DNA from: Planomicrobium okeanokoites
GTDB taxonomy: Bacteria; Bacillota; Bacilli; Bacillales_A; Planococcaceae
DNA length: 64,000 bases
Direction of reading: 5' to 3'
Assembly: GCF_003428875.1 (NCBI RefSeq)
Contig: NZ_QQRS01000003.1
Span: 124,001 to 188,000, forward strand
Positions 1-64,000 of this stretch are shown here, piece by piece (position 1 is the first letter of the stretch; each line of letters begins with the position of its first letter). The translations under genes and the position numbers were made by a program. The notes beneath the pieces are model-generated. The model did not search any database and was not told where the DNA came from. It saw only the letters and a program-made list of their open reading frames with translations.

Positions 1-282
1 GAAAACATTTCATTCAATAAACCAGAAGGGGGATTATTCATTTGGGCAGAGCTTCCTGACTCCATGAATGCCGGTGACATCGCGTTGAAGTGCATGAAAA
101 ATAACGTGGCATTTGTACCCGGTGCACCTTTCTACGTCAAAGGACCACAAAAAAACACGATGCGGCTGAACTTCTCCAATTCAAATCCGGAGCAGATCAA
201 AGAAGGCATGAAGCGCATCGCTGAAGTGCTGCACAGTGAATTCAGTTCAGTGAATCGACCTATCGAAGAATTAGTCAAATAA
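1..282 (+). CDS. PLP-dependent aminotransferase, C-terminal fragment
   Basis: The reading frame is open from base 1, so only the last 93 residues are in the window. They contain PEGGLFIWAELP and MRLNFSNS, typical of the small domain of fold-type I aminotransferases, where the Arg usually binds the substrate carboxylate. The sequence style fits the MocR / 2-aminoadipate aminotransferase group, which moves amino groups between amino acids and 2-oxo acids in the cytoplasm. The exact substrate cannot be told from this piece. An insertion sequence begins 29 bp after the stop codon, so any native terminator has been displaced. Confidence 0.8.
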   Translation, partial: ENISFNKPEGGLFIWAELPDSMNAGDIALKCMKNNVAFVPGAPFYVKGPQKNTMRLNFSNSNPEQIKEGMKRIAEVLHSEFSSVNRPIEELVK

Positions 283-311
283 ACGCTGTGACTCCAGCAG
301 CGAGTCATAGT

Positions 312-349
312 GAAAGAGCCCCTTCCGCAAAGGAGGGCACTGAAAAACT
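312..349 (+). repeat. Left terminal inverted repeat of the IS1182-type element
   Basis: It starts GAAAGAGCCCCTTC and ends GAGGGCACTGAAAAACT. Both blocks recur inverted at the right end. Confidence 0.8.
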
Positions 350-376
350 CTTCCTTGGAATCAGCGGGAGATTAAT

Positions 377-420
377 AAAAGAGTCAGAAGGCAGGATTTC
401 CTGCCTTCTGACTCTTTTTT
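377..420. terminator. Bidirectional hairpin inside the left end of the IS
   Basis: A near-perfect 20-bp stem (377-396 with 399-418) is followed by a T-run on the plus strand and a shorter one on the minus strand. It lies just 3' of the transposase gene. It would end transposase transcripts and block aminotransferase read-through into the element. Confidence 0.8.
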
Positions 421-427
421 TGCCCCT

Positions 428-1903
428 TTATTGATCTGCAGCTTGCCTGCGTTCATCCAGTAATCGAAGAATTCGTTTCAGGTTCACGGTGAAAATCGCC
501 ATGGCGCCTTGCAAGGCCATGCCGCTCAATCCGGCGCCGGAAGTCACTCGATACCCGTGCCGATTCTTCAGTTCACCGTTCTTAGCTTCGATTTTGTACC
601 GCTCTTTGACCGCTTTTTTGAAGAACTCACTTTCCTGAAAATCTCTTTGGATTGCGTGTTCAGTGGATTTAATGGAGACAGAGTAAGTCTTGCTTTTAGC
701 GCCTTCCTTGTAACAGCCTTCCCGTAATGGGCAACGCTTACAGCGTTCGATATCAAAAAAATAGGTGTTCTTTTGATTTTTTCCGACGCCTTTTTTGCCT
801 TGTCGAGCTTTCCGGATCGCCATATGGCCTGCTTTACAGACATACATGCCCGCGTCTTTATTGAAGTCGAATTCGTCTTCTTTTTTTCGATAGCCATCCG
901 TAATTAGGGGATTCAGTTTTGAAATGAGGCAGATGTGATTTTTCTCTGCATACTGCAGATTACTTTTTTCCGAATACGCCGTATCTCCAATGACCGTATT
1001 AACATTGACGCCAGCGGCGCAACTCTTTTCAATGAGAGATTGAAGAAGTTTCCCATCGTTTTTTTCACCGGTGGTCACGATCGCCGCTGTGACGAGACGC
1101 TCGACACTCATAGCGAGATGGGTTTTATAGCCGAAAAACGCTGTATCTGCAGATTTATGCCCGGTTCGGGCATCTGGATCTTTAGAACAGCGCAGCTGTT
1201 CGATGTCATCCGCCATCGTTTCTTCCAGGAGACGAAGCGACTCTCCGATTTTCGGATTGGCAGAAAGACTGGGAACCCGTTCAATCGAAGCGATCAATTC
1301 CTTGCAATAATTGAGTTCTGCTTCGAGGTCATCTTTTGTGTTCTTCTTCGGAAACTGTTCCTTCATGGACTCATTCACTGAATAAATGTTTTTACGCAAT
1401 TTCCGGGACTGATCCTGCAGGATCTCTTGTGGTTTTTTCAAGTGGTAACGGGATTGGGTATGAGTGGCATCGACGATAATGGTTCCTGTTTCAATCAGGT
1501 CAAGGGCAATCGCAATGGCGATGGTCTTTTCGATGAGGAGGTCTAAAAGGCGGCTGTCTTCAAGGCGAAGTTTACGGAATTTGGTTAACGAACTTGGGTC
1601 AATCACCGATTCCTCTGGGGCCATATCCAGAAAAAACTTATAGGAGAGATCAAATTTCGAGCGTTCTACCAAATCCACATCTGAGAGCGGATTCATGCTT
1701 TTCAGGAGCAGGTACTTGAACATGCGAATAGGATGGATGGCCATCCGGCCATTGTCAGAACAGTATTTCTCCGCCAGTTCCTGGGTAACGAATGAGAAAT
1801 CGACCAGTTCATTGATGCGGCGGAAAATGTGGTCTTGGGGAATGACAATATCATAAAGAGCTACATAAGGACTGGGTTTCATGGATGGTCTGTCTGGCAT
1901 CAT
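428..1903 (-). CDS. IS1182-family transposase
   Basis: This 491-residue protein catalyses excision and integration of the surrounding element. The N-terminal third has the DUF772-type region common in IS1182 transposases (IRMFKYLLLKSMNPLSDVDL, about residues 59-78). The middle carries DDE-type segments: IIVDATHTQSR near residue 143, and VIGDTAYSEKSN and SKLNPL further on. A Cys-rich CKRCPLREGC segment lies near residue 390. The length is that of a complete family member and there are no frameshifts. The ATG at 1903 has AAGGAGGG upstream at good spacing. A second ATG follows immediately and could also serve. Confidence 0.92.
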   Translation of the reverse strand: MMPDRPSMKPSPYVALYDIVIPQDHIFRRINELVDFSFVTQELAEKYCSDNGRMAIHPIRMFKYLLLKSMNPLSDVDLVERSKFDLSYKFFLDMAPEESVIDPSSLTKFRKLRLEDSRLLDLLIEKTIAIAIALDLIETGTIIVDATHTQSRYHLKKPQEILQDQSRKLRKNIYSVNESMKEQFPKKNTKDDLEAELNYCKELIASIERVPSLSANPKIGESLRLLEETMADDIEQLRCSKDPDARTGHKSADTAFFGYKTHLAMSVERLVTAAIVTTGEKNDGKLLQSLIEKSCAAGVNVNTVIGDTAYSEKSNLQYAEKNHICLISKLNPLITDGYRKKEDEFDFNKDAGMYVCKAGHMAIRKARQGKKGVGKNQKNTYFFDIERCKRCPLREGCYKEGAKSKTYSVSIKSTEHAIQRDFQESEFFKKAVKERYKIEAKNGELKNRHGYRVTSGAGLSGMALQGAMAIFTVNLKRILRLLDERRQAADQ

Positions 1904-1940
1904 GGTTATCCCTCCTTGAATTTAGAACCAGTATACAACA

Positions 1941-1983
1941 AAAAAGCACCGAATTTCTAAAAATCAGAAATTCGGTGCTTTTT
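1941..1983. terminator. Bidirectional hairpin inside the right end of the IS
   Basis: A perfect 18-bp stem (1941-1958 with 1966-1983) has A- and T-tracts on its two sides. It lies between the right inverted repeat and the transposase start, and should block transcription entering the transposase gene from the chromosome. Confidence 0.75.
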
Positions 1984-1988
1984 CTTGA

Positions 1989-2026
1989 AGTTTTTCAGTG
2001 CCCTCCCGCAAAGAAGGGGCTCTTTC
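1989..2026 (-). repeat. Right terminal inverted repeat of the IS1182-type element
   Basis: It is the inverted partner of 312-349, with 31 of 38 positions matching. All mismatches fall in the central 7-bp block. Confidence 0.8.
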
Positions 2027-2035
2027 TGTATAGAT

Positions 2036-2401
2036 TTATAAAATCGCTTCTGCGATCACTCGATCCAACTTGCGGATATCGACTTTCTTTGCCAGGTTCA
2101 ATTTGAACTTCCCGGCTTTTGTCCACAGTTCGAGCTCGGTATTCAAATCGAACGTCCCGGCGTTTTCCGACGAGTACATGATGATCGACTTGAACGGAAT
2201 CGTATAGACTTCAACTTTCTTGCCCGTCAGCCCCTGTTTGTCTGAAATGATGATGCGCTTATTGGTCACAACCGCTGTATCGCGAATCGTCTTGTAAGCA
2301 ATCTGCGCAACTTCCCCCGCAATCAGCAACTCGCTCACCGATTTGGGTACATCAATTTCCTGGACGAACGTCCACGCCATCATCGCATTTAACTCTGCCA
2401 T
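2036..2401 (-). CDS. Bacterial PH-domain protein
   Basis: A 121-residue cytoplasmic protein made almost entirely of a bacterial pleckstrin-homology (bPH_1-like) fold. The strand pattern with VVTNKRIIISDKQG and YTIPFKSI, followed by a C-terminal helix (RKLDRVIAEAIL), is typical. Such domains are thought to bind partners or membranes; no enzymatic residues are seen. The frame is open further upstream to 2497, but the ATG at 2401 has AAAGGGGG at suitable spacing and begins at the conserved region. It lies 96 bp downstream of the DUF2975 gene on the same strand and is probably co-transcribed with it. The IS lies directly beyond its 3' end. Confidence 0.75.
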   Translation of the reverse strand: MAELNAMMAWTFVQEIDVPKSVSELLIAGEVAQIAYKTIRDTAVVTNKRIIISDKQGLTGKKVEVYTIPFKSIIMYSSENAGTFDLNTELELWTKAGKFKLNLAKKVDIRKLDRVIAEAIL

Positions 2402-2497
2402 TAAAAATCCCCCTTTTTCCATTCTGCCTTCAGTATGGCATAACTTGGAAATAGGGGGAAGGAATATTTGATTGAAAATAAAGACAAATCTCATCAC

Positions 2498-2986
2498 TCA
2501 AACAATCAAATCATTATCCGACCGTATACGGGTCGCATCTTTGAACAGCTTTTGCAGCAATCCCGCGAAAACCGCCACGCCAATACTGGCGAACGAGCCG
2601 ATAGCACCCAGCGTGATAATGTGCGTAATGTCCTCACCCCGAATCAGCGCAATCGTCGCCAGTTCGCCGAGCACGATAAACGCGATGACCGCATACGCGC
2701 AATACCGGATGATCTTCAGCGACTTCACCGCCAGTTCCGAAAACGCCTGGTTGCGGTCGAAATAGGTCAATAACTTGAAGGCCTGATACATGGCAATAAA
2801 AATGGGCATGAAAAACACATAAGCTGAGATCAAAAACGGATATTGCAGATAAGCCGTCTCCGGATGCAGCTTGGCATCCATTGCTGCCATTCCCGGCAAC
2901 CCGAATACACACAAGGCAAGCACCGCACCGGCAATCAGCAGCAGAACTACTTTCAGGAAGAACGTCGAAGCTTGTTTGCGTGTCAT
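2498..2986 (-). CDS. DUF2975 membrane protein
   Basis: A 162-residue integral membrane protein with four predicted membrane segments (about residues 12-32, 50-72, 92-115 and 125-148). The segment with Gln-Ala-Phe-Ser between helices 2 and 3 matches DUF2975, a family of unknown function that often neighbours a small XRE-type regulator. No such regulator is seen here; the next gene on the strand encodes a PH-domain protein. The ATG at 2986 is chosen over one 42 bp upstream because GGAG sits 8 bp before it. Confidence 0.75.
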   Translation of the reverse strand: MTRKQASTFFLKVVLLLIAGAVLALCVFGLPGMAAMDAKLHPETAYLQYPFLISAYVFFMPIFIAMYQAFKLLTYFDRNQAFSELAVKSLKIIRYCAYAVIAFIVLGELATIALIRGEDITHIITLGAIGSFASIGVAVFAGLLQKLFKDATRIRSDNDLIV

Positions 2987-3299
2987 AGGAAACACTCCGT
3001 TCGTTTGTTGGTATATTGAATATAGCACTTTATTTATTGAACATCAATAAAAAAATGTTGATAAAGAACTTATTTTAATGTAACTTAATACGCCAGATAT
3101 CCTGTATTAATTCACTTGGACAGCTTCTCAGTCGTAAAATCGAACTCATGCGATTCAACCTCAGATGTATCAACTTCATCATTTTGTAGCACATCAATTC
3201 AAGTTGCCGAAGTTCAATCTGTAAATAAAGAAACGTTACAGCAGCAGGGAATTTCAATTTAAAAACAAGTCTTCCATGACTACTTTGCCGTATGCTTAA
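2987..3299. other. Intergenic region without a recognised gene
   Basis: It separates divergent transcription units. It holds an AT-rich upstream region for the DUF2975 operon. An open plus-strand frame ending near 3261 has no start codon or ribosome binding site. No other structure was seen. Confidence 0.5.
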
Positions 3300-3328
3300 T
3301 TGGTTTTAAATTGGAAAAAGGGTACAAT
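3300..3328 (+). promoter_or_regulatory. Sigma-A-type promoter for the zinc-ribbon gene pair
   Basis: TTGGTT (3300-3305) and TACAAT (3323-3328) are separated by 17 bp, 42 bp before the first start codon. Each hexamer has only one or two differences from consensus. Confidence 0.6.
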
Positions 3329-3370
3329 GGAAATAGCGAAATGTTCTGAAGTTTAAGAGGGAGTGTCTAT

Positions 3371-3604
3371 ATGTCTCGTTGCACGAATTGCAATTATAAG
3401 TGGAAAGCGAAAGATGTTTGGAAGCTAGGACTATCTAAAAATGGAAAGGAATGTCCGAACTGCAGAACCAGACAATACATATCCTTTAAAGATGGAGGAT
3501 TTTTAATCGGACTTGGCTATTTGAGCGGTGTTATGGGCTTGCTGCTTATTATCTTTTTCCCTCTATATATCAACTTAACTGATAAAGATGAAATGTCATT
3601 ATAA
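3371..3604 (+). CDS. TIGR04104-type zinc-ribbon membrane protein (first copy)
   Basis: A 77-residue protein. It begins MSRCTNCNYKWK and has a second CPNC pair about 20 residues later, giving the CxxC-20-CxxC ribbon that defines this small family. One hydrophobic helix follows (about residues 47-68). The ribbon is therefore expected to be membrane-tethered and to bind zinc; its biological role is unknown. GAGGGAG precedes the ATG. A paralogue starts 31 bp after its stop codon, and the two probably form an operon. Confidence 0.8.
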   Translation: MSRCTNCNYKWKAKDVWKLGLSKNGKECPNCRTRQYISFKDGGFLIGLGYLSGVMGLLLIIFFPLYINLTDKDEMSL

Positions 3605-3635
3605 TCCGTAAGCAATATTAGAAAGGAGAAAAACA

Positions 3636-3932
3636 ATGCCGAACTGTCAGAACTGCAATTATAAGTGGAGTTGTTTCGATACGCTGATCATCGGCTTCAA
3701 GAATAATAAGAAATGCCCGAACTGCGAGCAGCGGCAATTCATCAATGTGCAAGCGAATAAAGGGGTTTATATACTTTATATTCTTCCGTTGCCTATCATC
3801 CTGTTTTCCCGGATTATTTTTGACTGGAGTACGCCGGTTTTTCTTTCCATCGGATTCTTCTTCATCCTCGTTGCAACGATGCTGATTCCTTATACAATCA
3901 AGCTGTCGAATGAGCAGGAGCCGTTGTGGTGA
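3636..3932 (+). CDS. TIGR04104-type zinc-ribbon membrane protein (second copy)
   Basis: A 98-residue paralogue of the preceding gene. It starts MPNCQNCNYKWS, has a second CPNC pair and two hydrophobic segments (about residues 45-62 and 68-90). The conserved NCNYKW motif shows that the pair arose by duplication. AGAAAGGAG lies upstream of the ATG. No enzymatic motif is visible. Confidence 0.8.
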   Translation: MPNCQNCNYKWSCFDTLIIGFKNNKKCPNCEQRQFINVQANKGVYILYILPLPIILFSRIIFDWSTPVFLSIGFFFILVATMLIPYTIKLSNEQEPLW

Positions 3933-3974
3933 CAGATTTTATTGAATGAAGCGGAATTAATATTAGTTAAACTG

Positions 3975-4000
3975 CGGATCCAATTGGATCCGTTTTCTTT
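3975..4000 (+). terminator. Intrinsic terminator after the zinc-ribbon pair
   Basis: The perfect 18-bp palindrome CGGATCCAATTGGATCCG is followed by TTTTCTTT. Confidence 0.7.
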
Positions 4001-4157
4001 ATGCAATGAATTATACGTGCCAGAGGAAGACAAGCCGAATATATCAATAAAATCTAGACATTAAATTTTCCAAAAGAAGACAATTAACAACCAAATAATG
4101 CTAATATTAAGACATTAGTATCGTTGGGACGTTTTGTCTAAAAATTTTTAAAAGAAA

Positions 4158-4173
4158 TTGTAAGCGCTTGAAT
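4158..4173 (+). promoter_or_regulatory. Possible catabolite-response (cre)-like site
   Basis: TTGTAAGCGCTTGAAT resembles the CcpA cre consensus except at one position usually occupied by C. It lies 55 bp before the DUF2075 gene. This is a motif match only. Confidence 0.25.
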
Positions 4174-4227
4174 GACATATCTGACAGTAATCATTGAATC
4201 TGCTGCATCCAGAGAGGCTGAATACAT

Positions 4228-5838
4228 ATGGGAATTACTGAACTAAAAACCTGGGAATTTAACAAAGCCACGTTGGAAAGTATCAAGCATGATACTTACT
4301 TTGACTATCCAGTGGTTTATTTCTTGAACAACAATACGACGGTATACATTGGAGAAACTGTCGCCTTCAAAAATCGGATGAAGGATCACTTGAGAAATGA
4401 AGAGAGAAAGAAATTAGAAATGATGACTCTTATCATTCATAAAAAATTTCACCGTTCTGCGACATATAATATCGAAACCAAACTTATTAATTATTTCTTG
4501 GGTGATAATCGCTACAAGCTTCTGAATAAAAGTCAGACTGCGCAAAGTGCAACTCACAACTACCATAATAAAAAACTATATGACAAACAGATTTTTAACG
4601 AAATATGGAAAGAGCTATTGGAAAGAAAGATGGTCGATAATCCTGCCCATGTTATTAAAAATAGGGATATATTCAAACTTTCTCCTTTTAAAGAGCTGAC
4701 GATGACGCAGCTCGAGCTAAAAGCGAAGATTCTTGAAGTATGCGAAGAGCATATCGATGACGATGAGACGTTTGTCTTCATGGTCCAGGGCGAAGCGGGT
4801 GTAGGGAAGAGTGTTGTCCTGAGTTCCGTGTTCAACAGCATCCAGGAACTGGCGGCCGACAAAAACTCTAGCCTCCATAATACAAAGAATTATCTGCTCG
4901 TTAATCATTCAGAGATGCTGAAAACGTATAAAAACATCGCTGCCAATGTGAAGTTTCTGAAAAAGAATAACTTCGATAAGCCGACAAGTTTTATTAACAA
5001 ACAAAAGAGAACTGCAGAAAAAGCCGACATTGTATTGGTCGACGAGGCGCATTTATTGCTGAGCAGAGCGGATGCTTTCAATGGATTCAATGAAGACAAT
5101 CAATTGGAAGAAATCATCAGGCACAGCAAAGTCGTCATCGTTGTCTACGACGAAAAACAGGTATTAAAACTGAAAAGTTATTGGGACAAGAATCGGCTCA
5201 AGAAAATAGTGTCAGGCTATCAAAGAGAAGAGCCCTACGTTTTAAGAGAACAGTTCCGCATGAATGCTGGAGACGATGTGATCGACTGGATCGATAATTT
5301 TGTAGAGAAGCGCATTGGTAAGCTCCCGGAAGATGAGCTGTATGATTTTAAAATATACGACTCTGCCAAAGAAATGCATGATGCCATAGTGGAAAAGAAT
5401 GAAGAATACGGCCTCTCCAGAGTGGTTTCGACATTCGACTATGAACATAAGAAAGACGGCGAGCAGTACTATATAAGAGAAGACAATCTCGAAATTCCCT
5501 GGAATTCAACCGATACGAAAAACACCTGGGCCGAAAAGCCAGAGACAATCAAAGAAGCAGGATCCATCTATACGATTCAGGGCTTCGATTTGAATTATGT
5601 AGGAGTGATATTGGGGCCGTCGGTTACTTATGATGAGCAAAATGATTGCTTGAAGATTATTACTGAAAAATACAGCGACACCGAAGCTTTCAGAGGGAAA
5701 GATGGCATTGAGGATGTAGAAAGAGCGAAAGAACAGATCATATTGAATTCTATTAATGTGTTGATGAAGAGGGGGATAAAGGGGCTTTATATTTTTGCTA
5801 GTGATGAGGAATTAAGAAAAAGACTATTAGAACTATAA
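4228..5838 (+). CDS. GIY-YIG nuclease fused to DUF2075 (Schlafen-like) P-loop ATPase/helicase
   Basis: A 536-residue protein. Residues about 22-95 form a GIY-YIG-like endonuclease domain (VVYFLNNNTTVYIGET, then a basic stretch and a conserved ETKLINYFLG). The remainder is a DUF2075 domain, a superfamily-1-like ATPase: Walker A QGEAGVGKS near residue 190, Walker B DIVLVDEAH near 270, LREQFRMN near 340, and a late IYTIQGFDLNYVG motif. Proteins of this type occur in bacterial accessory regions and are suspected anti-invader factors, but no substrate is established. It is the first accessory gene of the island and is AT-rich compared with downstream core genes. A GAGAGG ribosome binding site precedes the ATG. 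A defence role is inferred from the domains and neighbours. Confidence 0.8.
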   Translation: MGITELKTWEFNKATLESIKHDTYFDYPVVYFLNNNTTVYIGETVAFKNRMKDHLRNEERKKLEMMTLIIHKKFHRSATYNIETKLINYFLGDNRYKLLNKSQTAQSATHNYHNKKLYDKQIFNEIWKELLERKMVDNPAHVIKNRDIFKLSPFKELTMTQLELKAKILEVCEEHIDDDETFVFMVQGEAGVGKSVVLSSVFNSIQELAADKNSSLHNTKNYLLVNHSEMLKTYKNIAANVKFLKKNNFDKPTSFINKQKRTAEKADIVLVDEAHLLLSRADAFNGFNEDNQLEEIIRHSKVVIVVYDEKQVLKLKSYWDKNRLKKIVSGYQREEPYVLREQFRMNAGDDVIDWIDNFVEKRIGKLPEDELYDFKIYDSAKEMHDAIVEKNEEYGLSRVVSTFDYEHKKDGEQYYIREDNLEIPWNSTDTKNTWAEKPETIKEAGSIYTIQGFDLNYVGVILGPSVTYDEQNDCLKIITEKYSDTEAFRGKDGIEDVERAKEQIILNSINVLMKRGIKGLYIFASDEELRKRLLEL

Positions 5839-6061
5839 AGAGAAAAAGACAAAAAGTAAAAATTTTTTATAAGTTATCTTGACTTGCCACGAAGAAGAGG
5901 AGAAATTAATTTTTAAAAAAGAGTTTAACATATGTCTAGAAAATACGTTCGTTTCAATTATTTCATAATCAATTTAACTCCATCAGATTTACCGGAAGGA
6001 ATGACTGGAAAAAATATTGCTTTAGCGTAAGATATGACAGATTTATTTGAATAAATTATTT
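5839..6061. other. AT-rich intergenic region
   Basis: No credible start codon with a ribosome binding site or recognisable coding signal is seen. A degenerate copy of the island repeat follows immediately. Confidence 0.4.
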
Positions 6062-6218
6062 TTGGGGAAAGTACTGTTTTTTTAAAAAAATCTATTCTAA
6101 CAAATTTATATTTTATACGTACTAAACTTTATCACTGCACGAGTCAAAAATTAGTGTTTAATTCTTAACGTTCTATTCGATTGTAAAATCGTTTATGAAT
6201 TTTGTTGTTTCTTGGCAA
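6062..6218 (+). repeat. Island repeat, copy 0 (degenerate)
   Basis: The right half (GTTCTATTCG, then TTGTAAAATCGTTTATG and TTTTGTTGTTTCTTGG) follows the order of the right half of better copies such as 10350-10510. The left half keeps only TTGGGGAAAG and ATCTATTCTAA. It lies between the DUF2075 gene and the RelA/SpoT gene. Confidence 0.45.
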
Positions 6219-6332
6219 ATAGACTTTTTATCATTTCGTTAATCATTAACCTAAAAATGCGAAATATTAAATTGCTATTTAATTGTTCTAAATTAAATCC
6301 ATGTAGCAAATAAATTAAGAGGAGCATGACAT

Positions 6333-7493
6333 ATGAAGAAGTTAAATGAAAAGCAATTCTTGAGCGATTTTAATATTAATGAGGAAAGATATAATGAAGC
6401 AGAAATAAAATGGGAAAACCTAGTGGAAATCTACGAGGATTATGAAAACTATAAAAATACTTTAAAATCAACTGGAGATGTAATATCACAGTATTTTAGA
6501 AGTATACCCGAAGTTCATAGCGTACGTTCAAGAATCAAAGATTCCTATCACTTACTTGATAAAATTGTCCGTAAAATTATAAGACAAAAGAAGGGAAATC
6601 CTAGTTATTCAATAACCATTCAAAATTACAGAAGTGAAATCACAGATTTAATTGGAGTTAGAATAATTCATTTATATAAAAATACAGCTGCGGAAATCGA
6701 TTCTTATATCCGAACAACATGGGATCAACATGAGACTCCTACTATTTATTATCGGGCAGGGGACTTTACTCAAAAGCAATTGGACCAACTAACAAATGAG
6801 TTTATGTATAAGGAGCATATGTTCGGATATAGATCATGGCATTACTTAATTGAAACAAGAACAACATTAGAACTGCATCTAGTAGAAGTTCAAGTAAGAA
6901 CTCTATTTGAGGAAGGTTGGAGTGAAATTGATCATCAATTAAGATACCCAAATAATACTGATAATAAATTATTAACCGAACAATTACTTGTTCTTAATCG
7001 CTTAGCTGGAAGCGCTGATGAATTGGTAAATTCCATAAAAGAAAGCAAAGCTAATTTTGAAAATATGGAATTAATAAATGATGAGAAGACAAGAATAATT
7101 GATGAGTTAAAAGAAGAAATAGCAGCATTTAGCAATATTGAGAACGATGAAACACAAAATTCACTCAATGACAAAATAGAGGAATTACAAAATTTAAATA
7201 ATATTAAATTAATATCATTAAAAGAGAGTCTTAACGCGCAAATACAAAATAATTTTAATCAAAGTTTAATAAATATTAAAAAGAGACTTATAGATGGGGA
7301 CTATTATAATATTTCTAACAAAATTGTTAATAATCCTGGGTTGAAACTTCAAAAACAAATAGAAGATTTTCATAACCAGAATAAAATAAAGTATTTTTTA
7401 GATGGAACTTTATACAATAGCGACAACGACAACGACAACGACAACAACGATAACAACGATAACAATGAAGAGAGCGATAGCAACAACAATTAA
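6333..7493 (+). CDS. RelA/SpoT-domain protein (putative nucleotide pyrophosphokinase)
   Basis: A 386-residue protein with a RelA/SpoT synthetase-like domain at about residues 55-225. Visible motifs are SRIKDSYHLLDKIVRK (substrate-binding helix), ITDLIGVRIIHLY (first core strand with a catalytic Asp), MFGYRSWHYLIE and EVQVRTLFEEGWSEIDHQLRY. Such enzymes transfer pyrophosphate from ATP to a guanine nucleotide; some family members are instead toxins (toxSAS) or phage sensors. No HD hydrolase, TGS or ACT domain is present. A predicted coiled coil (about 230-330) and an Asp/Asn/Ser-rich tail encoded by a short repeat follow. The start has GAGGAG 8 bp upstream. It stands alone between two island repeats, which favours an accessory or defensive role over housekeeping (p)ppGpp synthesis. 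Confidence 0.8.
   Translation: MKKLNEKQFLSDFNINEERYNEAEIKWENLVEIYEDYENYKNTLKSTGDVISQYFRSIPEVHSVRSRIKDSYHLLDKIVRKIIRQKKGNPSYSITIQNYRSEITDLIGVRIIHLYKNTAAEIDSYIRTTWDQHETPTIYYRAGDFTQKQLDQLTNEFMYKEHMFGYRSWHYLIETRTTLELHLVEVQVRTLFEEGWSEIDHQLRYPNNTDNKLLTEQLLVLNRLAGSADELVNSIKESKANFENMELINDEKTRIIDELKEEIAAFSNIENDETQNSLNDKIEELQNLNNIKLISLKESLNAQIQNNFNQSLINIKKRLIDGDYYNISNKIVNNPGLKLQKQIEDFHNQNKIKYFLDGTLYNSDNDNDNDNNDNNDNNEESDSNNN
7422..7469 (+). repeat. In-frame short tandem repeat in the RelA/SpoT gene
   Basis: Four GACAAC-type hexamers are followed by GATAACAAC-type nonamers near the 3' end of the gene. All units are multiples of three, so copy-number changes would lengthen or shorten the Asp/Asn tail without shifting the frame. 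Confidence 0.7.
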
Positions 7494-7772
7494 TAAATGA
7501 TAATATTTTTTTACTACCAGATATTTTGACTAGCCAGCTATTTAAGAGAGATGCATATAAAACTCTAAGTAAAGACTTCGCCAAAAAGGATATTTTCTAG
7601 GCCGCAATTCGTAGCTAAGCGTAGGATTCATATAGTTGATATATCTACTAAAAAAACAGAAGTGAATTTATCAAGAATACAAAATAATGTGGCATTATTA
7701 TTAAATCTTAAAGGTTAGTGGATTTTGAGCCTATTTAAATCGGTTGAACTAAACTTTCTAAAAGAGCTTATG
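7494..7772. other. Region between the RelA/SpoT gene and the first well-kept repeat
   Basis: No intact gene. A short open frame in a different phase (about 7498-7600) has no start signal and may be debris. The sequence is AT-rich. Confidence 0.35.
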
Positions 7773-7938
7773 AGAATCGCTTCCAAGGAAAGAAACAATT
7801 CTAAACGATTTTTCCAATACACTACAATTTGCAGTTTATACTTGGCCATGAAGGTTTCATCAACGTTTTGGTTGTGATTTATCTTATTACTAATTCGTAT
7901 AAATTGTTTGGAAGTTATATTGTTTCAGGGAAGCGGAA
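7773..7938 (+). repeat. Island repeat, copy A
   Basis: Left end AATCGCTTCCAAGGAAAG then GAAACAATTCTAAACGATT. Right end ATTCGTATAAATTG, then GTTTCAGGGAAGCG. The two ends are inverted repeats of each other. Copy B starts only 33 bp further on. Confidence 0.8.
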
Positions 7939-7971
7939 ATTAAGTAATTCCTTAAAATTACATATGACTTT

Positions 7972-8138
7972 GAAAATCGTCTCCCAGGGAAAGAAACAAT
8001 TCTAAACGATTTTGACTATTCACGACAATTGCATACAAAAAATACTCCTTCCCTGTGAATATCTGATTTCAGTAGATGGAGTTTCACTGTTTATGCAGAA
8101 ACCGGAATTGTCATGAATTGTACCGTTCCCAGGGAAGA
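7972..8138 (+). repeat. Island repeat, copy B
   Basis: Left end AATCGTCTCCCAGGGAAAG with CAATTCTAAACGATTTTGAC. Right end TTGTACCGTTCCCAGGGAAG. The central stem is ACTCC (8044-8048) paired with GGAGT (8078-8082). It is in tandem with copy A and in the same orientation. Confidence 0.8.
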
Positions 8139-8169
8139 GATGCCAAGCTGAATTAAAACTCATGTAACA

Positions 8170-8382
8170 GGAAATCAGAAAAGGAATCCATACCTTGTCT
8201 CCTTGCTCAAAGAAGGCAGGATACCCGGTTCTTTTCCGAGAAAGCTCAGCTTGCAGGACGGAAACGAAGACGGGGCAAAGCTGGTGCATTGGCTGGTGAA
8301 AGGGAACCCGGAAGCAGAAAGCGGTTTATCAAAGAACTATCAATATTGTTCACTTAAGAAGGGGTTATTAAATGGAAAATAA
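8170..8382 (+). pseudogene. Remnant of the 3' end of a SEC-C protein gene
   Basis: This frame has no start codon. It encodes SLLKEGRIPGSFPRKLSLQ followed by DGNEDGAKLVHWL. It aligns residue for residue with the C-terminus of the SEC-C protein at 33838-35673 ([19 protein letters not shown], then [13 protein letters not shown]). The homology begins about 30 bp after repeat copy B and ends before the next start codon. The rest of the gene is absent. It is most simply read as debris left after a rearrangement at the repeat. Confidence 0.7.
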
Positions 8383-8818
8383 ATTAGATTATATGAATAT
8401 TTTTAAAAATGGCTTATATATTTTGAGCCCAACTTCGTATGTACTAGGAGAAATGCTATCAAAAACTCTGGCTGACAAACAAGAAAAAAATTCAGTTCAG
8501 AGCTTAGAGGAAATGGAAGAAAATGCCGATAAACAGGAAATTTCAGACAGACTCTCTGAATCTCAAGCAAAAGTTTTACAAGAGCTCGCGATAGCAAGAA
8601 GGATAGAAACTGCTGATGAAGTTGAAATTGAGGAGTATTTTGATTCAACAGGTGAAGGTAACGTGGGAGTAAAAGCAAGTGATAAAGGAGTGAATGTTGG
8701 AGTTGGAGGATCAGGGAGAAGAGTAGTAAAGCGAGTTTATAGGTTCAAAGGGTGGAATCAAGAGATTGTTGCTGAGATAGAAAAAGAAATTAACAGTCAT
8801 ATTGAAAAAGAAGATTAA
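8372..8818 (+). CDS. Hypothetical protein, single-gene cassette
   Basis: A 148-residue soluble protein that I do not recognise. The N-terminal 30 residues are moderately hydrophobic. Residues about 36-80 are charged and probably helical. A Gly/Val-rich stretch (GEGNVGVKASDKGVNVGVGG, about 93-112) precedes a basic segment RRVVKRVYRFKGW and an acidic end. The ATG has GAAGGGG 8 bp upstream. A repeat of the island family starts about 37 bp after its stop, as is also seen behind other genes of the island. Confidence 0.55.
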   Translation: MENKLDYMNIFKNGLYILSPTSYVLGEMLSKTLADKQEKNSVQSLEEMEENADKQEISDRLSESQAKVLQELAIARRIETADEVEIEEYFDSTGEGNVGVKASDKGVNVGVGGSGRRVVKRVYRFKGWNQEIVAEIEKEINSHIEKED

Positions 8819-8854
8819 TGTTCATCAATTTTATGTGTTACTCTCTAAGGCTCA

Positions 8855-9215
8855 CAAACCGAGGAAAAACCCAATTCTAAACGGATATATTAAAAAATCT
8901 CTTTCATATTTAATAAACAATTCTAAATGAATCTGACTATACAATACAATTTATAATTATATATGGCCACACCCGCTGCATCAGCATTTTGAATTGTCCC
9001 GCCATTGTTAGTTGTGTCGAACAAGTTTAGTGTAGTTCATGTCAGGTGTGGTTTTTTCTTTTATTCATCCGTATAAATTGTATGGAAATTGAGTCGGTCC
9101 TGGGAAGGCAGCACTACATTTTTACACTTAGTGTAGTAATAACACAGACGTAGTTTATTCATTTACTTCGTTGGTATAATTGTATAGAAATTATTTGCTA
9201 CATAGGACTTCCAAG
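8855..9215 (+). repeat. Island repeat, nested copies C1 and C2
   Basis: Two left ends occur in series (CCAATTCTAAACGGAT near 8870 and AACAATTCTAAATGAATC near 8917). Two right ends also occur in series (ATTCATCCGTATAAATTG near 9063 and GGTATAATTGTATAGAAATT near 9172). This is what results when one copy inserts into another. The inner copy spans about 8912-9110. Its central stem is CCACACC paired with GGTGTGG, followed by a T-run. Confidence 0.65.
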
Positions 9216-9236
9216 AACTAGTGGTTGTAGTTTAAA

Positions 9237-10226
9237 TTATTTATATAGCAGTTCATCAACCCAATTAATGAACTCTCTTTCATCTAAAAGCACTACATGT
9301 TTTAAGTCTGTCAAAAATAATTTAATTAATTCTCTTAGAATCTCATCCATCTCTTCAGAAAGCTCTTCTACACTTTCTAAGAATTTCAGATTTTTTTTCA
9401 TACTCTTCTGGCTGCTAACTGCACCATGTATATACTTTGATCTGAAAGAATATGCTATCCCAATAATATTTTTAATTCTTAGCTTTTCCTCATAGCCTCC
9501 TCCCAATATTCTAGCACCCCGATCTGCTACTTGCATTCTTAGTTCACTATCAGTAGTAGATAATAAAGATTCAATAGCAGAAATATAATAAGTTATTCTC
9601 GGTTGTAAAACTGTTTGTTTTCTTGCTACAGAGATAAATCGAAGTGCTCGCTCAAATCGATTAGTATTCTCGTAGGAAAAATTTTTATCCATGTTAATAA
9701 TTCCATCGTTATATTCAAGTTTCCCTTCTGAGAATGAATTTATTTTAGAAAGAGACTTTCTGGGTTTTGATAATAAATTAAACCACTTGATTGCATCCTC
9801 TAGTTCGTTCTTATCAAATTTCACGTCAATATATTCACAATGGGAATTACTATTAATAAAAGCTCTACGTGTATAATGTGATTTTCCATTATCAAATCTG
9901 CAAAATTCGTAATCAGAGCTGATTGAATTGTCTTTTATAAGCCATAAGGAATCTATAAAAGAGCCGACAAGATTCCTGAAAACTTGTTCAAAATGACCTG
10001 AATCTTTTTCTTCGAGAGTAGTAACTGTATAAAAACATGCATTATTTTTGATTTCTTCAATTTGCATATTTCCTAACTCATAACGCATATGTTCATTAAT
10101 GAAATTTAATTGATCTCCATTTTTTTCTAATCTGATTTCAGGGAAATTTGGAACTGAGAACTTCTTTCTTTTAAATGCATCCGGTAAAATCAGGTGATGA
10201 GTTAAAGCGACAATCTTAACTATCAA
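9237..10226 (-). CDS. HEPN-domain protein (Apea-like), putative RNase/abortive infection factor
   Basis: A 329-residue protein. The C-terminal half (about residues 190-315) is all helical and resembles the Apea-type HEPN domain: ALRFISVARKQTV, then ITYYISAIESLL, then AYSFRSKYIHG. That last motif holds the R-x(4-6)-H signature of HEPN ribonucleases. The N-terminal half is not recognised. I choose the TTG at 10226 because AAGGAAGG lies 6 bp before it, while the upstream ATG at 10298 has no ribosome binding site. It is the only minus-strand gene of the repeat array and is strongly AT-rich. A defence role is inferred. Confidence 0.7.
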   Translation of the reverse strand: MIVKIVALTHHLILPDAFKRKKFSVPNFPEIRLEKNGDQLNFINEHMRYELGNMQIEEIKNNACFYTVTTLEEKDSGHFEQVFRNLVGSFIDSLWLIKDNSISSDYEFCRFDNGKSHYTRRAFINSNSHCEYIDVKFDKNELEDAIKWFNLLSKPRKSLSKINSFSEGKLEYNDGIINMDKNFSYENTNRFERALRFISVARKQTVLQPRITYYISAIESLLSTTDSELRMQVADRGARILGGGYEEKLRIKNIIGIAYSFRSKYIHGAVSSQKSMKKNLKFLESVEELSEEMDEILRELIKLFLTDLKHVVLLDEREFINWVDELLYK

Positions 10227-10349
10227 TCTTATCCTTCCTTTCTCAAAATCATTACTATAAATTGCTATACACAAAAAAAATACAATACGAAAAATCAAAC
10301 TGCATTCTTGTATGTAAGAACCTATGGGGGATCTAGGGATTACTGATGG

Positions 10350-10510
10350 GAAATTGCTTCATAAGGGGAGAAACAATTTTAAACGATTTAACAAAACACT
10401 ACAATTTATACATTATACCTTCGATCTTCGTCGTATTGTTATCCTTGTGTAGTTCTTAGCGTTTTATTCATCAAAATGAACTGTTTGGGAAATGTACAAT
10501 TTCTGTGAAG
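10350..10510 (+). repeat. Island repeat, copy D
   Basis: Left end AAATTGCTTC then GAAACAATTTTAAACGATT and CACTACAATTTATA. Right end GTTTTATTCATC, then AACTGTTTGGGAAATG. It is in the same orientation as the other copies although the neighbouring gene is on the minus strand. Confidence 0.75.
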
Positions 10511-10617
10511 TAATATTAAGCTTAATTCAATTGTATCGCCAAATTGTGAACACACTTTTTGGATATAACAGCCGTTTAGAAGTTTTTTCGACTCTGGTAC
10601 GGGTTGATCAATATTAA

Positions 10618-10785
10618 GTTCAGCTGTCATCTACAGCTGCGGAAGTTTATCTAAAAGAAGTTGAATACAGAAAAATGGATTCAAGTCATTCTCTCTCTAC
10701 GAGCCTAAGAATGATGGAACACAAATCCGCGCAGTTAATCGAAACGGTGTACAACCCAATCATTCGTCTGGTGACGAACAGTTAA
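10618..10785 (+). pseudogene. Unidentified gene remnant (C-terminal piece)
   Basis: A 55-codon open frame with protein-like composition (EVYLKEVEYRKMDSSHSL onward, ending RLVTNS) and no start signal. An in-frame stop lies immediately upstream. It sits between repeat D and the membrane-protein gene. I do not recognise the family. Confidence 0.3.
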
Positions 10786-10904
10786 TTATTTTTTCCTGTA
10801 CAGGGAACGCCCTTCCGAAAAGCTCTTTTTTATTCCTTATAAATTGAGATATTTCAGATGATACAATTTGAAAAAGTAAATATTAGTAAAAGGCTGGTGG
10901 GTAA

Positions 10905-11807
10905 GTGCAGAATTTTAAGAGGCTAATCTCATTTAAGGAACACATTATTATATGGACTTTTGTATTGGTATTGTCAATAATCATGATTTATATTCAGCAT
11001 ACTGTTGGAGAGCTAGGTAAAACTTTTTGGCTTTCTTTAATTCCAAGTGTAATCATTGATAGCTTATTTATTTTAATTGCCTCATATTTCATTGCTTATT
11101 TCCTTCGAAAGAGTGAAAAGAGAAGGGCAAAGAATCAAGTTTACAAGATGTTAGGGAATAGATATGAAAAAATGATATTGAATTTGGCTAAGGACTATAT
11201 TACTTTTATAACCAAGAAACCTGTTGTAACAAAGAATAGTATTGATAACATTGAAGATGTTAAAGAACAAATTCATGAGTTATCAATCAATATGCAAAAC
11301 TACATAAGTTCTAACTTTTATAAAGAGAATGTCAAAGTCTTTTTTTTTGATGATCAAATAAAAACTAATAGTATTTCTGAAATGTTTCAAGAAAAACAAT
11401 GGACTGTTCATAGGTATATACAGTATTTGAAAAGTACTCATTTAAAAAACATGGATTTATTTATAACAAAGTATATTTCTGTTATTCCCGAGGATCTAAG
11501 AGAAATTTTATTTAGAGTAGAAGATACTCTACAAGGTAATTATTTTGTTACTGAGTTAGACTATGCACCAAAGATTGATATTTCAATTTTTTATTTGAAT
11601 GTAGAGGAATTTTCTGAGGTTTTTAAAGAGCTAAGTAAAGATATATATTACTTACTGACTTATTTTGAAGGTATACAGGAAAATGACACTTCAAAAAATT
11701 TTAGAGGTGGTTTATTCCACCATTCTAATTCTCAAATTTTGTTATTTCTCATACTGTTTCCAATGCTGTTTTATGTGTTAATAAAAATTGGTTTACTAAG
11801 TAGATAA
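10905..11807 (+). CDS. Hypothetical membrane protein paired with a PIN nuclease
   Basis: A 300-residue protein. Two membrane helices lie at the N-terminus (about residues 14-33 and 42-66) and one at the C-terminus (about 278-297). Between them is a charged, largely helical cytoplasmic region of about 200 residues. No family is recognised. It begins at GTG with GGTGGG upstream. The PIN-nuclease gene starts 67 bp after its stop, so the two probably work together, with this protein as a membrane anchor or sensor; that is an inference. The gene is AT-rich. Confidence 0.6.
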   Translation: MQNFKRLISFKEHIIIWTFVLVLSIIMIYIQHTVGELGKTFWLSLIPSVIIDSLFILIASYFIAYFLRKSEKRRAKNQVYKMLGNRYEKMILNLAKDYITFITKKPVVTKNSIDNIEDVKEQIHELSINMQNYISSNFYKENVKVFFFDDQIKTNSISEMFQEKQWTVHRYIQYLKSTHLKNMDLFITKYISVIPEDLREILFRVEDTLQGNYFVTELDYAPKIDISIFYLNVEEFSEVFKELSKDIYYLLTYFEGIQENDTSKNFRGGLFHHSNSQILLFLILFPMLFYVLIKIGLLSR

Positions 11808-11873
11808 ATAAGTTTGTATCTAAATAAACTCGCTAATAAATTCTTAAATATCTTTTCAAAGGAGAAATCTAAT

Positions 11874-13223
11874 ATGCAAGATTTCAGAGGTTTTACAGGC
11901 TACAGTGATTCTGAAATTCAGTCCCTGTGGGAGAATGCTATCTTTGTAGTTGATACAAACATCTTAACAAATTTTTATAAGTACACAAATAAGGATTCTT
12001 ATAAGAATTTGCTGCAAATACTTAAGAAACTTAAAGAGACTAACAAACTATGGATTCCTCATCAAGTAGCTATTGAATATTTCTTTAACTATGAAAAGAA
12101 CATGTATAAACAAAAAGAGGGATATGAGCACCTAGGGAAAGAGCTTAGAAAGTTTAAGGAAGAGGTAAGAAAATCTCTTCAAACTGTTAAGAATGCTCAT
12201 AATTATATAAATATAGAGGACTATGAGTACTATGAAAAAGGACTTGAGAGCTTTAATGAAAGGTTAGATGTCCAACTTAAAGAGCAAATAGTGCAATTAC
12301 CTGATTCACAGATAATAAAAGAAGATTTATTAAGTTTGATTGATGGAATTATTGGAGAACCTTATTCACAACAGGAAATTGATACTATTGAAAAGCAAGG
12401 GGAAGAAAGATATAAACATAAGATACCGCCTGGCTTTAGTGATGCTGATTCAAATGGTGGTAAAGGAATACAAGATGTTAGGAATTATGGTGGGTTGAGA
12501 TATCATCTAGTCTATGGAGATTTACTTGTATGGAATCAGCTAATTGATAAAGCTAAAGATGACTCTATACCTATTATTTTTATGACTGAAGATAGAAAAC
12601 CAGATTGGTGGGAAAAAGAAGGTAACAGAATAAAGAGACCACATCCCCAATTGATTCAGGAATTTGTAAATGAAACTCAACAGAATTTTTACATGTATGG
12701 TACTGATAGATTTGTGGAACTTGCTAATAAATATCTTGATATCAACTTAACTCCTGAACAAGTAAGAAGTGTATCAGAAGATGTTGAAAGTATTAGAAAA
12801 GAAGAAGAAACAGAAACAAGAAAAGTACCCCAACTGAAATCAGAAGATCAAGGAATTATTACATTAGAGAGATTAGCAGAGTATGTAGGTGAGAGTGAGA
12901 TAGATGATTATGAAATCAGTATTAGTATATTGAAAAAACACAGAGATTATGAAATTTATAAAAAACTTCAGAAATCACAATTTGACCAATTACTTTATAA
13001 TGCTCTACCTAATATTAAATTTCATTGTCATACACTTATTGAAGAGATGGAGGAGTATGAATCAGATTTAGCTCAAGCCTTTTTAAATGATTATAATTAC
13101 TATGAGAAAATTGATGATCTTGAGGGAAAGGTACACAGGTATTTTAAATTAATAGATATTCTCCAGGCAGAGATTATTTGGTGGAAAAACTTTAATTTGC
13201 TTAATAGAAGAAATGATTTGTAA
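11874..13223 (+). CDS. PIN_8 / DUF4935-type PIN-like nuclease
   Basis: A 449-residue protein. The PIN-like domain occupies about residues 20-290. It starts FVVDTNILTNFYKYT with the first metal-binding Asp, continues with IPHQVAIEYFFN, and ends GDLLVWNQLIDKAKD and IPIIFMTEDRKPDWW, which supply further acidic residues. This is the typical order of the PIN_8 family, predicted single-strand ribonucleases. The C-terminal 150 residues are helical and unassigned. The frame is open from a TTG at 11814, but the ATG at 11874 has AAGGAG 9 bp upstream and leads straight into the domain. It follows a membrane-protein gene as a two-gene cassette. Confidence 0.8.
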   Translation: MQDFRGFTGYSDSEIQSLWENAIFVVDTNILTNFYKYTNKDSYKNLLQILKKLKETNKLWIPHQVAIEYFFNYEKNMYKQKEGYEHLGKELRKFKEEVRKSLQTVKNAHNYINIEDYEYYEKGLESFNERLDVQLKEQIVQLPDSQIIKEDLLSLIDGIIGEPYSQQEIDTIEKQGEERYKHKIPPGFSDADSNGGKGIQDVRNYGGLRYHLVYGDLLVWNQLIDKAKDDSIPIIFMTEDRKPDWWEKEGNRIKRPHPQLIQEFVNETQQNFYMYGTDRFVELANKYLDINLTPEQVRSVSEDVESIRKEEETETRKVPQLKSEDQGIITLERLAEYVGESEIDDYEISISILKKHRDYEIYKKLQKSQFDQLLYNALPNIKFHCHTLIEEMEEYESDLAQAFLNDYNYYEKIDDLEGKVHRYFKLIDILQAEIIWWKNFNLLNRRNDL

Positions 13224-13272
13224 CCTCATAAATCGGTAAAATTGTAATTTACTAAACAAATTGGAGGCATCA

Positions 13273-13383
13273 ATGAAGAAACAAGATTTTATTCAGTGGA
13301 TGAGTACTAATTATGACATTGAACCTGTTGAAATAATAAGATGCTTAAAGAGAATCGCTTCCCAGAGAAACAAACTATTCTAA
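13273..13383 (+). pseudogene. 5' gene stub cut off by repeat copy E
   Basis: TTGGAGG lies 6 bp before an ATG that opens a convincing N-terminus (MKKQDFIQWMSTNYDIEPVE). The frame runs into the left end of repeat E at about 13351 and stops at 13381. The continuation is not found on the far side of the repeat. It looks like a gene whose 3' part was lost when the repeat arrived or recombined. Confidence 0.55.
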
Positions 13384-13517
13384 AAGATTCTGACTATACA
13401 TTGCAATTTATAATTTATACACCGACTGATCTGTAAAATCAGCGTTACTAGCGATGGTGTTGCATTTTATTCAAGCTTATCAATTGTTTGGAAATTGTTT
13501 CGTTCCCTGCGAAGCGA
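13351..13517 (+). repeat. Island repeat, copy E
   Basis: Left end AGAATCGCTTCCCAGAG then CTATTCTAAAAGATTCTGAC. Right end TTTTATTCAAGC, then ATTGTTTGGAAATTGTTTCG and TTCCCTGCGAAGCG. The central stem is ACACC (13419-13423) paired with GGTGT (13456-13460), with an inner CTGAT/ATCAG stem. Confidence 0.8.
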
Positions 13518-13540
13518 AAAATCAAAAATCAAACTACACC

Positions 13541-13576
13541 AAAGACACAGTAATTAAGTTGCTGTGTCTTTTTTTG
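13541..13576 (+). terminator. Intrinsic terminator
   Basis: AAAGACACAG and CTGTGTCTTT form a stem followed by a T-run. It lies just after repeat E and has no intact gene directly upstream. Confidence 0.6.
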
Positions 13577-13789
13577 TTCAGTACTTTTTAGAAATTTTGA
13601 ACAATTATCCTATCAATTTTTTAAATATGGGTTTTGTGATAGGAAACGGAACCCGTTAATCTAATCCACCTCTTTTTTCTTTGGGATTGTTTATATAAAA
13701 CAGCTTTACATTAATTCCCTCTGTCGGATAAATGTTACAATGAGTTAAGACGGTAAGTAGGAACAAGTAAAACTAAAGGAGAGAGGTAT

Positions 13790-15256
13790 ATGCTCGATAT
13801 TTCTGCACAAAAATCAATTGATAATTTAAAGAAGATTCTCACCGATGAAGACATGACCTTTAATGAACAGACAACGAAGCACTTTCTTATTCTTCCCTTC
13901 CTCACTTCACTCGGATACGACATAACAGATCCGAATGTCTTGAAGCATGAGTTCAAGCCGGCCAACCTACGGGGGAACAACGACAAAGTGGATTATGCGT
14001 TAGATTTGGGTGACTTCAAAATCATCATTGAGGCCAAGCCTTTAAACACCAATATTAAAAGGCATTACCATCAACTGCAGAAATACTATAATTCCACACC
14101 GGAAGTACAACTGGGAATCATTACAGACGGTCGAAATTATCACTTTTTTACGGACTTCTACTATGAAAATCTCATGGATATTGAACCCTTTTACTCCTTA
14201 GATGTTTTAAATCTCACGGATTATGATTTTTACTTCTTAAATTTACTCAATTACACGAAGATAACAGCAAACAGCATTCGAGAAGCCACTGAGGAAATTA
14301 TCTTCCGGGATAAACTGCTCACCTCATTTAAGAAGACACTTGAAGAACTTCCACCTGAGTTCATCAAATTGGTTGTCAAAGACTTTTACCCACATGCTGT
14401 TACAAAGAAAGTGATTGAGAAAGCTACGGCAATTGCCAAGCAGGTAGGAGCGAACAGATTGGATTTGAGCATTATCGACGAGTCCATCATTATGTCTGAT
14501 GAGCGAGTAGAACAATTGGATAGCCCAACTACTGTGCCGGCTGAAGAAGTAGCACCTGAAACACCAGCCGATTCGGGAGTGAAAGAAGATAAGCCTGTTG
14601 AGCAAGAACCGGAAGTGTCAGCCCCTCAATCAGAAGAACCAGCGACCAAATTGGTGGAAATTGAAACGACACCTGCTCCAACCAAGAGGCCATCATTACG
14701 AAAAGGTGAGCGTGTCTCCTTAACTATGGAGGACACTCCGCTAACGAAACTCAAAGTCGGACTCGGCTGGGATGTCAGCAGCCAGCAAGGAACAGAGTTC
14801 GATCTTGACGTTCATGTATTCCTTTTGAATGAAAATCAAAAAGTGCCGAAGGAAGAATTTTTTATATTCTACAACAACCCTCAATCGCCAGATGGCAGCA
14901 CGAATTTATTGAAGGATAGTCGTAATGCAGGAAACAATACTGAAACGGTCTTCGTGGAACTGGATAAAGTATCAAGCGAAGTAGAAAAAATTGTGTTTAT
15001 TGTAACTATCTACGATGCTTTAAATCGAGAGCAGAATTTCAGCATGGTGAACAATGCCTTTATCCGGATGACGAATGCAGAAACCGGGGAGGAAATGTTC
15101 CAGTTTGATTTGGCCAATGGTGGTGGTCCGGAGACTTGTCTGATAGTTGGGGAAATCTATCGTTACAACGAAGATTGGAAGTTCACTGCAGTCGGAAACG
15201 GTTATCAGGCTGATATTCAGCAATTATGCACCAACTTTGGAGTCCAATTAGCATGA
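13790..15256 (+). CDS. HsdR_N-type nuclease domain fused to a TerD domain
   Basis: A 488-residue protein. Residues about 20-150 match the N-terminal domain of type I restriction R subunits (HsdR_N_2): DYALDLGDFKIIIEAKPL carries the Asp and Glu-x-Lys of a PD-(D/E)XK nuclease centre. Residues about 235-300 are a Pro/Glu/Thr-rich linker. The C-terminal 180 residues are a TerD domain: GLGWDVSSQQ, FDLDVHVFLLN and FIFYNNPQSPDG, with acidic residues typical of its calcium sites. TerD proteins belong to the tellurite/stress cluster linked to membrane-associated stress and phage responses. No helicase or methylase genes are nearby, so this is not a type I system. GGAGAGAGG precedes the ATG. Function is unknown; defence is plausible from domains and location. 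Confidence 0.8.
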   Translation: MLDISAQKSIDNLKKILTDEDMTFNEQTTKHFLILPFLTSLGYDITDPNVLKHEFKPANLRGNNDKVDYALDLGDFKIIIEAKPLNTNIKRHYHQLQKYYNSTPEVQLGIITDGRNYHFFTDFYYENLMDIEPFYSLDVLNLTDYDFYFLNLLNYTKITANSIREATEEIIFRDKLLTSFKKTLEELPPEFIKLVVKDFYPHAVTKKVIEKATAIAKQVGANRLDLSIIDESIIMSDERVEQLDSPTTVPAEEVAPETPADSGVKEDKPVEQEPEVSAPQSEEPATKLVEIETTPAPTKRPSLRKGERVSLTMEDTPLTKLKVGLGWDVSSQQGTEFDLDVHVFLLNENQKVPKEEFFIFYNNPQSPDGSTNLLKDSRNAGNNTETVFVELDKVSSEVEKIVFIVTIYDALNREQNFSMVNNAFIRMTNAETGEEMFQFDLANGGGPETCLIVGEIYRYNEDWKFTAVGNGYQADIQQLCTNFGVQLA

Positions 15257-15264
15257 AAAAACGG

Positions 15265-15291
15265 AGAACAGGGACTTCCCTGTTCTTTTTA
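15265..15291 (+). terminator. Intrinsic terminator of the HsdR_N-TerD gene
   Basis: A perfect 10-bp stem AGAACAGGGA/TCCCTGTTCT is followed by TTTTT. Confidence 0.8.
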
Positions 15292-15345
15292 GTTTCTATT
15301 AGTAAAATAATTACACCTTGAAAATCGCCTCCCGATTAGCGTTAT

Positions 15346-15508
15346 AAAATCACCTTCCCGGGAAAGAAACAATTCTAAACGATTTTGATAATACACTATA
15401 ATTTAGAACTAATACATTAGCACTCCCGCTGTATCAGCACCCTGTATGTGCTTTTTCATTTTATTCATCTATATAAATTGTGAGAGAATTATACGGAACA
15501 CAGGGGGT
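15346..15508 (+). repeat. Island repeat, copy F
   Basis: Left end AATCACCTTCCCGGGAAAG then CAATTCTAAACGATTTTGAT. Right end TTTTATTCATCTATATAAAT. The central stem is AGCAC (15419-15423) paired with GTGCT (15448-15452), followed by TTTT. A second partial left end (GAAAATCGCCTCCCGATTAG, 15320-15339) precedes it. It begins 90 bp after the TerD-fusion stop codon. Confidence 0.8.
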
Positions 15509-15665
15509 ATTTGGGAACTTTTAGAAAAAAAGTGAATATATTAAGAACCTATTCCTTCTATATTGATAATTATTCACTAACTGCAGCAAAACTCTTTACA
15601 TGTCATAAATTTTCAGACCTCCAACAATAATAGCGATATACATGATCAAATCAATCATCTATCAA

Positions 15666-15712
15666 AAGAGTCTACCCTAAGAAACGCAAGAATCTCTAGG
15701 GTAGGCTCTTTG
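15666..15712 (+). terminator. Hairpin upstream of the MATE gene
   Basis: AAGAGTCTACCCT (15666-15678) pairs with AGGGTAGGCTCTT (15698-15710), followed by a short T-rich tract. It probably isolates the MATE gene from upstream transcription. Confidence 0.6.
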
Positions 15713-15783
15713 TGTTTCCAAAGACCTTGAATCCAAGAGATGATAGAATTATTAAACCAAAACTTTATGAAAGGGGCTTTCCA

Positions 15784-17124
15784 TTGGCCATCCAGCATGA
15801 TTTTACACAAGGGCCGATTGCACGGCAGCTGTTCTATTTCTCAGGGCCGATCATTTTGGCCAACCTGCTGCAGGTTTCCTATCAGCTGATCGACAGCCTG
15901 TGGATCGGTAATCTTATAGGTGCAAACGCACTCGCTGCTGTCAGCTTATCCGGAACGGTGCTGTTTACGGTCCTTTCATTTGTCATCGGTTTGAACAATG
16001 CAGCGCTGACCATTCTGTCCCAGCAAAAAGGGCGAGGAAGCGGGGAAGGGCTGCGCCGTTATTTGAATGCATTCGTCGTCCTTCTCGCAGGGATGTCGAT
16101 CGGCCTTGGCACTATCGGTTTTATTCTTGCGGAACCACTGCTCCTGCTTGTAGGGACGCCGGAAGAGATTATGCCGATGGCTGCTGCTTACCTGAAGATT
16201 AACTTCATTGGGATGCTGTTCCTGTTCGGCTATAATTTCATCGGCACTGCACTCCGGTCAGTCGGAGATTCTAAGTCTCCACTTTATTTTGTGGCGATTG
16301 CAGTGGTGTTGAATACACTATTGGATCCACTCTTCATTTCCGTCTTCAGCTGGGGCGTCGAAGGTGCGGCTTATGCAACGATCATTTCGCAGGGCGCGGC
16401 ATTTTTCATCGGTTTCTTTTACATACGCAGTAAAATGATTCTTCCATTCACTCGTCCCTCCGTTCCGGCAAAGCGTGAGGTGCTCGATATTCTAAGACTC
16501 GGCATACCCGCAGGACTTCAGATGGGCGTCATTTCTGCAGGGGTGCTCGCCATCATGAGCGTCGTCGCTTCTTTTGGTCCGGCAGTCGTCGCTGGCTACG
16601 GCGCGGCGCAGAGGCTCGATAGCCTGATCATGCTGTCGGCGCAGGCACTCGGCACAGCCATCAACTCGATGGCCGGACAAAATATCGGAGCGAGGCAATG
16701 GGACCGTGTGGAGCGTGTGACCCGCTACGGCTTCTTCTATAATCTTGCCGTTATGTTCATCATTGCAGCCATCCTTTACATCTTTGCTGAACCTGCTGTC
16801 CGGCTGTTCCTGAAAGAAGAGGAGGCAGTGGAATTCGGCACCGAGTATTTGCGAGGCGTCGCGTTCTTTTATCCGTTCCTTGGAACTAATTTCATCCTGA
16901 ACGGTACAGTCCGCGCAGCTGGCGCCATGTTCCAGGTACTCGTTTTGAACATCCTGTCATTCTGGGTGCTTCGCTATCCGCTTACCTATTTGTTCGCGGG
17001 TTGGTACGGGCCGGACGGCATCGCGCTCGGCATAGGTGTTTCCTTCGTCATCTCAAGCCTTTTCGCTTTCCTGTATTACCGATACGGGAAATGGCGGGAG
17101 ATTAAGGCGATTAGTGAGGGCTAA
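15784..17124 (+). CDS. MATE-family multidrug/cation efflux transporter
   Basis: A 446-residue inner-membrane protein with about twelve membrane helices. It has the two homologous halves of MATE transporters, which export drugs or toxic compounds in exchange for Na+ or H+. ARQLFYFSGPIILANLLQV near the start, SLWIGNLIGANALAAVSL and NSMAGQNIGARQWDR are hallmarks of the DinF/NorM-like group. The frame is open from a GTG at 15712, but that lies in the tail of a hairpin. The TTG at 15784 has AAAGGGG 7 bp upstream and leads directly into the family N-terminus. Its composition is far richer in G+C than the neighbouring cassette genes, suggesting a separate origin. Island repeats flank it. Confidence 0.85.
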   Translation: MAIQHDFTQGPIARQLFYFSGPIILANLLQVSYQLIDSLWIGNLIGANALAAVSLSGTVLFTVLSFVIGLNNAALTILSQQKGRGSGEGLRRYLNAFVVLLAGMSIGLGTIGFILAEPLLLLVGTPEEIMPMAAAYLKINFIGMLFLFGYNFIGTALRSVGDSKSPLYFVAIAVVLNTLLDPLFISVFSWGVEGAAYATIISQGAAFFIGFFYIRSKMILPFTRPSVPAKREVLDILRLGIPAGLQMGVISAGVLAIMSVVASFGPAVVAGYGAAQRLDSLIMLSAQALGTAINSMAGQNIGARQWDRVERVTRYGFFYNLAVMFIIAAILYIFAEPAVRLFLKEEEAVEFGTEYLRGVAFFYPFLGTNFILNGTVRAAGAMFQVLVLNILSFWVLRYPLTYLFAGWYGPDGIALGIGVSFVISSLFAFLYYRYGKWREIKAISEG

Positions 17125-17149
17125 GGTTTTGTTATATTAAATAAATCAA

Positions 17150-17308
17150 GTAGTATCCCGGGGAAAGAAACAATTCTAAAGGATTTTGGCTATCAGCAAT
17201 AATTTATCTTGATACATAAATACCTGGGCTATATCAGCATTTGGGGTTTAGCTTTTACATTTTATTCATCTACTAATTCTTTAGAAATTGTGTCGTTTCC
17301 AGGGTAAT
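17150..17308 (+). repeat. Island repeat, copy G
   Basis: Left end AGTATCCCGGGGAAAG then CAATTCTAAAGGATTTTGGC. Right end TTTTATTCATC, then TTTAGAAATTGTGTCGTTTC and CAGGGTAATGG. It starts 26 bp after the MATE stop codon and ends 30 bp before the next start codon. Confidence 0.75.
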
Positions 17309-17337
17309 GGAATTTATAATCGAGGAGTGGAAGAGAA

Positions 17338-17931
17338 ATGGCGTTTTCAGAAAAAGTAGGAAAAGCAGCAGTGAGTATAGGAGCAAGTGTTTTAGCAAAT
17401 GCATTTATCAAAAGGATAAGCAAGGAAGCAAGCGAGAAAATTATTGAAAAGGGAGCGGAAAGTGCAAGTGATAAAGTAGTTGAAAAAACAAAAGACATAT
17501 TCTCTTCTACTGATAATTTCAAAAATAAGTACAACAATTTAAGAGAGGTCAGTTTGTCTCCAGACTCAACTATAGAATCATTTCAAAAAGCTATATTTGA
17601 AGTTAAGAATATGCAGAACCACTACCAGTTTGATTTAGATAGTATGAATTCAAAGAATCCAGTCAAACTACCAAAGTACAAGGTGACCTTAAATAAGCTC
17701 GAAATGGCAAAAAGCTTGCTTGCCAACCTTCGCAAAGAAGCTGCGAATAGAATTATTAAAGAAGCAACTATAGTTTACGAATCCAAAAATGAATCGGCAT
17801 TTTTTAATCCTTATTCAAAGATAAATGATGAACTTATTAACTGCGATTCTATAGAAGACTTAAATGAAACTTTGTTGAAAATAAATAGACATTATTTAAA
17901 AGACTTTGAAGCAGTAGAAGATTCTATATAA
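17338..17931 (+). CDS. Hypothetical protein, single-gene cassette
   Basis: A 197-residue protein of unknown family. The first 25 residues are small and hydrophobic (AVSIGASVLANAFIK) and could form an amphipathic or membrane-associated helix. The rest is charged and largely helical. No catalytic motif is visible. GAGGAG lies 10 bp before the ATG. The gene is tightly bracketed by island repeats G and H (30 bp before the start, 19 bp after the stop), which makes it the clearest one-gene cassette of the array. Confidence 0.6.
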   Translation: MAFSEKVGKAAVSIGASVLANAFIKRISKEASEKIIEKGAESASDKVVEKTKDIFSSTDNFKNKYNNLREVSLSPDSTIESFQKAIFEVKNMQNHYQFDLDSMNSKNPVKLPKYKVTLNKLEMAKSLLANLRKEAANRIIKEATIVYESKNESAFFNPYSKINDELINCDSIEDLNETLLKINRHYLKDFEAVEDSI

Positions 17932-17949
17932 ATTTTTGAATTGAATGAA

Positions 17950-18108
17950 ATAGCGTTCCAAGGAAAGCAACAATTCTACAGAATTTTGACGCAACAAGAC
18001 AATTTATACTCTATACATTGCCACACCTGCTGGAACAACATTGCAGGTGTGGCTTTCTGATTTTATTCACCTCTATAAATTGTGTGGGAATTGTACCAAA
18101 CCTAGGTG
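17950..18108 (+). repeat. Island repeat, copy H
   Basis: Left end TAGCGTTCCAAGGAAAG then CAATTCTACAGAATTTTGAC. Right end TTTTATTCACCTCTATAAAT, then GGGAATTGTACC. The central perfect 10-bp stem CCACACCTGC/GCAGGTGTGG (18021-18052) is followed by a T-rich tract and looks like an intrinsic terminator. Confidence 0.8.
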
Positions 18109-18360
18109 ACTACTGGAAAAAGGTAACAGAAAACAGGAAACAAGATGAACAACACTACATATCTTTAAAAAACGTATCCAAGTAAAGCGACAATCGCCAC
18201 ACCACTCAAAGTCCTCCGAATACTCCTTGTTAAATCGGATTTCCGGTTCAGGCACATTCAACTCGCGGGCCGTATCCATAATGCTGGTTCTTGCTTCTAT
18301 AATCAGTTGAGAAATAATAGCGCAGCGAAGACGGAAAAATCCTGAAGGCGTTGCGCCGTT
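18073..18360 (-). pseudogene. Unidentified gene remnant overlapping the end of repeat H
   Basis: An open minus-strand frame with protein-like sequence (IISQLIIEARTSIMDTAREL, then NVPEPEIRFNKEY and EDFEWCGDCRFTW). An in-frame stop lies directly upstream and there is no ribosome binding site. Its 3' end runs into the right end of repeat H. It is probably a fragment of a lost cassette. I do not recognise the family. Confidence 0.35.
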
Positions 18361-18488
18361 TTAATTGTTGCTGTTGTATAGGAAGCGCCAAGTTGTAACA
18401 AAAAAACTAAAACATTTTTTCATTTAAGTGGTATATTTACGTTAGCTTTTAATTTGTGAAAATTTAACTAATCTGAGGAGTGTTTACA
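18361..18488. other. Upstream region of the DUF1232 gene
   Basis: AT-rich. No gene or clear promoter was identified. Confidence 0.3.
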
Positions 18489-18965
18489 GTGAAAGAAGAC
18501 TTCAAGAAAAAGGATTTTAATTTCTTTAAAAAGCCAAAAGAAATACAAAGTGAAAATTACGAAGAAGGCTATAAAAAATACGAATCCAAGGCTCATGAGT
18601 ATTTTAATGATAAAGAAAGAGCGGAAGATTTACTAAATAAAGCCAAGCAGAAAGCTGAAAATAATGAAATCCCTTTAAAAGAAATACTGGAAAAACTCCA
18701 GTTATTATTCGAAGTTCTTCAAGCATGGTATAAAGGCACATATAAAGAAATACCAAAAGGGTCGATTATTATGATCATCGCTTCAATCCTTTACTTTGTT
18801 TCTCCTGTAGATTTAATACCTGATTTTATTCCGGTTATTGGCTTGGTAGACGATGCAGCAGTTATTGCTTTCGCTATTAAGCAGTTGAGTGCAGATTTAG
18901 AGAAGTTCAAAGTATGGAAAGAGTCGAACGGTGAGTCGGATGCTGGTGAAGCATTTACAAGATAA
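18489..18965 (+). CDS. DUF1232 (YkvA-like) membrane protein
   Basis: A 158-residue protein. A charged N-terminal region precedes the conserved DUF1232 core (IPKGSIIMIIASILYFVSPV, then DLIPDFIPVIGLVDDAAVI), which forms one or two membrane-associated helices. The family is common in Bacillales and of unknown function. The GTG at 18489 is chosen because GAGGAG lies 8 bp before it; another GTG at 18480 overlaps that site. It is the first ordinary gene after the repeat array. Confidence 0.8.
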   Translation: MKEDFKKKDFNFFKKPKEIQSENYEEGYKKYESKAHEYFNDKERAEDLLNKAKQKAENNEIPLKEILEKLQLLFEVLQAWYKGTYKEIPKGSIIMIIASILYFVSPVDLIPDFIPVIGLVDDAAVIAFAIKQLSADLEKFKVWKESNGESDAGEAFTR

Positions 18966-19118
18966 TGTTCCGAATCTATGTTAGCAGTGTCGAATAGGAT
19001 TGCACTTCCCAAGTTTTAAAAGTTAAAAAATCAAATATAGCATCATTCGATTAAAAGCAAGGAGTTAAATTATCTCGCTGCCTAATCGAGTACAACAATA
19101 TGTGAGGAGCAAATTCAG

Positions 19119-19712
19119 ATGAAAAAGCTGTTAGTAGGTATTATGTTATCAATGTTACTTATTGGAATCGTTGGTTTAGTTGTGTTCGTTCAAAACAATC
19201 CGTTTGGAAATACTACCAACCAAAGTTCTAATACGGCCTTACTTCAGGAGAGAGTCGTGGAGTTAACAGAATTGGCGACATTGAAGTATGAGTATAAAAA
19301 TGCAATGGTAAATCGGGACGACAAGAAAATTCTGCTGACAGATATTAAATTTGCGGAGACGATCAAGCTAGTAGAATACACGGGATATCTAAAAGCTGGA
19401 TCAGATCTATCAAAGATGAAAGTGGACTATGACGAAGAGGGCCAACAAATAACAGTCAGAGTTCCCAAGGCAAAAGTACTCGATAATGTTGTGGATCTCG
19501 AAAGCATGGAGATAGAAGATGTGAAAGGCAATATCTTTTTTGATCCTCCTACACAGGACCTTATAGATGATATAAACGTTCAGAAAAAGAAATACGAAGA
19601 AGAAAAAATCAGCCAAGGATTTTTAACTGAAGCAGATAAAAGAACAGAGGAAGTCCTAAAGTCGTTCTTAAGCCTTTATGAGGAAAATGATGTTATTGTT
19701 GAGTTTTATTAG
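19119..19712 (+). CDS. DUF4230-type exported protein
   Basis: A 197-residue protein with an N-terminal membrane anchor or uncleaved signal (residues 4-26), so the bulk is outside the cell. ERVVELTELATLKYEYKNAM near residue 43, and DEEGQQITVRVPKAKVLDN, fit the DUF4230 family of unknown function. GTGAGGAG precedes the ATG. It stands alone and is followed by a hairpin terminator. Confidence 0.75.
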   Translation: MKKLLVGIMLSMLLIGIVGLVVFVQNNPFGNTTNQSSNTALLQERVVELTELATLKYEYKNAMVNRDDKKILLTDIKFAETIKLVEYTGYLKAGSDLSKMKVDYDEEGQQITVRVPKAKVLDNVVDLESMEIEDVKGNIFFDPPTQDLIDDINVQKKKYEEEKISQGFLTEADKRTEEVLKSFLSLYEENDVIVEFY

Positions 19713-19776
19713 AAATAGCTATCATTTACCAATGTAGTAATAAGTTCAATTTCATAAAAGAAATTTTATTAAATAG

Positions 19777-19822
19777 AAGCCGTAATCCGAAACCTCATTG
19801 GTTGAAGACTACGGTTTTCATT
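19777..19822 (+). terminator. Intrinsic terminator after the DUF4230 gene
   Basis: AAGCCGTAATC pairs with GACTACGGTTT, followed by a T-rich tract. The stem includes a G-T pair. Confidence 0.5.
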
Positions 19823-19844
19823 TTACATAACGGAGGATCAACAG

Positions 19845-20543
19845 ATGAAGTACTTCACAAAGGAATGGTACGATGAAATGCAGGTATCCGGTTTTCTCGC
19901 ATTGCACGAGTCGGAAGAGGATTGGGAGGAAGAATTGGAATATCACCGCAAGGAAGGAAATGATTTGCGGCAATTGAACTTACGCAATCTGGCCGATATG
20001 CGGGAAAGTTTGCTGCGCTGCTTGCCGGAGACGTTCTATCCGTATATCCACGATGGCACATTGGTGACGGAATACCCGACTCCAGAACTGCGCATGCTCG
20101 TCAATCGATGGGAGCGGGATTACGAGCAGCGGATGGAAGAGCTGAGTGACCGGTATATGCAGCATTACGAATCGATCAAAGCGGAGCTCCCGCCAGCTGC
20201 AGTTGAGCTGGTGGAGAATGGCCTGCACGATGCGGTCGTCCTTTCTGTCGAGAGACCGTCTGAAGATCAGCTTGTCCTGACGGTCGATTGCACTGGGGGC
20301 TTCCATTATTTCAGCGATGTCCGGTTCACTTTTGAAGGGGTCACTTATTCGAACGTTCCGGCTGATTTCAAAGGTGCATGGTGGCTGTATGATGAAATTT
20401 ATAAAACGGAAGAAGGCTTTGAGCTACATACATTGTTCGATTCGCCAATGATAGAGACGGTTATTCGTGCGCGTAATGTGAAGATTGAGCCGTTGAAACT
20501 GCCGCTGATGCGAAGGCTGAAGAAATGGTATAGAGGTAGGTAG
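19845..20543 (+). CDS. DUF4085 family protein
   Basis: A 232-residue soluble protein. MKYFTKEWYDEMQ at the start, and the later GLHDAVVLSVER and GGFHYFSDVRFTFEGV segments, are typical of DUF4085, a Bacillales family without a known function. CGGAGG lies upstream of the ATG. Base composition is like the core genome, so the accessory island ends upstream of here. It is monocistronic. Confidence 0.75.
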   Translation: MKYFTKEWYDEMQVSGFLALHESEEDWEEELEYHRKEGNDLRQLNLRNLADMRESLLRCLPETFYPYIHDGTLVTEYPTPELRMLVNRWERDYEQRMEELSDRYMQHYESIKAELPPAAVELVENGLHDAVVLSVERPSEDQLVLTVDCTGGFHYFSDVRFTFEGVTYSNVPADFKGAWWLYDEIYKTEEGFELHTLFDSPMIETVIRARNVKIEPLKLPLMRRLKKWYRGR

Positions 20544-20870
20544 TCAGTTTTAATTTTTCCATCTTTCAATTTAAGCTAGGTAGATCGATTTCATTGCGAG
20601 AGCGGGACACCACATTGACGAAGTACTGATGGAGCAACTGGCAACAATCACGGTTGTTATTTATTCAGCTATTGTTACAAGGATTTAGCAAATGTCACAT
20701 AAAAGTAATATTATTGTTTTATTTTTAGTATATTCGGGTACATTACTCTCGAAGGTGTTTCATGTTTTTAGTTTTGATATGAACGTGTGGCCTCATTTGA
20801 TACTGGGTTTTAGGGTAAGGAACTCTAAGTTAGATTCAGTTACATATTATAGAAAAGGGGAGGAAATACG
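20544..20870. other. Intergenic region
   Basis: No convincing gene. A 60-codon frame at 20692 has an ATG with AAGGA upstream but no recognisable sequence. A short open frame at about 20595-20688 may be gene debris. Confidence 0.35.
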
Positions 20871-22223
20871 ATGACGAAATTTTCGTGGTCAAGACTGATG
20901 CTCTTGATGATGCTGATGTTTGTATTGGCTTTGGCAGCATGCGGCAATGATGATGCTTCAAATGAAGAAGCACCTGCTGAAGAGGATGCAACAACAGAAG
21001 AAAGTGCTGAAGAGGAAGCTGGATCAGAAGAAAGTGCTGAAACAGAAGAAGGCACGGGAGAGGGCGCTGAAGAAGCCCCTGATGGCAGTGCAGAAACTGA
21101 ACCAAAGGTTACTGAGTTTGAACCGGCATTTCCGGAACAGACAAGAGCCCCTGCAGTAGAGACGGAAACAGAATTGAATGAAGAGGTTATTGTTGAAGGT
21201 CTTGGCGTGACTTGGGGTATGGTGGAGTTTGAACCAAACCGTTTGCTTGTGACGCAAAGAGATGCAGCAGAACTTCTGATTGTAAATCTTGAAGACGGTT
21301 CTGTTTCAGAACCGATCACAGGTACACCGGAAGTGAACAGCGAAGATCAGGGTGGTTTGCTTGATGTAACCGTTGCACCTGATTTTGACGAATCAAGAAT
21401 GGTATTTCTGACGTTTTCTCAAGATATCGAAGGTGGTACTGTAACGGCTGTCGGTAAAGGTGCTTTATCAGAAGATGAAACTTCACTGGAAAACTTTGAA
21501 GTCATCTTCCAGGCGACACCGGCATATGAAGGTACCTTGCATTATGGTGGACGTATCATCTTTGATGATGATGGCAACCTGTTCTTAACAACTGGTGAGC
21601 GTTCAGATGTCGAAAGCCGCGATCGTGCACAGGACTTGGATGCTTATTTAGGTAAAGTCATCCACATTACGCAAGACGGAGAGCCAGTAGAGTCGAATCC
21701 ATTTGTCGAAGATGAAGATGCATTGGATGGCATTTACAGCTACGGTCACCGTAATATTCAAGGGATCGACTTCAACCCTGAAACAGGTGACTTATGGATC
21801 GTTGAATTCGGTCCACAAGCTGGGGATGAACTGAATATTGTTGAACCAGGCAATAACTATGGATGGCCGGTAGTTTCTTATGGTCTCGAATACTCTGGTG
21901 AATTTGTCAATGAAGGTATTTCAGAGCATGAGGCACAAGGTTTTATTGAACCAAGATATTACTGGGATCCAACAAGTGCGCCAAGTGGTATGTCCTTCTA
22001 TAATAACGACGCCATTCCTGAATGGGAGAACAATTTGTTCATCGGTGGTTTAGCGCCGAACTATATTGTACGCGTCATTATTGAAGGTGACACCATCGTT
22101 GGAGAAGAACGTCTATTGACTGACGAGGTCCAACGTTTCCGTGATATTCTTGTAACTGAGGACGGCGCGCTTATTGCAAGCACGGATGGCGGTCTGATTT
22201 ACAAGATTTCTGCAGCAGAATAA
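20871..22223 (+). CDS. PQQ-dependent sugar dehydrogenase-like lipoprotein
   Basis: A 450-residue exported lipoprotein. The signal peptide ends in the lipobox LAAC at about residue 24, followed by a long Glu/Ala-rich linker (to about residue 100). The rest is a beta-propeller of the soluble glucose/aldose sugar dehydrogenase family: GTLHYGGRIIFDDDGNLFLTTGER, YSYGHRNIQGIDF and WIVEFGPQAGDELN are diagnostic. Related proteins oxidise aldose sugars with pyrroloquinoline quinone outside the membrane; whether this bacterium has PQQ is unknown. GGGGAGG precedes the ATG. It is monocistronic with a strong terminator. Confidence 0.85.
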   Translation: MTKFSWSRLMLLMMLMFVLALAACGNDDASNEEAPAEEDATTEESAEEEAGSEESAETEEGTGEGAEEAPDGSAETEPKVTEFEPAFPEQTRAPAVETETELNEEVIVEGLGVTWGMVEFEPNRLLVTQRDAAELLIVNLEDGSVSEPITGTPEVNSEDQGGLLDVTVAPDFDESRMVFLTFSQDIEGGTVTAVGKGALSEDETSLENFEVIFQATPAYEGTLHYGGRIIFDDDGNLFLTTGERSDVESRDRAQDLDAYLGKVIHITQDGEPVESNPFVEDEDALDGIYSYGHRNIQGIDFNPETGDLWIVEFGPQAGDELNIVEPGNNYGWPVVSYGLEYSGEFVNEGISEHEAQGFIEPRYYWDPTSAPSGMSFYNNDAIPEWENNLFIGGLAPNYIVRVIIEGDTIVGEERLLTDEVQRFRDILVTEDGALIASTDGGLIYKISAAE

Positions 22224-22294
22224 AGTTTTAGTATTCTCTAAGAGCAGCCAGCTTATGACAATGTCATTAACTGAAGGCGCTTAACAATAGTAAT

Positions 22295-22338
22295 GAAGCA
22301 GGCATTGATGGAACTCCATGAATGCCTGCTTCTTTTTT
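22295..22338 (+). terminator. Intrinsic terminator of the sugar dehydrogenase gene
   Basis: The perfect 12-bp stem GAAGCAGGCATT/AATGCCTGCTTC is followed by TTTTTT. Confidence 0.85.
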
Positions 22339-22442
22339 GCTGCCTGTGTTGAGTTTGAAATTCTATTTTAAGGAATCCTGTTTGTCCCCTTTCGCGGCGG
22401 GTATACTCTTTACGAAAGATAATTTGAGGAGGGATTTTTCTA

Positions 22443-22625
22443 ATGAGCCAAACTTTTGACGCATTAAAAGAAAAAATCAGCAATGCTGACGCGGGAGAAG
22501 CGAAAGAAATCATCACGCAAGTCAAGCAGGCATACGACGATGGGCAGATTGATGAAAGTGAAAAGAACGAATTGATGGATATGGCAAAATCTAAACTTGG
22601 CGGAGGGCTCGGCGGCTTATTCTAG
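22443..22625 (+). CDS. Small conserved-looking protein of 60 residues
   Basis: It begins MSQTFDALKEKISNADAGEA and ends LGGGLGGLF. It is soluble, helical and acidic, and the family is not recognised. GAGGAGGG upstream of the ATG and a strong terminator 20 bp after the stop argue that it is a real, independently expressed gene. Confidence 0.65.
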   Translation: MSQTFDALKEKISNADAGEAKEIITQVKQAYDDGQIDESEKNELMDMAKSKLGGGLGGLF

Positions 22626-22645
22626 GAGCTGGAGACTTAAGTGGA

Positions 22646-22693
22646 AATAAGCTTCGGCATCCTTATTGAAAGGTTGCCGAAGCTTATTTTTTT
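22646..22693 (+). terminator. Intrinsic terminator of the 60-residue protein gene
   Basis: The perfect 14-bp stem AATAAGCTTCGGCA/TGCCGAAGCTTATT is followed by a run of T. It lies between convergent genes. Confidence 0.85.
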
Positions 22694-22723
22694 ATGGTGA
22701 AGATTCTCTTCAAGGGTGTGGCC

Positions 22724-24256
22724 TCACTCGACCCCAAAAGCCACAATCCCATAAGTCTCCAAATACGCTTTCAACACACGCAGCCACTGCTTTTCAACCG
22801 CAAGCCCCACATGGCCATCCGGCCGGATCAGGTACAGCGCATCTTGCTTGAATCCGGCGTCTTTCATCTGCGCATTCCATGGAAACTCATGGAGCTCGAG
22901 CGACTGAGAGCGGGCAAAGTTGATGAGCTCAGGCTTCGCTTTGCCGTATATATGGATTTGCCAGTCGACTGAGCGCAGCGGCGCGAAATTATCGCCTCTT
23001 GCGGTTTGGATCCACGGCAGGCGCATGCCTCCGTAGACTTTGCCGGCTTTGCCGTAGCTCAAAGGGCTGTCGCGGTAACTGATGTGAATTTGGGACAAGA
23101 TTTTAAATGCGTTTTTTTGAGAGAACGGGAATTTGAAAACCGCCGGCAGGCCGTAAGGTACGAAATACTGGCGCAGCAGAGTGCCGCGCAGTTTTTGGCT
23201 GACGATCGTCGAGAATGCTTTGTCGGTCGTCGCGATCAGCCGGCGGGCAAAGCTGATGCGCTCTTTTTCGTACGTGTTCAATATTCTTGGAGCGGCTTTC
23301 CCTTGTATCACCGCAGCGAGTTTCCACGCCAGGTTGATGGCGTCGCCGATGCCGGTGTTCATGCCTTGTCCGCCGGCCGGACTGTGCAGGTGGCCGGCGT
23401 CGCCCAGGATGAAGATGCGCCCTTTGGCGAATTGCTCGCTGACGCGGTAATGGACGCGGTAGGTCGAAAACCAGTTGACCTTGGCCGCGGTGACACGGAT
23501 TTTATTTTCAATATAATCACTGATTTCATCGTACTGGAGATCGGTGCGGTCGTTGAACTTCTCGGGCACGATGCCGAGGATCCGCTTGGTTACGACGTTG
23601 CGGACGGACATATACAGCATGAAGCCTTCATCGTCCATGTACATGTCCATCTTCTGCATATTTTCTGCCGGCTTCGCGGTTTCGATGTCGGCGACAAAGA
23701 ATAATTGCTTGTATGTGCCGCCGGGAAATTGGAGTCCCAGCCCTTTCCGGACCATGCTGCCGGCTCCGTCGCATCCGCATAAATAGGCGAATTCCGCTGT
23801 TTCTGCCGGCTTGTCCTGCTGCTGGAGAACGGCGGTTACGCCTTCTCCTTTGTCTTCAAAAGAAATCAAAGAGGTGTTCCATTCGACCTCGACGCCGATT
23901 TTATTTAACTCTTCCACGAGAATTTCTTCGTGCTCGTCCTGCGGCAGACTCAGGATGAACGGAAACGGACTCATGCCTTTGCCGAAATCATGGAATTTCA
24001 CCGTGGCTTTCACTTCATTGCCATCACTGACATCCAGCGATAAAATCGGATGCCCCTGGATGATGTTGCGTTCGGCCAGGCCAAACTGGGCGTACTGTTC
24101 CAATATGCGCGCATGCACGGCAAGCGCACGGGAAGCAGTGCCGGTTCCTGCGTTTTTATCGATGATCCGGAACGGCACGCCTTGGCGCGCCAGCCCATAG
24201 GCAAGCGCCAGGCCGGTGGGGCCGGCTCCAACGATTAAGATTTGTGGGTTCATCAT
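22724..24256 (-). CDS. FAD-dependent aromatic-ring monooxygenase-like oxidoreductase
   Basis: A 510-residue cytoplasmic flavoprotein of the FAD_binding_3 (PheA/TfdB-like) family. The N-terminal ILIVGAGPTGLALAYGLARQ is the dinucleotide-binding fold. LCGCDGAGSMVRKGL near residue 160 and FILGDAGHLHSPAGGQGMNT near residue 285 are the other FAD contacts. Family members hydroxylate phenolic or polyketide-like compounds using NAD(P)H and O2. A C-terminal thioredoxin-like region of the usual kind is present but degenerate. AGGAGG lies 5 bp before the first of two ATGs. It is monocistronic. The substrate is unknown. Confidence 0.85.
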   Translation of the reverse strand: MMNPQILIVGAGPTGLALAYGLARQGVPFRIIDKNAGTGTASRALAVHARILEQYAQFGLAERNIIQGHPILSLDVSDGNEVKATVKFHDFGKGMSPFPFILSLPQDEHEEILVEELNKIGVEVEWNTSLISFEDKGEGVTAVLQQQDKPAETAEFAYLCGCDGAGSMVRKGLGLQFPGGTYKQLFFVADIETAKPAENMQKMDMYMDDEGFMLYMSVRNVVTKRILGIVPEKFNDRTDLQYDEISDYIENKIRVTAAKVNWFSTYRVHYRVSEQFAKGRIFILGDAGHLHSPAGGQGMNTGIGDAINLAWKLAAVIQGKAAPRILNTYEKERISFARRLIATTDKAFSTIVSQKLRGTLLRQYFVPYGLPAVFKFPFSQKNAFKILSQIHISYRDSPLSYGKAGKVYGGMRLPWIQTARGDNFAPLRSVDWQIHIYGKAKPELINFARSQSLELHEFPWNAQMKDAGFKQDALYLIRPDGHVGLAVEKQWLRVLKAYLETYGIVAFGVE

Positions 24257-24502
24257 AGCGACCTCCTAATGAGTATCACGCCTGTTGAATAAGAAAAGTT
24301 CCTGTACAGCTACTATATCCTTAATCGATGGGTTTCAAGCAGATGAGGCTGAAAAATTAAAATCATTTCATGAATAAAAAAATTTGGTGGATTTTGATGA
24401 TGAATCTTTGTTGATTGCGTTGATTACTGGGATGCCCTGGAGGTTTTGTGAAACAGCAATATCTCTCCTTGCTACTCCTGTGAAAGCCGGCTACAATTAA
24501 AG
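24257..24502. other. Intergenic region and duplication junction
   Basis: No gene. Bases about 24462-24510 resemble 33768-33818 (both end CTAC-ATTAAAGAAAAGCTG, with one variable base), just before sequence homologous to 36105 begins. The segment is therefore chimeric. Confidence 0.5.
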
Positions 24503-24643
24503 AAAAGCTGGTGGCGATTCCGTTCCGATGGAAAATTCGACAGCATCCACCTGGTGCTGCGGAAAACGGAGTTGGATTATTATGATTTTAAGAGAGAAGA
24601 CTGGATTGAATTGACGCGGGAGATTATCGGGGTTCATAAATGA
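24503..24643 (+). pseudogene. Duplicated 3' fragment of the gene at 35781-36236
   Basis: It encodes KSWWRFRSDGKFDSIHLVLR and so on to GVHK, nearly identical to the last 46 residues of the protein at 35781. The 5' two-thirds of the gene is missing and there is no start. The similarity extends beyond the stop codon through the terminator and into the GCGGATAAA repeats. Confidence 0.85.
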
Positions 24644-24688
24644 TTGTTGGCAATGAAATTTTCATCTGAAAATAAAAGATGTGTCAGA

Positions 24689-24717
24689 AAAACGCTTCCT
24701 CCGGGAGCGTTTTTTCG
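24689..24717 (+). terminator. Terminator in the duplicated segment
   Basis: AAACGCTTCC pairs with GGGAGCGTTT, followed by a T-run. It is the counterpart of 36281-36309. Confidence 0.65.
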
Positions 24718-24751
24718 ATTTATTATGGGGAGTTGAAGGCTGGCGCGGATA

Positions 24752-24823
24752 AACGGGCGCTAGCCGCGGATAAATGACTCCTAGCCGCGGATAAAAACGG
24801 CCTAGGCGCGGATAAACATCTTT
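24752..24823. repeat. GCGGATAAA tandem repeats (cluster 1)
   Basis: Four units of GGCGCGGATAAA or AGCCGCGGATAAA recur about every 20 bp with variable bases between. The same family occurs at 36336, 38669 and 44134. Confidence 0.75.
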
Positions 24824-24875
24824 TAAGCACATAAAATGGAATCGTAGCTCTAAAAAAGCCATCTTTGAACGGATT

Positions 24876-25430
24876 TTAAGCCTGAAACTCCGATAAAGTT
24901 TTATCTTTTTTCAGAATTGAAAACCCGCTCCAGGCGAATAGGGCAGAGGCGATATAGAAAATGCTCGATATCGTGAAGAAGTCCACTAAATAGCCGGTGC
25001 CGATGATCGCTGCGGCTGCGGCAATTGACGTCCAAATGTGGTAATTGCCGATTTCTTTTCCTGCTGTTTCTTTTACGACATGCCTGGCCAGCACGGTTTT
25101 TTCGGAATTTTTTTGGACTGCGCCAAGCACACCCATAAGGATTTGCAGAATATAGACATGCCAAATTTCATTAGCCAGGGGAAAAACGAGCAATATTAGC
25201 GCCATTCCCCAGGAATAGATGCTGAGCAGCAATTGATCGCCTGCTTTATCCGCGATTTTGCCGATGATTGGGTAACAAATTGCAGCAGTGAGTGCAAACA
25301 GCCCATATGCCCAGCCAAACTGGGAATAGGAATTTCCGACGTTTCTGAGCATCAGGATATAAAAAGGAAAAATCATGCTAGAGGCCATGCCGATGGTTCC
25401 CTGATAGACTATGAATCGTTTATAGTTCAT
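24876..25430 (-). CDS. Half-size MFS-type membrane protein
   Basis: A 184-residue protein with six predicted membrane helices that resembles one half of a major-facilitator transporter (YPIIGKIADKAGDQLLLSIY is the typical loop between helices 2 and 3). Full MFS proteins have twelve helices, so this is either a truncated gene or a half-transporter that dimerises. Its ATG overlaps the stop codon of the upstream FAD oxidase (ATGA), so it is translationally coupled to it. No frameshifted second half is visible downstream; the 3' side is the duplicated debris at 24.5-24.8 kb. Confidence 0.65.
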   Translation of the reverse strand: MNYKRFIVYQGTIGMASSMIFPFYILMLRNVGNSYSQFGWAYGLFALTAAICYPIIGKIADKAGDQLLLSIYSWGMALILLVFPLANEIWHVYILQILMGVLGAVQKNSEKTVLARHVVKETAGKEIGNYHIWTSIAAAAAIIGTGYLVDFFTISSIFYIASALFAWSGFSILKKDKTLSEFQA

Positions 25431-26857
25431 TGCTTGTACTCCTCATAAAAGATATTCATAAACCGCCCGCTCGGATCATATTCTTCTTTCAAATCGAAAA
25501 ACTCGCGTGTCCTTGGATAGGCTTCTGCCATTTGTTCTTTAGTGGGGTAGCCAAAATAAGGCAGGTAATAGCTTCCTCCATAGTCGAGCGTCACATCAAT
25601 CATGTTGCGGACGACCCTTCCGGTGTCTTCAATGCTCTTTGCGTCCGTTCCCTGATTGATCAGGAGGACCAGCGAGAACATATCTTCCTTCGCATAAGAC
25701 AGCACCGCTTTTTCATTTTTTTCAACATAACGGATGGTGATATTCAATAAATTAAAATCTTCTTCATCGATCAACGTTTCTCTTAAGTCATCGATATACG
25801 CTTCAAAATTTTTCACCGGAACAAAATATTCCTGCAGGACTTCCGTGTTTTCGGGATGGCTGTATTCCATGAATTCGGAATCCGACCGCATGACGTTATT
25901 TCGCGAAATCACTTTTCCATCAATCGAAGCGGAATAGGTTTTCTGGGTGTTCCAGAAAGTCCTCTTCCCTTGCTCATTCAGTCGGGCGAGTCCAAGGAAA
26001 AATTTTGGAACAGCAATCAACGTCTCCTCCCTTAATTTCTGGGGATCCATGGGAACGCCTTTCGGCTCCATTGCCTGATAATTGATGACATACATCTCTT
26101 TTAAATATGAGTCAGGGGATAAGGAAATTCGCGCCAAATGCATTTTTACACTATCGTCTGCTATTACATTCTCATTAAAATAATCACTGTAATCGTCATA
26201 CTGAAGCTGTTCAGAATGTATTTCATACATTTCATCGTCCGTCAGCCTCAACGTTACATCCAGGATGATGCCGAATAAACCATAGCCTCCTACAACCGCT
26301 TGGAACAGTTCAGTGTTCTGCTCCGGACTGAGCGTCAGAATCTCCCCATTTGCATCAAGCAAGCGCAATGATTCAACAGTATCAATCAGGCTGCCGTGCC
26401 GGATATCGAGGCCATGCGCATTGACGCTTAAAGAGCCGCCGATGGTAAAAATATTCTGGGACTGGCTGACTTTTAATGCCAGTCCATATGGATTGATATA
26501 GTCCTGGATGTCTCTCCAGGTCGCTCCGCTTTGGACCGTAATGGTTTTCTCCTCGGCATCGAATGCCAAAATCTTGTTATACGGCTTCATATCAAGAAGG
26601 ATGCCGTCCGGATACTCTGTATGTCCGCCTTGGCTGTGCTGCATGCCGGCAATGGCTATCGGATCTTCTTCCGAATTGGCATCGAGGACTACTTGCTGAA
26701 TTTCGGCCGTACTGTCTGTCGTTTTTATCGCTTTCATTTTTACTGGCAGCAAGCGGTTTCGGTCTTCTGTTATAGGTTCAGCCCTTTGATCGATAAAATA
26801 ATGGAGCGACACGAATAAGAGAGTGACGTAAACAAGGAGCATCAAATAGCGTTTCAT
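25427..26857 (-). CDS. Membrane-anchored FAD-binding oxidoreductase
   Basis: A 476-residue protein. An N-terminal membrane helix (MKRYLMLLVYVTLLFVSLHY) is followed by an FAD_binding_4 (PCMH-type) domain: PIAIAGMQHSQGGH, ILLDMKPYNKI, VQSGATWRDIQDYI and GGSLSVNAHGLDIRHGSLID. The C-terminal part (EEYDPSGRFMNIFYEEY) resembles aldonolactone/L-gulonolactone oxidase-type enzymes. The helix suggests that the flavin domain sits outside the membrane or on its surface, which is unusual for the family. A GTG at 26872 is an alternative start; AAGGAG lies 14 bp before the ATG at 26857 and directly before the GTG, so the start is uncertain. Its stop overlaps the start of the half-MFS gene. Confidence 0.75.
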   Translation of the reverse strand: MKRYLMLLVYVTLLFVSLHYFIDQRAEPITEDRNRLLPVKMKAIKTTDSTAEIQQVVLDANSEEDPIAIAGMQHSQGGHTEYPDGILLDMKPYNKILAFDAEEKTITVQSGATWRDIQDYINPYGLALKVSQSQNIFTIGGSLSVNAHGLDIRHGSLIDTVESLRLLDANGEILTLSPEQNTELFQAVVGGYGLFGIILDVTLRLTDDEMYEIHSEQLQYDDYSDYFNENVIADDSVKMHLARISLSPDSYLKEMYVINYQAMEPKGVPMDPQKLREETLIAVPKFFLGLARLNEQGKRTFWNTQKTYSASIDGKVISRNNVMRSDSEFMEYSHPENTEVLQEYFVPVKNFEAYIDDLRETLIDEEDFNLLNITIRYVEKNEKAVLSYAKEDMFSLVLLINQGTDAKSIEDTGRVVRNMIDVTLDYGGSYYLPYFGYPTKEQMAEAYPRTREFFDLKEEYDPSGRFMNIFYEEYKQ

Positions 26858-26977
26858 AATGGTTTCACTCACTCCTTTTAGTTGCCGGCCTTATGCTGCT
26901 TTTGACTTTACATTAACAAAGCTTTCTGATAATTACTATAATATTCATAATTATATAGTTTCTATTCAAACTGCAAA

Positions 26978-27013
26978 AAGCGGCAGGTGCTGAAATGTAA
27001 GCACCTGCCGCTT
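26978..27013 (-). terminator. Terminator of the carrier-protein/MBOAT operon
   Basis: The perfect 13-bp stem AAGCGGCAGGTGC/GCACCTGCCGCTT is followed on the minus strand by TTTTT. It lies 125 bp beyond the SGNH gene. Confidence 0.8.
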
Positions 27014-27137
27014 GTAATAATACAAATTTTTCCTTCTATTATTAGTTTTCAGCAGGATTGGCTGTAGTTGCTTAACCATTCCCGTTAGATAAATAGACTA
27101 CTCCTTAAGTTTAAGTTAAAGAATAATCTGCACTCGC

Positions 27138-28043
27138 TCAAAAATACCCTAATTTCTTAAGCTCCTCATATACAATCCAGGAATATTTTTTTCGCCCTGC
27201 ACTGTTCAGGTGATCAGAATCGTGGAAATACTTTTTATGGTCAGCGAAGCGAGGATCGTTCATGTAATTTAAGAAAGGTACATCTGTTTCAAGGGTGTTT
27301 AAGTGTTGAAAAACCAGTCGGTCCATCGTTTTTTCATCGAAATGTTCCTGGTAGGTTCTGTGGACAGGCTCTATGGTCAGCACGACTTGGTAGCCTTGTT
27401 CTTTACAATAATCGAGAATTTCCTCCAGCTGCTTTAAATTCTCTTCAATGGAATTTTCTGCTACAGCTTTTTGGTATTGCTCTTCGACGTGGGCAGATTT
27501 TCGCTCGACGTAGTTTTTTCCGTCATTTGCCCAGGATTGATGGGACTGCCATTTTACATTTTTCCACTTGCCTGAGAGTGCAGACAGAAAGCTTTCACTG
27601 TTTGTCGCGGGTGCGTACAAATAGCTGTAATAATCCAGCAGTCGGAACGGCTCTATTTCGGAACGGTCCAAAATCTCATAATACTTGCCGACGCTCTGGT
27701 CTTCGAAGCTTACAAAAGTCATTTGGGAGATGGACATGATGACGACTCCGTCAGACTTAAGGTATTTGCCGTACTCTTTCAGCAATTTGAAGTCGTATTG
27801 AATCGACTGGGCAGGCAGCGCGAGATCCAGATGGGACATGCCCGTCGGTTTGAAATAATACCCATACATGGAATGGGAGGCACCCAGGTTGATGATGTCC
27901 ACGGGATGAGGATTCTCCTTGAAGGCAACGATGTCGTCATTGATGTTGTAACTCCGGGACTGCTTCACGAAACTGTTGAACGGCAAAAAAAGCAGTAAAG
28001 CCAATGTCATGATAATGGTTAACTTAATGAATAAACGGCCCAT
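27138..28043 (-). CDS. SGNH-fold, DltD/AlgJ-like exported protein
   Basis: A 301-residue protein with an N-terminal membrane anchor (about residues 4-22). The rest lies outside the cell. VDIINLGASHSMYGYYF holds the nucleophile Ser of an SGNH esterase/acyltransferase, and HDSDHLNSAGRKKY holds the Asp-x-x-His of the triad. Such proteins (DltD, AlgJ, PatB types) work with an MBOAT protein to move acyl groups onto cell-surface polymers. It is the last gene of the operon. The frame is open to 28103, but the ATG at 28043 has GAAAGGA 6 bp upstream and begins at the signal sequence. Confidence 0.8.
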   Translation of the reverse strand: MGRLFIKLTIIMTLALLLFLPFNSFVKQSRSYNINDDIVAFKENPHPVDIINLGASHSMYGYYFKPTGMSHLDLALPAQSIQYDFKLLKEYGKYLKSDGVVIMSISQMTFVSFEDQSVGKYYEILDRSEIEPFRLLDYYSYLYAPATNSESFLSALSGKWKNVKWQSHQSWANDGKNYVERKSAHVEEQYQKAVAENSIEENLKQLEEILDYCKEQGYQVVLTIEPVHRTYQEHFDEKTMDRLVFQHLNTLETDVPFLNYMNDPRFADHKKYFHDSDHLNSAGRKKYSWIVYEELKKLGYF

Positions 28044-28127
28044 AGCAAATCCTTTCGATCCTGTACTTCTTTTAATAAAATAATTGGCAGGCTTGAAAAC
28101 CATGCGCCCGCGATGCGGGTTTTCTGT

Positions 28128-29579
28128 TCAAAACCCGCCATAAACGAATCCGCGGCCCGAGGCACCGAATACGAGAACGGAGAGGACAATCAGAATATAT
28201 ACGGCATAGCGGGTGAATGCCGGACGTTGTGATAGCCAGCTCCAGGTGGAAGTGTTTTTCCGTTCGATATAATGGAACAATTGGACAATGATAAAGAAGA
28301 AACTGAAAATCACTAAATCCAGCAATGAAAACAATTCAAGTGCCTGAATGAGGCCTGCGGGGTTCCATGCGCTTGGCGTCAGGAAAAGCTTCGCATGATG
28401 AAAGGCATCGGCGACAGAACCCGAGCGGAAAAATACTCTGGAAAAGCAGACCAGCAGGAAGGTAACGGCGATTTTCATCCAGGTATGCAGTGCTGGCAGC
28501 CTGTCCAGTCGTGTAAAAGCTGCCATTTTAGCGCGTGTGTGCTTCGTATGGTCGCCAAAAACGCGGTAAATCCCGTGTATCAGCCCCCATAACACAAAAC
28601 TCCAGGCAGCTCCGTGCCAAATGCCGCTTATCAAAAAAGTGATGATAATGACCAGGTAGATTTCACTTCTTTTCTTTTTCCCTTTTGCCAACGGTACAAA
28701 GATATAATCGCGGAGCCAGGTGGAAAGCGTGATATGCCATCTGCTCCAGAAATCCGCGATCGAGACGGCAAAATGCGGCTGCTTGAAGTTCTCCGTTAAT
28801 CTGATTCCCAACATTCTGGCACAACCGATGGCAATGTCACTGAGTGCAGAAAAATCGGCGTATAATTGGATGGAAAACAGGATGGTCGCCAGAACGATTT
28901 GTGAACCGGTCGGATCCGGACTATCGTAAACACTCGCTACGATCGGCGCGAGCCGGTCAGCAATCAGTGTCTTCTTGAAAAATCCCCAGGCGATCCGCTT
29001 CATGCCGTAGCTTATATTTTCAACCTGTAAAGTCTGTTCCACTTTGAACTGTGGAAGCAGCTTCTTCGCGCGTTCGATCGGTCCCGCCACCAATTGCGGA
29101 AAAAAGGCGAAATAGATCGAGAAATAGCCGAAATGCCGTTCAGCCTTCTGTTTGCCGCGGGAGATGTCCACCAAATAACTTACGGCTTGAAATGTGTAAA
29201 ATGAAATGGCTAATGGCAGAATAAGTTCCTGGTAGGGCAGGGCGTAATGCCAGCCCATATATCCGGAAAGTGCACGGATGGAGTCATTGACGAAATTGAA
29301 ATATTTAAACCACCCGAGAAAGAACAGCAGGACGCATATGCCCGCCAGCATGACTCGTTTCTTCTGTTTTTTTGTTTCCTGTTTTTCGATGGCAATGCCG
29401 GTGAAATAGGAAAAAACTGTGCTGATCAGCAGCAGCAGCACGAAATAGCCGCTCAAGCTGGCATAGAAACTGTAGCTTGCGACCAGCAAAAGCATCCAAC
29501 GGAAGCGGTGGGGGATTAAATAATACATAAAAACGACTGCTGTGAAAAATATGAGGAACTCAATTGATATAAACGTCAT
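28128..29579 (-). CDS. MBOAT-family acyltransferase (DltB/AlgI-like)
   Basis: A 483-residue integral membrane protein with about eleven helices. FPQLVAGPIERAKKLLPQF, DFWSRWHITLSTWLRDYIF and SGIWHGAAWSFVLWGLIHG are the MBOAT signatures, and the last includes the catalytic His. Members take an acyl group from a cytoplasmic carrier (protein or CoA) and pass it across the membrane to a surface polymer. Here the carrier is probably the small protein encoded first in the operon. It lies 96 bp after the adenylating-enzyme gene and 84 bp before the SGNH gene. Confidence 0.88.
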   Translation of the reverse strand: MTFISIEFLIFFTAVVFMYYLIPHRFRWMLLLVASYSFYASLSGYFVLLLLISTVFSYFTGIAIEKQETKKQKKRVMLAGICVLLFFLGWFKYFNFVNDSIRALSGYMGWHYALPYQELILPLAISFYTFQAVSYLVDISRGKQKAERHFGYFSIYFAFFPQLVAGPIERAKKLLPQFKVEQTLQVENISYGMKRIAWGFFKKTLIADRLAPIVASVYDSPDPTGSQIVLATILFSIQLYADFSALSDIAIGCARMLGIRLTENFKQPHFAVSIADFWSRWHITLSTWLRDYIFVPLAKGKKKRSEIYLVIIITFLISGIWHGAAWSFVLWGLIHGIYRVFGDHTKHTRAKMAAFTRLDRLPALHTWMKIAVTFLLVCFSRVFFRSGSVADAFHHAKLFLTPSAWNPAGLIQALELFSLLDLVIFSFFFIIVQLFHYIERKNTSTWSWLSQRPAFTRYAVYILIVLSVLVFGASGRGFVYGGF

Positions 29580-29675
29580 CCGATCACCTGATAAAAAATA
29601 AACTCAAGATCTTTTATGAAAAGAAGTGTTGCCGCATATGATACACTGCCGGTTACCAGTTCGACTGATTATAGA

Positions 29676-31070
29676 TCAACCATACAGAGGTAACTCGGAG
29701 TAGAGTATTTTTCCAAAATGGTTTCGCGGAATATCCTTGATTCTCATTACCTTGAAGCCTTTTAAGTTTAATTTTTCCTTGATTATTTTTTTTATCTGTA
29801 CATCATCATCCTGTAATGTGTAAACATGCATCCGGTCATCAGTCCCGGCACAGACACAATCATGGCCCTGCTCATTCAAGATGCCTTCCACTTCATCGAG
29901 GCTGATACGGCTTCCAGCGACTTTAATGATTCGTTTGGTTCGGCCGGTTATAAAGAAATAACCATCCTCATCAAAGTATGCCAGGTCACCTGTATGCAGG
30001 AGACCGCCATTCTCATCTTTTTTTGAAAGATCGGCTGATGACTCCGCATAGCCCAATGAAACGTTTGGTCCTTGATAGATCAATTCACCGCTTACATTAG
30101 GCGCGGTAATATTGTTGCCGTCCGCGTCTTGCAGCATCAGTTCTCCTCCGGGTATGGCGATGCCGATACTTCCGGCTTTATCAAAGTTTTTTTCGTAAGG
30201 CAGGTAGCTCATCCGGGCCGTTGCTTCCGTTTGGCCGTACATGGTGAAAAATTGGATGCCTTTTTGATGGCAGACTTCCGCGAATTTAGACGACAGGTTC
30301 GAATTCAGTTTACCTCCTGCCTGAGTCAGTTTCTTTAAACTTGGAAGGTCGAACTGTTCGAACTTCAGTTTATCGAGCATTTCATATATAAAGGGGACAC
30401 CTCCGAAAGTAGTTGCCCCCTGCTCTTTGCATAAATCCCAAAACTCTTTTTTTAAGATAGATGCATCCGTAATAATAATCGTCGCCCCGCTTATGAAGTG
30501 GCTATTGATGATTGAAAGACCGTAGGAATAATTCATCGGAAGCGTGGTGATCGGTTTATCGTCAGCCGATATGTCCAGGTATTCCTTTATGGATTCAGCA
30601 TTTCCAAAGATATTTTCATAACTTAAGCGGACAAATTTGGGGCTGCCGGTACTTCCTGAGGTCGTTAAAAGGAGCGCAAGCTGGTCATCAAGATCATGTT
30701 GATAAAATGTGGGACTCTCAAACAAAGTGTAAGCTCCATATGTAAAAGAAGGCTCCATCGTTTTTTCCAGGCCTTGATGTTCGCTGCTCGCCCATATATA
30801 TGCCGGCTTATAAAGGTCGATCAGTTTCTGAAGTCGATCGGGCTGGATGGATGCATCCAAAAGGACAGGTACGACATGTCCTCTCATAAAGCCTACGTAT
30901 CCGAATAAAGATTCTTTATTATTTGAACATAAACAAAAAACGAGCGTTCTTTCACCTGCTTTACTGCCGATAGCATCAGCAATTTCCACCATTTCAGCGT
31001 AGGAATATTCCCGCTCAGCATATACTGCGGGGCGGCTGCCAAACTCCTCAAGTTTTTTGAAATTATTCAT
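29676..31070 (-). CDS. AMP-binding (ANL) adenylating enzyme
   Basis: A 464-residue cytoplasmic enzyme of the acyl-adenylate family. Motifs in order: LLLTTSGSTGSPKFVRLSY (P-loop, about residue 132), MYGQTEATARMSYLP (adenine pocket), LLHTGDLAYFDEDGYFFITG and GRTKRIIKVAGSRIS (hinge and C-terminal domain). It should activate a carboxylic acid with ATP and load it onto the carrier protein whose gene overlaps its start by 8 bp. The acid is not evident: the sequence resembles acyl/aryl ligases as much as DltA, so D-alanine should not be assumed. Confidence 0.85.
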   Translation of the reverse strand: MNNFKKLEEFGSRPAVYAEREYSYAEMVEIADAIGSKAGERTLVFCLCSNNKESLFGYVGFMRGHVVPVLLDASIQPDRLQKLIDLYKPAYIWASSEHQGLEKTMEPSFTYGAYTLFESPTFYQHDLDDQLALLLTTSGSTGSPKFVRLSYENIFGNAESIKEYLDISADDKPITTLPMNYSYGLSIINSHFISGATIIITDASILKKEFWDLCKEQGATTFGGVPFIYEMLDKLKFEQFDLPSLKKLTQAGGKLNSNLSSKFAEVCHQKGIQFFTMYGQTEATARMSYLPYEKNFDKAGSIGIAIPGGELMLQDADGNNITAPNVSGELIYQGPNVSLGYAESSADLSKKDENGGLLHTGDLAYFDEDGYFFITGRTKRIIKVAGSRISLDEVEGILNEQGHDCVCAGTDDRMHVYTLQDDDVQIKKIIKEKLNLKGFKVMRIKDIPRNHFGKILYSELPLYG

Positions 31071-31320
31071 TGACGAAATCTACTCCGAGTCGGTCCAATA
31101 GCGCCATTCCAGACTTATACGAATCAAACTCTGACATCCATTCGGAATCCAATGAAACATCAAAGACATCCTCCATCGTTGAAATGAGGATCATATGTCC
31201 AAGTGAATCCCATTCGCTTGTTTCCCCTAATGCTAAATCTTCGCTTACCTCGTCTTCTTCCAATTCCAGCGCATCCATAAACGCATTTCTATATTTTTCG
31301 ATATTTTTCATCGTTAACAC
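31063..31320 (-). CDS. Acyl/peptidyl carrier protein
   Basis: An 85-residue acidic helical protein. SEWDSLGHM carries the Asp-Ser-Leu motif whose Ser is modified with 4'-phosphopantetheine. It is first in the operon and its 3' end overlaps the adenylating-enzyme start by 8 bp, so the two are translated together. Its role would be to hold the activated acyl group for the MBOAT protein. Upstream lies a sigma-A promoter with a Fur-type operator. Confidence 0.85.
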   Translation of the reverse strand: MLTMKNIEKYRNAFMDALELEEDEVSEDLALGETSEWDSLGHMILISTMEDVFDVSLDSEWMSEFDSYKSGMALLDRLGVDFVNE

Positions 31321-31407
31321 CCTTTCACTGCCAGTTTCTTTTTCAAGTTCCCTATATGATGCATTTCCATTATCTTTCTTGTTTGAACGAAACTTTAATG
31401 CTCTAAT

Positions 31408-31428
31408 TGAAAATGATTATCATAATCA
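31408..31428 (-). promoter_or_regulatory. Fur box
   Basis: GAAAATGATTATCATAATC lies at the centre of a near-perfect match to the Bacillus-type 7-1-7 Fur operator (TGATAAT-N-ATTATCA; one mismatch). It begins directly downstream of the -10 element of the carrier-protein operon, so bound Fur-Fe(II) would block initiation. Confidence 0.75.
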
Positions 31429-31456
31429 ATTATATGGGTGTGATAAGAAAAGTCAA
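31429..31456 (-). promoter_or_regulatory. Sigma-A promoter of the carrier-protein/MBOAT operon
   Basis: On the minus strand, TTGACT (31451-31456) and the perfect TATAAT (31429-31434) are separated by 16 bp. This is one of the best promoters in the window and points at the carrier-protein gene. Confidence 0.8.
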
Positions 31457-31716
31457 TATCGTATTGAAAATCAATTTTATACTCAGGAATAGATTCGATA
31501 CTTTAACCTGCAGGGGTTTTGTCATCAATAGAACTAGATGCGAATTATGGATTGCCTGATTTGAAAGCGGGTTAATGTATTTTATTGGTGGACTAAAACA
31601 GATTTTAAATACGTCTGATCATAGCAGCTGTGAAAGGGCTTATTGCTGACAGCGCTTATACATCAGCGGCTGAAGGATTTGTAGCGCAGATGGAATTTCA
31701 GGGGGAGTGAATACTG
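31457..31716. other. Intergenic region, possible gene debris
   Basis: No intact gene. A frame ending at 31710 (VKGLIADSAYTSAAEGFVAQ) resembles the C-terminus of an acetyltransferase but has no start. Confidence 0.3.
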
Positions 31717-31717
31717 A

Positions 31718-31762
31718 AAAAGCGTATGCGATTTCCCGGAAGGAGACCGCATACGCTTTTGG
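31718..31762 (-). terminator. Terminator of the SDR gene
   Basis: The perfect stem AAAAGCGTATGCG/CGCATACGCTTTT (13 bp) ends in a T-run on both strands. It lies just beyond the SDR stop codon. Confidence 0.8.
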
Positions 31763-31793
31763 GGTTAGGTTAAACAGTTTCACTTTGAACGCA

Positions 31794-32693
31794 TTATTTG
31801 CTGAAGTTAAAAGTTACGCCGGTAAGCTCCTCTGAAACTTCCCAAAGTTTCTGGCGGAGGGCTTCATCCTTCACGGCCGGATCAGGTTCCTCCAAAGCCG
31901 GGTAGCCCCTCCGGTTGCCTTTGCCATCCGGGCCGATGTATTCGCCGCCTTTTATGGCGGAGTCCGTTGCGGCATAGACTGTAGGCAGTGCTCCCATTGT
32001 GGCCGGCTGCAGGTAGCGGTGCATGAGCCCACTGAAAATTCGAGGCATTTCACGGCCGCCCAGTTTAAAAAGATTGGTTGCAGAAATTCCGGGATGACAA
32101 GCAATGCTGAGCGTCGATAAGCCGTGATGCTTCAATCGGTTATCGAGCTCTGTTGCAAACATCAAATTAGCCAGTTTGCTTTGGCCATAGAACTTCATTC
32201 CTTTATAGCCCTGTGAGCCGTCCAGGTTATCAAAGTCGATGGCGGCTTTGCGGTGTGCCAGACTGCTGAGTGTTACCACCCGTGAATTTTCTGTGCGGAT
32301 AAGAAGAGGAAGGAGCAGGCCGGTCAAGGCGAAATGCCCGAGATGGTTGCTGCCGAACTGCAATTCAAAGCCGTCTTTTGTCTTAGCATATGGAGGCGTC
32401 ATAACGCCGGCATTATTGATCAGCAAGTCCAAAGAATCAAAGCGGCTGATGAACGCTTCTGCAAAAGCATGTACGCTGTCCAAATCGGCCAAGTCGAGGT
32501 TCATGACATCGACAGTTGCCCCGGAATATTCTTCTTTGATTCCCTGTGCAGCTGTATTTCCTTTTTCGATGTCACGGACAGCCAAGATGACCCGTGCACC
32601 TCGCCCGGCGAATATCTTAGCGGTTTCAAGTCCGAGTCCGCTGTTCGCCCCCGTGATGATGGCCGTTTTTCCTGTCATTGTCTGTTGTTCCAT
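31794..32693 (-). CDS. Short-chain dehydrogenase/reductase (retinol-dehydrogenase-like)
   Basis: A 299-residue NAD(P)-dependent oxidoreductase. TAIITGANSGLGLETAKIFA is the cofactor-binding TGxxxGxG motif, LINNAGVM the NNAG motif, and SSLAHR with YGQSKLANLMFA supplies the catalytic Ser and Tyr-x-x-x-Lys. It is closest in style to the WWOX/RDH group of SDRs. The substrate is unknown. It is monocistronic with its own terminator. Confidence 0.88.
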   Translation of the reverse strand: MEQQTMTGKTAIITGANSGLGLETAKIFAGRGARVILAVRDIEKGNTAAQGIKEEYSGATVDVMNLDLADLDSVHAFAEAFISRFDSLDLLINNAGVMTPPYAKTKDGFELQFGSNHLGHFALTGLLLPLLIRTENSRVVTLSSLAHRKAAIDFDNLDGSQGYKGMKFYGQSKLANLMFATELDNRLKHHGLSTLSIACHPGISATNLFKLGGREMPRIFSGLMHRYLQPATMGALPTVYAATDSAIKGGEYIGPDGKGNRRGYPALEEPDPAVKDEALRQKLWEVSEELTGVTFNFSK

Positions 32694-32798
32694 AAGTTCA
32701 GCTCCTGATGTGATCGATTCTTTTTTCTATTGTGCCATTGCGCAATTGCCTAAGCAAGAAAGGGGGATGCCGCCGGCTTCTGCTCACCGTCCCACCGT

Positions 32799-33092
32799 TC
32801 AAGTCGTAGCCTTTTTGTTTTTCAGCTCCAATAAAATAGGCGTGATATTCAGTAATATCGACAGGCTGGTCAACACCCAAAGGGCTGCTGACATGATAGG
32901 TACGACGTCCATCAGAGCCGACCAGTCTTCCGCCTCGATCCAATCGGCCACCATGCCGTAATCGGCGGCGAGTGTCAATGCTGTAAATGATAAGCCCATG
33001 GCCATCGCCAGTCTGTAATCTTTGCCTGCCGCAAACAGGCCGAGATTTATAAAAGTGGCAATTATTGCAATCACCCCGAATATGAACCACAT
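32799..33092 (-). CDS. Small membrane protein, unknown family
   Basis: A 97-residue protein with three predicted membrane segments (about residues 2-22, 29-47 and 64-86) and a basic C-terminus (LELKNKK). AAGGAGG lies 7 bp before the ATG at 33092; the ATG two codons upstream is too close to it. No domain is recognised. Confidence 0.6.
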   Translation of the reverse strand: MWFIFGVIAIIATFINLGLFAAGKDYRLAMAMGLSFTALTLAADYGMVADWIEAEDWSALMDVVPIMSAALWVLTSLSILLNITPILLELKNKKATT

Positions 33093-33377
33093 CGCCATTC
33101 CTCCTTTTTATTAGTAATAAAGACCGACCGGCACGGGAAATAGTTTCCATTCAACTGGCTATTTTTTGAGGGAAGCGAAATGCTAGGAAATAAAAGAATC
33201 GACGATAAAGATGAAAAAATCGACGATAAACCCATGAAAATCGACGATAAAATGAGCAGATTCGAAACTATTCTCAATAATTTTGATAAGACAGTGAAAT
33301 GGGGACTCAGGAAGAGCCTCGGTGCAGGGATTTTTTGTTTTTTATTGTAGTGAAAATTTCTATGAGCGGTTTTCGGG
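33093..33377. other. Intergenic region with short repeats
   Basis: It contains the ATCGACGATAAA repeats (listed separately) and the beginning of the ATGATC repeat tract. No gene was seen. Confidence 0.4.
33195..33254. repeat. ATCGACGATAAA tandem repeats (cluster 1)
   Basis: Three units of AATCGACGATAAA, about 20 bp apart. The same family makes a larger cluster at 56907-57105. Confidence 0.75.
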
Positions 33378-33717
33378 GTTCTATGATCATTCAGATGATT
33401 CTATGATCACTCAGATGATTCTATGATCACTCAGGGAATTCTATGATCATTCAGGGAATTCTATGATCATTCAGGGAGTTCTATGATCACTCAGATGATT
33501 CGATGATCATTCAGGAAGTTCTATGATCACTCAGATGATTCGATGATCATTCAGGAAGTTCTATGATCACTCAGATGATTCGATGATCATTCAGGAAGTT
33601 CTATGATCACTCAGATGATTCGATGATCATTCAGGAAGTTCTATGATCACTCAGATGATTCGATGATCATTCAGGAAGTTCTATGATCACTCAGATGATT
33701 CGATGATCATTCAGCTT
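33378..33717. repeat. Tandem 20-bp repeat tract with a 40-bp higher-order unit
   Basis: About 17 units of TTCTATGATCATTCAGGAAG or close variants, each holding the palindrome TGATCA. In the second half, two alternating variants form identical 40-bp dimers repeated about six times. The tract has no spacers and no coding capacity. An inverted version of the unit forms a second tract at 53700. Confidence 0.9.
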
Positions 33718-33837
33718 TTTAGACATCATCTCCGGAACATATAAAAGCGGCGGAGTTTACAAAACATCAACCTGCTCTTGCCACCTCCAGTCAACACAGC
33801 TACGATTAAAGAAAAGCTGAAGAGATGAGGGGATGAC

Positions 33838-35673
33838 ATGGTCGGAAGAAATGATCCGTGTCCGTGCGGGAGCGGGAAAAAGTATAAGAAATGCTGCGGT
33901 CGCGAGGAAACGGTGGATCTGCAGCAGGTGATTGATGCGGAACTGGAATCCGTGCTGGTGGATTTTGCGGAGCAGGGGCTGGAGCCGAAGGAGTTTCATC
34001 AATTGACTCAGCGTTTAAGCAGCTGGCATTCGGCTTTAGCGAAGGTCTTTGACCGGGATACGATTGAAGCGCTGGCATTTGAGGCGTTTATTTTCCATGA
34101 CCGTTCGGATATCTGGCGGAACTATATCGCCCGGAAAATGAAAACACAGAAACGGCAGCGCATATTGGATGTGCTGGCGCTGTGGGAAGAGCCATTTTAC
34201 CTGATTGCCGAAGTTCAGGAAGTGGAAAATGGCATTCTACAGATTCGCGATAAAGTGACCGGAGACATTCATCAAATGAAGAACATTACTGATGCGAAAG
34301 CTGGTGAGTGGATTTTTGGCATCGTCATGCACAGCCTGCGGGATGGCCAGCCGATATTGCAGCCGGCGGAGGGGTTGATTACCATTCCAGCTTTCCAGCA
34401 GTCAGTTGTTGAGAAGCTGGCAGCCCGCTTGAAAGAAGGGGTCAGCGATTCGCTGGACTTATACCGACTGTTAGCGACAGGGGCTGTGGACCTGGGATTA
34501 TCGGCATTTCAGGAAGAAGTCATGGGGTTGGTCAGCGGGTTTATTGATGACTACGGCTTGAAAAATGAAGCGATCGAAGGCATTGCGTTTTCGTTCCTGA
34601 AGGAAGTGCCCGTAAAGGCCCGGAAGCCGGAAGGTGTAGCGGCGGGAATTCTGCAGGCTGCAAGCGACTTCGGGCTGTTTGAGGAAGTTTATGTACCTCA
34701 GCAGATCATCGCGGAAGAGCTCGGAACAACCGTTGGCACCCTGTCGAAATACAGGGACATGGTCGGTGAGTTTGTGATAGAGCGGGTGGGTCATAGTGAC
34801 AGTGTCCAATCCCCACAGCCGGCGGTGGTGCCGGCCGTAGTCACCGAAATGGGGACCGACCCGCGGGTGACGGAGCAAGGGCTGTGGGAAATGATGAAGC
34901 GCACCGCGAACGCCGGATCGGAAGCTGAATTGAACAAGATCCTGCAGCAGCCGAATGTGAAATATAAGCCGGTAACCGATGCTGAACGGGCGCAGCTGCT
35001 TTGCTATGAAGCGTTTGAAACGGACGGCAAAGCACGCGAACGGCTGGCGCGGGAAGCGCTCCAGTTGGATTCGAAAAGCGGCGATGCGAATTTGCTGATG
35101 GCGGAATTTGTAGAGCACAATGTTGAAAAAGAGCTTCATTATTTAAATGCTTTGAATACTGGCTACCGGACCTTCGATAACAGTTTCGACATTCCTTGGG
35201 GTTATGTGCCGAACCGGCCGTTCTTCCGTGCTTTATTTTCATATGGCGCCTGGTTGATGGAGCAGGACAGATATGACAAGGCGATTGAACAGCTGACGGA
35301 AATTATGGATAGAAATCCGCTCGACCACCAAGGCGCGAAATGGCTGCTGTTGAGCGCTTATATCCATGCGGGCAAATGGAAGCAAGCAAGTGATTTCATA
35401 GATGGCTTTGCCTTGGAGGACAATTCAGGAATCGGCATGTATTTTCACTATCTCCATGACTTGCATACCGGCCTCCTGAAACCTCATGAAAAGAGTAAAA
35501 TGAAAGATTTCATCAAGAAGCGCAATCCGCATCTTTTCAAACTGCTGAAAGAAGGCAAGAAGCCGGGTGCTTTTCCGAGGCGTTTGAGTCTGCAAAAAGG
35601 AAATAAGGATGAGTCGGAGCTGATTTATTGGCTAATTTATGGGATTGGGGAAACGAAATCATTTATTGAGTAA
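33838..35673 (+). CDS. SEC-C metal-binding, TPR-like protein
   Basis: A 611-residue protein. The N-terminus is a SEC-C zinc motif ([20 protein letters not shown]), the same fold that binds zinc at the end of SecA. The remainder is helical. Residues about 360-560 have the periodicity of tetratricopeptide-like repeats ([20 protein letters not shown]). Its function is unknown; similar proteins are common and variable in Bacillales. The ATG has GAGGGGATG upstream. A fragment of a homologous gene survives at 8170, so the family has been gained or lost more than once in this chromosome. Confidence 0.75.
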
Positions 35674-35780
35674 GGGGATGGTGGCATCTTCCAATCTCAA
35701 TAACTACGAAGGTAGTGTACTATTGAAATTACAATGATAAGTATCGATTAGAAAGTCGATAGATTTAAAGGAGTGGCATA

Positions 35781-36236
35781 ATGGACCGATTAGTGAAGGA
35801 ACAATTAGGCGAGATGCTCGATGTGTTCGAAAGTTTCCCGGATTGTAAAATTGAAAAGACTGAAGGCGACCGGCTGTTGATCGCGAGCCATAAACCTGTT
35901 CCGTGGAGTGATGCGCTCGAAAAGAGCGACGCGGAGTCGGCGCATAAAATCGGCTCCATCAACCCGCACAAATTCGCGCTGGGGCTGTACATCGATTTTC
36001 CGCATGATTTCTTCGAGTTTGATGAGTTGGTGAAAATCGTAGATCCTGAAGCGACGCTGACATATTATCCGCCGGGCGAAAAGACGTCCACGGTGAAAAG
36101 CTGGTGGCGATTCCGTTCCGATGAAAAGTTTGACAGCATCCACCTGGTGCTGCGGAAAACAGAGTTGGATTATTATGATTTCAAGAGAGAAGACTGGATG
36201 GAATTAATGCGGCAGATTATCGGGGTTCATGAATGA
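35781..36236 (+). CDS. Hypothetical protein with a duplicated 3' end elsewhere
   Basis: A 151-residue soluble protein, acidic at the start and rich in aromatic residues near the end (KSWWRFRSDEKFDSIHLVLR). I do not recognise the family. AAAGGAG lies before the ATG. A copy of its last 46 codons, terminator and downstream repeats lies at 24503-24823 with high identity. It follows the SEC-C gene by 107 bp in the same direction. Confidence 0.65.
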   Translation: MDRLVKEQLGEMLDVFESFPDCKIEKTEGDRLLIASHKPVPWSDALEKSDAESAHKIGSINPHKFALGLYIDFPHDFFEFDELVKIVDPEATLTYYPPGEKTSTVKSWWRFRSDEKFDSIHLVLRKTELDYYDFKREDWMELMRQIIGVHE

Positions 36237-36280
36237 TTATTGGCGATGGAATTTTTTGCTGAAAATAAAAGATGTGTCGG

Positions 36281-36310
36281 AAAAACGCTTCCTCTGGGAG
36301 CGTTTTTTTA
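36281..36310 (+). terminator. Intrinsic terminator of the 35781 gene
   Basis: AAACGCTTCC pairs with GGGAGCGTTT, followed by a T-run. Confidence 0.75.
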
Positions 36311-36335
36311 TTTATTGTGGGGAGTTGAAGGCTGG

Positions 36336-36432
36336 CGCGGATAAATGACGTCTAGCCGCGGATAAAACCGGCTTAGGCGCGGATAAACAGGCTGCAGGCG
36401 CTGATAAACACCGATTTGCCGCGGATAAGCGG
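36336..36432. repeat. GCGGATAAA tandem repeats (cluster 2)
   Basis: About five units of GCGCGGATAAA or GCCGCGGATAA at 20-bp spacing. The start of the cluster and its flank match cluster 1 at 24752, showing that a whole segment was duplicated. Confidence 0.75.
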
Positions 36433-36772
36433 GGTGGAGGTGCTTAAATAGAAGCTGTTGGCCTCGAAAACAAGCATTTCTGAAAGGATTTTCCTCAATT
36501 CCCTCACTCATAAACAGAAAACTGCCCCAAACGCACCCAAAATATGAGAAATTTAAAAGGATGTCTCCTAAAAGATATGCTGCCAAGCAGATGGTCTGGA
36601 TTAACAACCGCTCCAGCCAGCTTTAACGTGCAATAAAGGATGTGAACTATTTTTAATTATCCTTTTATCGCTTTCTTAACTAAATTTTATAATTTTTTGA
36701 TCTTTTGGCTGGTAATCGAACATAGGTTCTGTTATAGTAAAAGCATATCACTATGGAATGGGGTGTATTTCG
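36433..36772. other. Intergenic region
   Basis: No gene was recognised. It becomes AT-rich toward the next gene, and GGGGTG serves as its ribosome binding site. Confidence 0.35.
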
Positions 36773-37099
36773 ATGGTGCTTGCGATCAAAGAAGTGAACG
36801 GATATGAAAGAGGAAAAAAATATACTGAGGATCTTGAGATTTTATCCTGCTTCAAAAACGACGAACATCGGGTAGTCGCTTTAACTGACACGGACGGCAA
36901 TGTTTTTTACTGGACGACTACAGTGGATTCGCCTGAATATCGAAACTTCCGGAGAAAAGCCACTTATACATTTAAAGTCAGTTATATTTCCACAATAGTC
37001 GGCCCTTCCAGACCTAAGATTGTGATTGCAGAATTGAATGACGTAACAGCCAGTAACGCTATGTTTGGTGAGTCAGAACAATATAGATTACATGCTTAA
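36773..37099 (+). CDS. Hypothetical protein of 108 residues
   Basis: A soluble, probably beta-rich protein (RVVALTDTDGNVFYWTTTVD, later YTFKVSYIST), with a pattern compatible with an OB-like or similar small fold. No family is recognised. The ATG at 36773 has GGGGTG 7 bp upstream; the ATG at 36758 lacks a ribosome binding site. Confidence 0.55.
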   Translation: MVLAIKEVNGYERGKKYTEDLEILSCFKNDEHRVVALTDTDGNVFYWTTTVDSPEYRNFRRKATYTFKVSYISTIVGPSRPKIVIAELNDVTASNAMFGESEQYRLHA

Positions 37100-37112
37100 T
37101 ATATATTTAAGA

Positions 37113-37142
37113 AGAACCTTGATGCGCTCAAGGTTCTTTTTG
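37113..37142 (+). terminator. Intrinsic terminator
   Basis: The perfect 10-bp stem AGAACCTTGA/TCAAGGTTCT is followed by TTTTTG. Confidence 0.75.
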
Positions 37143-37304
37143 TTTAGCAATATAAATGTTGGTCTTCCTATCATTCAGTGAGAATATCAGGGCTGTTGAA
37201 AAACTATCTGTAAACATAATGGAATAAATAATTATATTATTGCATATTAATGCATGGTAAACTTAACTATAAATCGCACATATTTTATTAAAGGAGCCCA
37301 ACCA

Positions 37305-38483
37305 ATGACATTACAACAACAGATATTTGATTACATAGACAAGATTTCAAACGAAATTACAGACATCAGACGCCATCTGCATATGCATCCGGAGCTGTCG
37401 CATCAGGAAGTGGAGACGCCCGATTTTATTGCCAAGTATTTGGAGGGGCTGAATATTCCGGTGCGGCGGGGCGTTGGCGGCAGAGGAGTCGTCGGCAGGA
37501 TTGAAGGCGGGAAGCCGGGGAAGACGATTGCGTTTCGGGCGGATTTTGATGCGTTGCCGATTCAGGACGCCAAGGATGTGGCGTATAAATCCACGGTGCC
37601 CGGCGTGATGCATGCGTGTGGACATGATGGGCATACGGCGGCGCTGCTCGGATTTGCGAAGGTGATGAATGAGGTGAAGGATGAACTGCCGGGCACTATC
37701 GTGCTGATCCATCAATTCGGCGAGGAATTGTCGCCGGGCGGCGCGAGGGCGATGATTGAAGACGGTTGCCTGGAAGGTGTGGACGAGATTTACGGCGCGC
37801 ATCTGCAGTCGCAGATGGAAGTCGGGCATGTGTACGGGCGGGACGGTTACCTGCAGGCGGCTGAAGATACGGTGAAGATAACGGTGAACGGTTCCGGCAC
37901 GCATGGGGCGGAGCCGCATACGGGAACCGATCCGATTCTCGCTGCGAGCCATATCATGGTTGCGTTGCAGTCGATTGTCAGTCGGAATGCGGATCCGCTG
38001 AAAGAACTCGTTGTGTCGATCGGCAAATTCCATGCGGGTGATGCGGACAATGTCATTCCGGAAAAAGCCGTTATGGAAGGGACGATCCGTGTGTTCGATG
38101 AGAATTTGCGCTCGCTTGCGGGGCAGCGGATTAAGGATTTGGCTGCGGGTGTTGGCAAGGGGCTCGGCTGCACGGTGGACGTGGAGATTGGCAAGGGCTA
38201 TGACTCCCTGTGGAATCATCCCGAACAGATGGAGCTTGTTCGCCGGGCGGTCGGCAATTCGTTTGGCGACGGCGTCTACCAGGACATCGCTCCGATCATG
38301 CCGGTAGAAGATTTTTCTTATTATCTGCAGCAGGTGCCGGGCGCCTTTTTCTTTGTGGGTGCGAAGCCTGTGGGCGTTGAAAATCCGTTTCCCCACCATC
38401 ACGAGAAATTCGATTTCCACGAACCGGCGATGGCCATGACGGCGAAGGTTTTCGCGGCGGCTTATTTGGAATCGCAAAATTAA
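37305..38483 (+). CDS. M20-family amidohydrolase/peptidase
   Basis: A 392-residue cytoplasmic metal-dependent amidohydrolase of the M20 / aminoacylase-like group. The N-terminus RRHLHMHPELSHQEVETPDF, the metal-binding MHACGHDGHTAALLG with its Cys-Gly-His-Asp-Gly-His motif, and the catalytic GEELSPGGARAMIEDG are clear. Family members remove acyl or carbamoyl groups from amino acids (for example N-acetyl-diaminopimelate or hippurate); the substrate is not determined here. The frame is open to 37254, but the ATG at 37305 has AAAGGAG 9 bp upstream. Confidence 0.9.
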   Translation: MTLQQQIFDYIDKISNEITDIRRHLHMHPELSHQEVETPDFIAKYLEGLNIPVRRGVGGRGVVGRIEGGKPGKTIAFRADFDALPIQDAKDVAYKSTVPGVMHACGHDGHTAALLGFAKVMNEVKDELPGTIVLIHQFGEELSPGGARAMIEDGCLEGVDEIYGAHLQSQMEVGHVYGRDGYLQAAEDTVKITVNGSGTHGAEPHTGTDPILAASHIMVALQSIVSRNADPLKELVVSIGKFHAGDADNVIPEKAVMEGTIRVFDENLRSLAGQRIKDLAAGVGKGLGCTVDVEIGKGYDSLWNHPEQMELVRRAVGNSFGDGVYQDIAPIMPVEDFSYYLQQVPGAFFFVGAKPVGVENPFPHHHEKFDFHEPAMAMTAKVFAAAYLESQN

Positions 38484-38499
38484 GGGCGGTGCGGCAAAA

Positions 38500-38620
38500 A
38501 CTAATCTGAACGTTTTTGGCAATAAAAAATATGTTTTTTCATAGCCACGCCCACTGGATCAACAGTTGGGTGTGGCTTTTATTTTGTGAATGCGGAAATG
38601 GCGGCTGGGATGATTGGGGA
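38500..38620 (+). repeat. Possible degenerate copy of the island repeat
   Basis: CTAATCTGAACGTTTTTGGC resembles the left-end ATTCTAAACGATTTTGAC. It is followed by a stem AGCCAC/GTGGCT with the loop ACTGGATCAACAGT, as in the central hairpin of copies C and H. The right end is not convincing. Confidence 0.3.
38542..38580 (+). terminator. Intrinsic terminator after the M20 gene
   Basis: AGCCACGCCCA pairs with TGGGTGTGGCT, followed by TTTTATTTT. Confidence 0.7.
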
Positions 38621-38668
38621 GCGGTGCTGGATGAGTTGGCGAATTCGAAAAATGAGCAGTTCTGGAGG

Positions 38669-38727
38669 CTGGCGCGGATAAACAAGCTCCAGCCGCGGAT
38701 AAACAGCGATTTTCCGCGGATAAGCGG
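38669..38727. repeat. GCGGATAAA tandem repeats (cluster 3)
   Basis: Three units (GGCGCGGATAAAC, AGCCGCGGATAAAC, TTCCGCGGATAAGC) occur about 20 bp apart. The flanking CTGGAGGCTGGCGCGG resembles that of clusters 1 and 2. Confidence 0.7.
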
Positions 38728-38976
38728 GTGGCAAGGCATATAAAAGGAGGATGCTGCCTCAAAAAGAAGCTTATCCGAGCGGATTTCCGGCAAAAAAACT
38801 CACCTCAATACAAAAAGTTAGCAAAATCTCTTCAAAAACACATAAAACTCACAGAAATGCCTCCGCATACCTGCAGCCGCATAGCAGGACATCATAGACC
38901 GCCATCTTCCCCCAAAATGAACTCACTATTCAACCTCACACCCCAACAAGTTATAATCAACCCAGGGGGAATTCTC
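38728..38976. other. Upstream region of the SWIM gene
   Basis: The reading frame is open across this stretch, but composition and the absence of a ribosome binding site argue against translation. It ends with the AGGGGGA site used by the next gene. Confidence 0.4.
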
Positions 38977-40632
38977 ATGAACTTAAGCAATCTGAAAAAA
39001 CAGGTGCCGGCGAAGCTTTATAACCGCGGACTTGATTATTTTGAGCAGGATTTTGTGGAGCAGCTGACGGAAGACGCTCCGAATCGCTGGCATGCGCGGG
39101 TAGCGGGCACGAGGGATTACGACGTATCGGTCAATTTGACAAAGGACGGGACGATTGTGGGTTCGTACTGCACTTGCCCGTTCGAATCGGATTCGCTGTG
39201 CAAGCATGAGGTGGCAGTGTGCCTGGCGATCCGCAAGTATAAGGAAGAGAACGGTTCGACGGCATCAGTGGATGTGCGGACGCAATTAAAGGCGCTGAAA
39301 AAAGCAGAGCTGCTGGAAATTCTGGAGGAGCTCGCCGAGAAGCAGCCGGCTGTCCAGCTTTATTTGACGGAGAAATTCACGAATCCTGATGGCATGGATG
39401 AAAATAAGGCGCGCCGGATCATCCGGAAAGCGGTGAGCCGTGCCAGCCGAAAGGGATTTATTGACTGGGACCGGACGGAAGACGCGCTCGAAGGTGTGTG
39501 GGAAGTACAGAAGTTTGTAAATGGCTTGAATCTGCAGCACGATGCTGAACGGATCGTCCGCCTGAGTTTGATGATCGTGAAGGAATGTACGGAAATACTG
39601 GAAATTGCGGACAGTTCATCCGGGGATATCAGTTTAGCCATTTACGAAAGCTTGGAGAAAATTGACGTGACGCTGGCGGAGTGGCCAGGAAAATTGGATG
39701 AATCGGCTGTCGGCCAGATGCTCGACCTGTTATATCCGCATATCCTGTTCGGCCTGGAGCGGGATATGACGGATGCGGCGGATTATCTGATGGAATCAGT
39801 ACTGCAATGGAATAAAAACGATGATTTCGCCGACGTTTTTTATGGTTTTATTGAAAAAGTGATTGGCAGCAAGGAGATGCAAGATAAGACATATGCATAT
39901 GCGGAAGAGCGATTCCGTGTGATGCAATTATCGGTGCTGCTGCAGCAGATGGATTTAAAAGCGGTCGAAGCGTTTTACGCGGAGCACTACAGCTATCCCG
40001 CTATCCGAAAAGTGCAGGTCCAGCAGGCGCTGGAGGCGGATGAGTATGGAAAAGTCATCCGGTTGTGTGAAGAGTCAGAGAGACTGGATGCCGGTCTTCC
40101 GGGACTGGTGCATGATTGGAAAGAGCTGCGTTTTGCAGCTTACGAAGGAACGGGCAATACTGAGGAAATAATCGGGCTCAGCTTCGAGTTTGCGCTGAAA
40201 GGCGAGGAAGAATATTATGTTAAACTCCGTGGCTTAGTGGATGCGGAGCAATGGCCGAAGGTACTGGAGCAGCTTCTTGCCGAGATGAAAAACAGTCCGC
40301 GGGCACTGCCTTTGTATCTCAGAATCCTGATTGATGAAAAGAGGCTGGAAGAGCTGCTGGATTATTGCCGGTCTAATGTCTCTGCAATCGAGCATCTCTA
40401 TCCGCACTTATTGGCCGATTATCCACATGAAGTGAATGAAATCTATACCGCCTATATTTACCGGCAGATCGAGCGGGCTTCCAATCGCAAGGCATACTGG
40501 ACCTCCTGTCAGATCATCAAAAATTTCAAACGTGCGCTGGGCGCCGAAGCAGCGGGGGGACTGATTGAAGAACTGAAGTTCATGTATCCGAAGCGGACGG
40601 CGCTGTTGGATGAGTTGGGGAAGATAGAGTAG
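38977..40632 (+). CDS. SWIM zinc-finger protein
   Basis: A 551-residue protein. The SWIM motif (GSYCTCPFESDSLCKHEVAV, about residues 60-79) gives the CxCx(n)CxH zinc ligands, a module that binds DNA or proteins. The long helical remainder (about residues 100-550) has no recognised domain; such proteins occur alone or next to SNF2 helicases. No helicase gene is adjacent here. The ATG at 38977 has AGGGGGA upstream and starts the conserved region, unlike the open frame from 38728. Confidence 0.8.
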   Translation: MNLSNLKKQVPAKLYNRGLDYFEQDFVEQLTEDAPNRWHARVAGTRDYDVSVNLTKDGTIVGSYCTCPFESDSLCKHEVAVCLAIRKYKEENGSTASVDVRTQLKALKKAELLEILEELAEKQPAVQLYLTEKFTNPDGMDENKARRIIRKAVSRASRKGFIDWDRTEDALEGVWEVQKFVNGLNLQHDAERIVRLSLMIVKECTEILEIADSSSGDISLAIYESLEKIDVTLAEWPGKLDESAVGQMLDLLYPHILFGLERDMTDAADYLMESVLQWNKNDDFADVFYGFIEKVIGSKEMQDKTYAYAEERFRVMQLSVLLQQMDLKAVEAFYAEHYSYPAIRKVQVQQALEADEYGKVIRLCEESERLDAGLPGLVHDWKELRFAAYEGTGNTEEIIGLSFEFALKGEEEYYVKLRGLVDAEQWPKVLEQLLAEMKNSPRALPLYLRILIDEKRLEELLDYCRSNVSAIEHLYPHLLADYPHEVNEIYTAYIYRQIERASNRKAYWTSCQIIKNFKRALGAEAAGGLIEELKFMYPKRTALLDELGKIE

Positions 40633-40633
40633 A

Positions 40634-40673
40634 AATAAGCGGTGTCAGCCAAAGGCTGGATACCGCTTATTTA
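40634..40673 (+). terminator. Intrinsic terminator of the SWIM gene
   Basis: AATAAGCGGT pairs with ACCGCTTATT, starting directly after the stop codon. Confidence 0.75.
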
Positions 40674-40811
40674 TTGCATTAAATGAGTAATCTACGGGAC
40701 GAAATGATTTTTTAGATGGGGGTATGAAATAGCCCGGCCACTGTATGGAGCTGCATTGAATAGTTTATCTTCTGAATAATTGTGTAGATCTCTGGTAAAC
40801 GCCTCAAAGAA

Positions 40812-40857
40812 AAAGCCGTATCCACAACCCCACTCAAGGGCTGCCGGACACGGCTTT
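40812..40857 (-). terminator. Intrinsic terminator of the LLM gene
   Basis: AAAGCCGTATCC pairs with GGACACGGCTTT, with a T-run on the minus strand. Confidence 0.7.
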
Positions 40858-40868
40858 ATTAGGTTCAC

Positions 40869-41861
40869 CTAAAATAACTCCCGCGCCAATAACCGATAAA
40901 CATCCAACCGCTTCTCCTGCGAATGCGGAATGCTGCAGATCATGGCTTCCTCGAAACCGTATTGCTGCTGTTCCCGCTGCAATTGATCCGCGACGTCTTT
41001 GGCGGAACCGACGAGGTGGATTTTGCGGCTCGCCTGGATTTGCATGCGGTCCATTTCGGTGAGCGCGGAATTCTGCGCCTGTTCAGGTGTCAGGAGCGGC
41101 ATGATGCGGCCTTTCATCAACATCAGGCGCGCAATGTCCTGCGGCAAGGCTTCGTATTCGGCTTCTTCGGCGGTTTCAGCAGTCGTCACCAGATAGGATA
41201 CCGAAATTTCGGGTTTCTCCATGAAGGCGGAAGGCGTGAAACTATTTCGGTACGCGTCCAGGATTTCGTTCGACATGCTGCCTTGGAAAAACTGGGCAAA
41301 TGAATAGCCGACGCCCATCCGTCCGGCTTCGAGCGCGCTGTTGCCGCTTGAGCCGAGCAGCCAGGCTTCCGGCAGCTGGATATTTGTCGGAGCGGCGAGG
41401 GTTTTATTGTACATATTGTCTTCCGGCGTTTCGTCGTTGATCAGTTTAAGCGCTGTGTCGAATTTGCCGTACATATCGTCCGTCATCGGCCGGCGTCCTT
41501 GGGACAAGGCGTAGATGGAACTGTGGTCGCCGCCGGGAGCGCGGCCCACACCGAAATCGATGCGGCCCGGTGCGAGTGCGCTCAAGGTTTTAAAGACTTC
41601 CGCCAATTTCAAAGGCGAATAATGCATCATCATGACGCCGCCGGTCCCAATCCGGATGTTCTCCGTTTTGGCGGCCAGATAGGCGGCAGTGACTTCTGGG
41701 GCTGAGCTGGAAAATGCGCCGGAGCCGTGATGCTCCGCCATCCACATCCTGCTGTAGGCTAATTCGTCGGCGAGCACCGCGAGCTCCACCGCTTTTTGGA
41801 TCGCCGCTTCCGCCGTGTTGCCTGACGTGACCGGCGCTTGGTCCAATACACTGAGTTTCAT
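40869..41861 (-). CDS. LLM-class flavin-dependent oxidoreductase
   Basis: A 330-residue luciferase-like monooxygenase. It begins MKLSVLDQAPVTSGNTAEAA, typical of the group 1 type with an MsnO8/YvbT-like N-terminus. AEHHGSGAFSSSAPEV and GRIDFGVGRAPGGD are the flavin-pocket motifs, and the C-terminus GSAKDVADQLQ is standard. These enzymes use reduced FMN and oxygen on unknown substrates. AAGGAAG precedes the ATG. It is monocistronic. Confidence 0.88.
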   Translation of the reverse strand: MKLSVLDQAPVTSGNTAEAAIQKAVELAVLADELAYSRMWMAEHHGSGAFSSSAPEVTAAYLAAKTENIRIGTGGVMMMHYSPLKLAEVFKTLSALAPGRIDFGVGRAPGGDHSSIYALSQGRRPMTDDMYGKFDTALKLINDETPEDNMYNKTLAAPTNIQLPEAWLLGSSGNSALEAGRMGVGYSFAQFFQGSMSNEILDAYRNSFTPSAFMEKPEISVSYLVTTAETAEEAEYEALPQDIARLMLMKGRIMPLLTPEQAQNSALTEMDRMQIQASRKIHLVGSAKDVADQLQREQQQYGFEEAMICSIPHSQEKRLDVYRLLARELF

Positions 41862-42081
41862 CTATATAACTTCCTTTCTTTGCCTGCAACTTTGCATATA
41901 GAGGAGTATAGCAGGCAGTCCTGGGGAAATCATTTCTTCTGTCTCAGGTTTTATTGCGATGGAAATAAAATCAAAACTTGTGAATCTTTATGTGCGGAAC
42001 TTCCGTATAATAAAATCGACGGAGACGATTGCGCGTGTAAGAATCGATTTCTCTCCGACTATCCGGGAAAGGCATGATTGA

Positions 42082-42876
42082 ATGTTTACCATCACATTTG
42101 TAATTTTCCTCTTTTTCATCCCGATTGCCTGGTTTATTTGGACCAGTGTGAGCAATAAAACCGGCAAAATCGATAAACCGAAGTGGAAAGTTCCTTTGGC
42201 CATCTTATTGGCATTGCTTCTTGGCAGCATCGCCGTGAATTATTATCTTTCCGATATTTACCAGCTTGCCTTTTTCCAGAATGGGTTTGAAAGTACGGTT
42301 GCGCTGATCATCGCCGGGGCGCTGCTGGTGATGATGCTGATCGTCAACGTCATCGTCAGCTTCTTCTTCAAAGGTGCGCCGAAATCGGTCCATAATCCGA
42401 AAGCGGTATGGATTGTGGGCGGCGTTCTGTGCACGACGATGCTATTTTTCACGATGTGGGTCTATCCGTTCGCCGAAAAAGTTTCGTATATCCAGAAAGT
42501 CGAAAAGGCGCTGGATGTGGCAGAACAGCGGCAAGACGGTGAGGAAATCACGGTCGTGTTCATGAGTTCCGAGAAGAATTGCGTGCGAACCAACACTTCG
42601 AATTGCCGATCCGTTTCGTATAAAAACACCTTTTTCCTCAAAAATAATTTAGATGTCCAAAAAGAGGTCCAGGTGCAGATCCGTGCACTGGACGTTGATG
42701 AAAAAGAACTGGAAGTCGTCGAATCGGACATCATGACGCTCGCGGCAGGCGAATTGAAGCTGCTTGAGACGGAGGAATCCTCTGACGAGTCGAGCATCTG
42801 GAGCCGCCATTCCTTTGAAACCGACGTCCGCACCCATTCCTACGAATCGATTTACAGGTATCGCGATGCTGAATAA
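42082..42876 (+). CDS. Hypothetical four-helix membrane protein
   Basis: A 264-residue protein. Four predicted membrane helices (about residues 2-20, 35-55, 72-95 and 108-128) are followed by a C-terminal soluble domain of about 130 residues that is strand-rich and acidic (VQIRALDVDEKELEVVESDI). It is not recognised. A potential disulphide pair (CVRTNTSNC) in that domain suggests that it may face outside. It is convergent with the next gene and shares a bidirectional terminator with it. Confidence 0.6.
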   Translation: MFTITFVIFLFFIPIAWFIWTSVSNKTGKIDKPKWKVPLAILLALLLGSIAVNYYLSDIYQLAFFQNGFESTVALIIAGALLVMMLIVNVIVSFFFKGAPKSVHNPKAVWIVGGVLCTTMLFFTMWVYPFAEKVSYIQKVEKALDVAEQRQDGEEITVVFMSSEKNCVRTNTSNCRSVSYKNTFFLKNNLDVQKEVQVQIRALDVDEKELEVVESDIMTLAAGELKLLETEESSDESSIWSRHSFETDVRTHSYESIYRYRDAE

Positions 42877-42879
42877 TTT

Positions 42880-42927
42880 AAACGGCCGTGCCGGAGACAT
42901 TTCTGTTTCCGGCACGGCCGTTTCTTT
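42880..42927. terminator. Bidirectional terminator between convergent genes
   Basis: The perfect 16-bp stem AAACGGCCGTGCCGGA/TCCGGCACGGCCGTTT is followed by TCTTT on the plus strand. Confidence 0.85.
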
Positions 42928-42933
42928 ATTCCA

Positions 42934-43980
42934 TTATTTCTCCGCTTCCCGCGCAGCCTTAACACTGTTCGGGTCGAAGAATTTATCGACCAGGTCGTAG
43001 ATGGTGATGAGTTCGTAAAGAATCTTGAACTCCGGCGGGAACAGGGTCGGATGCAGGGCATCGCTTGTCGAGATGCCTTTACTGTCTTCCCAGAAGAAAT
43101 CGGTGATGATCTTTAATTGTGCCTGATGGGTTTCGCGGTCGTAAGCATTGGAATTCTGCAGGTCGTCCGCCAGTTCAGAAACAGCTTGCATGATGATGTT
43201 GCGCTCGGCTTGCGACCACTTGATGCTTTGGAACGGGATGCGGAGCAGGGCATCGAGGTGGAATTCCAGGTTATGCAGAAAGAGCAATTGCCGTTCCGCC
43301 ATGCGCAGCTCCGTTTCCCGGTCACGGACGCGGGGATATAGGCTGAAATCGTCGCGATGGTAATGGATTAATTTCTCCGTCTTCCTGATCTCCGTCGTCA
43401 GCCGCTTCACAAGTTCCTGATCTTCCTGCAGGTTTGCATCGCCGTCAAAAAGGATTGTGTGGAAAGTGTGCTCGAGCATCGTGCCGGCGCGTTCGCTGAT
43501 GCTTTGAATGCTTTTCAGGATATCCGCCCGGTAATTCGGCGGGAAAACGAGCATGTTGACGGCTGTGGACACGAGCAGGCCGACCGTCGTGGTCCCCAGT
43601 CGAATAAAGAAGGAGACCAGCACATGATCATGGATCACTTCGATCATGGCAACGGACGTCAATGTGGCAACGAGCAAGCCGGCGTGCAGCTTGAGCCGGT
43701 AACAGACCAGAATCGTGGCGACCGCCGCGAGTGTATAGGTAATCGGGGCGTTGCCGAAAAGTGTGATGAAGAGCACGGCGAATGCGGAACCGATGGCAGA
43801 GGCAGGGAACCGCACGAGCCCTTTTTTGATAGAATCGCTGACGGTCGGCTCAACCGTCACGATAGCCGTGATGACCGCAAAGACAGGCGGCCAGCCGAAC
43901 CAGAGGCAGATCGTCGCTGTCAGAAAGATGGCTATGCCGGTTTTTAGAATCCGACTGCCGTTGAAATGAAAGGATCGCAT
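42934..43980 (-). CDS. Aromatic acid exporter (FUSC/ArAE) family protein
   Basis: A 348-residue protein. The N-terminal half has about six membrane helices with TGIAIFLTATICLWFGWPPV and AVITAIVTVEPTVSDSIKKG, the hallmark of the ArAE_1 family. The C-terminal half is a long helical cytoplasmic domain. Homologues (YgaE/YqjA types) are common in Bacillales and presumed exporters, but substrates are unproven. It is monocistronic. Confidence 0.85.
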   Translation of the reverse strand: MRSFHFNGSRILKTGIAIFLTATICLWFGWPPVFAVITAIVTVEPTVSDSIKKGLVRFPASAIGSAFAVLFITLFGNAPITYTLAAVATILVCYRLKLHAGLLVATLTSVAMIEVIHDHVLVSFFIRLGTTTVGLLVSTAVNMLVFPPNYRADILKSIQSISERAGTMLEHTFHTILFDGDANLQEDQELVKRLTTEIRKTEKLIHYHRDDFSLYPRVRDRETELRMAERQLLFLHNLEFHLDALLRIPFQSIKWSQAERNIIMQAVSELADDLQNSNAYDRETHQAQLKIITDFFWEDSKGISTSDALHPTLFPPEFKILYELITIYDLVDKFFDPNSVKAAREAEK

Positions 43981-44133
43981 AATGAGGGAACCATCCTTTT
44001 CTTATATGTAGTATTTTCACTGTAGTCCAGTATATCATCGATTTCCGCCTGTGCTGCAATATAATTTTTGTTGGGGGAGGGGGTGGAGGGGGAATTGGCA
44101 GCTGCTGGAGAGCGGAAATTGGGTGTTGGAGGC

Positions 44134-44253
44134 TTGCCGCGGATAAATCGCGTTTAGGCGCGGATAAAACGGCTCTAGCCGCGGATAAATGCCCGCTAGG
44201 CGCGGATAAACAGCCCGCAGCCGCGGATAAACGTCGCCAAGGCGCGGATAAAC
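44134..44253. repeat. GCGGATAAA tandem repeats (cluster 4)
   Basis: Six units alternate between GCCGCGGATAAA and GGCGCGGATAAA, each about 20 bp apart. This is the longest and most regular cluster of this family in the window. Confidence 0.8.
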
Positions 44254-44497
44254 TGGAAATTAAGCAGATGCTCCGTGAAAAAACTCGATTTCCATACCAA
44301 ATTCCACCTCTTTCCGTAAGCCGTAGCCTCCACAATGCCGAAATCAATAAAAAAACTGGTCAAAATACAATTTTTCATTTAAATAATGCCCAATCCCACA
44401 TATCCAAAACTTTTTCACACCGCCACGCATTAATGGTTCAATAGTCTATAGATATATGCCATTTAAATACAGTAAGATAAGAAATGATAATCTGAAA
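44254..44497. other. Upstream region of the riboswitch
   Basis: AT-rich. It must contain the promoter for the riboswitch transcript, but no unambiguous -35/-10 pair was identified. No gene was seen. Confidence 0.4.
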
Positions 44498-44583
44498 AAG
44501 GCAAACTTATCCGAAAGGTAAGGACGCAAAGCTATGAGCCTACCCACCGCTCTTCTGGTGCACGGTTGTCAGGTTGCCAGGCA
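44498..44583 (+). promoter_or_regulatory. Cyclic-di-GMP-I (GEMM) riboswitch
   Basis: The conserved core is present in order: GGCAAAC, a GAAA tetraloop (CCGAAAGG), AGGACGCAAAGCT, GAGCCTACC, a second hairpin (ACCGCTCTTCTGGT), GGTTGTCAGGTTGCC. This is the class-I c-di-GMP aptamer. It lies in the leader of the secreted glycosidase-like gene. Confidence 0.9.
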
Positions 44584-44585
44584 CA

Positions 44586-44613
44586 CATTCTGTGAGCCGC
44601 GGCCTACAGAATG
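44586..44613 (+). promoter_or_regulatory. Expression-platform hairpin next to the ribosome binding site
   Basis: CATTCTGT (44586-44593) pairs with ACAGAATG (44606-44613). The last base of the stem is the first G of the GGAGG ribosome binding site. Folding of the aptamer could therefore alter ribosome access. No T-run follows, so translational control is more likely than termination. Confidence 0.5.
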
Positions 44614-44626
44614 GAGGAAATTAAAT

Positions 44627-45508
44627 ATGGGTAAAAAAGTGGTGATCATGTTCGTGGTATTTTTCTCATTGATGGCATTCAGCGCACAGGGGCAGGCCCA
44701 AGCAAGTGAAGCACCCGAGCAGGCTTTGGCTACATGGCTGTGGAATCCTTGGATGTTCGTTCAGGATGAAGCGGGCACATTGGCATTCATCGAAAGCAAA
44801 CAAGTGAACAAAGTTTATGTCCAGGTCGACCCGGATATTTCAAAAGCGGCTTACGGCAGCTTCATCGCCAAAGCACAAGCGAAAGGCATCGCCGTTTACG
44901 CGCTTGACGGAGCCCCTTCATGGGTGGCGCCGAAAGGCTATATCAATCAAGACCGTTTTCTGGCCTGGGTGACTGACTATCAGGCAACGGCTGCACAAAA
45001 TGCGAAATTCGGCGGCGTCCATTTGGACGTGGAACCATATCTGTACAGCGGCTGGACGTCGAATCAGGCAGCAACGATCAAATCGTTCCAAACACTCATT
45101 AAAAGAGCCGGCACGAGCACCGCGAAACTGGGCATTCCGCTCGAAGCCGATATGCCGTTCTGGTTTGATGAAATCAAATACAAGAACACATTCGGCAGAG
45201 GGCTGTTGGCAGAGTGGATTATCGGCAATACGGCGGGTGTAACGATCATGGCTTACCGTGATTCGGCGCCAATGATCATCGACATCGTCAAAAACGAAAT
45301 GGCGATGGCCCAGCGCCTTGGGAAAAGCGTCGTTGTCGGAGTTGAAACCGGCGTGACCGATGAAGGCAGCATCATCACGTTTGCGGAAGAAGGCGAAGCC
45401 TTCATGAACCAGGAGCTAGCGAAAGTCACTGCGCATTACGCCGGCAATTCCGCCTATAATGGGAATGCCGTGCACCATGTCGGCAGCTGGCTGACATTGC
45501 GGCCATAA
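44627..45508 (+). CDS. Secreted glycoside-hydrolase-like protein under c-di-GMP control
   Basis: A 293-residue exported protein. The signal peptide (KKVVIMFVVFFSLMAFSAQG) is cleaved near QAQA. The mature part looks like a compact TIM barrel. FGGVHLDVEPYLYSGW near residue 125 has the Asp-x-Glu arrangement of GH18-like catalytic strands, and GVTIMAYRD resembles their later conserved strand. It may trim or release a cell-surface polysaccharide; this is inferred. The frame is open into the riboswitch, but the ATG at 44627 has GGAGG upstream and starts the signal peptide. A terminator separates it from the regulator/glycosyltransferase genes downstream. Confidence 0.7.
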   Translation: MGKKVVIMFVVFFSLMAFSAQGQAQASEAPEQALATWLWNPWMFVQDEAGTLAFIESKQVNKVYVQVDPDISKAAYGSFIAKAQAKGIAVYALDGAPSWVAPKGYINQDRFLAWVTDYQATAAQNAKFGGVHLDVEPYLYSGWTSNQAATIKSFQTLIKRAGTSTAKLGIPLEADMPFWFDEIKYKNTFGRGLLAEWIIGNTAGVTIMAYRDSAPMIIDIVKNEMAMAQRLGKSVVVGVETGVTDEGSIITFAEEGEAFMNQELAKVTAHYAGNSAYNGNAVHHVGSWLTLRP

Positions 45509-45515
45509 CATGCAG

Positions 45516-45549
45516 GACACTTTGATGGCGGACATCAAAGTGTCTTTTT
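45516..45549 (+). terminator. Intrinsic terminator after the glycosidase-like gene
   Basis: The perfect 12-bp stem GACACTTTGATG/CATCAAAGTGTC is followed by TTTTT. Confidence 0.85.
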
Positions 45550-45680
45550 ATTTGGAATGTATTTTAATGACAAATTACTATACCAGAGATAGTATTTAAT
45601 AGTATATTTATGACCATATCCTATGCGTATGTATAGTATAATGACTACTATCCAGAAATTGTTAAAGAAGGTGGATCAGC

Positions 45681-46847
45681 ATGGCTTCGACAAAATACAA
45701 GACAATGCTTGCCAATAGAATGGAACAGGAATTTTCCAGGTGGCAGACGCAGCAGCACGTTCAGGAAAGGGATGTATACCGTTTTTTACATACAATGAAA
45801 GGCACGGCCGGCACAATCGGGCTGATGGATCTTTCCGTGTTCAGCGGAAATCAGCTGGAATTTTATTCGGAAGACAGCATGGCGTTAGTGCCATTCCAAA
45901 CATTAACACCACTTATGGAGACATTTACAGCCTTATTCACCTCAGACGAACCGGTGTTGGCAGCAGCCGTGAGCTCTTCTGAAAATGCGGCGCCTAAAGA
46001 ATCGTTTGTCCTGGTGATAGACGCGGACGCGAACTTTGCAGCTGCGGTAAAAGAAACATTGGAAGCACAAGGCATTTCGGTCGTTATTGCGCTTGACGGC
46101 AAGAAAGGGCTGGAATTTTTCAATACACTTCTGCCACAGATGGTCATTGTGGACCGCAATCTGCCCGATACCGATGGCTTTGACCTCGTAAGCCAGATTC
46201 ATGAAGCGGCCAAAACCCGCTTTCTTCCGATTGCCGTCATCAGCGCGGACGACCGGATTGAGAACCGGATACAGGCGATGGAGATTGGCGCCACTGATTT
46301 TATTGCCAAACCTGTCGATATGGACTTTTTAACGGCCTATGTCCGTAACCGCCTGCGCAGCCAGGAAGCGATTTCACAAGGGACGCTTTACGACGGATTG
46401 ACCGAAGCGGCCCAAATCATCCACAAAAAGGATGAAAAGGAACTCAAGCGCCACCTGAACATCGTCATTGTCGACGATGATTCCCTTGTGCGCAAACTGA
46501 TCACGAAGCAATTTGCCGGATGGAAACCGGAAGAATTCGATCTTCACATAGCAGAATACCCTGAGGGCGCCAGTTTCGTGGAATCGGATTGGTATAAACC
46601 GGAAGAGAATTATATGATCCTGCTCGACGGCGTCATGCCGAAAATGGATGGCCTCGAAGTCTTGAATCATGTCCGCAGCCGGTACCCCCATGACAATATC
46701 ATCATTTCCATGCTGACTTCCCGCAACAATGAAGCCGATATTGTCTTGGCGCTGAAAAGCGGCGCAGATGATTATATTGTCAAACCATTCTATGCCCAGG
46801 AAGTGGTGGCGCGCGTCCAGCGGCTTACTAAGAGGATGTTCAAATGA
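45681..46847 (+). CDS. Hpt-REC-REC phosphorelay protein
   Basis: A 388-residue cytoplasmic signalling protein. Residues about 1-90 are an Hpt domain with the phosphorylatable His in FLHTMKGTAGTIGL. The first receiver (about 112-230) has MVIVDRNLPDTDGF with the acceptor Asp and FIAKPVD with the Lys. The second (about 262-385) has IVIVDDDSLVRK, MILLDGVMPKMDG and YIVKPFY. Having Hpt and two receivers in one chain makes it a relay hub. It has no output domain, so output is probably by protein contact. It overlaps the next gene by 4 bp (ATGA). Confidence 0.85.
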   Translation: MASTKYKTMLANRMEQEFSRWQTQQHVQERDVYRFLHTMKGTAGTIGLMDLSVFSGNQLEFYSEDSMALVPFQTLTPLMETFTALFTSDEPVLAAAVSSSENAAPKESFVLVIDADANFAAAVKETLEAQGISVVIALDGKKGLEFFNTLLPQMVIVDRNLPDTDGFDLVSQIHEAAKTRFLPIAVISADDRIENRIQAMEIGATDFIAKPVDMDFLTAYVRNRLRSQEAISQGTLYDGLTEAAQIIHKKDEKELKRHLNIVIVDDDSLVRKLITKQFAGWKPEEFDLHIAEYPEGASFVESDWYKPEENYMILLDGVMPKMDGLEVLNHVRSRYPHDNIIISMLTSRNNEADIVLALKSGADDYIVKPFYAQEVVARVQRLTKRMFK

Positions 46848-47896
46848 GCCTGATTTTCTATTTGATCCTCAGCATCTCCCTGCTCGCCGGCCAGCTCATC
46901 CTGTTGCTCGCATTAGCTTGGCGCAAGCAGCGGCTGTCGGCTAAAGAGGAAGCGATCACCCAGCAATATGAAGCGTTGATCGACGTGTTCAGCTCCTATA
47001 TGCTGAACCCTTCCGATGACCGGTTCATCCAGGAAATCCGCAGCAATCCGCATAAAATCGTTGTTCTGGAACGTTTGCTGAACGGCTATGTTTCAGTGAC
47101 AAAAGGCGGCGTCGCTTCTCCGCTGGTCAAAGGATTGTCGGAAGAGTTCCTGTCAGCGCATTACGCCAAACAGCTGTCGCGCAAAAATTGGGCGCTGCGG
47201 ATGAATACACTGTACTATATTGAAGATTTTCGTATGGAGTCCTTGAAGCCCGTGCTGAAAGAAAAACTTGATAAGAGCACCCAGCTGGATCTGGAAACCC
47301 AGCAGCTGATCCGCACCTTGGCCTCTTTGGACGAAACGGCCACCATCCCTGCATTGGCGCGGTATCCAGATGCACCGGTCCGGTTGTACACCGATGTGTT
47401 CAAACGGCTCGATGAAAGTACCCGATTGAAAGAATTGGATGCCGCATTGCGGAATGAAAAGACCAATAGCGCATTGAAGCATGCGGCCATTTCCTATATC
47501 GGCCTGGCGGGTTTGACTTCATTCCTTCCGTATCTTGAAAATGAATTACGGGTTCAGGAAGGCGAAATGCGCATCCAATCATTGAAAGCCATCCTTAATA
47601 TGCAATACCTTTCCGATCCCGGCTTATTGCTGCCGTTCCTCGAGTCATCGTCATGGCCTGAGCGGATGTATGCTTCCCGCATAGCCGGCAGGCTGCAATT
47701 GTCCAGATTCAAAGAAACGCTCAGCACGCTGCTCGGCGATCCGGTTTGGTGGGTCCGCTATTCGGCAGCAGAAGCGCTGGTGCAGTTTTCAGATGGCGAT
47801 ATCCTGCTGTCCCACTTGTCCGCCAATCATCCAGACCGCTTTGCCCGCGATATGGCGTCCCAGTGGAAAGCGTCCCTTTTAGGAAGTGAAACCTGA
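46844..47896 (+). CDS. Membrane-anchored HEAT-repeat-like protein
   Basis: A 350-residue protein. One N-terminal membrane helix (residues 2-24) is followed by a cytoplasmic all-helical domain with HEAT/PBS-type repeats (for example ALKHAAISYIGLAGLTSFLP, later VWWVRYSAAEALVQF). Such scaffolds bind proteins. Its place between the phosphorelay hub and the glycosyltransferase, overlapping both by a few bases, suggests that it links signalling to the synthase at the membrane. That link is an inference. Confidence 0.7.
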   Translation: MSLIFYLILSISLLAGQLILLLALAWRKQRLSAKEEAITQQYEALIDVFSSYMLNPSDDRFIQEIRSNPHKIVVLERLLNGYVSVTKGGVASPLVKGLSEEFLSAHYAKQLSRKNWALRMNTLYYIEDFRMESLKPVLKEKLDKSTQLDLETQQLIRTLASLDETATIPALARYPDAPVRLYTDVFKRLDESTRLKELDAALRNEKTNSALKHAAISYIGLAGLTSFLPYLENELRVQEGEMRIQSLKAILNMQYLSDPGLLLPFLESSSWPERMYASRIAGRLQLSRFKETLSTLLGDPVWWVRYSAAEALVQFSDGDILLSHLSANHPDRFARDMASQWKASLLGSET

Positions 47897-49293
47897 TGCA
47901 AACCTTTTTTCAATTTACAGCCTATATCGTTATCGCTTATATGCTTTTTTCAAGTCTGAGTTACCTGGGCTTTTTCATGCTGGCATTCAGGAAAGTGAAG
48001 AGAGAGGACCAGCTCGACAAAACGGAGTCCACTGAAGACCTGATCGGCAACTTGAATACGTATCCCGTCTCCATCATTGTTCCTGCCTATAACGAAGAAG
48101 TGGGTGTGACCAGCACGGTCCGTTCATTGCTGGCACTGGAATATCCTGAAAAAGAGATCATTGTCGTTGATGACGGGTCGAAAGACAAAACGTCCGAGCG
48201 TATGATTGAAGAATTCCAGATGAAGCAAATTCCGTTCGCTGTCCGCATGCATATCGAAACAGCTGAAGTCGAGGCTATCTATCAGTCGTCCATTTTTCCG
48301 TATATCCGCTTGATCAAGAAAGCGAACGGCGGGAAAGCGGACGCATTGAATGCGGGCATCAATCTGTCCTCCTATCCTTATTTCTGTGCAATCGACGGAG
48401 ATTCCATCGTCGAAAACGACGGACTCCTGAAAACCATGAAACCCATCATCGAATCGGATGGCCAAATCATAGTGACGGGCGGTTCTGTCCGCATTGCCAA
48501 CGGCTCCACCATTTCGCGGAGCAAAGTGGAAGCAATCGATTTGCCGAAAAGCCCGGTTGTGCTCATGCAGATCGTAGAGTATTTCCGCGCATTCCTGATC
48601 GGCCGGCTCGCATTGAGCCATCTGAATATCCTGCTCATCATTTCCGGCGCTTTTGGTGTCTTTAATAAAGAACGCGTCATTCAAGCGGGCGGATACAATA
48701 AAAACACAGTCGGGGAAGATATGGAACTGGTCGTCAGGCTGCACCGGCTTCTCCGTGAAGAAAAGTCGAAGCAGCGCATCGAATATGTTCCCGATCCCGT
48801 GTGCTGGACCGAGGCACCAGAATCGCTGGACGTTCTGCGCTCGCAACGGATCCGCTGGCAGCGCGGATTATTTGAAACGCTGTGGACTCACCGGAAGATG
48901 ATGCTGAATCCCAAATACGGTTCTGTCGGCCTTTTTTCTATGCCATACTTTCTGTTTGTGGAGCTTCTCGGAGCGGTATTCGAGTTTGTCGGCTATTTCC
49001 TGATTTTCGGCGGCTTCTTCTTTTCGCTCATCGATCCTTACACGGCAGGCATCCTCTTTTTAGTGACGATTTTTTATGGCTCACTCATTTCTGCACTGGC
49101 CGTGCTCTTGGAAGAATTGACGCTCCATAAATATCCGAAAGCTTCCCACTTGCTGCGTCTTTATTTCTGGGCGCTGACCGAAACGTTCTGGTACCGACCG
49201 CTTATGGTCCTATGGAGAGTCCAGGGAATTTTCGCCGCGTTCCGCAAAAAAGCGCATTGGGGCGATATGAAACGCAAAGGGATCTCATCTTAG
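47896..49293 (+). CDS. Processive family-2 glycosyltransferase (PgaC/hyaluronan-synthase-like)
   Basis: A 465-residue membrane enzyme. There is an N-terminal helix (about residues 6-30), then the GT2 domain: VSIIVPAYNEE, IIVVDDGSKD, AIDGDSIVE, VGEDMELVVRLHR (catalytic Asp) and SQRIRWQRG (the QxxRW motif of processive synthases). Three or four C-terminal membrane helices follow. It should polymerise a nucleotide sugar and export the chain, giving an exopolysaccharide. There is no PilZ domain, so c-di-GMP would act through the riboswitch or other proteins. It is translationally coupled to the HEAT gene. Confidence 0.88.
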   Translation: MQTFFQFTAYIVIAYMLFSSLSYLGFFMLAFRKVKREDQLDKTESTEDLIGNLNTYPVSIIVPAYNEEVGVTSTVRSLLALEYPEKEIIVVDDGSKDKTSERMIEEFQMKQIPFAVRMHIETAEVEAIYQSSIFPYIRLIKKANGGKADALNAGINLSSYPYFCAIDGDSIVENDGLLKTMKPIIESDGQIIVTGGSVRIANGSTISRSKVEAIDLPKSPVVLMQIVEYFRAFLIGRLALSHLNILLIISGAFGVFNKERVIQAGGYNKNTVGEDMELVVRLHRLLREEKSKQRIEYVPDPVCWTEAPESLDVLRSQRIRWQRGLFETLWTHRKMMLNPKYGSVGLFSMPYFLFVELLGAVFEFVGYFLIFGGFFFSLIDPYTAGILFLVTIFYGSLISALAVLLEELTLHKYPKASHLLRLYFWALTETFWYRPLMVLWRVQGIFAAFRKKAHWGDMKRKGISS

Positions 49294-49312
49294 TTTTAGG
49301 AGGCATATATAA

Positions 49313-49669
49313 ATGAAAAAAATATTAGTGGCAGATGACGAAGATATTCTTCGCATCCTGATTGCCGATACGCTCGAAGACGATTTTGACATTGAAGAAG
49401 CGGAAGACGGCCGTGAGGCGCTTGAAAAAATTCGGGAGAACGAGTATGACTTGATCATCCTGGATTACATGATGCCTTACCTGACCGGCCTCGAGGTGCT
49501 GGAGCAAGTCCGGAATGACCAGATCGACACGCAAGTCCTGATGCTGACGGCCAAAGCGCAAGACGCAGACCGTGAAAATGCAATGCGGAAAGGGGCGAAT
49601 CATTTCATGTCCAAGCCCTTCAGCCCGATGGAACTGTTGGAGCTGGTGGAGAAGATAGTCGCTTCATAG
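49313..49669 (+). CDS. Single-domain response regulator (CheY-like)
   Basis: A 118-residue receiver domain. KILVADDEDILRILI is the acidic pocket, LIILDYMMPYLTGLEVL has the acceptor Asp, and LTAKAQD and FMSKPFSPMEL complete the active site. There is no output domain. It is the last gene of the phosphorelay/glycosyltransferase operon, with AGGAGG before its ATG and a strong terminator after it. Confidence 0.9.
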   Translation: MKKILVADDEDILRILIADTLEDDFDIEEAEDGREALEKIRENEYDLIILDYMMPYLTGLEVLEQVRNDQIDTQVLMLTAKAQDADRENAMRKGANHFMSKPFSPMELLELVEKIVAS

Positions 49670-49673
49670 TGAA

Positions 49674-49710
49674 AAAACGAACAGACCCGGAGCGGGTCTG
49701 TTCGTTTTTG
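49674..49710 (+). terminator. Intrinsic terminator of the glycosyltransferase operon
   Basis: The perfect 16-bp stem AAAAACGAACAGACCC/GGGTCTGTTCGTTTTT. Confidence 0.9.
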
Positions 49711-49747
49711 GTTGGTGGAGAAACTTTAATTTCTATAATTATTCCGT

Positions 49748-49853
49748 TTTAGCCGGATGCTTTCCGCAGGGAGCGGCCTGAGCCTCCTCATCGCTTCGCT
49801 CTTGCGGGGTCTCAGGACTCGCTCTTACTCCTGCAGGAGTCACCGGCTTAAAC
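49748..49853. repeat. Bacillaceae-type interspersed palindromic element
   Basis: The ends TTTAGCCGG and CCGGCTTAAA are inverted repeats. Between them TTTCCGCAGG, GAGCCTCCTCA, GGGGTCTCAGG and CTGCAGGAGTC have the look of an interspersed sequence I recall from Bacillaceae genomes. No coding frame. Its nature (MITE or IS remnant) is unproven. Confidence 0.55.
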
Positions 49854-49948
49854 TCCATTCTAATGATGGTCCGAGATAAAGCATCTGCTTCTGTATAAAG
49901 ACCATTCTTCTTCAAACATTTATATAGCAAGTGATTTGAAGATATGGA

Positions 49949-50092
49949 GCAAAACAGCGAAGACGCCCAGGGGAGTAGAAAGGGAGTTGGCTTCCAACTC
50001 CCTTTCGAGCGAAGTGCTGAGATCCACTCGGGCGAAGGGGACCGAGTCCGAGTTAGCTCAGTACAAGCCCCCAGGCAAGCGAAGCTGTTTTG
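49949..50092. repeat. MITE-like element with inverted ends
   Basis: The left end GCAAAACAGCGAAG is matched by the inverted right end GCGAAGCTGTTTTGC. The inner blocks CGCCCAGGGG and CCCCCAGGC are also inverted. It has an internal perfect hairpin AAAGGGAGTTGG/CCAACTCCCTTT and no gene. Confidence 0.6.
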
Positions 50093-50132
50093 CGGAATAT
50101 CGATTCCTTACTTTTCTTTCTCAACATGCTAA

Positions 50133-50170
50133 AAAAAACGAACAGCCCCTAACAGGCCTGTTCGTTTTTT
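50133..50170 (-). terminator. Intrinsic terminator of the hybrid kinase gene
   Basis: AAAAAACGAACAG pairs with CTGTTCGTTTTTT. It lies 31 bp beyond the kinase stop codon on its strand. Its arms share AACGAACAG/CTGTTCGTT with the terminator at 49674. Confidence 0.8.
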
Positions 50171-50200
50171 AGTGTATTTAAAAACTCTCTCCCATCCCAT

Positions 50201-53056
50201 TCACTCCGACACAGCTTCTTTCTCAGGATAGAAAATGACGCCGTCCTGGTGCTGGTCGTTCAGCAGTTTTTTCATTAATTTCGATAGGTCGACCGATGCA
50301 TAAGGCTTGGTCAAGTAATGGTTGATCTGGGTGAACTTCTGCTCATCCGAAACCGGATCCAGGGCGGACGAAATGACAATCGGAATATCTTTCGTATCCG
50401 CGTCTTTCTTCATCATGTCGACCAGATCCCAGCCAGTCAGTTCCTCACCGAGCATGATATCGACCACCGCGCCGACAAGCCGCGACCGTTTGGCCTCGTT
50501 GAACGCTTCTTCCACACTCGTATGATAGATCACTTTGAAGCCGTTCAGCTTCAATTCCTCAGACAGCAGCAATGCAAGACTTATGTCGTCTTCGACGATC
50601 ATCACCGGCGGATTGCCTTCTGCACCTTCGGGATAGACGTATTCGGTCGTTTCAGACAGCAGCGGCAATTCAAAGTGGACCGATGTGCCAAGCCCTTCCT
50701 GGGATTCTATCCAAATACGCCCGTCGTGTTTTCCGATGATTTCCTGGCAGATGGCAAGGCCGAGGCCTGTTCCACCGATTTTCCGGCGCGAGCTGTTATC
50801 GATGCGCTGGAATTTGGAGAATAACTTCGGAATATCTTCAGTCGGAATGCCGATTCCTTCATCTTTTACCGAGACATGCAGATTTTTGGAGTCATTCTTC
50901 AGGGAAATCGTCACATTGCCGCCCATCGGTGAGAACTTGATGGCATTGCCGATGACATTCATCAAAACCTGTGCCAGGCGTTCGCGGTCGCCTTCGATGA
51001 CGACATCGGACGCATCATCGATGATGATGATCGGGTGGGTCGATTGCGTACGGAATTTCTCAGCCGTCTCGATGATCATCTCGCTCATCGACAATTTGCC
51101 CATTCGGTAGACTTGGTTTCCGGATTCCATGCGCTGCAGGTCCAAAAAGTCATTGATCAGGTTGGTCAATCGTTTGGCTTCTTTATAGATCGTTTTCAGG
51201 TAGCGTTCCTGTTTTTCCGGTTTCAGCTGTTTGTTCAGCAGGAGCTCGGTAAAGCCGAGGACACTCGACAGCGGTGTCCGCAGTTCATGGCTCACAGTGC
51301 TGACCAGTTCGGATTTCATCTTGTCGACTTCGCGTTCCCGCGTAACGTCCCGGTGTACGAAAATCGTTCCCGTTTTCTCTTTGTCGACCACGACCGATGT
51401 GCTGTAAACGTCGATTACGCGTTCATCGGGGTCTTTGACGGTGTATTGGAAACTGCTCGAAGCCACCTTTTTTTCATCGATGCATTTGTGCAGGAATTTC
51501 AGCATCGCTTCAGGATCGGTTGTCTGTTCAGCCATATAGCGGATCCAGACTTCCGCTTCCACATTTGCATCCAGTGGAATACCGCCGCAATCCAGTATGT
51601 TGCACATGGTTTTATTGTGCTGCACCATATTGCCGTTTTTCGAAATGAACTGGATTCCTTCGTTAATGTTGTTGATGATGCGTTCGTTCAACGTCCGCTC
51701 ATGGATGGCGGCATCATAGAGCTGAATGCGATCGATCGCCAAATGGATGCGGTTCAGCAGCCCGCTGATATCAAGCTCTTCTTCTTTCGAGAAAGTCCGG
51801 CCTACACGCGACAGACCGATCAGTGCGATATTTTCCTGTTCTGCGTTTTTCACAGAAGCGTACAGATCGCTCACAAATACCGATTCCAGCGCGATCCCTT
51901 GTTCATGCATTGCTTCCCGCTTGGTGGTGAACGATTCGCGGTCTTTCAGCCGTTCCAACAGGTAAGGGGTCCGCTCTTCCCGGAATTGCATGAACATGCT
52001 TTCCGTAAATCCTTCCAACGCGAATTCCCCTGACTCAGGCAGCCATAGCACCCCGCTGTCAATTTCGTAGGTATCAATAAAATACTGGAGTGTCGCGTTG
52101 GCCAATTTCTGCTTATCCAAGGTGAACGACAGGATGTGATTCAGGTCATTGAAGCGAATCAGCTGCTCTTTGGTCTTCTCTGTTTCTTCCAGCGATTCTT
52201 CCAGCTTCGTCTGCTTTTCCTGCAGTTCGCCTTCATTCAGCAGCAGCGCCTGGTTCTGCGCAGTCAGTTCTTCCTGATTCCCGCGGATAGTCTGAATCAT
52301 ATTATGGAAAGTCCTCGATAAAATACCAAGCTCGTCCGAACGCTCGAGCGGCTTATAAGCGATATCTTCGCCGCCCACAAAGCCTTCAATCGATTCGCGC
52401 ATGCCTTCCAGCGGTTTCACGATATCGTTCAATGCGCGCAAAATAATAAATGCGACAATGAGGAACAGCAGGAGAAAGAGCAGCATCAGCGCAAAGGAAA
52501 AGTTCTGGCTTTCGCTTAACAGGCTTTGGTTCAATTGCTCCAGGCTTCTTTCAGATGCCCGCTCATAATTTTCGGCAAAAGCGATGAATGAGTTGACCTC
52601 CGAGTTGGTGCCGCTGCGTGAAATCTCCCGCACTAGCGCATAATCATCCGCTCGCACCGCTGCAATCGACCTCGGCAGCGATTCGCTTTCATACCTTCCC
52701 AGGAACTCGCTCAATTCTGCAATCGGCTGCCGCTCATCCTCCGACAACGACAAGGTATTCATCCGTGCGATCAGGCTCTTCAGATTGTCGAGTTCTGCAA
52801 AAGCAATCTCCAGATCCTGCTCATACTTGAAAGAGTAAAACCCTCTGACCCGGAAAAACAGCTCATTCACTGAGTCGGACAGTTCTTTCACCATCTCCTG
52901 TTTCTCCCGGAGTTCTATGTATTCAGCCCGGTGTTCGTCTTGCTGCTTGTTCATAAAAAAATAAATTCCCGCGACCACTATCGAACAGATGATCAATGAT
53001 GAAATGGTCAGTCGTAAATATTTCCGCCGTATCCCTTTTTCTGCTGGCTTCCGCAT
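50201..53056 (-). CDS. Hybrid sensor histidine kinase with C-terminal receiver
   Basis: A 951-residue inner-membrane sensor. Two membrane helices (about residues 14-32 and 188-212) enclose a helical extracellular domain of the CHASE3/four-helix type. Then come HAMP (about 212-265), a coiled coil, a GAF-like domain (about 300-450), a PAS domain (about 460-575), HisKA with the phosphorylated His in STVSHELRTPLSSVLGF, HATPase (IGNAIKFSPMGGNV, GIGIPTEDIPKLF, GTGLGLAIC) and a receiver (VGAVVDIMLGEELTG). The receiver needs an Hpt partner; one is encoded in the convergent operon, so the two units probably form one phosphorelay. Confidence 0.9.
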   Translation of the reverse strand: MRKPAEKGIRRKYLRLTISSLIICSIVVAGIYFFMNKQQDEHRAEYIELREKQEMVKELSDSVNELFFRVRGFYSFKYEQDLEIAFAELDNLKSLIARMNTLSLSEDERQPIAELSEFLGRYESESLPRSIAAVRADDYALVREISRSGTNSEVNSFIAFAENYERASERSLEQLNQSLLSESQNFSFALMLLFLLLFLIVAFIILRALNDIVKPLEGMRESIEGFVGGEDIAYKPLERSDELGILSRTFHNMIQTIRGNQEELTAQNQALLLNEGELQEKQTKLEESLEETEKTKEQLIRFNDLNHILSFTLDKQKLANATLQYFIDTYEIDSGVLWLPESGEFALEGFTESMFMQFREERTPYLLERLKDRESFTTKREAMHEQGIALESVFVSDLYASVKNAEQENIALIGLSRVGRTFSKEEELDISGLLNRIHLAIDRIQLYDAAIHERTLNERIINNINEGIQFISKNGNMVQHNKTMCNILDCGGIPLDANVEAEVWIRYMAEQTTDPEAMLKFLHKCIDEKKVASSSFQYTVKDPDERVIDVYSTSVVVDKEKTGTIFVHRDVTREREVDKMKSELVSTVSHELRTPLSSVLGFTELLLNKQLKPEKQERYLKTIYKEAKRLTNLINDFLDLQRMESGNQVYRMGKLSMSEMIIETAEKFRTQSTHPIIIIDDASDVVIEGDRERLAQVLMNVIGNAIKFSPMGGNVTISLKNDSKNLHVSVKDEGIGIPTEDIPKLFSKFQRIDNSSRRKIGGTGLGLAICQEIIGKHDGRIWIESQEGLGTSVHFELPLLSETTEYVYPEGAEGNPPVMIVEDDISLALLLSEELKLNGFKVIYHTSVEEAFNEAKRSRLVGAVVDIMLGEELTGWDLVDMMKKDADTKDIPIVISSALDPVSDEQKFTQINHYLTKPYASVDLSKLMKKLLNDQHQDGVIFYPEKEAVSE

Positions 53057-53235
53057 GCATGTGCCTCCTGAATGCTATTTACTTTAATCCCGATTTTTGG
53101 ATTTATAGTATTTATATTGTAATCGAATTTACAGGATTATGCTTTTTATTTTATTGTGCATTATAATCAATTCAATAGGTAGAAGAGGCTGGGGGGAGGC
53201 AGGAGTGAATCCATCAGGCAGAGGAGGGGAAGAAA

Positions 53236-53700
53236 ATGGCGGATTTTCAAATATGTCGTTATGAATCCTCATACGCCGAGGAAGCGGTGGTGATGTGGCG
53301 AGCCAGCAAAGAAGAGGCGATCGGGCAAAAGGAAATCCACTCTTTCGACAGCCACATCCATTTCTTGAACCATATTCTTCCGCAGGATTACGAGATTTAC
53401 CTGGCGCTCGAAAACGGCCGCGTCGTCGGCATCACCGTCTTCAACGCGGAGGAGCTCAATCAGCTCTATGTAGCCATTGACCAGCAAGGAAAAGGGATTG
53501 GCGCGGCATTATTGAAGCTGGCCAAGGAGCATTCGGGCGGCAGTCTGTTCCTGTATACCTTTGAAACGAATAAAAACGCGCAACGCTTTTACGAGAAGCA
53601 CGGTTTCGTCGAAGTCGGACGGGGATATGAGAATGAAGAGAATTTGCCGGATATCAAATATGAGTGGCGGCGTGATTTTGAGGTGCAGGGCGCTGAGTGA
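53236..53700 (+). CDS. GNAT-family N-acetyltransferase
   Basis: A 154-residue acetyl-CoA-dependent transferase. YVAIDQQGKGIGAALLKLA holds the Q/RxxGxG/A acetyl-CoA motif, and NKNAQRFYEKHGFVEVGRG the typical C-terminal strand. The acceptor is unknown. GAGGGGAAG precedes the ATG. The repeat tract starts at its stop codon. Confidence 0.88.
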   Translation: MADFQICRYESSYAEEAVVMWRASKEEAIGQKEIHSFDSHIHFLNHILPQDYEIYLALENGRVVGITVFNAEELNQLYVAIDQQGKGIGAALLKLAKEHSGGSLFLYTFETNKNAQRFYEKHGFVEVGRGYENEENLPDIKYEWRRDFEVQGAE

Positions 53701-53890
53701 TCATAGAATCATCTGAATGATCATAGAATCGAATAAGTGATCATAGAATCGAATAAGTGATCATAGAATCGAATAAGTGATCATAGAATCTCCTGAGTGA
53801 TCATAGAATCGAAAAAGTGATCATAGAATCCGATAAATGATCATAGAATCCAATAAGTGATCATAGAGCAGCCAAAACTGCTCATAGAAC
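53700..53890. repeat. Tandem 20-bp repeat tract (inverted relative to 33378-33717)
   Basis: About nine units of TGATCATAGAATCGAATAAG or variants. The reverse complement (ATTCTATGATCA) is the core of the 33.4-33.7 kb tract, so the two loci carry the same family in opposite orientation. The last units are degenerate. Confidence 0.85.
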
Positions 53891-54054
53891 CGCCGCGTGC
53901 ACGATGAGTTCCATAAAAGAAGGCTTGCGTGACTTTATTTCGAAGAAAAAGCTGAGAAACAGCCGCAAAACGCAGAGTTTTCTGAGCGGAAAGATTAAAA
54001 ACAGGTTTGAAGTTAGATAAAGAAGCGGAATAATGTGATTTGCAGGAGGCAGAC

Positions 54055-54717
54055 ATGAAGATTCATTATTATTTAGGCTGGTTCACCGAATACTTTCCGG
54101 TGAAACTGGAGAAATCGTTGCAGGAAGACATAATCGAACGAAAATCGCTGGTGATGATCAGTTCGATGCCCACGACACATGAAATTGATGGTTCGACAGA
54201 ACGCGAGTGGCTCGATCACGCCGGCATTAAATTTGATGAATATCACCTGATTAATTATCGCGTCCAAAAAGAAGACGCCCAATCGCTGATTCAAAACGCT
54301 TCCGCCATTTTCCTGCTGGGCGGTGATACGGTTGAGCAGAATGTCTTTTTAAAAGAATATGGCTTGGCGGACACAATCCGGCAAAGCAGCGCCGTCGTAT
54401 TAGGGGCGAGCGCCGGTGCGATCAATATGTCGGCGAAGTGGCTGTGCTCGCGAAACTTTGGCTATGATGTCGAGGAAAGCAATTTATATGAAGGAATCGG
54501 GTTAGGCAATTTCTCGGTCCTGTCCCACTTCGATCTTGAGAATAATATTGAAATGGTCCGAAGCGAACTGGCTCTTTTATCGGAAGAACTGCCTGTCTAC
54601 GCGTCGAATAAAGATTGCGCACTGCGGGTAAAGGGAGATCATCTCGATATTTTAGGTGATGTCTATTTGATTGCACATTCTGAAATTAAGAAATTGGATG
54701 AGACGCTTTGGTCGTAA
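54055..54717 (+). CDS. Peptidase S51 / dipeptidase E-like protein
   Basis: A 220-residue cytoplasmic protein with the type-1 glutamine-amidotransferase-like fold of S51 serine peptidases. AIFLLGGDTVEQNVFL and VVLGASAGAINMSAKW are conserved; the latter has the nucleophile Ser. GLGNFSVLSHFD contains the likely His. It may cleave Asp-X dipeptides or have another hydrolase role. AGGAGG lies 5 bp before the ATG at 54055, which is preferred over the upstream start at 54040. Confidence 0.8.
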   Translation: MKIHYYLGWFTEYFPVKLEKSLQEDIIERKSLVMISSMPTTHEIDGSTEREWLDHAGIKFDEYHLINYRVQKEDAQSLIQNASAIFLLGGDTVEQNVFLKEYGLADTIRQSSAVVLGASAGAINMSAKWLCSRNFGYDVEESNLYEGIGLGNFSVLSHFDLENNIEMVRSELALLSEELPVYASNKDCALRVKGDHLDILGDVYLIAHSEIKKLDETLWS

Positions 54718-54733
54718 GTGAATATGTCGAAAA

Positions 54734-54766
54734 AAATAAGACCTGCCGAATCGGCGGGTCTTATTT
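54734..54766. terminator. Bidirectional terminator between convergent genes
   Basis: AAATAAGACC and GGTCTTATTT form the stem, with inner GCCGA/TCGGC pairs. Confidence 0.75.
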
Positions 54767-54773
54767 CTGAAAA

Positions 54774-54950
54774 TCAAAACGAAATGCTCTTGTTGGAATC
54801 AGCCGGCTTGTACATGATCATCGCGCTGAAGAAGAAAATCGGCGTGCCGAATTTGATGTCGACGACTTCTGCGGGCGTGCTTTCCAAAAATTCGTTCACT
54901 TTGCGGTCCATGCCTGTTTCGCTCCAGGCATAAATTGTTTTTACTCTCAT
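54774..54950 (-). CDS. Cse60-like small protein
   Basis: A 58-residue protein. RVKTIYAWSETGMDRKVNEF followed by EVVDIKFGTPIFFFSAMIMY has the length and strand-helix-strand pattern of the Cse60 family of Bacillales, named for a SigE-dependent sporulation gene in B. subtilis. The ATG at 54950 has AAAGGAG 9 bp upstream; the frame is open further but without a start signal. Whether this organism sporulates cannot be judged here. Confidence 0.65.
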   Translation of the reverse strand: MRVKTIYAWSETGMDRKVNEFLESTPAEVVDIKFGTPIFFFSAMIMYKPADSNKSISF

Positions 54951-55139
54951 ATTGAACGGCTCCTTTAAAACGTGTTGTTTTATTCTACGGGCAGGAATGG
55001 TTTTGGTTTCGTCATACAAGGTTTTATTTGGAGTGGAGCTAAGGGCTCGGACTGCGAGTTTACAAAATCTGGCGGCATTGGTATATTGAGCGTGAACAGG
55101 ATAGTCGCCAAATACGGATTAGGGAAAGAGGTTGGAAAA

Positions 55140-55649
55140 ATGGATGTGAGATTTCCTATTGGACCATTGCAGGTTCCTGACGACGTGAAAGCTGAACATA
55201 TCCAGGAATGGCTGGAAAAAATCGGCAGTTATTCGATGCGGCTGCGTGAAGCGGTCGACGGATTGGATGACGAACAATTGGAGAAGAAGTACCGGGAAGG
55301 CAGCTGGACGGTGCGCCAGCTTGTGCATCATGTCGGGGATTCGCAGCTCAATATGTATCAGCGCCTGAAGCTGGCTTTGACAGATGACAATCCGACGGTG
55401 CCCGCGTTCGATCAGGAAAAATGGTCGGCGCTTCCGGACAACGATTTGCCGGTCGAAAGTTCGATTCGGATACTCGAAGGGCTGAACGAGCGGATTGTTT
55501 CGCTGGGGCAGCGTCTGCCGGAAGAGGTGCTGTACCGCGTCTTCACCCATGAAGTGAACGGGGAGATCACAGTCGCCACGAAGCTTGCGAAACTGTGCTG
55601 GCACGAAGAACATCATTTGGCGCATATTCAGATTGCGTTGGAGAATTGA
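55140..55649 (+). CDS. DinB-fold bacillithiol transferase (YfiT/BstA-like)
   Basis: A 169-residue four-helix-bundle metal enzyme. RFPIGPLQVPDDVK at the start, WTVRQLVHHVGDSQLNMY with the first metal His, and CWHEEHHLAHI with the other two are characteristic of YfiT/BstA. It would attach bacillithiol to electrophiles for detoxification. The frame is open from 54972, but the ATG at 55140 starts the family N-terminus. It is followed by a terminator. Confidence 0.88.
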   Translation: MDVRFPIGPLQVPDDVKAEHIQEWLEKIGSYSMRLREAVDGLDDEQLEKKYREGSWTVRQLVHHVGDSQLNMYQRLKLALTDDNPTVPAFDQEKWSALPDNDLPVESSIRILEGLNERIVSLGQRLPEEVLYRVFTHEVNGEITVATKLAKLCWHEEHHLAHIQIALEN

Positions 55650-55660
55650 AATAGAACGAC

Positions 55661-55699
55661 AAAACCGCCGACGGGAGTGATGCCGTTCGGCGGTTTTGA
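55661..55699 (+). terminator. Intrinsic terminator after the bacillithiol transferase gene
   Basis: AAAACCGCCGA pairs with TCGGCGGTTTT. Confidence 0.75.
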
Positions 55700-55809
55700 T
55701 TTGGCATTATTTCTCAAAAACCTGTTTCGCCTCCCGGTCAATTCGGGAAGACATAAAGAAGAGCAAGTTACACGGCACGGCAACGATCCACCGAAAGGAT
55801 GAATCCATA

Positions 55810-56619
55810 ATGGATGACAACGCATTAAAGAAAACGAAAATCTTCACGATTGTGAATCTGGTGATTTATTTCCTGACGCTTGGCGTCAATTACCTCGGGT
55901 CTTCGGGATTTTTCAACGGACAGAGCCAGGCGGACATCTCCGACCAGTACATGACGCTGATTTCGCCGGCGCCGTTCACGTTTTCGATTTGGGGGGTCAT
56001 TTACACATTGGTGCTGATCACCTTGGTCTACCTGTTCATCAAACGGAAAGATGCGCGGGTCAGCAAACTGGTTTTATTGATCTCGCCGTGGTTTATCCTG
56101 CTGTCGCTGTTCAATATGAGCTGGATCGTGGCCTTCTCGTATGAGCGCTTGGGCATTTCCACGATTTTGATCATCGGCATGCTGTTCTCGCTGCTCCTCA
56201 TCATCGGGAAAATCTATACGCACCGTTTTGAAGTTCCGTCAACGCTGGCAGGACTCAGTTTCACACTCTACTGCGCATGGGTGACCATCGCGACCGTCGT
56301 CAATACGTCACTGCTGTTGGTGCAGCTGGACTGGGGCGGTTTCGGCATTTCCTATTCGGTGTGGACGCTGATCATACTGGCGGTCGCCGTCGCATTCGTG
56401 CTGATCTATATCTCCAAGTATAAAAATGCGGCCTACCCGCTTCCATTGGCGTGGGCGTTCTTCGGCATCTACGGTTCGTATACCAGCGGCCGCGTCGATC
56501 CCGAATTAGCGACTACTATTCAATGGTTCTTAATTGCCGGCATCGTGATCCTATTGATCGCAGCCGTTTGGCGTTTTATCAGGAATGGCAATTCGCTGTT
56601 TGAGCAGCATTCGAGTTAA
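55810..56619 (+). CDS. TspO/MBR-like tryptophan-rich membrane protein
   Basis: A 269-residue protein with about seven to eight membrane helices. ISPAPFTFSIWGVIYTLVLI near residue 55 is the conserved segment of the tryptophan-rich sensory protein group (larger bacterial TspO relatives). ALPLAWAFFGIY-type sequence near the end also fits. The ligand is unknown. The ATG at 55810 has GAAAGGATGA upstream; the open frame from 55696 runs through the terminator and is not used. Confidence 0.75.
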   Translation: MDDNALKKTKIFTIVNLVIYFLTLGVNYLGSSGFFNGQSQADISDQYMTLISPAPFTFSIWGVIYTLVLITLVYLFIKRKDARVSKLVLLISPWFILLSLFNMSWIVAFSYERLGISTILIIGMLFSLLLIIGKIYTHRFEVPSTLAGLSFTLYCAWVTIATVVNTSLLLVQLDWGGFGISYSVWTLIILAVAVAFVLIYISKYKNAAYPLPLAWAFFGIYGSYTSGRVDPELATTIQWFLIAGIVILLIAAVWRFIRNGNSLFEQHSS

Positions 56620-56651
56620 AATCCTTATGGCAATAAAACCTGCAAGCCCCG

Positions 56652-56688
56652 CCACGCCAGATGCACCAGCATCTGGCGTGGTTTTTTC
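56652..56688 (+). terminator. Intrinsic terminator of the TspO-like gene
   Basis: The perfect 13-bp stem CCACGCCAGATGC/GCATCTGGCGTGG is followed by TTTTTT. Confidence 0.88.
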
Positions 56689-56906
56689 GATTGGTGCTGT
56701 TTCATTCGCGTTGGCGTTTGAAGATGACTACTCAATTTTAGGCGTGCTGAATTATTTGCCGAGCAGTCAGCTGAGTAAGCAACAGATGAATATGGAGACT
56801 GGTGCTGCGGCCGGTGAATTGTATATGCCGCTTGCGATTTTTGCGTTCTTCCTACATATAAAGCGTTTGACGGATTATAAATGAAACGGAGTCCGCCGAT
56901 TTAAGA
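56689..56906. other. Possible gene debris
   Basis: A frame ending at 56884 (FSIGAVSFALAFEDDYSILG, later MPLAIFAFFLHIKRL) looks protein-like. It begins inside the terminator and lacks a start signal. It may be the tail of a lost membrane-protein gene. Confidence 0.3.
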
Positions 56907-57105
56907 GAATCGCTGATAAACGTTAAAAAATCGCTGATAAACCCTCGAAAATCGCTGATAAACCCTCAAAAATCGCTGATAAAACGAGAATCGACGATAA
57001 AACCCAAAAAATCGCCGATAAACCCCAAAAAATCGCCGATAAACCCCAAAAAATCGACGATAAACACTCGAAAATCGCCGATAAACCCTCAAAAATCGAC
57101 GATAA
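56907..57105. repeat. ATCG-NYGATAAA tandem repeats (cluster 2)
   Basis: About nine units of AAAAATCGCTGATAAACCC, or with GACGATAAA or GCCGATAAA cores, at about 20-bp spacing. The shared GATAAAC core also occurs in the GCGGATAAA family. Confidence 0.85.
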
Positions 57106-57126
57106 AACCCCACATCACAAAATGCA

Positions 57127-57166
57127 AGAGCCCGACCTGGCGCATCCGCCAAGTCGGGCTCTTCTC
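57127..57166 (+). terminator. Hairpin after the repeat cluster
   Basis: AGAGCCCGAC and GTCGGGCTCT form a stem, extended inward. It is followed by TCTCCTTT. Confidence 0.6.
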
Positions 57167-57232
57167 CTTTCCGCTTTCAATCAATAAAATCGGGTATGGT
57201 TAATTAAACAATCATAAGAAAGAGATGAGAAT

Positions 57233-58447
57233 ATGACTCTGGAAATCATTCTGTTAATAGCAGCGATCCTATCGATTGCGGGAGTTGGGCTGCTGGTTTA
57301 TTTCAATAGCCGGAAGTCTGCGGATCCGGTTGAGGAACAGCAGCCTGAAGCGGAACCTGTTGTCGACGACGAGCCGGACCCGTACGCCGAATACATGCCG
57401 CACGTATCGGAAGTGGAAAACGGTGAGGACGTTAAAAGCGGATACCGGAAAATCGAGATTCCGAGCATCCTGAAAGCCGATATCCTGAAGACGCTGTCGG
57501 CTGGTGCGGCAATTGTGCGTGACCGCCAGACGTATAAAGTGGAATTCAGCCCGGAAGTGGTGAAGGGCTTGAAGGACAAAAGCATGACGCTGATTCAAAA
57601 AGCAGACGGCAAAGGTTTTCTGCCGGCAGTCAAGAAAGAAGGCGCGGCAGGCATCTACAAGCAGGCGACGCTGGTGAAGCACGCCAATCCGGTGCTCGTC
57701 GTGCAGGCGAGCGCGAATCTGCTGACGGCGGTGGTCGGCCAGCAGCAATTGATGGAGATCCAAAGTTCGCTGAAGAATATGGGAGAGAAATTGGATACGC
57801 TCATCCAGCACCGCGACAACGATTTTTTTGGCAGGACCGAATCCCGTTTTATTTATTTCAGCGAAATCATCGGACGCTTCCGGACCAACGGCATCATGCT
57901 GGGCGGAGTGGAGGATCAGAAGATTGAGGATTTCTACACGGATGCGCTGCAGGATTTGAAGGTATTGAACAAAGATTTGAAAGGCATCGGCGACAGCATC
58001 GACCGTTTAAAGGAGCATGAAACGATCCGCAAATGGGGCGAAGCCGCGGTTATCAAAGATTACCGTAAGCTGATCGACGCCTTCAACAGCAAGCAGGAGC
58101 TGGTGCTGCTGAACATCAAATTCATCGAAGAATGCTATTCGCCGTACCTGGCCACCGTGCGCAATTACGAGGACACGACCGTGAAGTCCGATACGCTGAA
58201 TGATGTGATTGCCGAAAATAATCACATTGTCAGCATCATTGAAAATAAAGTCGGGAAGATCGAAGAAAATTATAAAGTGAAATTGAATTTCGGTGTAAAA
58301 GCGCTGAAATACCGGAATCTGGAGAGCCTGAAAGAAGTGGCTCCGCTGCGGATCAGCCAGCAAAAATCCAAAGAGCAAGAAGTTCCATTCGAGATGCTGG
58401 TGGAGCTGGCGGAGGATGAAAAAGTCTATGCGTATGTGCCGAAATAA
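57233..58447 (+). CDS. Hypothetical membrane-anchored helical protein
   Basis: A 404-residue protein. One N-terminal membrane helix (residues 3-23) is followed by an acidic linker (about 28-55) and a long, mostly helical cytoplasmic domain. ALTAVVGQQQLMEIQSSL-like and SIIENKVGKIEENYKVKL segments suggest coiled coils. No family is recognised and no catalytic motif is seen. The ATG has GAGATGAG upstream. It is probably monocistronic. Confidence 0.6.
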   Translation: MTLEIILLIAAILSIAGVGLLVYFNSRKSADPVEEQQPEAEPVVDDEPDPYAEYMPHVSEVENGEDVKSGYRKIEIPSILKADILKTLSAGAAIVRDRQTYKVEFSPEVVKGLKDKSMTLIQKADGKGFLPAVKKEGAAGIYKQATLVKHANPVLVVQASANLLTAVVGQQQLMEIQSSLKNMGEKLDTLIQHRDNDFFGRTESRFIYFSEIIGRFRTNGIMLGGVEDQKIEDFYTDALQDLKVLNKDLKGIGDSIDRLKEHETIRKWGEAAVIKDYRKLIDAFNSKQELVLLNIKFIEECYSPYLATVRNYEDTTVKSDTLNDVIAENNHIVSIIENKVGKIEENYKVKLNFGVKALKYRNLESLKEVAPLRISQQKSKEQEVPFEMLVELAEDEKVYAYVPK

Positions 58448-58562
58448 CTTCATATTGGTTTATTTGAAACACTTGTCATCCATTTGACAAGATTAAATTT
58501 TCGCCAAACGGGAAAACACATGATAACACCGAAACACCATTTGCCGCTTAGGAGGAGATTTT

Positions 58563-58850
58563 ATGAGAAAAGATACATTGGAATTGATCATTTATGCCGG
58601 CGCAACTGCAGCCAGCCTGTTCATGCTAGTTAAAACTTACAATAAACGTCAAAATACGTATTGGGTATATGAAGATCATGACCTGCGCAACAGCGACGAT
58701 GCAGACTTGAGAGAAAGTGCAAATGCCGATGTTGATCCGGCCGAAAGAGGCCTCAGCGAATTGGATTCAGCCTACCGCGCGGAATGGGTTTCAATCGGCT
58801 ATCCGCAGACCCACCGTGAACTCGAAGCTAATGAAAACTGGAATAACTGA
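58563..58850 (+). CDS. Small membrane-anchored hypothetical protein
   Basis: A 95-residue protein with one N-terminal membrane helix (ELIIYAGATAASLFMLV) and an acidic soluble part rich in Asp and Asn. GGAGGAG precedes the ATG and a strong terminator follows. It is not recognised. Confidence 0.6.
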   Translation: MRKDTLELIIYAGATAASLFMLVKTYNKRQNTYWVYEDHDLRNSDDADLRESANADVDPAERGLSELDSAYRAEWVSIGYPQTHRELEANENWNN

Positions 58851-58856
58851 TCCGAA

Positions 58857-58890
58857 CCGCATCCGCCAAAAAGGCGGATGCGGTTTTTTA
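58857..58890 (+). terminator. Intrinsic terminator
   Basis: CCGCATCCGCC pairs with GGCGGATGCGG, followed by TTTTTT. Confidence 0.85.
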
Positions 58891-58906
58891 GATTTCCATG
58901 CCAATA

Positions 58907-58947
58907 AAAACAGCCAGCAAACCACAATGGGATCTGCTGGCTGTTTT
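58907..58947 (-). terminator. Intrinsic terminator of the 65-residue protein gene
   Basis: AAAACAGCCAGCA pairs with TGCTGGCTGTTTT, with TTTTT on the minus strand. Confidence 0.75.
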
Positions 58948-58957
58948 AGATTAGAAA

Positions 58958-59155
58958 TTAAGGGTTCCGGTTATTATCTGCATTGGTCAATTTATTGTTT
59001 TCATCTGGAATCTGTGCCCGATCTTTAAGCGACTGATTCTTTTGCTCCTGCTGATCGAAATCCTGTTTTTGTGAAGTTTCCTGATTCTTTTCGTCCAGGA
59101 GTTCCTTCATTTTATCGACGTTTTTATTGTGTTCGGATGATTTATGATCGCTCAT
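58958..59155 (-). CDS. Small hydrophilic protein, unknown
   Basis: A 65-residue, highly charged protein rich in Gln, Asn, Lys and Glu (NQETSQKQDFDQQEQKNQSL). It is probably disordered, and resembles in composition the small hydrophilic stress proteins of Bacillales. AAAGGAG lies 8 bp before the ATG at 59155, which is preferred to the upstream one at 59188. Confidence 0.6.
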   Translation of the reverse strand: MSDHKSSEHNKNVDKMKELLDEKNQETSQKQDFDQQEQKNQSLKDRAQIPDENNKLTNADNNRNP

Positions 59156-59355
59156 CTGAATCGCTCCTTTCTGGTGTTTTTTATTCATATTCCCGGTAAG
59201 TGTGAGGGTAAACGTTCAGAAATCGCCGTATTCCCGCTTGCAAAAATTTTCCTTTCCGCAGCCGTTCTAAAGGCATATCCATATGGTAGAATAATCGTAA
59301 TAATGAATTTTATTAGAATAAAGATATGCATTATGAAAAGACAGGGGCTGGATGT

Positions 59356-59814
59356 ATGTTGGGGGAAAGAGAAGAAGATGTGTTCGTAAAGAAACCGGCG
59401 GAGAAGCGCAGGCTGGGTGAACCGACGGGTGCGTTCAAAGGGGCAGCCTGGGGAGCATTGCTGATCGGCGTTTCGTCATATTTGATCGGTTTGTATAATG
59501 CAGGCATGGAATTGAACGAAAAAGGCTATTACATCGTGTTGCTGATTCTCGGGCTCTACTCGGCGGTATCGCTGCAAAAAGCTGTCCGGGACCGCGACGA
59601 AGGAATGAAAGTCACGAACCTCTACTACGGCATCAGCTGGTTCGCGCTGATTTCGGCGATTGCGCTCATGGCGATCGGCTTGTTCAACGCAGGCAGCATC
59701 GATTTGAGTGAAAAAGGCTTTTACGGCATTTCGTTTGTGCTGAGTTTGTTCGCTGTGGTAACTGTGCAGAAGAACGTAAGGGATACCGAAGAAGCGAATA
59801 GCATGGAAGATTAA
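59356..59814 (+). CDS. YiaA/YiaB-type inner membrane protein
   Basis: A 152-residue protein with four membrane helices arranged as two similar halves. GAAWGALLIGVSSYLIGLYN with NEKGYYIVLLILGLYSAVSL and LQKAVRDRDE recurs as YYGISWFALISAIALMAIGL, EKGFYGISFVLSLFAVVTV and QKNVRDTEE. This duplicated pattern is that of the YiaA family, whose function is unknown. The ATG at 59356 is chosen over 59326 on the basis of the nearby GGGG tract and the start of the hydrophilic N-terminus. Confidence 0.75.
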   Translation: MLGEREEDVFVKKPAEKRRLGEPTGAFKGAAWGALLIGVSSYLIGLYNAGMELNEKGYYIVLLILGLYSAVSLQKAVRDRDEGMKVTNLYYGISWFALISAIALMAIGLFNAGSIDLSEKGFYGISFVLSLFAVVTVQKNVRDTEEANSMED

Positions 59815-59851
59815 GCTGATCTTTCGGCTGAAATCCGATAACAGCAGAAGA

Positions 59852-59878
59852 AGCGTCCGGTCCGTGCCGGGCGTTTTG
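59852..59878 (+). terminator. Weak hairpin terminator
   Basis: AGCGTCCGG pairs with CCGGGCGTT (one G-T pair), followed by TTGTTC. Confidence 0.4.
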
Positions 59879-59904
59879 TTCTATCTGGAAGGAGGCAGGA
59901 TTTT

Positions 59905-60489
59905 TTGAGGAATTCGATTAGGACGGCTTTTATCCTGATGGGAGCCGGTACAATATTTTACCTGTTCATGAAGTACAGTTATTTGGTCAGCTTTCTATTT
60001 TTGCATTCCATTACCGGCTCCTTTGTTTTCATCGTGGCAATTATCGGTGCAATCTGGGCAGCGCTCAAACTGGATCGCATCATTTCAGAAAGCCGGTATG
60101 AATTTCCGATCCAATCCGCAGCAATCCTGTTGATGTCATTGTTTTTCGCTTACCAAATGTTTGCTTCCCATTTTTATTCGGAGCAGTATTTGAAAGCGGC
60201 GGGTCTTGAGAAAGTCGAGCAGTTGTTTGAGTTGGCCGAGTTGGATCTTGACGAGAGCGAATTGCGTGCAAAAGCGGAAGAAATTGCTGTGAAAGAGTCT
60301 GCCTACGCGATGGGTTTATATGGCGTCAATTCGCGTCCCGACGGAGTCGCAGACTTGGAAATCCTGGAATTCAAGCGCAGATACTATGCCTATGATTTGG
60401 TGATCGGCGGCGAAGGCAAAAGCGCCAGCTACACTTTTACGCGTGCTGGATTCGACTTTAAAATCAGTGGAAATTCGGTTATGGAATAA
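59905..60489 (+). CDS. Hypothetical membrane protein
   Basis: A 194-residue protein. Three predicted membrane helices (about residues 7-24, 29-53 and 68-88) are followed by a soluble domain of about 100 residues with strand-rich character (YYAYDLVIGGEGKSASYTF). Not recognised. It starts at TTG, with GGAAGGAGG upstream. Confidence 0.6.
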   Translation: MRNSIRTAFILMGAGTIFYLFMKYSYLVSFLFLHSITGSFVFIVAIIGAIWAALKLDRIISESRYEFPIQSAAILLMSLFFAYQMFASHFYSEQYLKAAGLEKVEQLFELAELDLDESELRAKAEEIAVKESAYAMGLYGVNSRPDGVADLEILEFKRRYYAYDLVIGGEGKSASYTFTRAGFDFKISGNSVME

Positions 60490-60557
60490 AATCGGAAGTT
60501 CTATTACTATAGAAAGAACATCTTGGCGATTTACAGATGGGAACGGGAGGGAGTCAC

Positions 60558-61523
60558 TTGCGGCCAATCATCATCGGAGTCTTTTCAGCTTTCTTTTTCG
60601 CATTTACATTTGTCCTGAATGCGTCGATGGAAGCCACCGGAGGCAGTTGGATCTGGAGTGCGTCGCTCCGCTATTTTTTCATGGTGCCGTTTTTGGTCGC
60701 CATCGTGCTCATGCGGAAAAATTTGCGGCCGGTCTTCAGTGAAATGAAAAAACAGCCAGGAAAATGGCTGCTGTGGAGCTTTGTCGGATTCGGCTTGTTC
60801 TATGCGCCTCTCTGTTTTGCCGCGGCCTATTCACCAGGCTGGCTGATTGCGGGAACGTGGCAGATCACGATTGTTTCAGGCACCTTGCTCGCGCCATTAT
60901 TTTTCACAACCATACATACACCGGGCGGCACACGGAAAGTAAGAGGGAAGATTCCGGTCAAAGGGCTGCTCATGTCGCTCATCATCCTGCTCGGCGTTGC
61001 GCTCATGCAAATGGAGCACGCCAAGCAATTGTCATTGGAAAACGTCCTGTACGGAATCGTTCCGATTCTCATCGCGTCATTCGCCTATCCGCTCGGAAAC
61101 CGAAAAATGATGGAAGTGTGCGAAGGCCGGCTGGACGCGTACCAACGGGTGCTCGGCATGACGATCGCCAGTCTGCCTCTCTGGTTCCTGCTATCAGCAT
61201 TCGGCATTTTCACCGTCGGCATGCCAAGCGGCAGCCAGGCTTTCCAATCGCTATTGGTGGCCATTTTCTCTGGCGTCATCGCCACGGTCCTATTCTTCAT
61301 GGCGACCGATATGGTAAGGGGCAGCATGCCGAAACTCGCAGCCGTCGAAGCCACGCAGTCGATGGAAGTTCTGTTCGCCTTAGCGGGTGAGCTGCTGTTT
61401 CTGTCCATCTTGTTCCCGTCACCGATGTCGTGGCTCGGCATCGTCATTGTAATTCTGGGAATGATTTTGCACAGCTATGTTTCGGGTGTGAAGGCGGAAA
61501 GGTATATTAAGCAGGTCGTGTAG
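60558..61523 (+). CDS. EmrE/DMT-type multidrug resistance efflux protein
   Basis: A 321-residue membrane protein with about ten helices, in two halves of the drug/metabolite transporter type (multidrug resistance efflux transporter family). FSAFFFAFTFVLNASMEATG at the start and VIATVLFFMATDMVRGSMPK with AAVEATQSMEVLFAL in the second half are typical. The TTG at 60558 follows GGGAGGG by 6 bp and is preferred to the ATG at 60537, which lacks a site. Confidence 0.8.
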   Translation: MRPIIIGVFSAFFFAFTFVLNASMEATGGSWIWSASLRYFFMVPFLVAIVLMRKNLRPVFSEMKKQPGKWLLWSFVGFGLFYAPLCFAAAYSPGWLIAGTWQITIVSGTLLAPLFFTTIHTPGGTRKVRGKIPVKGLLMSLIILLGVALMQMEHAKQLSLENVLYGIVPILIASFAYPLGNRKMMEVCEGRLDAYQRVLGMTIASLPLWFLLSAFGIFTVGMPSGSQAFQSLLVAIFSGVIATVLFFMATDMVRGSMPKLAAVEATQSMEVLFALAGELLFLSILFPSPMSWLGIVIVILGMILHSYVSGVKAERYIKQVV

Positions 61524-61694
61524 GTGATCAGGCGAAATTGTCTGGTCAGTTCATCCTTTGGGCTTGCCTTTTTTATTTTCAGTCAAAAATATTGTTTGAT
61601 AAGTGTCAGTAATTTTACGGATATTCATGGAATATGATCTAAATTTCTTCTTTCAACGTTTAGATGAAAAGAACGAAAAGGAGGCATACTAATC

Positions 61695-62207
61695 ATGAAT
61701 AAAAAATTGGGATTACTGTTAGCAGGTGGCGCTTTGATTTTGTCAGCTTGCGGAAATGATGGCAATCAGGCAAGCGAAGAGCAAAATGATATGGCTGAAG
61801 AGACGCCGGTTGCAGAGCAGGAAGAGAGTACAGAAGAAGCAGCGAGTGAGGAAGCAACAGATGCCGTTGAAGAAACTGAGGAAGCTGAAGAAAAGAAAGC
61901 TGAAGAAGAGGCACCTGCAGCAACAGATGCTCCTGAAGCCATGAGCGGAGAAGCCTCTGAACTCCTGTCGGAAGGGGACAGCACCAGTTTCGTTTTCAAT
62001 CAGACAGGTGAGTTTTCAATTTTTTGTGAACCACATCCTGTTATGAAAATGACTGTCATAGTTGAAGAAGGAGCAGAAAATTCAGGGGAAGTGGCATTGG
62101 ACATCGCTGATTATGAATTTAGTGAAGAGACAATTACCGTAGCACCTGGTACAACGATCACGTGGACAAATCAGGATTTAGCACAACATAATGTCGCTTT
62201 CGAATAA
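61695..62207 (+). CDS. Lipoprotein with an apparently permuted cupredoxin domain
   Basis: A 170-residue exported lipoprotein. The signal peptide ends in the lipobox LSAC (Cys about residue 19), then comes a long Glu/Ala/Thr-rich linker to about residue 85. The remainder holds the two halves of a cupredoxin in reversed order. The Cys/His/Met half (FVFNQTGEFSIFCEPHPVMK) comes first and the half with the first copper His (YEFSEETITVAPGTTITWTN, then QHNVAF) comes last. All expected copper ligands are present. AAAGGAGG precedes the ATG and a terminator follows the stop, so it is not cut off by the window. Confidence 0.75.
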   Translation: MNKKLGLLLAGGALILSACGNDGNQASEEQNDMAEETPVAEQEESTEEAASEEATDAVEETEEAEEKKAEEEAPAATDAPEAMSGEASELLSEGDSTSFVFNQTGEFSIFCEPHPVMKMTVIVEEGAENSGEVALDIADYEFSEETITVAPGTTITWTNQDLAQHNVAFE

Positions 62208-62224
62208 GTGATTGCAGAATGGCA

Positions 62225-62258
62225 AAAGGACTTCCGGAAATTGCGGAAGTCCTTTTTG
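62225..62258. terminator. Bidirectional terminator
   Basis: The perfect 12-bp stem AAAGGACTTCCG/CGGAAGTCCTTT is followed by TT on the plus strand. It is shared by convergent genes. Confidence 0.8.
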
Positions 62259-62262
62259 CTTT

Positions 62263-62775
62263 TTATGCAATTGTTTTCGCCTGATTTTTTATTTCTTTGA
62301 TATTCTTTAAAATATACCAACCATCAGACTTGTGTCCACCTAGGTTTTTGAAGAATGAAGGGTAGGTTATGGGAATAGCGGTAAATAAAAATACTGATAA
62401 ACTCATGAATGCTGCGCTGTTAAAAATGTTCCCTGGAATACCTGGAATGATAGAAGAGAGATACAAGAATAAAATAAAGACAATTAACGAAGCGATGGGC
62501 CCGCCTGCACTAAATAAGAGATTTTGTTTAGAAGTCGCGGACGGCAATTCATCCGAATTCGCTACACGACACAGTCCTGAAAAGGCTATGGTCAGATAAC
62601 ATGTCAGCCTCCCAAGACGAAGCTCCAGTTTCTGTTCTTTATTTCTGGGCCCAAGATAAATTTCTACTCTCGCTTTCTTATTGCGCATAAGCACTGGTAC
62701 TGCATGGCCAATTTCATGAATGAAGAGTACTGCATTCATAACGAACAGCACTGTAACCACTTCTAAAAGAAACAT
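62263..62775 (-). CDS. Site-2-protease-like (M50) membrane protein
   Basis: A 170-residue membrane protein. VLFIHEIGHAVPVLM carries the HExxH zinc motif inside the first helix, and the C-terminal GGHKSDGWYILKNI resembles the conserved Asp-Gly motif of M50 proteases. Three or four helices are predicted. It is small for the family, but both halves of the active site are visible. It may be an intramembrane protease or a minimal homologue without partners. The ATG at 62775 is preferred to 62793 because GAAGGGTG is better spaced. Confidence 0.7.
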   Translation of the reverse strand: MFLLEVVTVLFVMNAVLFIHEIGHAVPVLMRNKKARVEIYLGPRNKEQKLELRLGRLTCYLTIAFSGLCRVANSDELPSATSKQNLLFSAGGPIASLIVFILFLYLSSIIPGIPGNIFNSAAFMSLSVFLFTAIPITYPSFFKNLGGHKSDGWYILKNIKEIKNQAKTIA

Positions 62776-62965
62776 ATAAATGCACCCTTCCATCTCCCGA
62801 TGTGTAAAAATTCCTTTTCTTTAATACGGAGTAAGGCATAGAGAAGTTTCATTTCGCTAAAGTAATTTTTATCCAGATTTGACAGCAGTATCATGAAATC
62901 AATGGTACCCTTGAAGAAAGAGGATTTTTGTTTGGAAGAAAGGAAGATGCCCCCTGTTAGCTGAA

Positions 62966-63766
62966 ATGTATAAAAGAAGGGAAAAATTCAGTTGGCTGTT
63001 TCTGCTGTTCACTTTGGCCGCTGCTGCTGGGTTTGTGGCCATTCAGCCACCAGCGACGGAGCGGGAACGGTGGGAGCTGCTGTTCTTCCTGTTTCCAATC
63101 GGTTTCGTTCTCTCGATCATGTTCATCAGCCGCCAGCAGTATAACAAAGTGAAAGATATCGAAATTCCGGAATCGCAGAAGCAGCTTTTGGAGCTAAATG
63201 AAATAGTCGTCAAAAAAGATGTAGCACTCCTTCCGAGGCTGTTCCTGTTCGAGAAAAGCGGAGAGTTTATTGGCGAAGTGAAACCCGTGGACCTCAGTTG
63301 GTGGATGCGTACACTGCTTTCCGCACATTCCGTCTTCCTCACATTGCTGCCAATGACCTACTGTTTCTTTGCGCATAACGGCGAAAGATTGGTTACGTTC
63401 CAGAAAAAAGGATGGCTGAAGCAAGTCGAGCTGACAATTTTCGATGCACAGCAGCGGAAAATCGGCACATACATACAGGAAGAATTGAAAGCACTTATTC
63501 ATATCCGAGGCGAAATGTTCAATGCGCAGGGCGAGTTGATTTTGCCAATAAAAGCGTCAGGTTTCTCCGGCAATTTCAGCTGGAACGATGAGAAAGAGCG
63601 GCAATGGGCTTATTTCTACAATGGAATATTCCCGCACGAGTACACAGATTTGTTTCAGGATTCGCATAATCATATTGTGAAGCTGACCGATGAAATCCCG
63701 GAAGAAGAAAAAGCTTGTCTGCTTGCGGTGATCGGCTATTTGTTCATGATGCGGGTTAAGAATTAG
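62966..63766 (+). CDS. Hypothetical membrane-associated protein
   Basis: A 266-residue protein. Two membrane helices near the start (about residues 9-26 and 36-53) precede a soluble, strand-rich domain of about 180 residues (LLPRLFLFEKSGEFIGEVKP, later LTIFDAQQRKIGTY). A third hydrophobic stretch occurs near residue 120. Not recognised. The ribosome binding site is weak, so the start is uncertain. Confidence 0.55.
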   Translation: MYKRREKFSWLFLLFTLAAAAGFVAIQPPATERERWELLFFLFPIGFVLSIMFISRQQYNKVKDIEIPESQKQLLELNEIVVKKDVALLPRLFLFEKSGEFIGEVKPVDLSWWMRTLLSAHSVFLTLLPMTYCFFAHNGERLVTFQKKGWLKQVELTIFDAQQRKIGTYIQEELKALIHIRGEMFNAQGELILPIKASGFSGNFSWNDEKERQWAYFYNGIFPHEYTDLFQDSHNHIVKLTDEIPEEEKACLLAVIGYLFMMRVKN

Positions 63767-64000
63767 AAGAGAACGATAGTTGGGCAAGATTTCAGAGAAA
63801 GAAGAACTGCAGTGATTAAAATAAAGTCGTAATGGCTGAAGAGTAAATTCTTCAGGTGTTGCGTTTTTTATTTGCCAATTACGACAATCTAGCCTCCTTC
63901 GTTAGAAATATCTCAATCTATGAAGGCAGACAAGTTTAGAGCTGCTGGATAAGAAGTAAAAATAATTAGTAAATTTAGCGAAATTAAATTGACAACGCTT
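63767..64000. other. Terminal intergenic region
   Basis: AT-rich, with no gene seen. A short inverted repeat CTGAAGAG/CTCTTCAG-like (63835-63854) precedes a T-rich stretch and may be a weak terminator. Confidence 0.3.

Follow-up and report, generated by a model that had tools for sequence, protein, structure and literature searches.

A predicted Fur-regulated, dlt-like acyl-transfer operon in Planomicrobium okeanokoites and other Bacillales, likely distinct from D-alanylation

We consider it likely that the four-gene operon described here encodes a dlt-like acyl-transfer pathway that is induced by iron starvation and is distinct from D-alanylation, a reading predicted from sequence. All positions refer to the window, by which we mean the whole 64-kb stretch of NZ_QQRS01000003.1 that was analysed, and all features lie on its minus strand. 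The earlier note on this DNA had named the four parts of a dlt-type pathway in an operon-like set, and both points held: a carrier protein, an AMP-forming ligase, an MBOAT protein and an SGNH protein are all recognised from domain and structure matches.

The first gene encodes an acyl carrier protein of 82 aa (31063..31311) with an EWDSLGH motif, whose serine is expected to bear phosphopantetheine; no Pfam family was assigned to the protein. We reassessed its start, which is most likely the ATG at 31311 rather than the GTG at 31320 given in the ORF list, because the methionine encoded there, Met4 of the longer ORF, does not vary. The second gene (29676..31070) encodes an AMP-forming acid:carrier ligase of 464 aa, for which the structure model has a pLDDT of 89.5. 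The third encodes a DltB-like MBOAT acyltransferase of 483 aa (28128..29579) with the MBOAT domain PF03062 (E 9.4e-24) and with His282 and His322 invariant in 14/14. NCBIfam gives DltB as its sole match, and the PDB holds no relatives of it at E 0.01 other than DltB. The protein scores 160 bits against the DltB equivalog TIGR04091, where the cut-off is 375.

The fourth gene encodes an SGNH-fold protein of 301 aa with one N-terminal membrane helix (27138..28043). Its start is probably the ATG at 28043 and not the 28103 of the ORF list, since Met21 of the longer, 321-aa ORF is invariant in alignment A2. In the numbering of that longer ORF, Ser76 and His298 are invariant and the acid position is variable: Asp295, three residues before the histidine (DxxH), is found in 31/42 sequences and Asn in the other 11/42, and Asp297 is found in 39/42. 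Pfam gave no match over its cut-off (DUF1574 appeared below threshold only) and a profile search of PDB sequences gave nothing credible. The structure model resembles SGNH hydrolases, DltD and PatB (Z 10.1 for PatB). Between this last gene and the next one there is a probable intrinsic terminator (26975..27013), with a 14-bp stem, an 8-nt loop and a U5 tract at the 3' arm (-27.5 kcal/mol, z -7.9). A terminator-pattern scan did not list this hairpin, and the terminator-like sites of that scan were no more numerous than in shuffled sequence.

The promoter can be read directly. The -35 hexamer TTGACT (31451..31456) and the -10 hexamer TATAAT (31429..31434) are separated by a 16-bp spacer, as given in the earlier note. 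Directly downstream of the -10 is the Fur site TGATTATGATAATCATTTTCA (31408..31428), which consists of two overlapping 7-1-7 boxes offset by 6 bp. One of the two 15-mers has one mismatch, as reported earlier, and the other has two. Boxes with one mismatch or fewer did not occur in 20 first-order Markov simulations of the whole window, and occurred 0.001 times per run in 3000 first-order Markov runs of the local 240 bp. The host genome (3.3 Mb) has five places within one mismatch of the Fur consensus, the operon's box among them, and one place within one mismatch of the same pattern written backwards. Three of the other four boxes precede genes that best match FecCD/FhuB-type, FecE-type and Peripla_BP_2 transport proteins (the NCBIfam matches are under the model cut-offs and the Pfam match is over). 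There are three Fur-family genes (PF01475) over the cut-off in this genome, each a candidate for Fur itself.

The box is kept in orthologous operons. Scanning 420 bp upstream of each of 24 family copies of the cassette, we found a Fur-like box with at most three mismatches in 24/24 and with at most two in 20/24. For 41 cassettes on named contigs, 13 of them shared with the first set, the counts were 41/41 at three mismatches or fewer, 39/41 at two or fewer and 30/41 at one or fewer. Shuffled promoters reached these levels in 9.6%, 1.0% and 0.07% of cases, and for 4/24 and 2/41 cassettes the best box has three mismatches, the level met by 9.6% of shuffles. Among carriers known only from the class-level sample, the scan covered a single genome, G287. 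A -35/-10 pair adjoins the box in 21/24 copies; none was seen in L035, L036 and L040, where the boxes sit at the far end of the stretch.

The control sets behaved differently. Promoters of true dlt operons in the family had no box with three or fewer mismatches in the 20 tested (from 37 true-dlt genomes found), and MBOAT-less relatives had none with two or fewer in 14, with L142 reaching three mismatches and L147 doing so when measured from a distant ACP. Promoters of other genes had a box with at most two mismatches in 6/348, and in four of these six the gene encodes the substrate-binding protein of an ABC transporter in the vicinity of a cassette. Five loci have an iron-type transporter adjacent to the cassette or not far from it, with its own Fur box at one mismatch or fewer. 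The FbpA-like protein of the neighbouring transporter has no NCBIfam name at E 1e-20 and is given as SBP_bac_8 by Pfam, so the "iron" label rests on its Fur boxes and its likeness and not on a named family. We reject a chance origin of the operon's box on the basis of the shuffles, the 348 control genes and the dlt promoters, and the operon probably belongs to the Fur regulon, as predicted from a promoter box that is kept in orthologues.

The order carrier-ligase-MBOAT-SGNH was found in 52 genomes, nearly all of them Bacillales and some of them drafts that may hide genes. It is kept in 23/23 of the close family loci that we fetched and in 41/41 of the named-contig loci that hold both MBOAT and SGNH genes. 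The family-level sample consisted of 261 genomes, and the order-level sample gave the identical number and hence no extra breadth. Cassettes sit in many differing gene neighbourhoods, where iron genes are a minority of the flanking genes, and a concatenated tree mostly follows genera, with Planococcus grouped together; recent horizontal transfer is no part of our claim.

The ligase scores 101 bits against the DltA model TIGR01734, for which the cut-off is 560, and it scores higher against models of other acid ligases (best 178 bits, likewise below cut-off). In DltA, Asp197 binds the alpha-amino group of the substrate, as described in PMC11253843. We read this position in an alignment (A6) of 40 ligases, made of the window's own, 26 of the 41 from named-contig cassettes and 13 of the 14 relatives (L143, truncated by a contig end, was omitted), with the aspartate read in two aligned local DltA sequences (L171 and L176). 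All 40 ligases have glycine there (Gly184). At true dlt loci, tblastn found DltA in 20/20 and the Asp pattern matched in 5/20. The suggestion that the adenylating enzyme need not use D-alanine thus agrees with the sequence, and the ligase is probably not set up for D-alanine and would use another acid. Arg286 is invariant in the ligases and is located in the loop that follows the TEAT motif. VinN, which is among the ligase matches, has Arg331 in the same loop, in a residue register that is approximate relative to Arg286. This arginine of VinN is proposed to recognise a substrate carboxylate (PMC7756342 and PMC11253843).

We propose that under iron-replete conditions Fur-Fe(II) would block the strong promoter from the site directly downstream of the -10, as the position and conservation of the box suggest, and that iron shortage would let all four genes be transcribed as a single unit. 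The ligase, judging from its fold and motifs, would adenylate a carboxylic acid without the alpha-amino group that DltA recognises and load it onto the carrier. At the inner face of the membrane the carrier would hand its acyl group to the MBOAT protein, which would move it to the other side. There, by analogy with DltB and DltD, the membrane-anchored SGNH protein would finish the transfer to an exported acceptor. By analogy only, teichoic acid or another glycan, or some other surface polymer, is the most likely acceptor. The benefit would probably be a surface charge or metal binding tuned for ferric iron uptake.

One alternative departs from this proposal in the benefit alone. The Fur link may be secondary, with the acylation serving envelope defence (e.g. 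against cationic peptides or autolysins) and low iron acting merely as a cue. The established roles of dlt-type surface acylation are to control charge and to give resistance to peptides. In Clostridioides difficile, low iron raises transcript levels of the true dlt operon, which the authors see as greater resistance to external attack, and in the same table the protein columns show no rise, with DltA negative and DltB marked OFF (PMC6311696). Some cassettes lie beside or near transporters with Fur boxes, which speaks against low iron as a mere cue, and we regard this account as possible if unlikely. The C. difficile genes also bear on the earlier remark that iron-controlled surface acylation is not known to be described for this gene set. 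They are likewise iron-responsive surface-acylation genes (in our case predicted from sequence), but they are true D-alanine genes responding at the RNA level, and we compare them with the cassette by description and not by sequence. The remark therefore has to be narrowed; for the cassette itself, full-text literature searches, with most subscription papers outside their coverage, found no description.

A more far-reaching possibility is that the cassette gathers iron independently of siderophores. A wall polymer would be given an acid that has an iron-binding group left free, and the wall would then act as a ferric-iron sponge for transporters. The acid could have a second carboxylate or be a hydroxy acid, possibly recognised by Arg286 in the loop of the ligase pocket, and the wall iron would feed Fur-controlled transporters of the FbpABC/FecCD type. 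We think this is doubtful. If it were true, bacteria would have a further, new class of iron acquisition, found in species mostly without recognised siderophore synthases.

The acyl group might also be placed on a small secreted chelator, either a siderophore or a lipid ionophore, and not on a surface polymer. Siderophore pathways commonly include a ligase paired with a carrier, and Fur control together with iron-type transporters would fit. We looked for synthase domains in 51 of the 52 carriers (L111 was left out). IucA/IucC was found in 11/51 and not in the other 40, NRPS condensation domains were found in 3/51 and not in the other 48, and one or both were found in 12/51; neither was found in 39/51, although genes can be missed in draft genomes. 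On this count we reject dependence on a self-made siderophore and think it unlikely that such a compound is the acceptor in general. No backbone-making gene recurs beside the cassette across genera in the neighbourhoods compared, and an MBOAT protein with a membrane-anchored SGNH protein is the arrangement of polymer acylation. We therefore consider a secreted chelator improbable.

Finally, the operon could be a diverged, Fur-controlled replacement of dltABCD that still loads D-alanine onto teichoic acid. The likeness is real: ligase, carrier, MBOAT and membrane-anchored SGNH protein all correspond, the MBOAT protein matches no NCBIfam family but DltB, and the SGNH model matches DltD among others. 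True DltB is also rare in carriers, being found in 0/24, in 0/20 (four also in the 24) and in 1/18 (five also in the 24). The cassette could therefore partly stand in for dlt, and the C. difficile transcripts described above would suit an iron-responsive D-alanylation. Strict exclusion between the two is not upheld, as G287, a metagenome-assembled genome, has both a dltABCD without a box at two or fewer mismatches and a cassette with a one-mismatch box. The gene order differs as had been noted, C-A-B-D here versus A-B-C-D in the two dlt loci that we read (L169 and L190). The missing aspartate, the scores far under the DltB and DltA cut-offs and the genome with both operons lead us to reject this as the organism's ordinary dlt locus and make retained D-alanylation quite improbable.

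Other known systems share parts of the likely dlt-like, iron-induced pathway. The nearest relatives of the ligase outside the cassette (38-52% identity) belong to surface-glycan ligase-ACP pairs, found with SDR, LuxE, LuxC and NeuB. Most have an ACP nearby and share Gly184 and Arg286 with the cassette, but tblastn found no MBOAT or SGNH relative with them and they have no Fur box at two or fewer mismatches. MBOAT proteins of the AlgI/PatA type export acyl groups with an SGNH partner (PatB), which our SGNH model resembles; unlike the cassette, these systems are not known to have a dedicated ligase and carrier. AlmEFG, which glycylates lipid A in Vibrio, follows the same logic of ligase, carrier and acyltransferase for envelope decoration, but with an LPLAT-type transferase, with glycine and in a Gram-negative; MBOAT and SGNH are not named in the part of the text available (PMC3783018).

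If our reading is true, a second acylation set that uses another acid would tie envelope chemistry to iron supply, and the four genes give a defined operon in which this link can be tested. For species without a recognised siderophore synthase, the cassette may be a missing part of life at low iron.

The window (C21:124001-188000 of a 3.30-Mb genome, of Planococcus type judging by its named relatives) carries a four-gene cassette on its minus strand at about 27138-31456, which we read from the open reading frames as carrier protein, AMP-ligase, MBOAT protein and SGNH-type protein. The carrier-protein and ligase genes overlap by 8 bp, the refined start sites are 31311 for the carrier protein and 28043 for the SGNH protein, and a 14-bp hairpin leading into U5 lies 3' of the last gene. 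Pfam matched the MBOAT (PF03062, 9.4e-24) and the ligase (AMP-binding, 1.6e-44). The carrier protein had one weak match, to an NCBIfam ACP model (5e-6), and the SGNH protein matched only below threshold. With the SGNH structure matches described below, this bears out the four dlt-type parts named in the earlier note.

Also 3' of the cassette, a half-length MFS protein (24876-25430, minus strand, 184 aa) overlaps an FAD lactone-oxidase/DprE1-like gene (25427-26872, minus strand); among the compared loci, L032 is the only other one in which this pair follows the cassette (94% and 98% identical), which is on the same contig as L100. Small ORFs of short repeats at 24662-24862 and 36308-36607 (minus strand) both contain YPRLxxxYPRL and YPRQPSTPHNK, with LGVFxPELGVF, KLGIN and TAPQ elsewhere. 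Similar ORFs occur in L165-L167, and the repeats suggest that this genome has an intergenic repeat family located at the ends of genes.

We rejected the possibility that this is the ordinary dlt locus, because the MBOAT scored 160 bits against the DltB model (cut-off 375), the ligase scored 101 bits against the DltA model (cut-off 560), and the DltA Asp is replaced by Gly. D197 of DltA is described as binding the amino group (PMC11253843). In an alignment with two DltA proteins of the same family, FSFDLS pairs with YSYGLS of the cassette ligase, and Gly holds the Asp position in all 40 ligases, 13 distant relatives among them, which fits the suggestion that the enzyme need not use D-alanine. 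Arg286 and His191 are likewise invariant in the 40. Arg286 sits in the loop that holds VinN Arg331, proposed to recognize a carboxylate (PMC7756342, PMC11253843), although the residue-to-residue register is tentative. The ligase model (pLDDT 89.5) has the general adenylate-forming fold, and with DltA 3e7w at rank 26 (Z 37.4; best row 38.6) it is no closer to DltA than to other adenylate-forming enzymes. Gene order also differs, as had been noted: carrier-ligase-MBOAT-SGNH here, A-B-C-D in the dlt loci L169 and L190.

The transfer proteins do resemble those of dlt. DltB proteins were the only PDB relatives of the MBOAT profile at E 0.01, and two histidines are kept in 14/14 MBOATs. The SGNH model (pLDDT 81.8), whose N-terminal helix is hydrophobic by a simple scan, matches DltD (3bma; Z 10.2, 228 aligned, rmsd 5.0), PatB (Z 10.1) and also SGNH hydrolases. 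Ser76 and His298 are invariant (42/42), and the catalytic acid is not (Asp295 in 31/42, Asp297 in 39/42). In S. aureus, DltD is reported to face outward with DltC kept inside (PMC3783018); carried over as a model, this topology would put the SGNH protein outside and the carrier inside.

Of 261 family genomes, 24 have a close ligase (64–83%), the window's own genome being one of them, and an SGNH profile search returned the identical 24; the gene order was the same in all 23 fetched family flanks. Across the named genomes that we scanned there were 55 ligase loci, 41 of them with all four genes in this order. At the other 14 (38–52% identity), tblastn found no MBOAT or SGNH relatives. Thirteen of the 41 match family contigs in length and were taken to be identical with them, which leaves 52 distinct carriers in our sets. 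In an evenly drawn class sample, 18/398 genomes had the SGNH gene.

The promoter read in the earlier note (TTGACT, 16 bp, TATAAT) stands. Two overlapping 7-1-7 boxes directly follow TATAAT. The genome has three Fur-family genes and five places within one mismatch of the box (a reversed control pattern gave one). One is at the cassette; three precede ABC transporter genes (best matches FecCD/FhuB-type, FecE-type and Peripla_BP_2; the NCBIfam matches are below cut-off, the Pfam match above); and one, inside the ferrochelatase (hemH) coding sequence (C24:73107-73121, L168), could be either a chance match or an intragenic site.

We looked for the box in orthologous operons, where its absence would have counted against Fur control, and found it at ≤3 mismatches in 24/24 family cassettes (≤2 in 20; 420 bp scanned) and in 41/41 named-contig cassettes (none in 5, one in 25, two in 9, three in 2; 450 bp scanned). 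Markov shuffles of those 41 sequences reached ≤3 in 9.6%, ≤2 in 1.0% and ≤1 in 0.07%. Among 348 other genes (≥200 aa) of these loci, 36, 6 and 5 did so, and four of the five best were substrate-binding genes of ABC transporters near cassettes. The 14 MBOAT-less relatives had no box at ≤2 and one at 3 (L147 gives a second at 3 under the other measurement used), and none of 20 true dlt operons tested in the family had one at ≤3 within 600 bp. The spacing between the box and the start codon ranges from about 40 to 390 bp; the leader therefore changes whereas the box is retained. In B. subtilis ChIP-seq, a regulated Fur site is reported to match 13/15 bases and 10/15-base sites to lack measurable occupancy, which makes the three-mismatch boxes the least secure; dlt goes unmentioned in that paper's main text (PMC6212828).

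True DltB is present in 37/261 family genomes, none of them among the 24 carriers; 20 carriers traced via named contigs, including four of those 24, had none either. In the class sample true DltB is in 69/398 genomes, including one of 18 carriers, a metagenome-assembled genome (G287) with a cassette box at one mismatch and a dltABCD without a box at ≤2. IucA/IucC occurs in 1/24 family carriers versus 29/237 others, and in 10/32 carriers reached from named contigs (five common to the 24, all negative). Condensation domains are in 3/51 carriers, and neither marker was found in 39/51. Exiguobacterium sensu stricto is described as having no siderophore pathway and Exiguobacterium_A as having one in 26/35 genomes (PMC8143284); we found no IucA/IucC in the 11 Exiguobacterium carriers, counted irrespective of group.

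Neighbourhoods are many and unrelated among loci. In five, an ABC transporter (SBP, permease, ATPase) adjoins or lies near the cassette with its own Fur box at ≤1 mismatch: L035 and L102 (Solibacillus), L105 and L117 (Lysinibacillus), and L110 (Metabacillus; Pfam SBP_bac_8, BPD_transp_1). Upstream of the cassette in L033, L043, L048 and L138 (several Planococcus) is a conserved block that we named by eye as ABC transporter, ArsR-like regulator, arsenate-reductase-like protein and acyl-CoA ligase. Pfam on seven MBOAT-less relatives found LuxE in L137, L140 and L057, LuxC in L137 and NeuB in L057; by eye, SDR genes and more NeuB-like genes (L064, L148, L149) lie near such ligases. The cassette's ligase-carrier pair probably originated in envelope-glycan chemistry. 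The surface-glycan clusters of L137, L140 and L057 combine ligase-ACP pairs with these Lux homologues and with SDR genes, which hints that glycan synthesis there includes an acyl or aldehyde step of an uncharacterised kind.

In full-text searches of mainly open-access papers we found no description of this cassette. For dlt itself, C. difficile transcripts are reported to rise in low iron, but the protein columns do not (PMC6311696), and S. aureus dlt mutants to have higher fitness under calprotectin, the authors suggesting that D-Ala charge may repel metals (PMC11253595). We conclude that the cassette is a real, widely conserved dlt-like operon of a separate kind from dltABCD, and, judging by its boxes, very probably under Fur control. 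Fur would act as its repressor, and transfer would run outward to a putative surface acceptor.
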